DNA from: Lautropia sp. SCN 69-89
GTDB taxonomy: Bacteria > Pseudomonadota > Gammaproteobacteria > Burkholderiales > Burkholderiaceae_E
DNA: 33,880 nucleotides
NCBI GenBank assembly: GCA_001724855.1
Contig: MEED01000006.1
Location: 1 to 33,880, forward strand
Direction: 5' to 3'
Shown here: positions 1 to 33,880 of the stretch, in pieces
Layout: each line of letters starts with the position of its first letter
Position numbering within the stretch: position 1 is the first letter of the stretch
Translations under genes and position numbers: made by a program
The notes under the pieces: generated by a model
Seen by the model: the letters and a program-made list of their open reading frames with translations, nothing else
Told to the model about the DNA's origin: nothing
Databases searched by the model: none

Positions 1-64
1 CTTCGTAGTGCGCGATCTGTTCGAGGAATTCGGTCTGCGCTTCCTCGAGGAAGCGAACCGGCAT
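1..64 (-). CDS. RelE/ParE-family toxin, N-terminal fragment (runs off the left edge)
   Basis: Only the first 21 codons lie in the window. They begin MPVRFLEEAQ and continue with a charged helix ending in IAHYE, the usual N-terminal strand and first helix of ParE/RelE-type ribosome- or gyrase-directed toxins. The start codon overlaps the stop of the antitoxin gene (TGATG at 66-62), the standard antitoxin-then-toxin layout. Whether the rest is intact cannot be judged here. Family assignment rests on a short fragment plus the partner gene. Confidence 0.65.
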   Translation of the reverse strand, partial: MPVRFLEEAQTEFLEQIAHYE

Positions 65-294
65 CACCGCGTGAGACGGCGCGCGGCGGCAAAAACGTCC
101 TCCGCGGGGATGAGCTTGGCCTCCCCCCGTTCGTATCTGGCGATGCGATCCGCGATTTCGGCTTCCCAGGCTGCCCGCACCTCGGGGCCGGACTCACGTT
201 CGATGGACTCCAGCAACTGCTGGGCAAGTTGCGCTCGCTCTTCGAGAGTGAGCGCCTGAGCCCTCTTGGATAGCTCGTCGAGCAGAGTGGACAT
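64..294 (-). CDS. Addiction-module antitoxin (PF09720-type, 76 aa)
   Basis: This small acidic and basic helical protein opens MSTLLDELSKRAQALTLEER and keeps the LTLEERAQLAQQLLESI core typical of the putative addiction module component family, which neutralises ParE/RelE toxins. The C-terminal half has the usual W-x-x-E-I-x-x-R segment (residues 43-50), which in this family leads into the toxin-wrapping helix. The start at 294 is supported by an AGGAG a few bases upstream. A toxin start overlaps its stop codon, so the two are one operon. The cognate toxin is cut by the window edge. Confidence 0.8.
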   Translation of the reverse strand: MSTLLDELSKRAQALTLEERAQLAQQLLESIERESGPEVRAAWEAEIADRIARYERGEAKLIPAEDVFAAARRLTR

Positions 295-431
295 CGCGTT
301 GCTCCTGCAGTGTGGATACCCTGGTTCACGGGCCTGGGCGCCGGGAAGCCGCCACCCTGATCTGCAGACCAATGTTATCCGTTCGGAACCGCCACGTCTG
401 CCGACCGTTCGGCTCATCCGTTTCACCACCG

Positions 432-490
432 ATAGCTTTCTGCCCCGTCGACAGGGTAACGTAGGCGATTGATGGATGTCGTCCATTGAA
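432..490 (+). repeat. Copy A of a ~60 bp hairpin-containing repeat
   Basis: It aligns without gaps to 1325-1383. The identical block CGTCGACAGGG is at 446-456 and 1339-1349, and roughly two thirds of the other positions match. The right part can fold on itself (TTGATGGA near 469-476 against TCCATTGAA at 482-490). It ends where a toxin-like reading frame begins. It is not a recognisable integron attC core or an insertion sequence end. Confidence 0.5.
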
Positions 491-639
491 CTACAATCCG
501 CGACCTCGTCCAGGCTCGAAGAGCGAACGGCCGCGAGGTCGAAAGACATGAAGACGGTGCGAGCAAAGGTCGACCTGAGCCGCCCGGCGACGCTGCCGAA
601 GGGCAGCGTCGACCGCCGCAAGCTGGATACGACGACTGA
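490..639 (+). pseudogene. Possible BrnT-like toxin 3' remnant
   Basis: In this frame the translation reads TIRDLVQARRANGREVERHE and continues to a TGA at 637-639, inside the next gene. BrnT toxins typically end in a segment like I-S-A-R-x-A-x-x-x-E-x-x-x-Y-E just before the antitoxin start, so this resembles a BrnT C-terminus. Nothing toxin-like lies upstream, because repeat copy A begins at once. The match is short and could be chance. Confidence 0.3.
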
Positions 640-883
640 AGTCGACCTTGCCAACCAGCAGGCCGAGGATGACGCCGAGGCGATGCAGGACGCTGCGCGC
701 TTCGTTCGTCGTGTCAGGCGGCGCCTGGGACTGACGCAGCAGGAATTCGCTCGGCGCATCGACGTGCCGCTCGACACGATCCGCAACTGGGAGCAGGGCA
801 AGCGCCATCCCACCGGTGCGGCGAGGGCGCTGTTGAAGGTGCTCGACCGGGTACCGAAGGCGGCGCTGAGCGCGCTGGACTGA
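548..883 (+). CDS. XRE-type HTH antitoxin/transcriptional regulator (111 aa)
   Basis: The C-terminal half is a classic helix-turn-helix: LGLTQQEFARRIDVPLDTIR followed by NWEQGKRHPTGAARALLKVL. The N-terminal ~45 residues form a variable, probably toxin-contacting arm. Proteins of this form act as antitoxins that also repress their own operon. I chose the ATG at 548 (MKTVRAKVDL) because a GAGG lies about 10 bases upstream and family members usually start there; a longer form from 476 would run through the repeat. No intact toxin adjoins it, only a possible fragment upstream, so it appears to be an orphan antitoxin. Confidence 0.75.
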   Translation: MKTVRAKVDLSRPATLPKGSVDRRKLDTTTEVDLANQQAEDDAEAMQDAARFVRRVRRRLGLTQQEFARRIDVPLDTIRNWEQGKRHPTGAARALLKVLDRVPKAALSALD

Positions 884-1033
884 TCGCGCTGGGCGGCTCG
901 GGGGCCGGACCGCCGGTTCTCGGCGAGCGACCATCCGGTTGCATCGTCCGGCCGGCGGAGTGGTCTCGAACCTCATGTCTACTGCCCAGCGCGCGTCGCG
1001 AGTGCTAGAGTTTTCACGACATTGGAGGATGCA

Positions 1034-1264
1034 ATGGCCGTGACGGCAAAGTCCCTGGGAATCGACAAACTCGATGTGGACGACCGATTGGCGCTCGTCG
1101 AGGAAATCTGGGCGAGCATCTGCGCTGACGCCGAACGATTCCCCCTCAGCGTGTCCCAGAGGGCCGAGCTCGATCGACGCGTTGCCGACGATGACGAGTT
1201 TCCTGACGACGTCGTCCCCTGGGATGAAGTCAAGGCATCGGTTCGAGCACGCCTCGGTCGATGA
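1034..1264 (+). CDS. Addiction-module antitoxin (PF09720-type, 76 aa)
   Basis: It is the same size and family as the antitoxin at 64-294, with the core LDVDDRLALVEEIWASI followed by Q-R-A-E-L-D-x-R and a C-terminal PWDEVKASVRARLGR, the usual end of these antitoxins. The start is fixed by GGAGG at 1024-1028, five bases before the ATG. Its TGA overlaps the ATG of a toxin-like frame at 1261 (ATGA), but that toxin is truncated. The antitoxin therefore looks intact and probably unpaired. It shares little sequence with the left-hand copy beyond family features, so this is not a recent duplication. Confidence 0.8.
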   Translation: MAVTAKSLGIDKLDVDDRLALVEEIWASICADAERFPLSVSQRAELDRRVADDDEFPDDVVPWDEVKASVRARLGR

Positions 1265-1326
1265 CCTTTCGCGTCGTATTCCGACGGGCTGCAAGCGCCG
1301 AGTTGGAGCGGGGAATCACTATCTAT
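1261..1326 (+). pseudogene. Truncated RelE/ParE-family toxin
   Basis: The frame opens MTFRVVFRRAASAELERGIT, a typical ParE/RelE first strand and helix, and is translationally coupled to the antitoxin. Toxin-like sequence stops after about 22 codons, where repeat copy B begins (1325). The frame stays open for a while but encodes nothing toxin-like and runs out of frame through the next gene. A complete toxin would need about 95-105 codons, so activity is very unlikely. Confidence 0.65.
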
Positions 1327-1383
1327 AGCCTTCCGCTTCGTCGACAGGGCTGCCAACGAAATGGACGGATGCCGTTCATTGGC
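1325..1383 (+). repeat. Copy B of a ~60 bp hairpin-containing repeat
   Basis: It matches copy A at 432-490 in the same orientation with no gaps. Its right half forms a good hairpin: GCCAA at 1352-1356 plus TGGACGG at 1362-1368 pair with CCGTTCATTGGC at 1372-1383, leaving CGAAA bulged. It begins exactly where the ParE-like toxin frame loses similarity. Confidence 0.5.
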
Positions 1384-1409
1384 TTGGTTGACGCCTGTCG
1401 GTGCGTTAT

Positions 1410-1435
1410 CATATTGGTGCTTACGCACCAATATG
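1410..1435. promoter_or_regulatory. Perfect 11-bp palindromic operator of the RHH/PIN module
   Basis: CATATTGGTGC and its exact inverted copy GCACCAATATG are separated by TTAC. The site lies immediately upstream of the ribbon-helix-helix antitoxin gene. A possible promoter overlaps it (TTGACG at 1388-1393, 16-base spacer, CATATT at 1410-1415). RHH antitoxins bind such palindromes to repress their own operon, so this is the likely autoregulatory operator. Confidence 0.7.
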
Positions 1436-1444
1436 AGCCCCGCC

Positions 1445-1684
1445 ATGAGTCGTCTGACCATCACCCTTTCCGAGGCCCGCTACCGGGCGCTCAAGGAAGC
1501 TTCCGTGCAGCGCGACAAGACCATCGGGCAACTGATCGACGAAAGCCTGGAGTTCTACGGCATCAAGACCCGCCAGGACGCCCGTGACCTCGTTCGCCGC
1601 GCCCGGGCACACAGCAATCTCACCGAGGAGCAGGCACTCGCGGTTGCCGAGGAGCAGGTTCGGGCGGTGCGGCGCAAGCGGTGA
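1445..1684 (+). CDS. Ribbon-helix-helix (CopG-type) antitoxin (79 aa)
   Basis: The N-terminus SRLTITLSEARYRALKEAS is a typical RHH DNA-binding strand and first helix, followed by a second helix (IGQLIDESLEF) and a charged C-terminal arm that would bind the toxin. The gene overlaps the following PIN-domain toxin by four bases (GTGA at 1681-1684), a strong sign of translational coupling. The start could also be the ATG at 1433 inside the palindrome; I chose 1445 because the RHH strand usually starts within a few residues of the Met. The perfect palindrome just upstream fits autorepression. Confidence 0.8.
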   Translation: MSRLTITLSEARYRALKEASVQRDKTIGQLIDESLEFYGIKTRQDARDLVRRARAHSNLTEEQALAVAEEQVRAVRRKR

Positions 1685-2100
1685 AGCGTCCGGCAGTCAT
1701 CGTCGACACGAATGTCGTCGTGGCAGGTCTGCTTGCCGCCAACGACGCATCGCCGGTCGCACGCATTCTGGACGGCATGCTCGCGGCGGCCTTTCCGTTC
1801 GTGGTGTCCGAGGCCCTGCTGGCCGAGTACCGCGCGGTGCTCCTGCGGCCTCGCGTACGCAAGCTGCACGGCCTGACGGTCGACGAGGTCGAGGCTCTAC
1901 TCGTCGACATCGCCCAGCACGCGATCGTGCTGGTGCCCGTGGCCACTTCCTCGGCGCCGGATCCGGGTGACCAGTTGCTGTGGGAATTGCTCGCGGCCAG
2001 GGTAGACCTGCTGCTCGTCACCGGTGACAAGCTGCTGCTGCGCGACGCGCGCATGCGGGCGCGCGTGGTGTCTCCCCAGACTTTCGTCGAGGGCGCATAG
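1681..2100 (+). CDS. PIN-domain toxin, putative RNase (139 aa)
   Basis: The start is a GTG overlapping the antitoxin stop. The PIN fold is recognisable from VIVDTNVVVAGLL (first acidic residue D9), a conserved acidic residue in ALLAEYRAVL (E45), and the late pair in DPGDQLLWELL and LLVTGDKLLL, all consistent with a metal-dependent ribonuclease centre. It belongs to the 'putative toxin component, PIN family' branch (near PF13470) rather than classical VapC. Length is normal and no disruption is visible, so this is one of two apparently complete TA pairs in the window. Confidence 0.82.
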   Translation: MKRPAVIVDTNVVVAGLLAANDASPVARILDGMLAAAFPFVVSEALLAEYRAVLLRPRVRKLHGLTVDEVEALLVDIAQHAIVLVPVATSSAPDPGDQLLWELLAARVDLLLVTGDKLLLRDARMRARVVSPQTFVEGA

Positions 2101-2266
2101 ACGGTCCATCGAAGCGATGTGAGAACAGCGGACCCTCGTCGAAGCTGCGCGGCAGTCCTGAAGGCCGCCGCAAGCCGGCCCTCGGTATTCGCGCGCAACC
2201 GACCGTAGTACCCTTGCCCCGTATCGCCGCCGGATTTCCCCGCATCTCATCCCGAGACCGCCCGCC

Positions 2267-3733
2267 GTGCCGACAGATCCAGAGCGCTTTCGCCCTCACT
2301 TCTTCATCGACGAGCGCATGCGGGTCCGGATCTGGCCCGAGGCCACGGCACGCGCGCTGGGTATTCCGGAGGCTCGCGCCACCGGCCGTCCATGCTGGGA
2401 GCTGTTCGACGGCGCCGGCTGCGGGGCCTGTCGCAGCGATGCGCGCGACGCTTCGCCGGCGAGCCGATGCGCCCGCCTGCCTGCCGCCCAGGGGGAGGGC
2501 GGCTGGCTGGCGTGGTTGCCGCCGGCGCGGATCGCCGGGGGTTCCCCCGGCAGCGCGTTCCATGAGTCGCTGCTGTTGCGTGGTGTGCTGGCCGAATGCC
2601 TGGCGCGTCACTCGCTCGACGAGACGCTGGAGGCGATCCGAGGGGCTTGCGCGGCCGACGACTGCGAACTGTTCCTGCTCGCACCCGGAGGGATGGACGT
2701 CGTTCTCCGTGGCTGTGTGGGCCAGGACCGCACGGCGTTCCTGGAGCGCACGCGGATGCCGCTGGGGATCGGCTACCCAGGATGGATCACTGCCACCGGC
2801 AAGCCCCTGACCACCAACGAGTTCCAGGCGGACCACCGGTTCCAGCGCGAATCGGTCAAGCGCAGCGGTATCCGCACCTTCATCGGGGTCCCGCTGGTCG
2901 AGCATGACCGGGTGATGGGCTATCTGGGGCTCGGCTGGAAGGACGAAGGCATTCCAGTCGATTGGGGCCTGCATCTGCTCGGGGCCGCACACCCGATCGC
3001 GGTCGCCGCTGCGCGCCTTACGCACGGCGCACCGCGGCTGTCCGCACCTCGCGCGCCCACGATCCGCTGCCTGGGGGCGTTCGCGATCGTCGGCCAGGCG
3101 CGGACGCTGGGTGTCGCGGCGTTTCCGCGGCGCAAGGCGCTCGACCTGCTGCGCCACCTGATCCTGGCGCGAGGCACCGCGATGTCGCGCGACGCACTGA
3201 TCGAGCACCTGTGGCCGGAGATCGACCCGGAAAGCGGTGCCAATCGCCTGCACGTGGCCCTGCATGCCTTGCGCGGTGTCCTTCGGCAGGCGCTGCCCGG
3301 CGGGGGCGAAAGCCTGGTCCAGCACCGGCATGGCCACTACCGGATCGACGTCGACGCCCTGGGACCGGTGGACGCCTTCGTGTTCGCCGATGCGCTGGAC
3401 GATGCCCGGCGCCGTGCACGCGAAGACGATCCGGACGGCGCGCTCGGCTGCCTGGAGCAGGCGCTGCCGCTGTACCAGGGCGAGCTGTTCGCCGATGCGG
3501 AAGATGTCGCCTTCGAAGCGCCGCGACAGCGTTTTCGCCATCGCCATCGCGAGGCGCTGCAGCTGCTGGTCGATCTGCATCTGCGCCGTGGCCGGGCCGA
3601 CGCCGCGATCGAAGCCCTGACGCGGGCGCGCGAGTTCACCGTCGTCGACACCGACTGGCACGACGCACTGACGCGCAAGGTCCTCGAACGCGGCCGTCTG
3701 CAGGGCGGGCGCGCAGTCCGCTCACGACCGTAA
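2267..3733 (+). CDS. PAS-GAF-SARP/BTAD transcriptional regulator (488 aa)
   Basis: The protein starts at a GTG. Residues ~10-60 look like a PAS segment containing C43, C52 and C55, with C68 just after. Residues ~100-250 are a GAF-like domain with the motif GIRTFIGVPLVEHDRVMGYL. Residues ~265-360 form an OmpR/SARP winged helix (RRKALDLLRHLILARG, then LIEHLWPEIDPESGANRLHV), and ~365-480 a BTAD helical repeat region. This is a one-component sensor-regulator: GAF and PAS sense a ligand or redox state, and the SARP domain binds DNA. Its 3' end overlaps that of the convergent senC-like gene by 12 bases. It may control the neighbouring oxidase or NO reductase operon, but that is inference; no binding site was identified. 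Confidence 0.8.
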   Translation: MPTDPERFRPHFFIDERMRVRIWPEATARALGIPEARATGRPCWELFDGAGCGACRSDARDASPASRCARLPAAQGEGGWLAWLPPARIAGGSPGSAFHESLLLRGVLAECLARHSLDETLEAIRGACAADDCELFLLAPGGMDVVLRGCVGQDRTAFLERTRMPLGIGYPGWITATGKPLTTNEFQADHRFQRESVKRSGIRTFIGVPLVEHDRVMGYLGLGWKDEGIPVDWGLHLLGAAHPIAVAAARLTHGAPRLSAPRAPTIRCLGAFAIVGQARTLGVAAFPRRKALDLLRHLILARGTAMSRDALIEHLWPEIDPESGANRLHVALHALRGVLRQALPGGGESLVQHRHGHYRIDVDALGPVDAFVFADALDDARRRAREDDPDGALGCLEQALPLYQGELFADAEDVAFEAPRQRFRHRHREALQLLVDLHLRRGRADAAIEALTRAREFTVVDTDWHDALTRKVLERGRLQGGRAVRSRP

Positions 3734-4510
3734 CGCCGCGCCGCGGCGAGACCGCAGCGGCCGGAACAGCGCCATCGCCGCCGCCAGCGAGACCAGCGCT
3801 GGCGCGACCAGCAGCAGCATGCCCCAGTCGAGCCGCAGCGTGCCGGTGCGCGGATCGAAGTCGACGCAGCGCAGCGCCGGGGCGTTGTCGGTCTCGTAAT
3901 AGGGCACGACCCGTCCGCGCAGTTCCCAGACCAGTTCGCGCAGGCGCCGGGTTTGCCCCGGGCCCCCGCTCAGTGCGCGGATCACGCGGCCGTCGCGGAT
4001 GGCCACCAGCAGCGACCCGTGGTCGAACTGGTCGGAATCGGGCTGGCGCCGGTACCAGAACTCCAGCGCGCCGGCGATCTGCGCAAGCGAGTCGCGCCCG
4101 GTCACCGCGAAATGCCAGTTCGCGTTCTCCGACAGTCCGAAGGTGCGCGCCTGGGCCTGCAGGTCGGCGACGGTGTCGGCTTCGTCGAAGCTCAGGGCCA
4201 GCACCCGATAGTCGCTGCCGATGCCGCCGACCTCGACCGTGGCCTCGTCGATCCACTGCAGGAAGGGCGTGCACACGCCGGCGCAGCGTCGGTAGAAGAA
4301 CGTCACCAGCAGCGCTTGTTCGCGCGCCAACTCCGAGAGCATCCGTTCCCGCCCGTCGGCCAGCCGCAACGCGATGTCCGGCACCGCGCGGCCCTCGATG
4401 CGCGCCTCGGCGCGGGTCGCCGGCAGCAGCGGTGCCTGCGCCGCCGCGGGCGCGGCGGCCAGGACGGGCAGTCCGACGAGCAGCGCCGCGGCGAGCCCGC
4501 GCAGGCTCAT
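3722..4510 (-). CDS. SCO1/SenC-family copper chaperone with C-terminal membrane anchor
   Basis: A cleavable-looking signal peptide (first ~25 residues, ending AAPAAAQA) precedes a thioredoxin-like SCO domain. Copper ligands are visible as C76-x3-C80 (RRCAGVCTP) and H164 in QFDHGSLLVA. SCO proteins load copper into the CuA or CuB centre of heme-copper enzymes. After the SCO domain there is an extra ~60 residues with a hydrophobic helix (LLLVAPALVSLAAAMALF), which would anchor the protein; this tail is longer than in ordinary SCO proteins. It is the last gene of a leftward operon, overlapping the stop of subunit I by four bases (ATGA), so its product very likely matures the CuA of the subunit II encoded two genes upstream. 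Confidence 0.88.
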   Translation of the reverse strand: MSLRGLAAALLVGLPVLAAAPAAAQAPLLPATRAEARIEGRAVPDIALRLADGRERMLSELAREQALLVTFFYRRCAGVCTPFLQWIDEATVEVGGIGSDYRVLALSFDEADTVADLQAQARTFGLSENANWHFAVTGRDSLAQIAGALEFWYRRQPDSDQFDHGSLLVAIRDGRVIRALSGGPGQTRRLRELVWELRGRVVPYYETDNAPALRCVDFDPRTGTLRLDWGMLLLVAPALVSLAAAMALFRPLRSRRGAALRS

Positions 4511-5946
4511 CCTGCGAACGCCCGCCACCAGCGCCGGCCGGTTTCGCCGAGGTACAGCACAAAGCCGAGCAGGAACAGCAGCGCGAACAGCATGCCCCAG
4601 AATGCGTAGCCGGCGCCGTGTGCCAGTTCGGCCGGGTACAGCGCGAAGCGGCGCGGGATCGAGTAGGCGCCGGCGAGGTAGAACATCAGGAACACACCAT
4701 AGGCGCCGAAGGTCATCGTCAGCGCCGAGGCGCGCTGCAGGAGCTGGTTCTCGGGCAGCCCCGTGGCGTTCTGGCAGACGTGGTGGAAGTAGGCCAGCAC
4801 CAGGAAGGCCAGTCCGGCCAGGTTGTAGGTGTGGAAGTGCGCCGGCACCCACAGCGTGTTGTGCAGCCGCACGTTGACGCTGATGATCGAGTCGATCAGC
4901 GCGCCGATGCCGCCGATCGCCCAGCCCGCCAGGCCCAGGAACAGCAGGATCGAGGTCATGTTCCAGCGCATGCGCGCGTGGAACACCAGCAGCAGTGCGC
5001 CGAACAGCGTCACCACCGACGACGGGATCGCGCTGGCATACGAGGCGATCTGTCCGATGTACTGCAGCGCGCCGGGCTGCACGAAGTCCATGTACAGGTG
5101 GTGAAAATAGGCGAGCAGCACGATCAGCAGCACCGCGTTCCAGGCGATCGCGACGATCCGGTTGTTCTTCCAGGGCCGCCCCGCGTAGTGCGGCAGGATC
5201 TCGTAGGCGGCGGCCACGCCCAGGTACATGGCGAGGTTGATGATGGTGTGGCCGAAGAAGAAGGTGAGGTTCTTCATCAGCAGCGGATCGTTGGCGACGC
5301 CGGCGAACATCTCGGCGAAGAACAGCACCATCAGGATGACTGCCGACACCAGCGCCGCCACCCCCGAAATCAGGCTCACGGTGGCGATCAGCACGGCCGG
5401 CGGCACCGCCGGTTCGCTGCGCCCGGCAATGTAGTGCCAGCCCAGCGCCTGCGCCAGCGGGTAGCGGCGGGCGATCGCCCGCAACAGGTCCAGCGTCCAG
5501 ACCAGCCACGCCGCGCCGAGTACCGTCAGCGAGAGCAGGAACACCAGGTTCGACCAGGCCGGCCACTCGCCCTTGAACGGCAGCGGGTAGAGGAAGTACC
5601 AGCCGGCCGCGTACCGGCCGAGGAGCACGCTGGCCAGCAGCAGCACCACGCCGATCACCGTGCCCCAGAGCGCGAAGCCGGCAACCGCCGGCGAGAGCTG
5701 CACGTAGCGGGTGAGCAGGTCGGCCACGATGGCCATCGAGGCCACGTACCAGACGCCGACCATGCCGACGCCGTGCAGGGTCATCGCCGGATAGAACCAG
5801 GCTTCGAAGCTCGACAGCACGCCGCCCTGCACCGAGCGCATGAAGGCGCCGAGCAGGATCAGGATCGGGAACAGCACGAATACCACCGGTATCCAGCGCA
5901 GGGTCTGGCGGTTGGCCGCTTGCATGGTCTGCGTCTCCTGTGTCAT
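4507..5946 (-). CDS. Heme-copper oxidase superfamily subunit I without the active-site tyrosine; candidate sNOR-type NO reductase
   Basis: This polytopic protein (479 aa, about 12 membrane helices) carries all metal-ligand histidines: H58 (TLHGVGM, low-spin heme), H233 (CuB), H282-H283 (AYFHHLY, CuB), H370 and H372 (AHFHTYN, hemes). In O2-reducing A- and B-type oxidases the CuB histidine motif is HPEVY or HPIVY, and its Tyr is cross-linked. Here it reads HTIIN, with N237 in place of Tyr. The cbb3-type helix VII tyrosine is also not in its usual place, though Y280 lies two residues before H282. Loss of this tyrosine marks NO-reducing members of the superfamily. The order CuA subunit II - subunit I - SenC matches the norS-norY-senC arrangement reported in ammonia oxidisers. 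A second start at 5925 has a better Shine-Dalgarno (AGGAG, nine bases). An O2-reducing role cannot be excluded. Confidence 0.82.
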   Translation of the reverse strand: MTQETQTMQAANRQTLRWIPVVFVLFPILILLGAFMRSVQGGVLSSFEAWFYPAMTLHGVGMVGVWYVASMAIVADLLTRYVQLSPAVAGFALWGTVIGVVLLLASVLLGRYAAGWYFLYPLPFKGEWPAWSNLVFLLSLTVLGAAWLVWTLDLLRAIARRYPLAQALGWHYIAGRSEPAVPPAVLIATVSLISGVAALVSAVILMVLFFAEMFAGVANDPLLMKNLTFFFGHTIINLAMYLGVAAAYEILPHYAGRPWKNNRIVAIAWNAVLLIVLLAYFHHLYMDFVQPGALQYIGQIASYASAIPSSVVTLFGALLLVFHARMRWNMTSILLFLGLAGWAIGGIGALIDSIISVNVRLHNTLWVPAHFHTYNLAGLAFLVLAYFHHVCQNATGLPENQLLQRASALTMTFGAYGVFLMFYLAGAYSIPRRFALYPAELAHGAGYAFWGMLFALLFLLGFVLYLGETGRRWWRAFAG

Positions 5947-5951
5947 GGCGC

Positions 5952-6932
5952 TCACCGGACCGTGAGGCTGCTGCGCATGCGGTGGTGGCCCGCGGCGCAA
6001 TACTCGAGGCACAGCACGGGGTACTCGCCGGGCGCATCGAGTCGTACCCGCAGGCGGTTGACATAGCCGGGCATGGCCTGGGTCTGCGCCACGATCTGGC
6101 GCTGCGGCCCGTACAGGCCGAAGCCATGGGTGACGTCGAGGCTGGTGACGCGGAACTCCACCGTCGCGCCGGGGGCGATCGCCACCTGATGCAGGCGCGG
6201 CACGCGGCCGACGTCTTCGGCGCGGACGATCGGCTCGTCGGACCAGATGAACTCGAACTGGCGCGCGGCCACGTAGATGATGCGGTCGACTCCGGCTGCG
6301 GCGGCGCTGACGTCCGCTGCGTAGGGTGTCCTGGGCAAGGTCGTCGCCAGCACGCCGATGGCCGCGACCATCGCCGACAGGAACAGCACCTTGCGCAGCC
6401 CGTAGGCGCGCGCGACGCTGACCTCGCGCGGACGCGCCGTGCTGAGGGCGACGCCGGCAAACACCACGACGATCACCGCGCTGATCAAGAGGAACACGTG
6501 CCAGACCCGCGCCTGCGACGGCATCATCTCGGGCCTGGCGTAGACCACCGCGGGCGCCGCCGAGGCGACGGTGCCGGCGGCGACTTCGTGCAGGTGGGCA
6601 ACGAGCGCCTCGACCTGGCCTGCTTCGAGCCCGAGCCTGGGCATGACGAGGCCCTTGTAGCGCTCGACGAGCTTGGTCACCACCGGATCGCCCTCGGCGA
6701 TCAGCGCATCGGGTTCGCCGATCATCCGCTTCAGCCACGCATCGTCGCGGCGCTGGGTGACGCCGGCCAGGTCGGGGCCGACACGGTCGCCGCCGCCCAC
6801 GCTGTGGCAGGCCACGCACATCTGCTCGAACAGCGCGCGTCCCTGCTCGGCAGGCGTCTGCGCGGAAGCCGCGCCAGCCAGCACCAGGCACGCGAGGATG
6901 CCGAAGAACCAGTTCAGTTGACGGGTCAGCAC
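5952..6932 (-). CDS. Cytochrome c-CuA fusion, subunit II of the heme-copper complex
   Basis: Numbering is from the TTG at 6938; the GTG at 6932, spaced seven bases from a GAGGG, is the more likely start. A signal peptide is followed by a class I cytochrome c domain (C41-x2-C44-H45, CVACHSVGGG; candidate ligand M99 in LVMPRLGL). Two membrane helices follow (about 146-166 and 183-200), then a cupredoxin domain with a complete CuA site: H271 (VTHGFG), C310, E312, C314, H318 and M321 (CLEYCAAGHHRM). The cytochrome is N-terminal, whereas caa3 oxidases carry it C-terminally. The protein would accept electrons from a periplasmic donor and pass them via heme c and CuA to subunit I, whose start lies five bases downstream. 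Confidence 0.88.
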   Translation of the reverse strand: MLTRQLNWFFGILACLVLAGAASAQTPAEQGRALFEQMCVACHSVGGGDRVGPDLAGVTQRRDDAWLKRMIGEPDALIAEGDPVVTKLVERYKGLVMPRLGLEAGQVEALVAHLHEVAAGTVASAAPAVVYARPEMMPSQARVWHVFLLISAVIVVVFAGVALSTARPREVSVARAYGLRKVLFLSAMVAAIGVLATTLPRTPYAADVSAAAAGVDRIIYVAARQFEFIWSDEPIVRAEDVGRVPRLHQVAIAPGATVEFRVTSLDVTHGFGLYGPQRQIVAQTQAMPGYVNRLRVRLDAPGEYPVLCLEYCAAGHHRMRSSLTVR

Positions 6933-7070
6933 GCGCAAGCCCTCATGTCGGTCGGTCCGCGCGAAGTCTCCCGGAACGCTCTTACCGGGGAATTACAGAT
7001 GCGGGTGTGCGACCGTCTCGCGTGACCCGGGGAGTGGGGTAGGTCGCTGGCGATTCACGATGCTCGGCCG

Positions 7071-7103
7071 ACGGACTCGTCCATCGGTGCTACGGACTTG
7101 TCC
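7071..7103. repeat. 12-bp direct repeat with a 21-bp period upstream of the subunit II gene
   Basis: ACGGACTCGTCC at 7071-7082 and ACGGACTTGTCC at 7092-7103 differ at one base and are spaced by two helical turns. They lie in the ~230 bp gap between the oxidase operon (read left) and the TA remnant (read right). Such spacing suits a regulator binding on one DNA face. I found no FNR-type TTGAT-N4-ATCAA box in this gap. Confidence 0.4.
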
Positions 7104-7152
7104 TTCCGGTCCCCATAGCATCTGCTCACTCAGGACGTAGACATCCGCCCGA

Positions 7153-7174
7153 TATATTGCTAGCATGCAATATA
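7153..7174. promoter_or_regulatory. Palindrome over the start of the DUF6516 remnant
   Basis: TATATTGC and GCAATATA form a perfect 8-bp inverted repeat with a six-base centre, and the right arm overlaps the ATG at 7165. The left arm contains a -10-like TATATT exactly six bases before that ATG, so a transcript starting there would be leaderless. I see no good -35 element. Most likely it is the autoregulatory operator of the TA module. Confidence 0.5.
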
Positions 7175-7282
7175 AGAGTGCCTTGCTGATCGCGCAGGCC
7201 AAGGAGGTTCGCGACGACGGCTCGATCGTCGATCGACCAATTGCTCGAAGACTTCCGATCGGACGTCGAGCGGTGGGATTGA
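7165..7282 (+). pseudogene. Collapsed DUF6516-type toxin
   Basis: The first 23 codons (MQYKSALLIAQAKEVRDDGS plus IVD) look like the N-terminus of DUF6516-family proteins. Shifting one frame at about 7232 gives IDQLLEDFRSDVERWD followed by TGA at 7280-7282, which looks like the C-terminus of the same family. A normal member has roughly 110 codons, so the central two thirds is missing. The junction carries TCGATCG twice in tandem (7222-7235). DUF6516 genes usually precede an HVO_A0114-type regulator, as here. The product should be non-functional. Confidence 0.6.
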
Positions 7283-7284
7283 AC

Positions 7285-7641
7285 ATGAAGGCGATCATCG
7301 AAGTGTCCGCACGCGGCTCGGTCTTCCGGAACGCGGCCCGGCAAGTTCATGCTGCGCGAAAAGGGCGCGCTGCGGCAGACTTTCGCCTCAGCTTCGAATC
7401 TGCCCGTTCGCTGTTCGCCGACCTGACCCCCGCGCGACTCGATCTGCTCGGCACGCTCAGGCGCGTTGGCCCCTGCAGCGTCTACGCCCTTGCCAAGGCT
7501 GCGGGCCGCAACTACTCGAACGTGCACACGGACGCGTCGCGACTCGAGGAACTGGGCCTGGTCGAACGCTCGGACGACGGCAATGTCTCGGTACCGTTCG
7601 AGTCCGTCGAAATCCTGGTTCCGCTTCCGCAGGTCGCATAG
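7285..7641 (+). CDS. HVO_A0114-type (COG4190) winged-helix regulator, probable antitoxin partner
   Basis: The 118-residue protein starts MKAIIEVSARGSVFRNAARQ. After a linker it contains LSFESARSLFADLTPARLDL and the winged helix (LLGTLRRVGPCSVYALAKAA, then NYSNVHTDASRLEELGLVER), the hallmark sequence of this MarR-like family. These proteins are commonly encoded just downstream of DUF6516 genes. Translation could also continue in the frame of the broken toxin start at 7165, giving an odd N-terminal extension; the ATG at 7285 matches the family start. It probably still binds the palindrome at 7153-7174. Confidence 0.75.
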   Translation: MKAIIEVSARGSVFRNAARQVHAARKGRAAADFRLSFESARSLFADLTPARLDLLGTLRRVGPCSVYALAKAAGRNYSNVHTDASRLEELGLVERSDDGNVSVPFESVEILVPLPQVA

Positions 7642-7667
7642 CGCGCTCGCGACGACCGCGCGGGCAC

Positions 7668-8660
7668 TCAGCTCGTTTTCGCTGTGCCCACCGGGTTTCC
7701 CGACGCGTCGAACATCCCCTCGAACAGCACCGAGCTGAGGTAGCGCTCGCCCGAGTCGGGCAGGATCGCGACGATGGTCTTGCCGGCGTTCTCGGGCTTG
7801 CGCGCGTAGCGAATCGCGACTGCGGCGGCCGCGCCGCAGGAGATTCCCGACAGGATGCCTTCCTCGCGCGTGAGGCGGCGCGCGTACTCGATCGCCTCCT
7901 CGTTCGACACCTGCTCGATGGCGTCGACCAGCGACATGTCGAGCACCTTCGGAACGAAGCCCGCGCCGAGGCCCTGGATCTTGTGCGGCCCCGGTTTCAG
8001 CGGCTCGCCGCGGCGCGCCTGCGTGAGGACCGGGCTCGCGCTCGGCTCGACCGCGACCGACTGGATCTTCTTGCCGCGCGTGTTCTTGATGTAGCGCGAG
8101 ATGCCGGTGATCGTGCCACCGGTGCCCACGCCGCTGACCAGGATGTCGATCGCGCCGTCGGTGTCGTTCCAGATCTCCGGCCCGGTGGTCGCTTCGTGGA
8201 TCGCCGGGTTGGCCGGGTTGGTGAACTGCTGCAGCAGTACGTATTTCGGGTCCGACGCGGCGATCTCCTCGGCCTTCGCCACCGCCGCGGCGGTGCCACC
8301 GGCGCCCTCGGTGAGGACCAGCCGAGCGCCATAGGCGAGCAGCAGCTTGCGGCGCTCCATGCTCATCGTGTCGGGCATCGTCAGCGTGATCGGAATGCCC
8401 TTCGACGCGGCGACGAACGCCAGCGCGATGCCGGTGTTGCCGCTGGTGGGTTCGACGATTTCCTTGCCGGGGCCGAGCAGGCCGCGTTTCTCGGCGTCCC
8501 AGATCATCGCGGCGCCGATCCGGCACTTGACCGAGTAGGCGGGGTTGCGGCCCTCGACCTTGGCCAGCACCGTGGCCTTCGCGCCGTCGGTGATGCGGTT
8601 CAGGCGCACGAGCGGCGTGCGGCCGATGGACATCGCGTTGTCGGTGAACCAGGCGGGCAT
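7668..8660 (-). CDS. cysK: Cysteine synthase (O-acetylserine sulfhydrylase), PLP enzyme
   Basis: The 330-residue protein has the full CysK signature: [13 protein letters not shown] with the PLP lysine K45, the substrate loop [10 protein letters not shown], the phosphate-binding [10 protein letters not shown] and a C-terminal [10 protein letters not shown]. It makes L-cysteine and acetate from O-acetyl-L-serine and sulfide in the cytoplasm. The start at 8660 is fixed by AGGAGG upstream; a longer frame to 8750 is not supported. It stands alone between the HVO_A0114-type regulator (convergent) and the DUF1615 gene, and no serine acetyltransferase is adjacent. CysK and CysM are hard to tell apart in general, but length and motifs favour CysK. 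Confidence 0.92.
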
Positions 8661-8692
8661 GTGGGTCCCCTCCTTTCGAAGTCGGAGGGGCA

Positions 8693-9817
8693 TTATCCTC
8701 CCGCCGCGACGCAACGCCGGTGGCGCTCGTCGACGCGGTTCGCGAACCATTCGGTGGTGAGCTTGCGCGTGATCTTCGGGCTCTTCAGTGCGATGCGCGG
8801 CACCAGCGCGCGCGGCAGCGGGCGACCTGCGGAGGCGTCCGCGAGCTCGAACACGCGCCGGTACAGCGCGCTGCGCTCGAACTCGGCGCGCCCGTCCTGT
8901 TCGAGTGCATTGCGAATGGCAGCGTCGCCGATCCCGAGGCGCTTGCCGAGCGCGCGAACCGCGAGCTCGGTGGCGCCCGGTTCCGCGGAATCGCTGCCGT
9001 GACGGATCAGGTCGCCATCGAGCTCCAGGCGAATGCCCGACGCGACCGCGACCGCGTTCTGGAACGCCGCGTTGCGGCTCGCGTAGCGGCCCGCGTTGAA
9101 GTCGGCGAAGCGGTACAGCGGCCGGTCGTAGGAGGCCGGATAGTCGAGCAGGTGCGCGATGCCGAAGTACAGGCCGCCGCGGCGCGTGAACACCTCATGG
9201 CGGATCGAGTCGTTCGCGCCGTAGGGATAGGCGCGCTGTCGCGCGTGCCGCTCGGCGAAGTCGACGCCGACCTGCATCGGGCCGCCGGTGCGCACCGGGT
9301 TGAAGCCCGCGAACAGGCGCCGACCCATCGGCACCATGCCGACGAAGTCCTCGTAGATCTCGCTCAGCTCACGCTCGGTGCGCACCGCGTCGATGCGCGC
9401 GGCGTAGGTCCTGCCGTCAGGAGACGCGAGCCCCAGCGCGGCGCGCACCGCGAACTCGGGCACGCCGAGGCGGGCGGCACGGCGCTCGATTTCCTCGCGC
9501 GCGATGCGCGCGAGCCCCGGCACTGCGGGATCAGCGCGGTAGCTCGACTCCTGTTCGACGACGGCCAGCGCGGCGCACAGGTTCGGCAGGGTCGGTGCGA
9601 TCCCGAGCGCGACGAAGGCGGCGTGAACATCGGCGGCCCATCCCTTGCGATCGGGAAGGCTCTCCGGCAACAGACGGTCGGCAATCTGCGCGCGGATCAC
9701 CTCCGGAGACGGCGGCGTGGGTTCGCCGAGGCGGCCGTCCACTGCGCAGCCGCCGAACGCGGCCAGGCCCAGGACGGCCAGCGCGGCGCGGGCGCGGCGA
9801 AACGACGAGAATCGCAT
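8693..9817 (-). CDS. DUF1615-family lipoprotein (374 aa)
   Basis: A lipoprotein signal is clear: a basic N-terminus ([10 protein letters not shown]), a hydrophobic stretch and the lipobox LAAFGGC with C24. The mature part contains [20 protein letters not shown], with the E-S-S-Y context seen in lysozyme-like transglycosylase folds, followed by the [12 protein letters not shown] and [11 protein letters not shown] segments typical of DUF1615. The biochemical role is unknown; an envelope role at the outer membrane is a fair inference. It lies upstream of cysK on the same strand with a 32-base gap, so co-transcription is possible. Confidence 0.8.
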
Positions 9818-9870
9818 GAAGACTCGTCGGCGTGTTCGCGACGGCACGCTTTCCCGGCCGCTTTGCTTCG

Positions 9871-10182
9871 TCAAGCGCCGTTGGCCGCGCGCCTGACTCG
9901 CCTGCTCACGTAGTCTTTCAATACGCGATCCATGCGCGCCTGCCAGCCCTCCCCCGTCGACCTGAACCACGCCAGTACTTCAGGGCTGTAGCGGATGGAC
10001 ACGAGCTGTTTCCTCGTCTCGGACGGCGGGCGCCCCCGCAGGGCGCGGATGGGGAGCATCGCGTCGAGTTGTCGACGCGTCAATGGCTGCGCGTCGGGGT
10101 CGGCTTTGGCAGCGGCGGTGATGGCCTGGTCTTCTTCAGCGGTCGGCATCACGACCGTACTGCGCTTCGATCGTCTTGACAT
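9871..10182 (-). CDS. brnA: BrnA-family antitoxin without a BrnT partner (103 aa)
   Basis: The protein ends with the BrnA core: VSIRYSPEVLAWFRSTGEGW followed by QARMDRVLKDYV, a ribbon-helix-helix DNA-binding module. The N-terminal half (MPTAEEDQAITAAAKADPDA) is the usual toxin-binding arm. BrnT normally sits directly upstream with a short overlap; here the 240 bases upstream hold a promoter and palindrome but no BrnT-like frame on this strand. The gene looks intact and independently expressed. Solitary BrnA-like proteins may act as regulators or protect against BrnT toxins encoded elsewhere. Confidence 0.78.
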   Translation of the reverse strand: MSRRSKRSTVVMPTAEEDQAITAAAKADPDAQPLTRRQLDAMLPIRALRGRPPSETRKQLVSIRYSPEVLAWFRSTGEGWQARMDRVLKDYVSRRVRRAANGA

Positions 10183-10194
10183 AGTGCTTCATTT

Positions 10195-10223
10195 ATTGTA
10201 GCTACAACAAATCAGGAGATCAA
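10195..10223 (-). promoter_or_regulatory. brnA promoter with overlapping palindromic operator
   Basis: Read leftward there is TTGATC (10223-10218), a 17-base spacer and TACAAT (10200-10195), a near-consensus sigma-70 promoter. The perfect 12-bp palindrome TTGTAGCTACAA at 10196-10207 overlaps the -10 element. The predicted RNA start lies only about six bases before the brnA ATG, leaving almost no leader and no Shine-Dalgarno. This is a textbook autorepression layout for an RHH antitoxin. Confidence 0.65.
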
Positions 10224-10425
10224 GATGGGCAGGGGCACTGGTGAGTGCGGATACCGGCGAATCGGCGCCGGTCGCGTTGGTATCACTGTAGCTTTCGACG
10301 AGGCATCGGAGTGTCGGCCATTCGTCCGATGCGATCGGTGCATGGGAGCGCCGACTGCTGCCCAAGTGGTCGGCGCAAATGCTGCGGACGGCTGGCACGA
10401 AGGCCGCCGTCGCCGCGAGGCGTCC

Positions 10426-10809
10426 TTAACGTCCGGCCTTCCGCTTCTCGTGCTCGCGCTGGCAGCCGATGCAGCGCTTGGCCGTCGGGTATGCGAGCAG
10501 CCGTTCGTAGCCAATGTCGGCGCCGCAGTCGATGCACTCGCCGTACTTGCCGGCGGCGATGCGCTGGCGGGCGCCCAGGATGTCGCGCACGTCCTGCAGG
10601 TTCTGGCGGATGACGGGGTCGTCCACCGCCGAGAGCTTGACCAGCAGCGCGTCGTCGGTGGCCTCGTCGACGCTTTCGCCGAGCGTGACCCGCTGCCGGT
10701 CTTCGTCCATCGCGGAGAACAGCGAGCGGATCTCGCGGAACTCGCGGGCCCACCTCTCGTCCATCATCGCCGCGAGGTGGTCGATCTGCTTCTGCTCCAG
10801 TGCGGGCAT
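10426..10809 (-). CDS. DksA/TraR-type zinc-finger protein (127 aa)
   Basis: The C-terminal four-cysteine zinc finger is complete: C92-x2-C95 (ECIDCG) and C113-x2-C116 (RCIGCQ), separated by the usual GADIGYERLLAYPTAKR segment. A helical N-terminus precedes it. Members bind RNA polymerase in the secondary channel and can modulate transcription, with or without ppGpp. The helical hairpin tip carries M-D-E-D (34-37) and S-x-D-E-A-T-D (46-52), but I cannot say which acidic pair corresponds to the DksA tip. The start at 10809 is backed by GGAGG. It is divergent from a UspA gene 146 bases away, suggesting a shared stress-control region. Confidence 0.85.
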   Translation of the reverse strand: MPALEQKQIDHLAAMMDERWAREFREIRSLFSAMDEDRQRVTLGESVDEATDDALLVKLSAVDDPVIRQNLQDVRDILGARQRIAAGKYGECIDCGADIGYERLLAYPTAKRCIGCQREHEKRKAGR

Positions 10810-10955
10810 GTCCGCTTTCCTCCGAATGTTCGTGCCGCGCGGCCGCGCGGCTTCGCGCATGCTAACCTCGGTCCATTCTATCTCGCCGACGCGCGGCCGC
10901 TGCGGACGCCCGACTGCCGCAGTCGACGCAACGGCATCCCGGGTGGGGCAAGGCG

Positions 10956-11375
10956 ATGGTCGAACTCCTCGTGCCGGTCGACGGTTCGAAGCCTGCGGAG
11001 CGTGCGGTCCGGCACGCGATCAAGCTGGTCGCGGGCGGCCTGAAGGCGCGGATCCTGCTGCTGAACGTCCAGCCCGAGCTGCCGCGATCGCGCTCGCGCG
11101 CGGAAAGGCGCAGCGACATGCTGCAGCAGCTCGAAGAGGCAGACCAGGCGATGCATTCCGCCGTGGCGCTGCTCGAGCGCGCGGGCGTGACCTGGGAGCG
11201 CTGCCTGCGTAGCGGCGCTCCGGCCGAGACGATCCTGGAGCTGGCCCGCGAGAGGCATTGCGCCGCGATCGTCATGGGTACGCGCGGGCTCGGCGCAGTC
11301 GCCGGGCTGGTGCTCGGCTCGGTCGCGGCAAAGATCGTCCAGCTCGCTCCGGTGCCCGTCACGCTGGTGAAGTAG
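10956..11375 (+). CDS. Universal stress protein, single-domain UspA family (139 aa)
   Basis: The protein starts with the UspA strand (MVELLVPVDGSKPAERAV) and carries the ATP-binding loop near the C-terminus, MGTRGLGAVAGLVLGSVA, which fits G-x2-G-x9-G-S. It is therefore likely an ATP-binding Usp rather than a UspA/C-type non-binder. Seven bases separate its stop from the start of the Pat-like gene, so the two form an operon. That pairing suggests stress-linked control of the acyl-CoA ligase/acetyltransferase-like protein. The divergent gene encodes a DksA/TraR-type protein. Confidence 0.88.
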   Translation: MVELLVPVDGSKPAERAVRHAIKLVAGGLKARILLLNVQPELPRSRSRAERRSDMLQQLEEADQAMHSAVALLERAGVTWERCLRSGAPAETILELARERHCAAIVMGTRGLGAVAGLVLGSVAAKIVQLAPVPVTLVK

Positions 11376-11382
11376 CGCCAGC

Positions 11383-13851
11383 GTGACGATCCGCAACCTC
11401 GATTTCCTGCTGCGGCCGCGATCGGTCGCGGTGATCGGCGCCTCCGATCGCGAGCGCAGCGTCGGCGCCGCGCTGATGCGCAACCTGCTGCGAGGCGGGT
11501 TTCGCGGCGAAGTGTGGCCGGTGAATCCGAAGCGCGCTTCGGTCGCGGGCCTGCGCGCGTTTGCCGACGTGGCCGGGCTCCCCGAGGTGCCCGATCTCGC
11601 GATTCTCGCTTCGCCTGCGGCCACCTTGCCGCACATCGTGCGGGCGCTGGCCGAGCGCGGCACGCGCGCGGCGGTGGTGATCACCAGCGTCCCGCAACGG
11701 CCGCAGGACGCCGCTGCGCTGCGCCAGTCGCTGCTCGATGCGGCACGGCCGCACTCGATGCGCATCCTCGGTCCGAACAGCATGGGGCTGGTCGTCCCCT
11801 CGCTCGGGCTCGACGCGAGCTTCGCGGCCGCGCCGGCGCAGCGCGGCGGCATCGCGTTCGTCTCTCAGTCGGGTGCGCTGACATCGGCGGCGCTCGACTG
11901 GGCCGCCTCGCGGAACATCGGCTTCTCCTGCGTCGTCTCGCTCGGCGAGGCGATCGACGTCGATGCCGCCGACATCATCGATTACCTGGGCAGCGACCCG
12001 GCGACGCGCGCCGTGCTGCTCTATCTCGAGTCGGTGCAGTACGGGCGCAAGTTCCTGTCGGCGGCGCGCGCCGCTTCGCGCGGCAAGCCGGTGATCGTTC
12101 TCAAGTCGGGACGCACCCGCGCCGGTGCGCAGGCCGCGATGCGCCACACCGGCGGCGATCCCGGTGACGACGCGGTGTTCGACGCGGCGGTGCGCAGGGC
12201 CGGCATGCTGCGGGTGGGCACCGTGGCCGACCTGTTTGCCGCGGCGGAGACGCTGACGCGGGCGCACTCGCTCGAAGGCGACAGGCTGGTCATCCTGACC
12301 AATGCCGGTGGGCCAGGGGTGCTCGCTGTCGATGTGCTTGCGGGCGCCGGCGGCGAGCTCTCGGCGCTCGAAGCGCCGACCCGCGCGCGGCTGCGCGTGC
12401 TGCTGCCCGAGTCCTCGATGCCGGCCAACCCGGTGGACCTCGGCGGCGAGGCCGATGCGCGTCGCTACGGCGCGAGCCTGCAGGCGCTGCTGGAGGCTCC
12501 CGGGCGCGACAGCACGCTGGTGATTCACGCGCCGAGCGGGGCGGCGGACGCGCGCGAAGTCGCCGAGGCGTGTGCGAGCGCGGCGCGCGATCGTGCGCAC
12601 AACCTGCTGGCCTGCTGGATGGGCGGCGACGGCGCCTCGGGTGCGGCGCAGCCGCTGCGCGATGCCGGCATTGCGGTGTACGAGACGCCCGAGGCCGCGG
12701 TGCAGGCGTTCCTGCACACGGTGGAACATCGCCGCAACCAGGAAGCCCTCCGGCAGGCGCCGCCGTCGATCATGGCCGATTTCGCGCCCGACGAGGCAAC
12801 GGCGCGCCGGCTGCTGCGGCAGGCGCTGTTGGAAGGGCGCGGACAGACGACGGCCGAGGAAACGCGCGCGCTGCTCGGCGCCTACGGCATCGCGCTCGGG
12901 GCGCCACCGCGCGGTCGCGCGCTCGAACTGGCACTGCGCGTGACGGCCGACCCGGCGTTCGGCCTGTTCGTGCGCTTGGGCAGGACCGGCGCGGAGGGAC
13001 GGGGCGCCAACGCGATCGGGTTGTTGCCGCTGGACCATTCGCTGGCCAGCGAGGCGATCATGCGCGCTGGCCTGGTCGAGGCACCGGAAGCATCGGGTGC
13101 GCCGGCGGCGTCGGCCGCGCGCGCGCAGTCCGACCGCGATGCGCTCGCGCTGATGCTGGCGCGGGTGTCGCAACTCGTCGTCGATCACGACGAGCTGCGC
13201 GAACTGGAGATCGATCCGCTGCGCGTCGACGAAGGCGGCGCGGTCGCGCTCGACGCGCGGGTGCGAGTCGCGCCCCCGTCGGCCTGGGGCGGCGAGCGTC
13301 TCGCGATCCGTCCGTATCCGAAGGAACTCGAGCAGGCGATCGAGCTCGGCGGCCGGCAGGTGCTGCTGCGGCCGATCAAGCCCGAAGATGCGGGCGCCTA
13401 CGCACGCTTCATCGAAGCCACGCAGGCGCCCGACTTCCGGCTGCGCTTCTTCACGCTGGTGCGCAGCCTGCCCGCCCGCGATCTCGCGCGGCACACGCAG
13501 ATCGACTACCACCGCGAGATGGCTTTCGTCGCGACGGCGCAGGACGGGCCCGATGCGGGCGAGATCGCCGGCGAAGTGCGTGCCTTCGTCTACCCGGGCG
13601 GCACGACGGCGGAGTTCGCGATCCTGGTGCGCAGCGACGTGAAGCGCCGCGGCCTGGGGCTGGTGCTGCTCTCGAAGATGATCGACTACTGCAGGGCGAG
13701 CGGGCTGGCCGAACTGATCGGCCAGATCCTGCCCGAGAACGAGGCGATGATCGCGCTGGCCCGCCGCTGCGGCATGCAGGTCGAAGTCGCGCCGGGCGCG
13801 AGCGTGGCGGTCGCGCACCTCGACCTGCGGTCCGCAGGGCCGCAGACGTAG
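11383..13851 (+). CDS. Pat-like NDP-forming acyl-CoA ligase/GNAT acetyltransferase with a shortened ATP-grasp domain
   Basis: The domain order is CoA-binding Rossmann (~1-135), succinyl-CoA-ligase-like domains (~150-450) including the phospho-histidine context MRHTGGDPGDDAV (H255), a remnant ATP-grasp region (~470-630) and a GNAT domain (~655-815, with KRRGLGLVLLSKMID as the acetyl-CoA loop). Full-length relatives are ~890-900 residues; this one has 822. The missing part falls after LLGAYGIALG (~506), where relatives have the lysine-bearing ATP-binding subdomain; the text resumes at about 515. The glycine-rich GxGGT loop is also altered (RLGRTG). Ligase activity is therefore unlikely, while the GNAT part looks complete, as in protein lysine acetyltransferases. 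The start is a GTG seven bases after the UspA gene. Confidence 0.85.
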   Translation: MTIRNLDFLLRPRSVAVIGASDRERSVGAALMRNLLRGGFRGEVWPVNPKRASVAGLRAFADVAGLPEVPDLAILASPAATLPHIVRALAERGTRAAVVITSVPQRPQDAAALRQSLLDAARPHSMRILGPNSMGLVVPSLGLDASFAAAPAQRGGIAFVSQSGALTSAALDWAASRNIGFSCVVSLGEAIDVDAADIIDYLGSDPATRAVLLYLESVQYGRKFLSAARAASRGKPVIVLKSGRTRAGAQAAMRHTGGDPGDDAVFDAAVRRAGMLRVGTVADLFAAAETLTRAHSLEGDRLVILTNAGGPGVLAVDVLAGAGGELSALEAPTRARLRVLLPESSMPANPVDLGGEADARRYGASLQALLEAPGRDSTLVIHAPSGAADAREVAEACASAARDRAHNLLACWMGGDGASGAAQPLRDAGIAVYETPEAAVQAFLHTVEHRRNQEALRQAPPSIMADFAPDEATARRLLRQALLEGRGQTTAEETRALLGAYGIALGAPPRGRALELALRVTADPAFGLFVRLGRTGAEGRGANAIGLLPLDHSLASEAIMRAGLVEAPEASGAPAASAARAQSDRDALALMLARVSQLVVDHDELRELEIDPLRVDEGGAVALDARVRVAPPSAWGGERLAIRPYPKELEQAIELGGRQVLLRPIKPEDAGAYARFIEATQAPDFRLRFFTLVRSLPARDLARHTQIDYHREMAFVATAQDGPDAGEIAGEVRAFVYPGGTTAEFAILVRSDVKRRGLGLVLLSKMIDYCRASGLAELIGQILPENEAMIALARRCGMQVEVAPGASVAVAHLDLRSAGPQT

Positions 13852-13892
13852 CGGCGGCGCTCGCGTGATGAACGGCGCGATCGTGCGTGGCG

Positions 13893-14351
13893 TCAGGCGC
13901 CGGTGCGGGGAGCGGTTGCCGCGGCGGGCTGCGCGGCTGCCGCCACCAGTCCGTACCGCGACATCACTTCCAGCAACTTCGCCCGGTCTGGCGGCCCTCC
14001 GGCATTGACCACCTCTGCGACGTCGCGGAAGTACTGCGCCCCGATGTCCGGCGTCAGCACGACCAGCGCGCGCGCAGTCTGCGTCCCGGTGTTCCTGAAG
14101 GCGTGCACCGAGCCGCGCGGGGTCGACATCCATTGGCCGGGTGCCAGCTCGCGCGACTCGCCGTCGACCGAATAGCCGATCGAGCCCTCCACGACGTAGA
14201 AGAACTCCTCGTTGTGGCTGTGGCTGTGCGGCGGGGGGACGTTGGCGCCCGGCGGCACGATGAGTTCGAACACGCCCAGGCCACCGCTCTTCGAGCCGTC
14301 GACCAGGTACCGGATCTCCATCTGGCCCACCTTGATCACGTCGCTGCTCAT
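13893..14351 (-). CDS. Cupin-domain protein (152 aa)
   Basis: A single cupin barrel is recognisable: motif 1 PPHSHSHNEEFFYVVEGSIG carries the metal-binding His/His/Glu residues, and motif 2 PRGSVHAFRNTG supplies the last histidine. Such small cupins bind a divalent metal and act as dioxygenases, isomerases or sensors; nothing here fixes the substrate. The C-terminal tail is alanine-rich and probably disordered. The start at 14351 has an AAGGAG upstream. It is convergent with the Pat-like gene and divergent from the YihY gene. Confidence 0.82.
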   Translation of the reverse strand: MSSDVIKVGQMEIRYLVDGSKSGGLGVFELIVPPGANVPPPHSHSHNEEFFYVVEGSIGYSVDGESRELAPGQWMSTPRGSVHAFRNTGTQTARALVVLTPDIGAQYFRDVAEVVNAGGPPDRAKLLEVMSRYGLVAAAAQPAAATAPRTGA

Positions 14352-14475
14352 GTCGGTCTCCTTGGCGAGGGGTTTACGGCGACAATCTATACCGTTGTCA
14401 AGGCCGGACAAATGGCGTCGCATTCGATCTGCCGTTGCCAGAGCGATGCAGACGCAAGACAGGTGGGCCCGTCCC

Positions 14476-15390
14476 ATGTGGAAGCAAACCGCGCAGCACT
14501 GGTGGTCGATCACTCGCGAAGCCGTCAAGCTCTGGCTCGACAGCAATGCCTTCAGCCACGCCGGGGCGCTGGCGTTCTACACGCTGTTCTCGCTGGCACC
14601 GGTCGTCATCATCGCGGTCTCGGTGATCGGGATCGTGATGGGCGAGCAGGCCGCGCGGGGTCACATCGTCGCGCAGCTACAGGACGTGATGGGTCGCGAG
14701 GCGGCCCGCGCGGTCGAGCAGGCGGTCGCGCGCTCGCGTATCGAGGAGTCGGGGCTGCTGCCCACGCTGCTTGGCGTGGCCGCGCTGCTCGCCGGTGCCA
14801 CGACGGTCTTCGGGCAGATGCAGTCGTCGCTGAACGCGATCTGGGGCGTGGCGGCGCGACCGAATCGCAACAACCTTTTCGCGCTCGCGAAGAATCGCCT
14901 GCTGTCGCTGACCATCGTGCTGGCGATCGGCTTCGTGCTGCTGGTGTCGCTGCTGCTCGGTGTGGTGCTTCGCGCGGTGCTCGAGTTCACCGACCGCTTC
15001 GTGCCCGCGATCGCGGCGCTGTTGAGCGGCGGCGAAGTGCTGGTGTCGCTGCTGACGGCCTCGCTGCTGTTCGGTGCGGTCTTCAAGGTGCTTCCCGACG
15101 TCGTGCTGCACTGGCGCGACGTGGTCGTCGGCGCTCTGGTCACTGCCGTGCTGTTCTCGGTCGGCCGCTGGGGCATCGCCGCCTATCTGGCCCATACGGC
15201 GACGGCCTCCACCTACGGTGCGGCGGGGTCGGTGGTGTTGATCCTTCTGTGGGTCTATTACTCGTCGCTGATCCTGCTGTTCGGCGCCGCGTTCACCAAA
15301 GCGCACCTGCTCGCGCGCGGTCGCGCCGTGGTGCCGAGGAACACGGCGGTGCTCGTGAAGCGCGAGCTGGTGACCGATTCGCCGACCTGA
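14476..15390 (+). CDS. YihY/BrkB-family inner-membrane protein (304 aa)
   Basis: About six membrane helices are visible. Family hallmarks include NAFSHAGALAFYTLFSLAPV near the N-terminus, then TTVFGQMQSSLNAIWGV, and STYGAAGSVVLILLWVYYSS followed by LFGAAFTKAHL near the C-terminus. The family (PF03631) was once annotated as RNase BN, which is not supported. Its transport function remains unsettled. The start is chosen at the ATG opening MWKQTAQHWW; an ATG 30 bases upstream is also in frame. The SHP operon begins 104 bases downstream on the same strand. Confidence 0.88.
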   Translation: MWKQTAQHWWSITREAVKLWLDSNAFSHAGALAFYTLFSLAPVVIIAVSVIGIVMGEQAARGHIVAQLQDVMGREAARAVEQAVARSRIEESGLLPTLLGVAALLAGATTVFGQMQSSLNAIWGVAARPNRNNLFALAKNRLLSLTIVLAIGFVLLVSLLLGVVLRAVLEFTDRFVPAIAALLSGGEVLVSLLTASLLFGAVFKVLPDVVLHWRDVVVGALVTAVLFSVGRWGIAAYLAHTATASTYGAAGSVVLILLWVYYSSLILLFGAAFTKAHLLARGRAVVPRNTAVLVKRELVTDSPT

Positions 15391-15494
15391 CCTGCGGTTT
15401 CCTTTCGTCCCCGCGTTTCAGTCTCGTTTCACCTTCCTGCGCGAAGAATGCGGGCAACGGGCTCACACGCCCCTTGCCATTCGGAGCGCAGACG

Positions 15495-15917
15495 ATGTCG
15501 CGCAGTTTCTCTCTTCGATTCCGCCGGGCATCGCTTGCCGCTCTCGCCGCCACGCTGCTCGTCGCGGCGACCGCGCACGCCGCCGATACTTCCGCGGCAC
15601 GGCAGCTCGAGCGCTTCAGCACCGCCTCCGGCGCGCCCGGCGACGCGGAACGCGGGCGCCTGTTCTTCACCAGTCGGCACGGCGGTGAATGGTCGTGTGC
15701 TTCGTGCCACCACGATGCGCCCCTCACCGCCGGCAAGCACGCGAAAACCGGCAAGGCGATCGACCCGATCGCGCCGGTGGCGAACACAGCGGCCTTTACC
15801 GACGCCGGTCGCGTGGACAAATGGTTTCGCCGCAACTGCAAGGACGTGCTCGGACGGGAGTGCAGCGCGCGCGAGAAGGCCGACGTGCTCGCGTACCTGC
15901 TCGGGCTCGGACGCTGA
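15495..15917 (+). CDS. SHP-like monoheme cytochrome c (DUF1924, 140 aa)
   Basis: A signal peptide ends near ATAHAADTS. The heme site is CASCHH (C68, C71, H72), and N114 in FRRNCKDVLGRECS, with the flanking cysteines C115 and C123, matches the Asn axial ligand plus disulfide known from the sphaeroides heme protein. SHP is a periplasmic high-spin cytochrome that can bind diatomic gases when the Asn ligand is released. Together with the next two genes (diheme cytochrome, cytochrome b561) this is the conserved SHP operon. The physiological role is not settled; electron transfer from quinol through b561 and the diheme protein to SHP is the usual proposal. Confidence 0.88.
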   Translation: MSRSFSLRFRRASLAALAATLLVAATAHAADTSAARQLERFSTASGAPGDAERGRLFFTSRHGGEWSCASCHHDAPLTAGKHAKTGKAIDPIAPVANTAAFTDAGRVDKWFRRNCKDVLGRECSAREKADVLAYLLGLGR

Positions 15918-15935
15918 CGGTCGGCGCACTTCGGG

Positions 15936-16463
15936 ATGCCTGCGATGAACACCTCGTTTCGCGATCGTCTTTCCGGAATCCTGGCCGTGGTCGGCCTTTG
16001 CGCCGCCGCCGCTGCCGCGCATGCCGGCGACCGCAGGGCGATGCCGGCCGACGTGCCCGACGCCTACCTGCAGGAATGCGCGTCGTGCCATACCGCCTAC
16101 GTGCCCGGAGCCCTTCCGGCGGCATCGTGGCGACGGATCATGAGCCGGCTCGACAGCCACTACGGAACCGACGCCGCGCTCGATGCGGCCACGGTCGACC
16201 GAATCGGCGCATGGCTGCAGCGACATGCCGGCACCTGGAAACGCGTGGGCGAGGAGCCGCCGCAGGACCGGATCACGCGTTCGCGCTGGTTCGAGCGCAA
16301 GCACCGGAAAGTGGATGCGCCCGTCTGGCGCCACGACAGCGTGAAGAGCGCCGCGAACTGCGGGGCGTGCCACCCCGGCGCCGACCGCGGCCGTTTCGAC
16401 GACGACGACCTGCGGTTCCCGGCGGGACTCGACGCACGCCATCGGCGCGCGTGGAACGATTGA
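15936..16463 (+). CDS. Diheme cytochrome c (DHC-type, 175 aa)
   Basis: The signal peptide (ending AAAAAAHAGD) is followed by two heme-binding motifs, CASCH (C48, C51, H52) and CGACH (C142, C145, H146), at the spacing of the diheme cytochrome found beside SHP. The segment SWRRIMSRLDSHYGTDAALD is typical of this family (PF09626). It is thought to be the electron donor to SHP in the periplasm. It starts 19 bases after the SHP gene; an internal ATG at 15945 is an alternative start. Confidence 0.88.
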   Translation: MPAMNTSFRDRLSGILAVVGLCAAAAAAHAGDRRAMPADVPDAYLQECASCHTAYVPGALPAASWRRIMSRLDSHYGTDAALDAATVDRIGAWLQRHAGTWKRVGEEPPQDRITRSRWFERKHRKVDAPVWRHDSVKSAANCGACHPGADRGRFDDDDLRFPAGLDARHRRAWND

Positions 16464-16476
16464 AGCGAGCAACGAC

Positions 16477-17145
16477 ATGCAATCCGTATCGACCCTCCCG
16501 CGCGCCGTCGGATCGGCGCAGATTCCATCGGCCGGCCGCCGCGTGGTCGACGCGCCCACGCGCGCGTTCCACTGGCTGTTCGCGGCGAGCTTTCTCGTGG
16601 CGTTCGTCACCGGCGACAGCGAAACCTGGCGCCCGGTGCACGTCGCACTCGGCTACCTGATGGCCGGGTTGCTCGGGTTCCGGCTGCTCTACGGACTCGC
16701 CGGCCCGCGCCCTGCGCGCCTGGCCCCGATGTGGCGCAAGCTGGCCGGCCTGCCCGGGTGGCTGCGGTCGGTGCGCCACGGACGCTGGTTTTCCGACGTC
16801 GACTGGCGGCACGGCGAGAATCTGCTGATCGCGCTGATGATCGCGGCGATGCTCGTCGCGGTGGTGCCGCTCGTGCTGAGCGGCTTCGTGGTCTACCAGG
16901 AGTGGGGCGGCGACTGGCTCGAGGAGGTCCACGAGTTCTTCGGCAACGCGTTCCTCGCACTCATCGGCGCGCACGTCGCCGCACTCGTCGGCTCGAGCGT
17001 GCTGCGCCGGAGGAACCGCGTGGTGCCGATGATCACCGGGCGTGCCAGCGGCTCGGGCCCGGACCTGGTGCGCAGCAACCGGACCTGGCTGGCGGTGCTG
17101 CTGTGGATCGCGTCGATCGGGTTCGTCGTGTGGCAGTTGCTCTGA
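16477..17145 (+). CDS. Cytochrome b561-type membrane protein of the SHP operon (222 aa)
   Basis: Four or more membrane helices carry candidate heme b ligands H32 (RAFHWLF), H55 (RPVHVALGY), H152 (EEVHEFFGN) and H166 (GAHVAALVG), the pattern of two-heme b561/hydrogenase-type cytochromes (PF01292). It would take electrons from quinol and pass them to the diheme cytochrome encoded just upstream. The short 13-base gap to that gene supports one operon. A hairpin follows the stop codon. Confidence 0.88.
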   Translation: MQSVSTLPRAVGSAQIPSAGRRVVDAPTRAFHWLFAASFLVAFVTGDSETWRPVHVALGYLMAGLLGFRLLYGLAGPRPARLAPMWRKLAGLPGWLRSVRHGRWFSDVDWRHGENLLIALMIAAMLVAVVPLVLSGFVVYQEWGGDWLEEVHEFFGNAFLALIGAHVAALVGSSVLRRRNRVVPMITGRASGSGPDLVRSNRTWLAVLLWIASIGFVVWQLL

Positions 17146-17150
17146 CGCGC

Positions 17151-17173
17151 CGCGGTCCGTGCCGCGGACCGCG
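17151..17173. terminator. Hairpin between two convergent genes, possible bidirectional terminator
   Basis: CGCGGTCCG and CGGACCGCG form a perfect 9-bp stem with a TGCCG loop, sitting between the end of the b561 gene (17145) and the end of the convergent GST gene (17183). There is no T-run on either side, so it is not a standard intrinsic terminator. Its position still suggests transcript-end protection or termination. Confidence 0.5.
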
Positions 17174-17182
17174 CGCGGGCCG

Positions 17183-17896
17183 TCAGGACGGGATCGTCAG
17201 GCCTCGCGCCACCGCGGGCCGCTCGACGAAGGCCGCGAGCGCGCGCGCCACTTCAGGAAAGTCGCGGAAGCCGACCAGGTCGCCGGCTTCGTAGAAGCCG
17301 ATCAGGTTGCGCACCCACGGGAAGATCGCGATGTCGGCGATCGTGTAGGCGTCGCCCATGATCCACTTGCGGCCCGCGAGGCGCTGCTCGAGCACCTTCA
17401 GCAGGCGCTTCGATTCGGCGACGTAGCGGTCGCGCGGGCGCTTGTCCTCGAAGTCCTTGCCGGCGAACTTCGTGAAGAAGCCCACCTGGCCGAACATCGG
17501 GCCGATACCGCCCATCTGGAACATCAGCCACTGCAGCGTTTCGTAGCGCTCCGCGGGGTCGGCCGGCATGAACGATTCGCGCCCTTCGCGTGCGCGCTTG
17601 TCCGACAGGTAGATCAGGATCGCGCCCGATTCGAACAGGCCCAGCGGTTTGCCGCTGGGCCCGTCGGGATCGATGATCGCCGGGATCTTGTTGTTCGGGT
17701 TCAGCGACAGGAACTCGGGCGACAGCTGCTCGTTTTCCTTGAAGCTCACCGGGTGCGGCTCGTAGGGCAACCCGGTCTCTTCGAGCATGATCGAAACCTT
17801 GACGCCGTTCGGCGTCGGCCACGAATAGAGCTGGATGCGGTCGGGGTGGCGCGCGGGCCACCTTTTCGTGATCGGGAAGATCGAGAGGTCGGTCAT
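17183..17896 (-). CDS. Glutathione S-transferase, YghU/YfcG-like nu class (237 aa)
   Basis: The N-terminal thioredoxin-like domain contains QLYSWPTPNGVKVSIMLEET, the TPNG motif typical of YghU/YfcG-type enzymes, then NKIPAIIDPDG and LFESGAILIYL for glutathione binding. The helical C-terminal domain contains YTIADIAIFPWV, the conserved GST N-capping motif. These enzymes have disulfide-bond reductase and peroxidase activity with glutathione. Length is close to normal for the class. The gene is single, convergent with the SHP operon, with no partner that suggests a specific substrate. Confidence 0.88.
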   Translation of the reverse strand: MTDLSIFPITKRWPARHPDRIQLYSWPTPNGVKVSIMLEETGLPYEPHPVSFKENEQLSPEFLSLNPNNKIPAIIDPDGPSGKPLGLFESGAILIYLSDKRAREGRESFMPADPAERYETLQWLMFQMGGIGPMFGQVGFFTKFAGKDFEDKRPRDRYVAESKRLLKVLEQRLAGRKWIMGDAYTIADIAIFPWVRNLIGFYEAGDLVGFRDFPEVARALAAFVERPAVARGLTIPS

Positions 17897-18053
17897 GTCT
17901 CAACTCCGCAGGGAGAAGCCGAAGGGTAGCGCAGGACCTGCGCGGCCTTCGTGATCGACCATGCTCGACGCGTGCCGAAACCCCGAAACGGATCGGGTCG
18001 CCCACGGCGGCCCGATCCTGGATCCGCGCCCGAGGGCTGCGGCGCGCCAGCGC

Positions 18054-18365
18054 TCAGCCGAGCTTGCCCAGCGTGCCGGTGGCTTCGGCGAGCAGGTAGT
18101 AGAACGTCACCCGGTGCTTGGTTCGATCGCTCTTCATCTTTTCGACGACCGTCTTGATGCCGGCATCGGCTGCCGCGGCGTCGAGCCCGAGCTTCTTGGC
18201 GGCGAAGCCGTCGCGCACGGTGGCCAGCTCTTTCGGATCGGTCGTCGAGACGAGCGTCGAATCGGCGTTGCGAAGCGCGATGCCGCAGTAGTTGACGATG
18301 GCCTTGACCGCGGCTTCGTTGACGTTGGCGGTGTACTTCCTGATGTCTGCGGCGTAGTCACTCAT
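18054..18365 (-). CDS. DUF2853-family small protein (103 aa)
   Basis: The sequence opens MSDYAADIRKYTANVNEAAV and includes YCGIALRNADSTLVSTTDP and KMKSDRTKHRVTFYYLLAEA, all hallmark blocks of DUF2853 (PF11015). Function is unknown. It is helical and soluble with no signal peptide. AGGAG eight bases before the ATG fixes the start. A perfect TTGAC-N4-GTCAA palindrome lies 108 bases upstream, which could place it under an FNR/CRP-family regulator. Confidence 0.85.
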   Translation of the reverse strand: MSDYAADIRKYTANVNEAAVKAIVNYCGIALRNADSTLVSTTDPKELATVRDGFAAKKLGLDAAAADAGIKTVVEKMKSDRTKHRVTFYYLLAEATGTLGKLG

Positions 18366-18472
18366 TCGGGGATCTCCTGGATGGACCTGGGCGAGTCACG
18401 GCGAAGCCACGCAACTTGCGTCGCGCCATGCGCCCGACACCGATGATGTTAGGAGGCTGGGTTCTCGCTGGC

Positions 18473-18486
18473 TTGACCGCGGTCAA
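18473..18486. promoter_or_regulatory. TTGAC-N4-GTCAA palindrome, possible FNR/CRP-superfamily site
   Basis: TTGACCGCGGTCAA is a perfect 14-bp palindrome in the ~255 bp gap between the divergent DUF2853 and RIO-kinase genes. It differs from the FNR/Anr consensus TTGAT-N4-ATCAA by one symmetric base in each half. Either gene could be the target; it is 108 bases from the DUF2853 start and about 140 from the kinase start. The rest of this gap shows nothing else I can name. Confidence 0.45.
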
Positions 18487-18628
18487 TGTGTGCGAGCTGC
18501 TTCGGGTCGGGCGACGGATTCGGCAGCGTCTTGCGCAGGTCTTCGGGAGACCGCAAGCCGGCGTCAGTCGAGCTGCCGGAACGCCTCGAAATCGAGCGGG
18601 CACAGGTGGGTGGCGCAGAATGGCGCCC

Positions 18629-19402
18629 ATGAAGTCACCCAAGAGATTGCAATCGCTGATCGACGAAGGCCTGGTCGACGAGGTCGTGCGCCAGTTGATG
18701 AGCGGCAAGGAAGCGACGGTCTATGTCGTGCGCCGCGGCGGCGAGACGCTGTGTGCGAAGGTCTACAAGGAGGCGACGCAGCGCAGCTTCCGCCAGGCGG
18801 TGGATTACACCGAGAACCGCAAGGTCAGGAATTCGCGGCAGGCGCGGGCGATGGCCGCTGCCGCCGGAGTGCGCGTGCCGAAGCCGCACAACTTCTGCGA
18901 CGGCGTGCTGCTGATGGACCTGGTGTCCGACGAGCACGGCGATGCCGCGCCGCGCCTGAACGATGTCGTATTCACCCCCGAGCAGGCGCGCGCGCATCAC
19001 GCGACGCTGCTGAAGGAAGTCGTGCGGATGCTCTGCGCCGGCGTCGTGCACGGCGACCTGTCGGAATTCAACATCCTGCTTGGCGACGACGGCCCGGTGA
19101 TCATCGACCTGCCGCAGGCGGTGGACGCTGCGGGCAACAATCACGCGCAGCGGATGCTGCTGCGCGACGTCGCCAACCTGCGCGGCTTCTTCGGCCGCTT
19201 CGCGCCCGAACTGCTCGACACCGACTACGGGCACGAGATCTGGGATCTCTATCGGCGTGGCATCCTGGACCCGGGGGTGGCCCTCACCGGCCGGTTCGAG
19301 CACGAGACCGGCGCGGTGGACGTGGGCAACGTGATGCGCGAAATCGACGACGCGCGCGACGAGGAAGCGGCGCGGCGGCTGCGGATGCAGGCGCTGGGCT
19401 GA
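18629..19402 (+). CDS. RIO-family serine kinase (PA4780-like) lacking the alpha-C region (257 aa)
   Basis: Family blocks are clear: LMSGKEATVYVVRRGGETLC, then AKVYKE with the ATP-binding lysine K44, RSFRQAVDYTENRKVRNSRQ, the catalytic HGDLSEFNILLGDDGPVIID and DLPQAVDAAGNNHA. Bacterial homologues are about 283 residues. Here ARAMA is followed almost at once by AAAGVRVPKP, so about 26 residues are missing, including the helix that carries the glutamate pairing with the ATP lysine. The loss is in frame. Either ATP binding is impaired or the fold is rearranged. The ATG at 18620, three codons upstream, is an alternative start. It is divergent from DUF2853. Confidence 0.85.
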   Translation: MKSPKRLQSLIDEGLVDEVVRQLMSGKEATVYVVRRGGETLCAKVYKEATQRSFRQAVDYTENRKVRNSRQARAMAAAAGVRVPKPHNFCDGVLLMDLVSDEHGDAAPRLNDVVFTPEQARAHHATLLKEVVRMLCAGVVHGDLSEFNILLGDDGPVIIDLPQAVDAAGNNHAQRMLLRDVANLRGFFGRFAPELLDTDYGHEIWDLYRRGILDPGVALTGRFEHETGAVDVGNVMREIDDARDEEAARRLRMQALG

Positions 19403-19426
19403 CGCCTTTGCCGATCCGGCGCGCGT

Positions 19427-20290
19427 TCACCGCCTCCCGACGGTCAGGAGCAACTCGTTCGGCCCCACCCACCCGTTCGAGGTCGTGAACTCGCCGAGCC
19501 GCTGCTCCATGTCAGTCCATGCCGCGTCGGCTGCGCTGCCGTCGAGGCGGCCGAGGATCTGCTGGATCGGACTGGCCGACGTGCGCACGAAATCGAGGTA
19601 GTGCCGGGCCGTAGGGAGGCGAAACGGCGCGTCGAGTGTCGTCGTCGCGACGTCCCGAAAGCCCGCCGCGCGGAACAGTTCGTCGGCCAGGCCGGGCTTG
19701 CCGAGGCTCAGCAGTCCGCCTGGCTGGAACGGGTCGCGTGGCGGCAGGCCCGCGTGCTTCAGCGCGGTCGACATCAGGATCGTGACGCAGGGATTACGCT
19801 CGGGGCGCGAGAACACCATCGCGCAGGCGCGGCCGCCCGGGCGCGTGGCGCGGTGCATCTCGCGCAGCCCCTGCAGCGGGTCGGGGAAGAACATCAGGCC
19901 GAGCCGGCATACCGCTGCGTCGAAGCTCGCGGGCTCGACGGGCAGGCGTTCGCCGTCGGCGACTTGCGTTTCGACGTTGCGGTGGCCGGCGCTCGCGGCA
20001 TTGCGTTGGGCGAGGGCCAGGATGGCAGGCGAAAGATCGGTGGCGAGCACGTAGCCGTCGGCGCCGACGCGCTGCGCGATGTCGAGCGTCTGGTCGCCTG
20101 AGCCGGCAGCCACGTCGAGGACGCGCGAGCCCGGGCCGACCGCCGCCATGTCGAGCATCGCCTCGGTGGCGGCGGCCAGCCACGCGCGGATCTGCGGCGC
20201 GTGCGCGTTCCAGCCGGCCGCGGACTTGTCCCATTGTTCGCGCTGGGCTGCCTTCAACGCGGTCGGGTCGAGTGCTTGTGCGGTGCTCAT
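19427..20290 (-). CDS. Class I SAM-dependent methyltransferase (287 aa)
   Basis: SAM-binding motif I is SRVLDVAAGSGDQTLDIA, followed by the acidic loop VLATDLSPAIL and motif II/III FDAAVCRLGLMFFPDPLQGL, as in UbiE-like methyltransferases. The C-terminal part, with GLADELFRAAGFRDV, is a substrate cap. The substrate cannot be told from sequence; small molecules such as quinones, lipids or xenobiotics are typical. It is divergent from a LysR-type regulator whose start lies 117 bases away, so that regulator is the likely controller. Confidence 0.85.
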   Translation of the reverse strand: MSTAQALDPTALKAAQREQWDKSAAGWNAHAPQIRAWLAAATEAMLDMAAVGPGSRVLDVAAGSGDQTLDIAQRVGADGYVLATDLSPAILALAQRNAASAGHRNVETQVADGERLPVEPASFDAAVCRLGLMFFPDPLQGLREMHRATRPGGRACAMVFSRPERNPCVTILMSTALKHAGLPPRDPFQPGGLLSLGKPGLADELFRAAGFRDVATTTLDAPFRLPTARHYLDFVRTSASPIQQILGRLDGSAADAAWTDMEQRLGEFTTSNGWVGPNELLLTVGRR

Positions 20291-20407
20291 GAGCGGTCTC
20301 CTTCGCAGGTGTCGGACGATCGACGTGGAGAGAGTGTGGGTGCCGCAGGCCCACCCGGGAAGGCAGGAAAATCGCATAATGGGGCAGCGAAACTGCATGG
20401 CCCACCC

Positions 20408-21301
20408 GTGTTCGACTGGAACGATCTCCGGTACTTCCTCGCGGTGGCACAGCACGGCAGCACGCTGGCAGCGGCTCGCGCGCTGAAGGTCAACCAGTCG
20501 ACGGTGCAGCGGCGCCTGGCCGAACTGGAACAGCGCATCGGGCACCCGCTGGTGCGGCGCCAACCGAGCGGCTACCGGCTCACCGAGTTCGGCGAGAGCC
20601 TGCTGCCGCATGCACGACGCGTCGAGCAGGCGGTGGCGCTGTTCGAGCAGCAGGTTGCGCCGTCGCAGCGCGCGGCGGCGGGCGTGGTCCGTGTTACCTG
20701 TCCGGAGCCGCTTGCGACGCGGATCTCGAATTCGCCGTTGCTCGAGCGCTTCCGCGCCAGGTATCCGGGGTTGGACGTGGAGTTCGCGATGAGCGACCGC
20801 TATCTCGACCTGTCGAAGGGCGAGGCCGATGTCGCGCTGCGCTCGGGCGACACCGACGACGGCGTGCTGATCGGGCGCAAGATTGGCGATTCTCTGTGGG
20901 CGGTCTACGCCAGCCGCAGGTACGTCGAGCGCCACGGCAAGCCGTCGCGCATCGAGGATCTCACGCAACATGCACTCGCCGGCTTCGACGACTCGATGGC
21001 CGACCATCGCGCCGCGAAGTGGCTGCGCGAGGTCGCGCCGCACGGCCGGATCGTCGCGCGCAACAACAGCGTGCTCGGGCTGCTGAATTCGGTGCGCGCG
21101 GGCATCGGCATCGCGCCGCTACCCACTGCGCTGGGCGATTCCGAACCGGACCTGGTTCGCGTGCTGGGTCCGGTTCCCGAACTGACCCGGATCTGGCGCG
21201 TGCTCGCCCACCCCGACGTTCGCCATGCGCCGCACGTGGCCGCGTTCTTCGATTTCGTCGTCGACGAGATCGAGACGCTGCGGCCGATCATCACCGGGTA
21301 G
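20408..21301 (+). CDS. LysR-family transcriptional regulator (297 aa)
   Basis: The start is the GTG opening V-F-D-W-N-D-L-R-Y-F, directly before the winged HTH (FLAVAQHGSTLAAARALKVN, then QSTVQRRLAELEQRIGHPLV). The effector-binding domain follows with the typical LDVEFAMSDRYLDLSKGEAD and VRAGIGIAPLPTALG. QSTVQRRLAELE, in place of the usual Q-S-A-V-S-R-x-I-x-x-L-E, puts it in the VxRR subgroup. It is divergent from the methyltransferase gene. Its 3' end overlaps the convergent Cys-rich gene by 11 bases. Confidence 0.88.
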   Translation: MFDWNDLRYFLAVAQHGSTLAAARALKVNQSTVQRRLAELEQRIGHPLVRRQPSGYRLTEFGESLLPHARRVEQAVALFEQQVAPSQRAAAGVVRVTCPEPLATRISNSPLLERFRARYPGLDVEFAMSDRYLDLSKGEADVALRSGDTDDGVLIGRKIGDSLWAVYASRRYVERHGKPSRIEDLTQHALAGFDDSMADHRAAKWLREVAPHGRIVARNNSVLGLLNSVRAGIGIAPLPTALGDSEPDLVRVLGPVPELTRIWRVLAHPDVRHAPHVAAFFDFVVDEIETLRPIITG

Positions 21302-21599
21302 GCGGCGCCACCCCAGTGGTGGCTGCGCCTGCCGTTTCGGCGAGCACGTAGCGCAGGCATTCCTCGATGCCGGCCGCCGACAGGGTCTCGCCCGGCCGCG
21401 GCGTGAGCGCGAGTACCGTGACGTCGCCGTCGCGCTGCGTGTCGCAGCCGCCGATCTTCGCGCATTCGCCGGACGGGCAGGACCACCAGCTCGTGCTGCG
21501 GCAGTTGCACACCTTGTCGAAGACGCCTTGCTCGTCGCGGCCGGCGTCTGCGATCCGGATCAGCAGTTTGTCGCCCTGTCTTTCGATCCTGAAGCTCAT
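21291..21599 (-). CDS. Small Cys-rich protein of unknown function (102 aa)
   Basis: I do not recognise this protein. The N-terminus (MSFRIERQGDKLLIRIADAG) looks like beta strands. Residues 31-52 hold a dense cysteine cluster, C31, C33, C41, C46 and C52, in the segment CNCRSTSWWSCPSGECAKIG, with a further C81. No signal peptide is visible, so a cytoplasmic metal or Fe-S site is plausible but unproven. A strong AAGGAGGAG precedes the ATG, and four tandem TGCGGC hexamers lie just beyond it. The gene has no operon partner. Confidence 0.65.
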   Translation of the reverse strand: MSFRIERQGDKLLIRIADAGRDEQGVFDKVCNCRSTSWWSCPSGECAKIGGCDTQRDGDVTVLALTPRPGETLSAAGIEECLRYVLAETAGAATTGVAPPTR

Positions 21600-21610
21600 G
21601 TCTCCTCCTT

Positions 21611-21634
21611 TGCGGCTGCGGCTGCGGCTGCGGC
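21611..21634. repeat. (TGCGGC)4 tandem hexamer next to a ribosome binding site
   Basis: Four exact copies of TGCGGC lie a few bases upstream of the Shine-Dalgarno of the Cys-rich gene. Slippage would alter spacing upstream of the site in 6-bp steps. An effect on expression is possible but not shown. Confidence 0.6.
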
Positions 21635-21729
21635 AGCTCCGCGCGCGGCATCGGCCTCACTTTATTCCCGTCCGGGGGCCTGTCAATGGGCTGGATCGGC
21701 GACATGCGCGGCACAATGGGCGCGCAGTC

Positions 21730-22353
21730 ATGGAAACGGTCGCCGTCATCGACTTCGAGACCACCGGCATGTCGCCGGACGCCGGCGCGCGCGCGACCGA
21801 GATCGCCGCCGTGCTGCTGCGCGACGGCCACGTGGTCGATCGCTACCAGGGCCTGTTGAACGCGGGCGCGTACGTGCCACCGTTCATCGAGCAGCTCACC
21901 GGCATCAGCAACGCGATGGTGCGCGCCGCGCCGCCCGCGGCGAAGGTGATGCGCGAAGTGGCCGACTTCGTCGGCGCGCATCCGCTGGTCGCCCACAACG
22001 CGTCGTTCGACTGCAGGTTCTGGGATGCCGAGCTCGGCCGCATCGGAATGAGGCGGGTGCAGGCCTTCGCCTGCACGATGCTGCTGGCGCGGCGGATCTA
22101 CCCCGAGGCACCGAACCACAAGCTGGGCACGCTGGTGGAATTCGCCGGCCTGCCCGTGGCGGGGCGCCATCACCGCGCGATGGCCGACGCGGAGATGGCG
22201 GCCAGCCTGCTGGCGAAGCTCGAGCGCGAACTGGAACGGCGCTTCGGGCTGGCGCCGGTCACGCACGAGATGCTGCGCGAGATCCAGATCGCGCCGCGCA
22301 GCGGACCGCGCGGCTTTCCGCCGCGCAATCGGGGGCGCGGTCAGGTGCGCTGA
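21730..22353 (+). CDS. DEDDh 3'-5' exonuclease, DNA polymerase III epsilon-like (207 aa)
   Basis: The exonuclease motifs are complete: Exo I DFETTG (D8, E10), Exo II HNASFDCRFWD (D95), Exo III HRAMADAEM (H148, D153). It is shorter than DnaQ and lacks the C-terminal alpha-binding tail, so a stand-alone nuclease of the ExoX/RNase T type is more likely than the replicative proofreader. The basic C-terminal tail (RSGPRGFPPRNRGRGQVR) may contact nucleic acid. Its stop overlaps that of the convergent substrate-binding-protein gene by 13 bases. Confidence 0.87.
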   Translation: METVAVIDFETTGMSPDAGARATEIAAVLLRDGHVVDRYQGLLNAGAYVPPFIEQLTGISNAMVRAAPPAAKVMREVADFVGAHPLVAHNASFDCRFWDAELGRIGMRRVQAFACTMLLARRIYPEAPNHKLGTLVEFAGLPVAGRHHRAMADAEMAASLLAKLERELERRFGLAPVTHEMLREIQIAPRSGPRGFPPRNRGRGQVR

Positions 22354-23594
22354 TTCCAGGGCGGCATCGGGAACACCGGCGCCGCCTCTGCGCTCGCCTT
22401 CGGCAGCACCACCGTCGGGCGCACGTTGCGGTTCTGGATGCACGCCGAAGCGATCGCGGTGTTTTGTCCTTCGGCGTCGAAGCGGATCGGCCCGCCGAGC
22501 ATCACCCGCTGGCTGATGTCGGTGCGCCGAATCGCCTCGGCCAGCGTGGGTCCATCGGCCGTGCCCGCCCGCCGGAACGCATCGGCGGCAGTCATCATCG
22601 CCTCGAAGGTGAATCCCACGTTCAGCGCGTGGAAGACGAGTTCTTCTCCGGGGAACTGCTTCTTCATCTGGCGGTCGACGAGCGCCGTGAGCGGTGATTT
22701 CGGATCGAACCAGGGGACGTTGGAGATGCAGTACTCCGAGTACTTGCCAAGGCTGGTATAGAAGGCCGCTTCGTACATCCCGGGCGAACCGGGACTGATG
22801 ATCCCCTGCGGGGTGAAGCGCTGCTTGATCATCTCGCGCACCAGCATGATGGCGTCGTTGAGCCGGCACACCAGCAACACGATTTCGGCGCCGCTCGCCT
22901 TGGCCTTCGAGACTTCGACCGAGAGGTCGCGGGCGGCGAGGTCGTAGCTGATCGTCTCCACGATCCGGAAAGGCAGGAAGTCGAGCTTCGGGAAGATCGC
23001 GTCGATGGCCCGCCTGGTGGCCAGGCCGAAGGTGTCGTTGACGTGCATCAGCACCGCTTTTCGCGGGGCGGTGCCTGTCGCCTGGAACAGGTCGCGGCAC
23101 AGGGCCAGGCCATTCATGACGAGGTCGCCCGCCGTGGGGAAGTTGCGGAAGGTGTATCGATAACCCTGCTTGGTGATCTGCGGGGCCGCCGCCACGTTGA
23201 TCACGAAGGGCACCTTGCGCTGCTCGGCCACCTGGGCAATGGCCGCCGCGGCACCCGAGTCGAACGGGCCGACCAGCACTTGCGCGCCTTCGGCAACGAG
23301 CTTCTCGGCGCGGGCACGCGCTTCGTCGACTTTCGATTCGAAGTCGACGTTCATCAGTTCGACCTCGACACCGTAGATCTCGCTCAGCAGTGCCGGAGCG
23401 ATGTCGGCGCCCATCTGGCACGACTGGCCGAGCTTGGCGAGCACGCCGCTACGCGGCAGGAGCACGCCGATCCTCAGCTTCTTCGGCTGGGCTCGCACGA
23501 TTGCCGGAGTGAGTGCGGCACCGCTGCCCAGTGCCGCAGATGCAGCCCCGGCGGCGGCGGCGCGATGGAAGTCGCGACGGTCGAATCTGCTCAC
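22341..23594 (-). CDS. LivJ-type ABC transporter substrate-binding protein with Tat signal (417 aa)
   Basis: It starts at a GTG preceded by GAGGGGG. The N-terminus has a twin-arginine motif (RRDFHR, residues 6-11) before a hydrophobic stretch and an A-x-A cleavage region (AIVRAQPKK). The mature protein begins KLRIGVLLPRSGVLAKLGQS, the type I periplasmic-binding fold of branched-chain amino acid or amide/urea binders (PF13458). No permease or ATPase genes follow in the window, so it is an orphan, as is common for this family in Burkholderiales. The next gene upstream on the same strand encodes a MetE-like methyltransferase, hinting at related substrates. Confidence 0.87.
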   Translation of the reverse strand: MSRFDRRDFHRAAAAGAASAALGSGAALTPAIVRAQPKKLRIGVLLPRSGVLAKLGQSCQMGADIAPALLSEIYGVEVELMNVDFESKVDEARARAEKLVAEGAQVLVGPFDSGAAAAIAQVAEQRKVPFVINVAAAPQITKQGYRYTFRNFPTAGDLVMNGLALCRDLFQATGTAPRKAVLMHVNDTFGLATRRAIDAIFPKLDFLPFRIVETISYDLAARDLSVEVSKAKASGAEIVLLVCRLNDAIMLVREMIKQRFTPQGIISPGSPGMYEAAFYTSLGKYSEYCISNVPWFDPKSPLTALVDRQMKKQFPGEELVFHALNVGFTFEAMMTAADAFRRAGTADGPTLAEAIRRTDISQRVMLGGPIRFDAEGQNTAIASACIQNRNVRPTVVLPKASAEAAPVFPMPPWNQRT

Positions 23595-23643
23595 GGTTTC
23601 CCCCTCTTTCGTTGCTTGTCCCGGGGCAGTCGGCTCGCGCCGC

Positions 23644-24804
23644 TCAGCCCCAGACGGTTCGCGCGACCCGCATCATCGCGTCCAGCTTGCGCCACTGCTC
23701 GTCCTCGGACAGGAAATTGCCGCCGATTCCCGAGGCGAAGCCGCACTGGGGACTGATCGCCAACTGATCGAGCGGCACGTAATGCGCGGCCTCTTCGATG
23801 CGCGCGATCAGCTCGGCGTCCGTCTCCACCCGGCCGGACTTGGTGGTGATGAGGCCGAGAACGACGGTCGGGCCGTCGACACCGCGCGGCACGAAACGCA
23901 GCGGCTCGAAACCGCCGGCTCGCTCGGTGTCGTATTCGAGCAGCAACCGATCGAACCGCAGCCCCCCGAAGAGCGCCTCCGCGATCGAGTCGTAGCTGCC
24001 TTCGCGGTGCCACATGCTCGCGCGGTTGCCGCGGCAGATGTGCACGGCAGACACCGCCCGGCCGCGCAACTCGCGCACCACCGCGTTGTCGGCGGCGATC
24101 GCTCGCTCGAGGTTTGCAAGCGGATCTTCCCCGCGAGCGCGCAGGCGTTCGAGCGTCGCTGCGTCGACGTAACCGGTGTAGCTGGGTTCGTCCAGTTGCA
24201 CGTAGGGGCAGCCGGCCTCGACCAGTTCGCGCACCATCGTCCGCTGGATGCGTATCACGTCGGAGAGAAATGCGTCGGCGTCGGCGTAGGCCGGCCGCGA
24301 AGCATCGATATCGCACATCTGCGCGACCCGGTCGGGCCCCATGATCATGGCCTTCACCGGCGCATGTGCCACCGACGCGGCGAAGTGGTATTCACGCAGA
24401 GGGAAGCTCTTCTTCAGTTCGAGGCGCCGGGTGGCGGGCGTGCGGAAGCTGACCACCGCATCTTCGCCGCGCGACAGCGGCTTCTCGCCGGACATCAGCA
24501 GATCGGGGTTCGCCAGGAACCCCTTCCACGAGCCGCTCCAGAGATCCCATCCATCGACCTCGGAGAAGCTCACCTGCCAGTTCAGGCGCCGGAACTCGCC
24601 GTCGGTGACGATCGGCAGGCCGGCCCGTTCCTGGCGGGCGATCACGGCGCGCACGGCTTCATCCTGCGACGTCTCCAGCGCCTCGCGCGTGATCTGGCCG
24701 GCCCCGAACGCACGAAAGGCGGCTTTCAGCGATTCCGGGCGTAGCAGGCTGCCGATCTGGTCGACACGCATTCGTGCCAGTGGGTGCCGATCGCTTCCGG
24801 CCAT
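23644..24804 (-). CDS. MetE-like cobalamin-independent methyltransferase, C-terminal-type (386 aa)
   Basis: The (beta/alpha)8 catalytic domain of MetE-type enzymes is recognisable from DGEFRRLNWQVSF, YVQLDEPSY and SAVHICRGN. All four zinc ligands of the family are in place: H255 and C257 (VHICRGN), E290 (LLLEYD) and C354 (SPQCGFAS). The N-terminal folate/polyglutamate half of true MetE is absent, so the methyl donor is probably not a folate polyglutamate; a methylated amine, sulfur compound or corrinoid partner is possible. The start at 24804 has GAGGAG upstream. It is divergent from a LysR gene 120 bases away and precedes an ABC binding protein, suggesting a small catabolic or methyl-transfer locus. 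Confidence 0.83.
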   Translation of the reverse strand: MAGSDRHPLARMRVDQIGSLLRPESLKAAFRAFGAGQITREALETSQDEAVRAVIARQERAGLPIVTDGEFRRLNWQVSFSEVDGWDLWSGSWKGFLANPDLLMSGEKPLSRGEDAVVSFRTPATRRLELKKSFPLREYHFAASVAHAPVKAMIMGPDRVAQMCDIDASRPAYADADAFLSDVIRIQRTMVRELVEAGCPYVQLDEPSYTGYVDAATLERLRARGEDPLANLERAIAADNAVVRELRGRAVSAVHICRGNRASMWHREGSYDSIAEALFGGLRFDRLLLEYDTERAGGFEPLRFVPRGVDGPTVVLGLITTKSGRVETDAELIARIEEAAHYVPLDQLAISPQCGFASGIGGNFLSEDEQWRKLDAMMRVARTVWG

Positions 24805-24924
24805 CTTTCTGCTCCTCGTGCGAGTCGCCGCTCGCGGCGCGTGCGTGAAGTCAATGACCAGTATCGCTATGCGGGTAGCCAGAGCGCCAATACAATCTGC
24901 TTGCCCAAGCGATACCGGATCGGC

Positions 24925-25890
24925 ATGACCATGGACCTGCGCCGGCTCAAGTACTTCGTCGCGATCGCCGAGCAAGGCGGTGTCGGCCGTGCGTCGGCCG
25001 TCCTGCATGTCGCCCAGCCGGCGCTGTCGCGGCAGCTGCGCGTGCTGGAACAGGAGTTGGGTGCGAAACTCGTCGTGCGCCACGCCGGCGGCGTGACGCC
25101 CACCGCAGCCGGGAGGGCGCTGCTGGGCGGTGCGCGCCAGCTCCTGGAGGACGCCGCGCAGCTGGCGTGGATGACCCGGGCGGTCGCGGCGGGCCGTGCG
25201 GGCGGGCTGTCGGTGGGCGTCTCCGACGTGTACTGCTGGCATCCGGTCGTGGTGTCGATCGTGCGCATCTTCCGCGAGCGTTATCCGGAAATCGACCTGC
25301 GGCTCTTGCCGCTGCTGTCGGGAGACATCGCCGCGCGCGTCCTCGCCGGGCGGCTCGACGCGGGTCTCATCTTCGCGAGCGAACCGGTCGAGCTGCGCCT
25401 GCTGCGCATGCCGGTGCTGCGCGACCACCTGGCGCTGGCGGTGCATCGCGGTCGCTCGTTGTCGGCGCGTCCGGCACTGCGCCAGTTCGATGACACCGAC
25501 TTCATCGTGCCTTCGCGGGAGCTATCGCCACAGCTCTACGATCTGGTGATCCGCGACCTCAACGCGGCGGGGCTGGTGCCTGCACGCCTGCATCAGGCCA
25601 GCAGTCACACTGCCGCGCTTGGACTCGTGGCTGCAGGAATGGGCTGTGCGGTGGTGCCGCAGTGCGCGCACCTGCGTGCTCCGGAAGACGTCGTCGTGTG
25701 CCGCGTCGCGGGGCTGCGCGTGCCGATTCCGATCGAGATGATCCGGCTGCCGGACAACGCGTCGCCGGCGCTGGCGCGCTTCGCCGAGGTGGTGGCGGCC
25801 GGTGCTGCGCGTGCGCGCCCTGCGGGTGCTGCGCGTGGGCGCCCTTCTTCGAGAGCGGTCGCGCAGCGGGCTCGCAAGGATCGGACTTGA
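24925..25890 (+). CDS. LysR-family regulator with a basic duplicated tail (321 aa)
   Basis: The N-terminal HTH is standard (RRLKYFVAIAEQGGVGRASA, then LHVAQPALSRQLRVLEQELG), and the effector domain includes ALGLVAAGMGCAVVPQCAHL. It belongs to the CatM/BenM-like side of the family, which controls aromatic or amino-acid catabolism. It is divergent from the MetE-like gene, and GTATCGC at 24861-24867 and its inverse GCGATAC at 24909-24915 flank the shared promoter region. The last ~30 residues are Ala/Arg/Pro-rich, generated by a tandem 24-bp duplication, and are not part of the family fold. The start could also be the ATG at 24931. Confidence 0.87.
   Translation: MTMDLRRLKYFVAIAEQGGVGRASAVLHVAQPALSRQLRVLEQELGAKLVVRHAGGVTPTAAGRALLGGARQLLEDAAQLAWMTRAVAAGRAGGLSVGVSDVYCWHPVVVSIVRIFRERYPEIDLRLLPLLSGDIAARVLAGRLDAGLIFASEPVELRLLRMPVLRDHLALAVHRGRSLSARPALRQFDDTDFIVPSRELSPQLYDLVIRDLNAAGLVPARLHQASSHTAALGLVAAGMGCAVVPQCAHLRAPEDVVVCRVAGLRVPIPIEMIRLPDNASPALARFAEVVAAGAARARPAGAARGRPSSRAVAQRARKDRT
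25801..25848 (+). repeat. 24-bp in-frame tandem duplication in the LysR tail
   Basis: Two 24-bp units (25801-25824 and 25825-25848) share GGTGCTGCGCGTG and most following bases. They translate as two copies of a G-A-A-R-x-R-P-x block. Because the unit is a multiple of three, the frame is kept. The few differences between copies argue that the event is not very recent. Confidence 0.7.
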
Positions 25891-25898
25891 GCGGATCC

Positions 25899-28097
25899 TC
25901 AGGTGGCCAGCACCAGGCGCAGCATGCTGGCGACGTCTTCGGGTACCTTCCGCGCGAGGCGTCGCGCCTCGCGCAGCGCCGCCCGATCGAACGGATCGGG
26001 GCCCGAATCGCCGGTGAGTTCGACGAGGAGCCAGGCCAGCAGCATGGCTCCGTCGACGCCGTCGCGGTGCGAGGCGTCCTGCAGTCCGAAGACCCAGGTG
26101 TTCGGCAGTAGCCGGGCGACGTCGGCGATGGCATCGGGAAGCCGCGCATGGTCGCGCCACGACCGGTTGACGTGCTCCGCGAGTCGGCGCGTCGCCTCCT
26201 CGCGCCCGGTTGTATCGATCGGGTACACGTAGTCGGAGAAACCGGTCTCGACGGCATGCTGGGGCGGGAGATCGAGGTCGGCCGGAAGGCTGTACATGTT
26301 GCGGCATACGTCATTGCGCCGGGAGAACCGCATCGTAGAGTCCGCCGCGAGCGGGGCCCCCGTCCTCGCCACGGAGCCGACGCCGCCCCAGCCCGCTGCG
26401 ACCATCTGTTTGACCTTCACGCTCTGCGGCAGTGCGGCAGCGCGCTCTGCGGCGTTGCGCTCGAGGACCAGGACCATCGAGGTGTCGGCGGTCACCAACT
26501 GGTAACGCTCGGCGAACGCTCCGCGTTGCGGTTCGGGAAGCGTGGCGACCGTGAGACCCGCGGCCACGCGGGGCAGTGCGTCGGCACGGGGCGCGTCGGT
26601 ATCGGGTCTGGCCACGACACGCTCGCGCGCCAGCCGGACGGCCTGCGAGCGCGACGCATCGTCGCGCCATGCGAGCGTTACCTCTCCGTCGGGGCGCGCC
26701 GCGAAGCGCGCGAGCGCATGCAGCGTCTCGCCGGCGAACAGCGTGCCCGGCAGCGGCGCCTGCCAGTCGACCGGGGCCGGCCAGCGCACAGTGACTTCGT
26801 TGGCGCGTGGCTGGCGCAGTCGCGCGAAGAGCCGCAGCAGCGCCGCCTCGATCGACTCGTTCGGCGTGACGAACTCGGCCGATCCGCCAGTGGCTTGCGC
26901 CAGGTGCGAAAGCAGGCTTTCGGCAGGACTGGCGCCGACCGCGACGATGAACACCCGCTGGTCCTGCGCGCGCGCCCTGGCGACGATTGCATCGCCGGCC
27001 CAGGTCTCGCCGTCGGTGATCATGAGCACGTCGGCGTCGCGGCCCTCGACACCTCCGTGTTCGAACAGCGAGACGAGTGCGCCCTCGATCTCGGTGCCGC
27101 CGAGATCGGCCTGCAGCGCATCGGCCCAACCGAGGCAGGCTGCGCGGTGCGCGGCGCTGGCGCGGCGTAATCCCGATTCGGCGTGGACGACGCGGGAGCC
27201 GAACGCGCTGACCGAGATGCGGTCTTCGGGTGCAAGCTGCTCGACGAGGCGTGCGACGGCCGAGCGCGCCTGCGCGATGCTGTCGCCGGCCATCGAGCCG
27301 GAGCAGTCGACGAGCACCTTCAGCGTGAGCGGCGCGTCGATCGCATGCCCGAGCGCGGGCAGGAACGATGCGAGCGCGACCCAGCCGTCGCCGTCGCGCG
27401 CCAGCGTGGACATCGGACGTCCGGCCAGGCCGTCGACCACGACGACGAAATCGCGGTCGAGATGTCCATCGAGCGAGACGACGACCGATTCGGCGGTGCG
27501 CTGCAGCTGCGCAGGGTGGCTGGGGCAGCTGACGGCACCTTCGGACAGAGCGCCGGCGATCTCCACCGAGAAGCGCGCTGGGTAGGAGACGCCGAGGTCG
27601 GCATCGGGCACCGCATGCGCGGCAACGCCGGCCGCTGCCGCGCTGCCATGGCGCGGCGCGACGGTCGTGGGGATCGCGATGCGCACCTGGCCCTGGGCGA
27701 ACGACAGCAGCTCGCCGTAGCGGATCTCGACCGTGGCCTCTTCGCCGGCCATCAGGTTGCCGACCGACACCGTGTAGAGGCCGTCGCCGGTGCGTTCGAG
27801 CAGCACGGCGGAGTCGCCGTCGTCGATCGCATTTTCGTAGGCCCGCTCGGCAGTCTTGCGCCCGAACACCTTGCCGGCGAGGCGCCGCTCGCCCAGCGTG
27901 AATTCGAGCGCGAGCAGCACGGCCAAGTGGGGCAGCGGGAACGTGTAGGCCGCCTCGACGTTGCGTCCGCTGCGGTTGACGTAGCGCTGGCGAAGCGTGG
28001 TCTGCAGCAGCAGGCCGTCGGCGCGCGCGGTGCCGACGACTTCGACCAGCGGCACCGTCGTGCCGTCTTCGCTGCGCATCAGTGCCGGTTCAGCCAT
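25899..28097 (-). CDS. VIT and von Willebrand factor A domain protein (732 aa)
   Basis: Residues ~5-135 form a VIT domain (TTLRQRYVNRSGRNVEAAYT, then VFGRKTAERAYENAIDDGDS). A VWA domain follows at ~257-430 with an intact MIDAS motif DCSGSMAGDS (D264, S266, S268) and later MITDGETW. The last ~200 residues are helical and unassigned. No signal peptide or sortase signal is present, so this bacterial form is probably cytoplasmic. VIT-VWA proteins are thought to be metal-dependent adhesive scaffolds. Its start overlaps the end of the MerR gene by eight bases, so the two are coupled and MerR is the likely regulator. Confidence 0.85.
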   Translation of the reverse strand: MAEPALMRSEDGTTVPLVEVVGTARADGLLLQTTLRQRYVNRSGRNVEAAYTFPLPHLAVLLALEFTLGERRLAGKVFGRKTAERAYENAIDDGDSAVLLERTGDGLYTVSVGNLMAGEEATVEIRYGELLSFAQGQVRIAIPTTVAPRHGSAAAAGVAAHAVPDADLGVSYPARFSVEIAGALSEGAVSCPSHPAQLQRTAESVVVSLDGHLDRDFVVVVDGLAGRPMSTLARDGDGWVALASFLPALGHAIDAPLTLKVLVDCSGSMAGDSIAQARSAVARLVEQLAPEDRISVSAFGSRVVHAESGLRRASAAHRAACLGWADALQADLGGTEIEGALVSLFEHGGVEGRDADVLMITDGETWAGDAIVARARAQDQRVFIVAVGASPAESLLSHLAQATGGSAEFVTPNESIEAALLRLFARLRQPRANEVTVRWPAPVDWQAPLPGTLFAGETLHALARFAARPDGEVTLAWRDDASRSQAVRLARERVVARPDTDAPRADALPRVAAGLTVATLPEPQRGAFAERYQLVTADTSMVLVLERNAAERAAALPQSVKVKQMVAAGWGGVGSVARTGAPLAADSTMRFSRRNDVCRNMYSLPADLDLPPQHAVETGFSDYVYPIDTTGREEATRRLAEHVNRSWRDHARLPDAIADVARLLPNTWVFGLQDASHRDGVDGAMLLAWLLVELTGDSGPDPFDRAALREARRLARKVPEDVASMLRLVLAT

Positions 28098-28545
28098 GTT
28101 CGTCTTGCCTGTTCCTGTTGTTGTGCGATTCGTGCGCGTTGCCGCGTACCCGCTCGACCAGTTCGGTGACGCCGGCGAACAGCGCGCGCACCTGCTCGGG
28201 CGTGAGCCCGGCGCGCCCCGGCTCGATCGCGAGCTCGACGCCGTCGGCGACGACCAGGTGCGACCACACTTCGACGGTGCCCGGGCCGCGCGGCCTGGGG
28301 GGGACGTCGGGCGGGGCGCCGTGCAGCAGCTCGCGGATGCGGTCGAGCGACACCCCCGCCTGCGTCCACTTGCGGACCTGCAGCAACTGGTCGAGGTGCC
28401 GGCCCGTGTAGTAGGCCGCCCGGGTTTCGCCGATGGGCCGGTCGACGAGGCCGAGCTGGACGTAGTAGCGGACGGTGCGCCGCGGCAGCTCGGTGAGCGA
28501 GCAGAGCTCGTCGAAGGTGAATCGGCGGGAGTCGGGGCTGGCCAT
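28090..28545 (-). CDS. MerR-family regulator (151 aa)
   Basis: The N-terminal winged helix has RRFTFDELCSLTELPRRTVR and then YYVQLGLVDRPIG, with a second recognition part LDQLLQVRKWTQAGVSLDRI. The C-terminal ~70 residues lack the Cys metal-binding pattern of MerR/CueR and the long coiled coil is short. The signal sensed is unknown. The gene has no Shine-Dalgarno: the -10 box ends six bases before the ATG, so translation is probably from a leaderless mRNA. It is followed, with an eight-base overlap, by the VIT/VWA gene. Confidence 0.82.
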   Translation of the reverse strand: MASPDSRRFTFDELCSLTELPRRTVRYYVQLGLVDRPIGETRAAYYTGRHLDQLLQVRKWTQAGVSLDRIRELLHGAPPDVPPRPRGPGTVEVWSHLVVADGVELAIEPGRAGLTPEQVRALFAGVTELVERVRGNAHESHNNRNRQDEHG

Positions 28546-28551
28546 GCGTTA

Positions 28552-28579
28552 TTTATACCAGTCAAACTGGCTAAGTCAA
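28552..28579 (-). promoter_or_regulatory. merR promoter with palindromic operator, leaderless start
   Basis: Read leftward: TTGACT (28579-28574), 16-base spacer, TATAAA (28557-28552), then TAACGC and the ATG at 28545. RNA would start at or next to the A of the ATG. The spacer holds the perfect inverted repeat CCAGT-CAA-ACTGG at 28558-28570, the expected position for a MerR-family operator, although classic MerR promoters have 19-20 base spacers. Confidence 0.72.
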
Positions 28580-28682
28580 GTGACATAATACACTCGACCG
28601 ATGAGCGACACCCCGGTCGCAGCGGTCAGTCCGCCCGCCGAAGCGGTCATACTCCCTGCCTATATCCAGCCGGAGGCAGATC

Positions 28683-29135
28683 ATGTACGACCGCATCCTC
28701 GTCCCCATCGACGGCAGCCCCACCTCCGAGCGCGCGCTCGCCGAGGCCGCCGGGCTCGCCCGGCTGTGCGCCGCGAAGCTGCGGCTGCTGCACGTGATGG
28801 ATCCGCTGATGTACATCACCGGCTACGAGCGGCCCGACGTGTTCGTGCGCGAGATCGAGCCGGCGCTGCGCAAGGCCGCCCAGGACCTGCTCGCGAAGGC
28901 GCGCGACAGCGTCGCCGACGAGCGCGTTCAGGTCGAGACGGTGCTGGTCGAGAGCCAGGGCGAGCGCGTGTCCGACGCGATCGTCGATCAGGCGAAGGTT
29001 TGGCCGGCCGACCTCGTCGTGATCGGCACGCATGGTCGCCGCGGGGTCGATCGCGTGCTGATGGGCAGCGACGCCGAGCAGGTGGCGCGCCGCTCGCCGG
29101 TACCGGTGTTGCTGGTGCGGCTGAGACAGGCTTGA
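28683..29135 (+). CDS. Universal stress protein, single-domain UspA family (150 aa)
   Basis: The first strand MYDRILVPIDGSPTSERALA and the C-terminal ATP-binding loop GTHGRRGVDRVLMGSDAEQV fit an ATP-binding UspA. The long central helix typical of FNR-linked Usps (DVFVREIEPALRKAAQDLLA) is present. GGAGG seven bases before the ATG fixes the start. It is divergent from the merR promoter at 28552-28579. It is distinct from the 139-residue Usp at 10956. Confidence 0.9.
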   Translation: MYDRILVPIDGSPTSERALAEAAGLARLCAAKLRLLHVMDPLMYITGYERPDVFVREIEPALRKAAQDLLAKARDSVADERVQVETVLVESQGERVSDAIVDQAKVWPADLVVIGTHGRRGVDRVLMGSDAEQVARRSPVPVLLVRLRQA

Positions 29136-29142
29136 CCCCCGA

Positions 29143-29164
29143 TTCAGACCGGTTCAGACTGGTC
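29143..29164. promoter_or_regulatory. Direct and inverted repeat upstream of the Phd-type antitoxin
   Basis: TTCAGACCGG and TTCAGACTGG are adjacent direct 10-mers (29143-29162). The same bases also contain the imperfect inverted repeat GACCGGT-TCAG-ACTGGTC (29147-29164). The site ends three bases before the antitoxin ATG, where Phd/YefM proteins usually bind to repress their operon. Confidence 0.5.
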
Positions 29165-29167
29165 GAT

Positions 29168-29461
29168 ATGAAACCCACTCTGGTCGCCGCCGAAACCGTC
29201 AGTGCTTATGACGCGAAGACGCACCTGCCGAAGCTGCTCGAGCGCGCGGCGAAAGGCGAGCGTTTCGTCATCACGCGCCACGGCAAGCCGGTCGCGCAAC
29301 TCGTTCCGTTCGAGGAAGGCGACGACGCCACCATCGGTCGCGCATTCGAGAAGGTCGAGAAGATCCGCGCGCAGCTGGCTCGACAGGGGGTCACGCTTGC
29401 CGACGCGCTGGCGCAAGGCGAGACCGTGCGCGACCTGGCGCACGCCGGGCATCGCTACTGA
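29168..29461 (+). CDS. Phd/YefM-family antitoxin (97 aa)
   Basis: The N-terminal Phd fold is clear: VSAYDAKTHLPKLLERAAKG followed by FVITRHGKPVAQLVPFE. The C-terminal ~40 residues are helical (EKVEKIRAQLARQGVTLADA) and would wrap the toxin. It is followed by a PIN-domain toxin gene after an 18-base gap. Phd antitoxins with PIN toxins are a common VapBC-like arrangement. The repeats immediately upstream suit autoregulation. Confidence 0.87.
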   Translation: MKPTLVAAETVSAYDAKTHLPKLLERAAKGERFVITRHGKPVAQLVPFEEGDDATIGRAFEKVEKIRAQLARQGVTLADALAQGETVRDLAHAGHRY

Positions 29462-29463
29462 CG

Positions 29464-29478
29464 GCCGGTCGAACCGGC
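29464..29478 (+). promoter_or_regulatory. Hairpin between antitoxin and toxin genes
   Basis: GCCGGT-CGA-ACCGGC is a perfect 6-bp stem with a three-base loop filling the gap between the antitoxin stop and the toxin ATG (29480), where a Shine-Dalgarno would normally be. It could limit toxin translation. Confidence 0.45.
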
Positions 29479-29479
29479 G

Positions 29480-29899
29480 ATGGCCTTCGTCATCGACGCT
29501 TCGGTGGTGCTCGCGTGGCTGCTGCCGGACGAGCGCAGCGAGGTTGCACGGAATCTTCTGTTGCGCGCCGTTCGCGAACGGCCGCGCGCACCGTCGCTGC
29601 TGATGCTCGAGGTCGGCAACGCGCTTCTGCAGGCCGAGCGGCGTGCGCGCCTGCGCCGGGCGGTGAGGCTCGAGCTGCTCGACGCACTGACTGCATTGCC
29701 GATCGCGCTCGAGCCGATCGCCGCCGACGCCATGCTGCGTGCCGACGAACTCGCGGCGCGGCATTCGCTCGCGCTCTACGACGCCTGCTACCTCGAACTC
29801 GCGATCGCGCGTGGATACGCGCTTGCCACGTTCGATCAGGCGCTCGGGGCGGCCGCACACAAGGAGGGAATCCTCCTGGTCGACCCCGGCCGGGTCTGA
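29480..29899 (+). CDS. vapC: VapC-type PIN-domain toxin (139 aa)
   Basis: The PIN catalytic acids are visible: D6 in MAFVIDASVVLAWLL, E44 in LLMLEVGNALLQAE, D101 in LALYDACYLELAIA and D119 in LATFDQALGAAA. The protein should be a metal-dependent endoribonuclease neutralised by the upstream Phd-type antitoxin. Length is normal and no disruption is seen. Together with the RHH/PIN pair at 1445-2100 it is one of two TA modules that look complete. Confidence 0.88.
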   Translation: MAFVIDASVVLAWLLPDERSEVARNLLLRAVRERPRAPSLLMLEVGNALLQAERRARLRRAVRLELLDALTALPIALEPIAADAMLRADELAARHSLALYDACYLELAIARGYALATFDQALGAAAHKEGILLVDPGRV

Positions 29900-29935
29900 A
29901 TTCGGGGTGCGCGCCAAAATGTCGCGCCGGCTCGC

Positions 29936-30376
29936 TCAGCCGCTGCTGCCGCTGATGTAATGCTGCAGCTGCTCGATGACGAACTTCTGCTCCGAGATGA
30001 TGTCGCGCACCAGGTCGCGCATCGACAACACGCCGACCAGGTTGCCGTCGTCGAGCACCACGAGGTGGCGCAAGCGGTGCTCGGTCATCAGCGCCATGCA
30101 ATGTTCGTTGCTCTCCTGGGGGCTCACGTACATCACGGGCGAAGTCATCAGCGCGCGCACCGGCGTTTCGCGCGAATCGCGGCCCATCAGCGCGCCCTTG
30201 CGGGCGTAGTCGCGCTCGGTGACGATGCCGACGATCTGCCCTTCCTCGACGACCACCAGCGCGCCGATGTCGTCGTAGGCCATCGCCTCGAGCGCCTCGC
30301 GCATCGTCGCCGACGGCGCGATCGTGTGGATGACCTGGTCGGCCTTCGAACGCAGGATGCTCGCTACCGGTTTCAT
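29936..30376 (-). CDS. Two-CBS-domain protein (146 aa)
   Basis: Two CBS repeats fill the protein: one with YDDIGALVVVEEGQIVGIVT then ERDYARK, and a second with RLRHLVVLDDGNLVGVLSMR then DLVRDII. CBS pairs bind adenine nucleotides or SAM and act as energy sensors. Stand-alone proteins of this kind are common in Proteobacteria and usually of unsettled role. AAGGA before the ATG supports the start. The flanking genes are the VapC toxin (convergent) and a small cytochrome c (upstream, same strand). Confidence 0.88.
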   Translation of the reverse strand: MKPVASILRSKADQVIHTIAPSATMREALEAMAYDDIGALVVVEEGQIVGIVTERDYARKGALMGRDSRETPVRALMTSPVMYVSPQESNEHCMALMTEHRLRHLVVLDDGNLVGVLSMRDLVRDIISEQKFVIEQLQHYISGSSG

Positions 30377-30513
30377 GGGGTCCTTTTCAGTCTGGAATCG
30401 TCCGCGATGCGCAGCAATCGCGCCCGGGCCTGGCTGGCCGCGCGGCGCGTTCGCAGAGTCTGACCGGGCTCCGGGATTGCCGCAATGGGGTCCGCGAGCC
30501 GGATGCGGTTCGT

Positions 30514-30888
30514 TCAGCCGCCCGAGCCCGCCGGCTTCGCGCCGTCGATGATCCACTGCATCAGCTTCGTCGCGGTGTCGGCCGAGAGTTGCTCGTGGGC
30601 GACGATGCGTCGGAACGGCTCGCCGCGTCGCAGCTCCTCGCCCTCCCTGGCCGCAGCGCCGGCCTGTCCGCGCAGCTTCTCGTAGTGGGCGGCCAGCCGT
30701 TCGAAGGTCGGCGCGTCGCGGCGCGCGGGCGTTCCATGGCAGTTGTAGCAGCCCATGTGCAGCGCCAGCGCCGAGCCGGTCAACTCGCTCTCCGCGAAGA
30801 CAGGCGCGGCGTGGCTGACGCCCAACGCGACCAGGCTGCAGCGGAGCAGCCGCGCGGCGAGCGAGAGGCGGGTGATGCGGGCGAGCAT
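30514..30888 (-). CDS. Small periplasmic class I cytochrome c (124 aa)
   Basis: A signal peptide (ending around HAAPVFAES) precedes one heme motif, CYNCH (C47, C50, H51). M110 in ATKLMQWIIDG is a candidate sixth ligand. Such proteins carry electrons in the periplasm. It lies 137 bases upstream of the CBS gene on the same strand and is divergent from the SpmA-SpmB fusion gene. Confidence 0.83.
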   Translation of the reverse strand: MLARITRLSLAARLLRCSLVALGVSHAAPVFAESELTGSALALHMGCYNCHGTPARRDAPTFERLAAHYEKLRGQAGAAAREGEELRRGEPFRRIVAHEQLSADTATKLMQWIIDGAKPAGSGG

Positions 30889-31016
30889 GGCGGGCTCCGG
30901 ACTTCGGGGTTGCGAGGCGATCCGGGCAGTGTGAGTCCGCGCCGCCGCCGCGGCAAGGGGCGGCCGGGCCGATGCGATATCGCGCGGGCGCCCGATCCCG
31001 TGCATCATCCGCGCGG

Positions 31017-32312
31017 ATGAACTGGATCTTTCTCGGCATCGTGCTGGTCGCGTTCGCCACGGCTGCGTGGCGGCAGCTGGCGTTCGTCGCGGTCGAGGGC
31101 GCGCAGGCGCCGATGGAGGCGCTGTCGGCGGCGATGATCGCGTCGGCCGGCGGGGCGGTCGAACTGGCGATCGGGCTGGTCGGCGTGATGGCGCTGTTCC
31201 TCGGGCTGATGAAGGTCGCCGAGGCGGGCGGACTGCTGACGGTGATCGCGCGGCTGATCCGGCCGCTGATGACGCGCCTCTTCCCCGAGGTGCCGCCCGA
31301 CCACCCGGCGATGGGGGCGATGGTCCTGAACCTGTCGGCCAACGCACTCGGGCTGGGCAACGCCGCGACGCCGTTCGGCATTCGCGCGATGCAGGAGCTC
31401 GACCGGCTCAATCCGCGGCCGGGCACGGCGACGAACTCGATGGCGCTGTTCCTGGCGATCAACACCTCGAGCGTCACGCTGCTGCCCACGGCGGTGATCG
31501 CGCTGCGCGCGGCGGCGGGCTCGACGGACCCGGCCGGCATCCTGCCGACGACGCTGTTCGCGTCGATCTGCGGCACGATCGCGGCGGTCGTGGCGGCGCT
31601 GTGGCTCGCGCGCTTCTTTCCCGTGGGTGCTCCGGAAGCGGGCGAGCCGGCGGTCGATCGTCCGTGGGTGCGCGAGGACGCGCCGCGTGAACCGCTGCCG
31701 GCCGATCCGGATGCCTATCCGGCGTGGGTCTCGATGCTCGCGGTCGCTGCGCTGATTGCGCTGATCCCGGTCACGATCGCGTGGGGCCGCGCGATCGCGG
31801 CGTGGATCGTTCCGGGCCTGATGGTGGCGTTCCTCGCCTTCGGCGCGCTGCGCGGCGTGCGCATCTACGAGGCGTTCGTCGAAGGCGCGAAGGAAGGCTT
31901 CCGGGTGGCGGTGCGCATCATTCCGTATCTGGTCGCGATCCTGGTGGCGGTGGCCATGTTGCGTGCGAGCGGCGCGCTCGAGGCAACGGTGGACGCGATC
32001 GGCGCGTACACCGCCAGGTTCGGGTTGCCGCCCGAGGCGCTGCCGATGGCGCTGCTGCGCTCGCTGTCGGGCTCGGGCGCCTACGGCGTGATGGCTTCGA
32101 TCATCAACGATCCGGCGATCGGCCCGGACAGCTACACCGGCTACCTGGTGAGCACGTTGCAGGGATCGAGCGAGACGACCTTCTACGTGCTGGCGGTGTA
32201 CTTCGGTGCGGTGCAGGTGCGCCGGGTGCGTCATGCGCTGGCCGCGGCGCTGATCGCCGACGTGGCCGCGGTGGTCGCGGCGGTGGCGATCTGCCGGTGG
32301 CTGTTCGCCTGA
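31017..32312 (+). CDS. SpmA-SpmB fusion membrane protein (nucleoside-recognition/Gate domains, 431 aa)
   Basis: The N-terminal half has the SpmA pattern (LNLSANALGLGNAATPFGIR, then NSMALFLAINTSSVTLLPTA) and the C-terminal half the SpmB pattern (RIIPYLVAILVAVAMLRASG, then LLRSLSGSGAYGVMASIIND). Both halves are polytopic Gate-type domains (PF07670). In Bacillus the separate proteins contribute to spore maturation; in non-sporulating proteobacteria the fused form is a membrane protein of unknown transport role. The start is the ATG opening MNWIFLGIVL. A charged linker (about 205-235) joins the halves. Confidence 0.86.
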   Translation: MNWIFLGIVLVAFATAAWRQLAFVAVEGAQAPMEALSAAMIASAGGAVELAIGLVGVMALFLGLMKVAEAGGLLTVIARLIRPLMTRLFPEVPPDHPAMGAMVLNLSANALGLGNAATPFGIRAMQELDRLNPRPGTATNSMALFLAINTSSVTLLPTAVIALRAAAGSTDPAGILPTTLFASICGTIAAVVAALWLARFFPVGAPEAGEPAVDRPWVREDAPREPLPADPDAYPAWVSMLAVAALIALIPVTIAWGRAIAAWIVPGLMVAFLAFGALRGVRIYEAFVEGAKEGFRVAVRIIPYLVAILVAVAMLRASGALEATVDAIGAYTARFGLPPEALPMALLRSLSGSGAYGVMASIINDPAIGPDSYTGYLVSTLQGSSETTFYVLAVYFGAVQVRRVRHALAAALIADVAAVVAAVAICRWLFA

Positions 32313-32361
32313 CGGTCCGCTGCAGCGCGGCGTCCGCGGGCGCGTGTTCCCCGGCGGGCGT

Positions 32362-33880
32362 TCACAGCCCGGCTTTGGCCAGCAGTCCGGCCAGTTGCCG
32401 ACGGTACCCGGGGTCGGTCATCGGGAACGTGTCGAGCCAGGTCCGCGCGTCAAAGCCCGGGAAGAGGGTCCGGATTTCCTCGCCCTCCCAGCGGGCGAGA
32501 TCGATCTCGCCGCGGGCGGCCAGCGTCGCCGCCAGGAAGATCCTGGCTTCGGGCACCGTCGGGTTGCGCGCGATCGCCTCCCGCAGGTTGATGAGTGCCA
32601 ACTCGTGGTCCCCGAGGAACAGGTGGGCACGGGCGAGAAGCTCATAGAAGTACGCCCGCCCTTCGGCGTGCATGCGCAATGCGGCGCGCAACACGGGCAA
32701 GGCCTTGTCCGCTTCCCCGCTGAAAACGTGGATCGCACCCATGTAGGCCCAGGCCTCGGCGTAGGTTGGGTTGAGCGCGACGGCCTGCCGGAAGTGGCCA
32801 AGCGCTTCGTCGTGCAGGCGCCGTTGCGCCTGCACGAATCCGAGTGCCCACCAGGCTTCGGGCGTGTCGCTGTTCATCGAGCACGCGGTCTTCGCGAGCT
32901 CGGCCGCACGGTCGATCGGCCGCTCGACGTCGGAGGGCCACCGGTATCGGTGGTCGAGCGCGTAGGTGACCGCGAGCATCGCGTAGGCGCGCGCGAAGGT
33001 GGGATCGAGGTCGAGCGCCTTGCGATACATCGCGCGGGCCTGCTCGTTCTCGTGCCGTCCGCGCGCCGCCACGACGCCCTGGCCGCGCAGGAAGTAGTCG
33101 TAGGCAGCCGGGTTGCGGGTGTAGCGTCGCGCCACGCTCTCGCGGGCGGCGTCGCCGACCTTCAGCGGAAGCACGTCGAGCAGGCGCGAGACGATTCCCT
33201 TCTGCACGGCGAGCAGGTCGTCGGCCGCGGCTTCGTACCGGTCCGACCAGAGATGGCGGCGCGAGACCGCATCGGCCAGCCGGACGTTGACCCGTAGGCG
33301 CTGGCCGTCGCGCTGCAGCGTGCCCGAGACGACATAGCGCAGTTGCTCCGAGTCCGAGGCGGCTGCCGGCGATGTTGCGCCGACACCGGCAGCGGGCGGG
33401 GCGCCTGCGGCGACCACCACCGCAAGCTGCGTCAGGCGCGACAGGTCGGTGGCCAGATCGGCTGCAATCCCGCGCGCCAGATAGCCGTACTCCTGCGAGT
33501 CGCTGAGCGTCTCGAACGGAACGACGACGATCGTCGGCGTCTCGACGACGGGCGCAGGTGCCGACGGCAGGGCCGACTCGTTCGCTTCCGTCGAATTGCT
33601 TGCGACCGAAGGGGCGTCAATGGCCCCGGTCGACCAGATGAGCCAGGCCCCGGCCATCGTCGCCGCGGCGAGGCCGGCCCGAAGCAGCGCTCGGGCCCGG
33701 GCGCGGGAATGGCGCGCCGACGTGCCGTCGCCAGCCGGGGCACCCGCCGGCGCATGGCCGGTCGGCGGCTCCGCGGGTGGCTCGACGACGGCGGCTGGCG
33801 TCGCGATCGCGGCTGTCGTTTCGTCGGCGGCCGTTGCCTTCACGGCGGAAGCGGGCCCATGTGGAGCGCGCACAGCCGCG
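32362..33880 (-). CDS. TolB-like domain plus TPR signalling protein, partial (right edge)
   Basis: The frame is open to the window edge, so the true N-terminus is not seen. From the edge inward there is a low-complexity Ala/Pro linker, one membrane helix (LLRAGLAAATMAGAWLIW) and a TolB-like segment (IVVVPFETLSDSQEYGYLAR to RLADAVSRRHLWSDRYEAAA). TPR-like repeats follow (ARAMYRKALDLDPTFARAYA; EALGHFRQAVALNPTYAEAW). This layout is typical of the C-terminal part of CadC-like regulators or adenylate/guanylate cyclases, whose DNA-binding or cyclase domain would lie outside the window. Confidence 0.8.
   Translation of the reverse strand, partial: AAVRAPHGPASAVKATAADETTAAIATPAAVVEPPAEPPTGHAPAGAPAGDGTSARHSRARARALLRAGLAAATMAGAWLIWSTGAIDAPSVASNSTEANESALPSAPAPVVETPTIVVVPFETLSDSQEYGYLARGIAADLATDLSRLTQLAVVVAAGAPPAAGVGATSPAAASDSEQLRYVVSGTLQRDGQRLRVNVRLADAVSRRHLWSDRYEAAADDLLAVQKGIVSRLLDVLPLKVGDAARESVARRYTRNPAAYDYFLRGQGVVAARGRHENEQARAMYRKALDLDPTFARAYAMLAVTYALDHRYRWPSDVERPIDRAAELAKTACSMNSDTPEAWWALGFVQAQRRLHDEALGHFRQAVALNPTYAEAWAYMGAIHVFSGEADKALPVLRAALRMHAEGRAYFYELLARAHLFLGDHELALINLREAIARNPTVPEARIFLAATLAARGEIDLARWEGEEIRTLFPGFDARTWLDTFPMTDPGYRRQLAGLLAKAGL

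Follow-up and report, generated by a model that had tools for sequence, protein, structure and literature searches.

sNOR (NorS–NorY–SenC) is a heme-copper complex of ammonia oxidisers classed as a nitric oxide reductase, with a homologue on a megaplasmid of Ruegeria pomeroyi. Indirect evidence of NO reduction by the sNOR of Nitrococcus mobilis is cited in PMC6967387, and sNOR (norSY) has been reported alongside gNOR in Methylomirabilis (PMC8906906). The Bacillus enzyme bNOR (formerly CuANOR) is counted as biochemically characterised in PMC11388526, which relates it to the B-family oxidases and reports it from Bacillota only. The named kinds of the superfamily differ in the residue at the position of the cross-linked tyrosine. 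Table A4 of PMC8756737 gives Tyr for the O2 reductases, Asn for sNOR and CuANOR, Gln for eNOR, Asp for gNOR and Glu for cNOR and qNOR.

The window analysed here is a stretch of 33,880 nucleotides from Lautropia sp. SCN 69-89 (contig MEED01000006.1), whose assembly is referred to as the window genome. It carries, on the reverse strand, genes for a CuA-bearing subunit II, a heme-copper subunit I and an SCO protein. Judging from sequence, their likely product is an sNOR-type nitric oxide reductase that takes its electrons from cytochrome c and serves denitrification, probably under the control of a DnrS-type sensor.

Subunit I and its relatives

Subunit I is a NorY-like heme-copper protein of 479 residues (4507..5946, reverse strand, ATG at 5946). 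A sequence-only reading of this DNA had listed six heme and CuB histidines, H58, H233, H282, H283, H370 and H372, together with a tyrosine, Tyr280, two residues before H282. All are present, the CuB pair H282–H283 lying at 5098..5103 (reverse strand; reading frame and alignment). That reading had also proposed that the oxidase motif HPEVY is replaced by HTIIN, placing Asn237 where oxidases have their cross-linked tyrosine, and that the helix-VII tyrosine of cbb3 oxidases is missing from its usual position. Both observations hold across the family. The reading frame and alignment place the HTIIN motif (H233–N237) at 5236..5250 on the reverse strand; Asn237 is found in 79 of 79 aligned members, and the cbb3 position is Val276 in the window and Val, Ile or Phe in all 79. 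Of the 80 fetched loci, two (L032 and L040) were excluded for their broken frames; the other 78 and the window make up the alignment. Tyr241, Tyr248, Tyr280, H282, H283, H370, H372 and Tyr374 are likewise invariant in it, whilst one row has Arg for H233 and another has a gap at H58. Since the key residues are identical in 79/79 sequences, the pattern is not attributable to chance or sequencing error.

These residues set the protein apart from most of the named kinds. Asn237 is not the Glu of cNOR and qNOR (NorB-type proteins form a separate clade in the subunit I tree), nor the Gln of eNOR (the window genome's Gln-type protein is another gene, L004), nor the Asp of gNOR. With N237 and V276 there is no cross-link tyrosine on helix VI or VII, as there would be in A-, B- or C-type O2 reductases. 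Asn at this position is also listed for bNOR (PMC8756737). In a tree built without bNOR and nNOR and with a single ba3 row for the B type, subunit I shares an Asn-type clade (100/100) with the Ruegeria homologue and two NorY-like proteins encoded in AMO-bearing genomes, and none of the sampled oxidases belongs to it; the ba3 row joins the window genome's Gln-type gene, which was flagged as long branches meeting. The window family (99/93) is sister to a group of AMO-genome, Ruegeria and Thermomicrobium proteins (98/82) and is not nested in it. The host genomes of the reference NorY-like proteins were recognised by AMO, and two of 12 AMO genomes have such a protein. The sNOR references also share Tyr241, Tyr248 and Tyr374, at about 35–38% identity to the window subunit I (37–40% in local matches). 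Asn occupies the tyrosine position in L089, L115 and L116 as well, and in a Methylomirabilis genome the sole Asn-type protein among six matches whose motif was read is a member of the window family, L135. The residue, the 100/100 clade and a gene order shared with the AMO-genome locus L115 thus support the sNOR-type label proposed earlier, and sNOR is, by sequence, the closest named kind.

The chief competitor of the NO reductase reading is a role as an oxidase. The protein would then be a divergent high-affinity O2 reductase working at low O2 or with NO, the lost tyrosine being replaced by Tyr241, Tyr280 or Tyr374 or by a radical elsewhere. The identity of these three tyrosines in 79/79 sequences fits such a role, as do the best 50 PDB matches of an AlphaFold2 model of subunit I (pLDDT 85.7, heme-copper oxidase fold), all of which are oxidases. 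The sNOR genes of N. europaea rise 2.7–10.8-fold under O2 limitation, for which PMC6967387 suggests a high-affinity oxidase role. Given the conserved tyrosines and the weakness of the model at residues 281–290 and 351–370, a new Tyr cross-link in subunit I could exist. Nevertheless the O2 reductase reading is distinctly unlikely: the A/B-type and C-type cross-link positions lack Tyr throughout the alignment, the window genome already has aa3, cbb3 and cbb3-like subunits I, and the group of relatives that share the window's subunit II architecture co-occurs with NirS or NirK (see below). Tyr280, raised earlier as a caveat, was considered as a stand-in, which the alignment does not support. Its place, two residues before the HH pair, is that of a Trp in A-type oxidases and not that of the cbb3 tyrosine, which we take to be the cross-linked one and which lies six residues before the pair, as in CcoN of the window genome; furthermore, of the two NorY proteins from AMO genomes, one carries Phe at the position of Tyr280. 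The caveat therefore leaves the sNOR-type label standing.

The NCBIfam matches for subunit I are to oxidase models only, far below their cut-offs, and the KEGG label for sNOR is given as coxA in PMC11388526. As a result, surveys of N2O sources may miss such genes or read them as aerobic respiration.

Subunit II, the SCO protein and a proposed electron route

Subunit II is NorS-like and 328 residues long (5952..6938, reverse strand; start TTG at 6938 or GTG at 6932), with an N-terminal cytochrome c followed by a CuA cupredoxin domain. The cytochrome c domain (6585..6851, reverse strand; Pfam PF00034, residues 30–118) has its CXXCH at residue 41, and the Pfam Cytochrom_C match scores 35.9 bits against a cut-off of 21.3. 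The CuA motif CLEYCAAGHHRM lies at residues 310–321 (5976..6011, reverse strand). The CuA part scores 20.6 bits with Pfam COX2, slightly below the cut-off of 22, and the TIGR02866 match (E 6.8e-18) lies under its curated cut-off. The N-terminal cytochrome c had gone unmentioned in the sequence-only reading.

Fusion of a cytochrome c before the CuA domain is found in the window and 23 other loci, the fusion group. By contrast, three reference sNOR subunits II (reading frames of 169–181 aa) lack the N-terminal cytochrome c, and a small membrane protein present in the sNOR references and in 23 non-fusion family loci occurs in no fusion locus. The caa3-type oxidases also combine cytochrome c and CuA in one subunit; their cytochrome c is C-terminal, whereas that of the window is N-terminal and is paired with a subunit I missing the active-site tyrosine. 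No description of an N-terminal cytochrome c on a NOR CuA subunit II was found in the literature searched, which did not cover Murali et al. 2024.

The third gene encodes an SCO1/SenC-family protein, likely a copper chaperone (3722..4510, reverse strand; Pfam PF02630, 27.1 bits, cut-off 22.8). Subunit II lies upstream of subunit I in the same direction and SCO/SenC downstream, giving the order CuA subunit II – subunit I – SenC that the sequence-only reading had cited for the sNOR genes of ammonia oxidisers. The sNOR operons and the Ruegeria homologue are arranged in the same way; L115 and L089 have this order.

We infer the substrate, electron route, proton path and metal loading as follows. 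The fused cytochrome c domain of subunit II would take up the electrons, which would pass through CuA and the low-spin heme to the heme/CuB centre of subunit I, the ligands of the low-spin heme and of the heme/CuB centre presumably being, from the alignment, H58, H370, H372 and H233, H282, H283. At the heme/CuB centre two NO would be converted to N2O. As the cross-linked tyrosine is replaced by Asn, the fourth electron and proton for splitting O2 would not be available in the usual way, while two electrons would suffice for the reduction of NO. The SCO protein would load CuA.

Nitrite reductases and gene neighbourhood

A NirS-type or NirK gene is present in 21 of 24 fusion genomes versus three of 27 non-fusion family genomes (p 3e-8). 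Among the proteobacterial fusion genomes, 12 of 14 have a NirS-type gene, compared with 103 of 399 same-order sample genomes (p 7e-6), although both p values are too small because the counted genomes are related, and PF02239 cannot tell NirS from close paralogues. NirS-type genes were called at E < 1e-90 and NirK genes above the cut-off. NosZ shows the opposite trend, with 7/24 fusion genomes and 14/27 non-fusion genomes carrying it. The window genome has both a NirS-type gene and NosZ. It also has NorB-like and eNOR-like genes, so that an extra NO reductase may be redundant there.

Across 84 loci, the neighbours include a formate/nitrite transporter (18 loci), RIC/ScdA (11), Rrf2 (10) and qNOR (5). 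The RIC/ScdA and Rrf2 genes lie near non-fusion members, in Bacteroidota-type records, and would suit an NO reductase used for detoxification and not for energy-conserving respiration, that is, the chemistry of the denitrification reading in another role. Such a role is unlikely for the window operon: no fusion locus has RIC/ScdA or Rrf2 nearby, a DnrS-like regulator stands instead at half of the fusion loci, most members of the fusion group have a NirS-type gene, and one relative shares its upstream repeat with a cytochrome c–narGH operon.

The role in denitrification thus preferred can be extended, tentatively and somewhat short of probable, to a denitrification module in its own right: a lineage, sister to sNOR, with its own cytochrome c on CuA, accompanying nitrite reductases across several phyla and, in Proteobacteria, under DnrS-type control through 11-bp direct repeats. 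With its NirS/NirK co-occurrence and frequent denitrification-type regulator, the fusion subgroup offers a clean test case for the natural substrate of sNOR, NO or O2, a question raised by PMC6967387.

A DnrS-like regulator and an 11-bp repeat

DnrS is required for expression of nar, nir and nor in Thermus, the genus for which DnrS-type control is described in the literature found. In the window, a convergent regulator (2267..3733, forward strand) comprises an N-terminal region in which Cys 43, 52, 55 and 68 are conserved, a GAF domain, an OmpR-type HTH and a BTAD domain. It has GAF and BTAD in common with Thermus thermophilus DnrS; Cys 43, 52 and 55 align, whereas the fourth cysteine does not. 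The best Thermus record is 32% identical over 78% of the window regulator, and most of 16 Thermus records match at residues 37–226 only. Thermus dnrS adjoins c-type cytochrome and nitrate reductase genes; the window regulator is called DnrS-like for its GAF and BTAD domains and its homology to this gene beside nar. It may sense low O2 or NO, perhaps via a Cys-bound redox centre, and could turn the operon on by binding at 11-bp repeats.

The candidate site is an 11-bp direct repeat, TGTAAT-N5-GGTAAG (6981..6997, reverse strand), and its pattern YGTAAKNNNNNKGTAAG has this one match in the whole 3.8-Mb window assembly. The regulator adjoins 12 of the 24 fusion loci, convergently, and the repeat precedes subunit II at nine of the 12 loci with the regulator against one of the 12 without (p 0.003). 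A second pair of upstream elements, GGACAAGTCC/GGACGAGTCC (7103–7094, 7082–7073), was considered as the regulator site and rejected, being present in 0/23 related upstream regions scanned; an FNR-type box occurs in one of the 23 (L020).

Alternatively, operon and regulator may be neighbours without a functional link, the repeat being a feature of the operon's own promoter. The pattern is barely enriched over its reversed control (18 versus 11 hits in 13 genomes), the repeat is present at L017, where no regulator is seen on an 8.4-kb contig, and inspection by eye found no TGTAAG-like repeat in the Thermus nar–dnr intergenic region. We regard this alternative as somewhat unlikely, as the repeat follows the presence of the regulator and ten of the 18 hits fall at the sNOR-type operon. 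Seven others, amongst which no common theme was seen, include sites at L150 (acyl-CoA synthetase-like) and L162 (solute symporter-like), both named by sequence reading. The remaining hit is in the genome of L011, where the repeat also stands upstream of the nar operon, cytochrome c–narGH.

The operon and its class

The operon consists of three tightly spaced genes on the minus strand: 6938-5952 for the CuA subunit (subunit II), 5946-4507 for the COX1-family subunit I and 4510-3722 for a SCO/SenC-like protein. The window is one entire contig of an assembly that totals 3.8 Mb in 70 contigs. Pfam places subunit I in the COX1 family (159.9 bits against a cut-off of 34.8), and its matches to the NCBIfam oxidase models all lie far under their cut-offs. 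The heme and CuB ligands claimed for it in the sequence-only reading are each present at their positions, as are Asn237 and Tyr280. An AlphaFold2 model (mean pLDDT 85.7, with residues 281-290 and 351-370 weak) has the oxidase fold, its top PDB matches being bo3, aa3 and ba3 oxidases.

Relatives were gathered by a peptide-pattern scan of an 84,980-species collection, which yielded 150, the best 80 of them being retained. When the window was aligned with 78 of these loci (L032 and L040, with broken frames, were excluded), N237, Y241, Y248, Y280, F281, H282, H283, H362, H370, H372 and Y374 were invariant in all 79 sequences. H233 is kept in 78 of the 79, as is H58, for which the remaining row has a gap, and only V, I or F occur at position 276. 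A second alignment, made up of 35 window-family rows, Ruegeria and two rows from AMO-bearing genomes (38 in all), retained N237, Y241, Y248 and Y374 without exception and Y280 at 90% or more. Absence of the Tyr is therefore a constant character of the family.

Table A4 of PMC8756737 assigns Tyr at this site to O2 reductases, Asn to sNOR and CuANOR, Gln to eNOR, Asp to gNOR, and Glu to cNOR and qNOR. Of 399 same-order genomes, nine have a subunit I match at E 1e-50; identity in the eight others is 37-40%, and the Tyr-site motif was read in three of the nine. References for sNOR were sought in the 12 AMO-bearing genomes among the 399, two of which hold a match (37-38% identity) with Asn at the Tyr site. 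A first comparison gives the gene order CuA subunit, subunit I, SCO for one (L115); the other (L116) has an SCO gene, assigned by clustering. A 39.5% match, accompanied by genes for a CuA subunit and SCO, lies on the Ruegeria pomeroyi megaplasmid.

Two trees were built, a quick one from 39 of the 79 family rows (less than 70% mutual identity) with 30 references, and a second of 49 rows, thinned by hand and extended with Thermus ba3. In the second, support was 100/100 for the Asn-type clade, 99/93 for the window family and 98/82 for a group of the AMO-genome proteins, Ruegeria and Thermomicrobium; the quick tree was concordant (100, 88 and 87). Asn at the Tyr site and the Asn-type clade shared with the AMO-genome proteins, in trees composed without bNOR and nNOR, leave the proposed sNOR-type label standing as the best reading of the operon. 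The COX1 family has 11 matches in a Methylomirabilis genome, five of them weak (L137-L141); among the six whose motif was read, L135 is Asn-type and falls in the window family, and L127 is Asp-type. Since sNOR and gNOR are reported from Methylomirabilis in PMC8906906, the name sNOR is probably already in use for a wider family that includes that of the window.

The sequences show the metal ligands, the absence of the Tyr and the CuA and cytochrome c motifs; in the mechanism inferred for the enzyme, electrons would pass from cytochrome c through CuA and heme to the heme/CuB centre, where two NO would yield N2O. Position 313 in helix VIII is Thr or Ser in all 79 sequences and aligns with a Lys of the own-genome aa3 oxidase which we take to be the K-channel Lys. 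With Tyr248 also fixed, a K-like proton path is possible. Proton channels are absent from sNOR as described in PMC8756737, whereas PMC8906906 describes the enzyme as electrogenic.

The cytochrome c–CuA fusion and its genomic setting

Three features take the operon beyond a routine annotation: its fused cytochrome c, the link between the fusion subgroup and nitrite reductases, and the DnrS-type regulator. Subunit II has a clear Pfam match to cytochrome c and a borderline one to COX2. An N-terminal cytochrome c (CXXCH) precedes the CuA part in the window and in 22 loci with intact frames, which are the top scorers against the window; frame breaks separate the two parts in L040, 96% identical to the window, bringing the fusion total to 24. 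Both subunit frames are broken in this last locus, a MAG, perhaps by sequencing errors. The CuA subunits of AMO-genome proteins, Ruegeria and non-fusion family loci with an upstream CuA motif are about 167-248 aa long and lack CXXCH; no upstream CuA frame was seen in L055, L063, L077 or L082. The six fusion rows of the second tree form a single clade (100/99), which suggests that the fusion probably arose once.

Neighbours were identified by clustering frames within 7 kb of 84 loci, the counts being lower bounds owing to short contigs, and each cluster was named from one representative. SCO-like neighbours are of two types (58 and 26 loci), the larger named by likeness to the window protein. 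A formate/nitrite transporter lies near 18 loci, 8 of them fusion loci, and qNOR near five, including fusion loci L023 and L026. RIC/ScdA (11 loci) and Rrf2 (10) are absent from all fusion loci in this clustering. DUF488 is found in six loci, DUF2249/DUF1858 in four, and NarG and NarH, named from L011, in four each.

Nitrite reductase genes were sought in 51 genomes: the own genome plus the genomes behind 50 of the 80 loci (L009-L058). PF02239 has matches in 33 of the 51 at E 0.001. Counted only below 1e-90, this family, which does not tell NirS from paralogues, occurs in 18/24 fusion genomes versus 2/27 without the fusion (p 6e-7); NirK above cut-off adds three and one, the latter with an internal stop, giving 21/24 versus 3/27 (p 3e-8), and, the genomes being related, every co-occurrence p value is too small. 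A NirS-type gene is present in 12 of 14 proteobacterial fusion genomes, against 103 of the 399 same-order genomes (d1 domain, below 1e-60). NosZ shows the opposite trend (7/24 versus 14/27). The own genome has a NirS-type gene and NosZ; NirK above cut-off was not found in it.

A DnrS-like regulator and an upstream repeat

Convergent with the SCO gene lies a regulator gene (2267-3733, plus strand) with GAF, OmpR-type HTH and BTAD domains. It adjoins the operon in 12 of the 24 fusion loci (the window and 11 others), and L083 has a partial, weaker match. Cys 43, 52, 55, 68, 133, 150 and 268 are identical in all 12, a spacing that suggests an Fe-S cluster. Among plasmid records there are 20 matches (16 Thermus, 3 Deinococcus, 1 Nonomuraea), the best Thermus match having E 4e-13 and 32% identity over 78%, while most others cover 39%. 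In two Thermus records the DnrS-like gene has genes for a c-type cytochrome and nitrate reductase beside it and a Crp/Fnr gene after it, matching the arrangement published for DnrS/DnrT. DnrS is described as an O2-sensitive regulator required for expression of nar, and also of nir and nor (PMC5748679, PMC6282519). Cys 43, 52 and 55 of the window protein align with DnrS; the fourth Cys is unaligned in the alignment used here.

A TGTAAG-like unit, directly repeated with an 11-bp period, precedes subunit II. Of the 12 loci that have the regulator, 9 carry the strict repeat, versus 1 of the 12 that lack it (p 0.003), and imperfect copies are visible by eye in L012, L034 and L044. On both strands of 23 fetched fusion loci it occurs nine times, always at the operon promoter. 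The pattern YGTAAKNNNNNKGTAAG has a single occurrence in the own genome (6981-6997); across 13 genomes it gives 18 matches, 10 of them at the operon, versus 11 for the reversed control. SARP-type regulators often bind such direct repeats, and this one is a candidate binding site of the regulator. In the L011 genome another match lies upstream of a cytochrome c gene, itself followed by narG (below cut-off, truncated by the locus end) and narH (above cut-off); this cytochrome c is 50% identical to that of the window fusion over 103 residues. Also upstream of the operon, GGACRAGTCC occurs twice, 21 bp apart (7094-7103 and 7073-7082); none of 23 related upstream regions scanned contained the pair.

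Other genes of the genome and window

Elsewhere in the genome, L119 (G000:C18:85807-87138, plus strand) encodes a NorB-like protein with a NorB cytochrome c-like domain and the motif SHNFYW, and groups with a Methylomirabilis protein (L130) with the same motif. The His-to-Asn change, which we take to be a mark of NO dismutase, makes L119 a Nod-like candidate. A further subunit I (L117, G000:C22:75544-76833, minus strand) reads GHSSQQ, with the eNOR-like Gln at the Tyr site; beside it is a 179-aa frame, subunit II-like by eye. About 4 kb from this gene lies a COX1-family protein (57.4 bits) without the CuB His pair (L117:6850-8271, minus strand; G000:C22:69966-71162).

Within the window, a DUF1924 cytochrome c and a cytochrome b561-like protein (15.4-17.1 kb) presumably belong to a class of heme proteins able to bind NO and similar small ligands. 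An HVO_A0114/MarR-like HTH gene (7165-7641, plus strand), whose ATG lies within the palindrome-like TTGCATGCTAGCAA, perhaps controls itself. An addiction-module component (1022-1264) and a PIN-domain protein (1681-2100), both on the plus strand, are probably parts of toxin-antitoxin pairs at the contig start.
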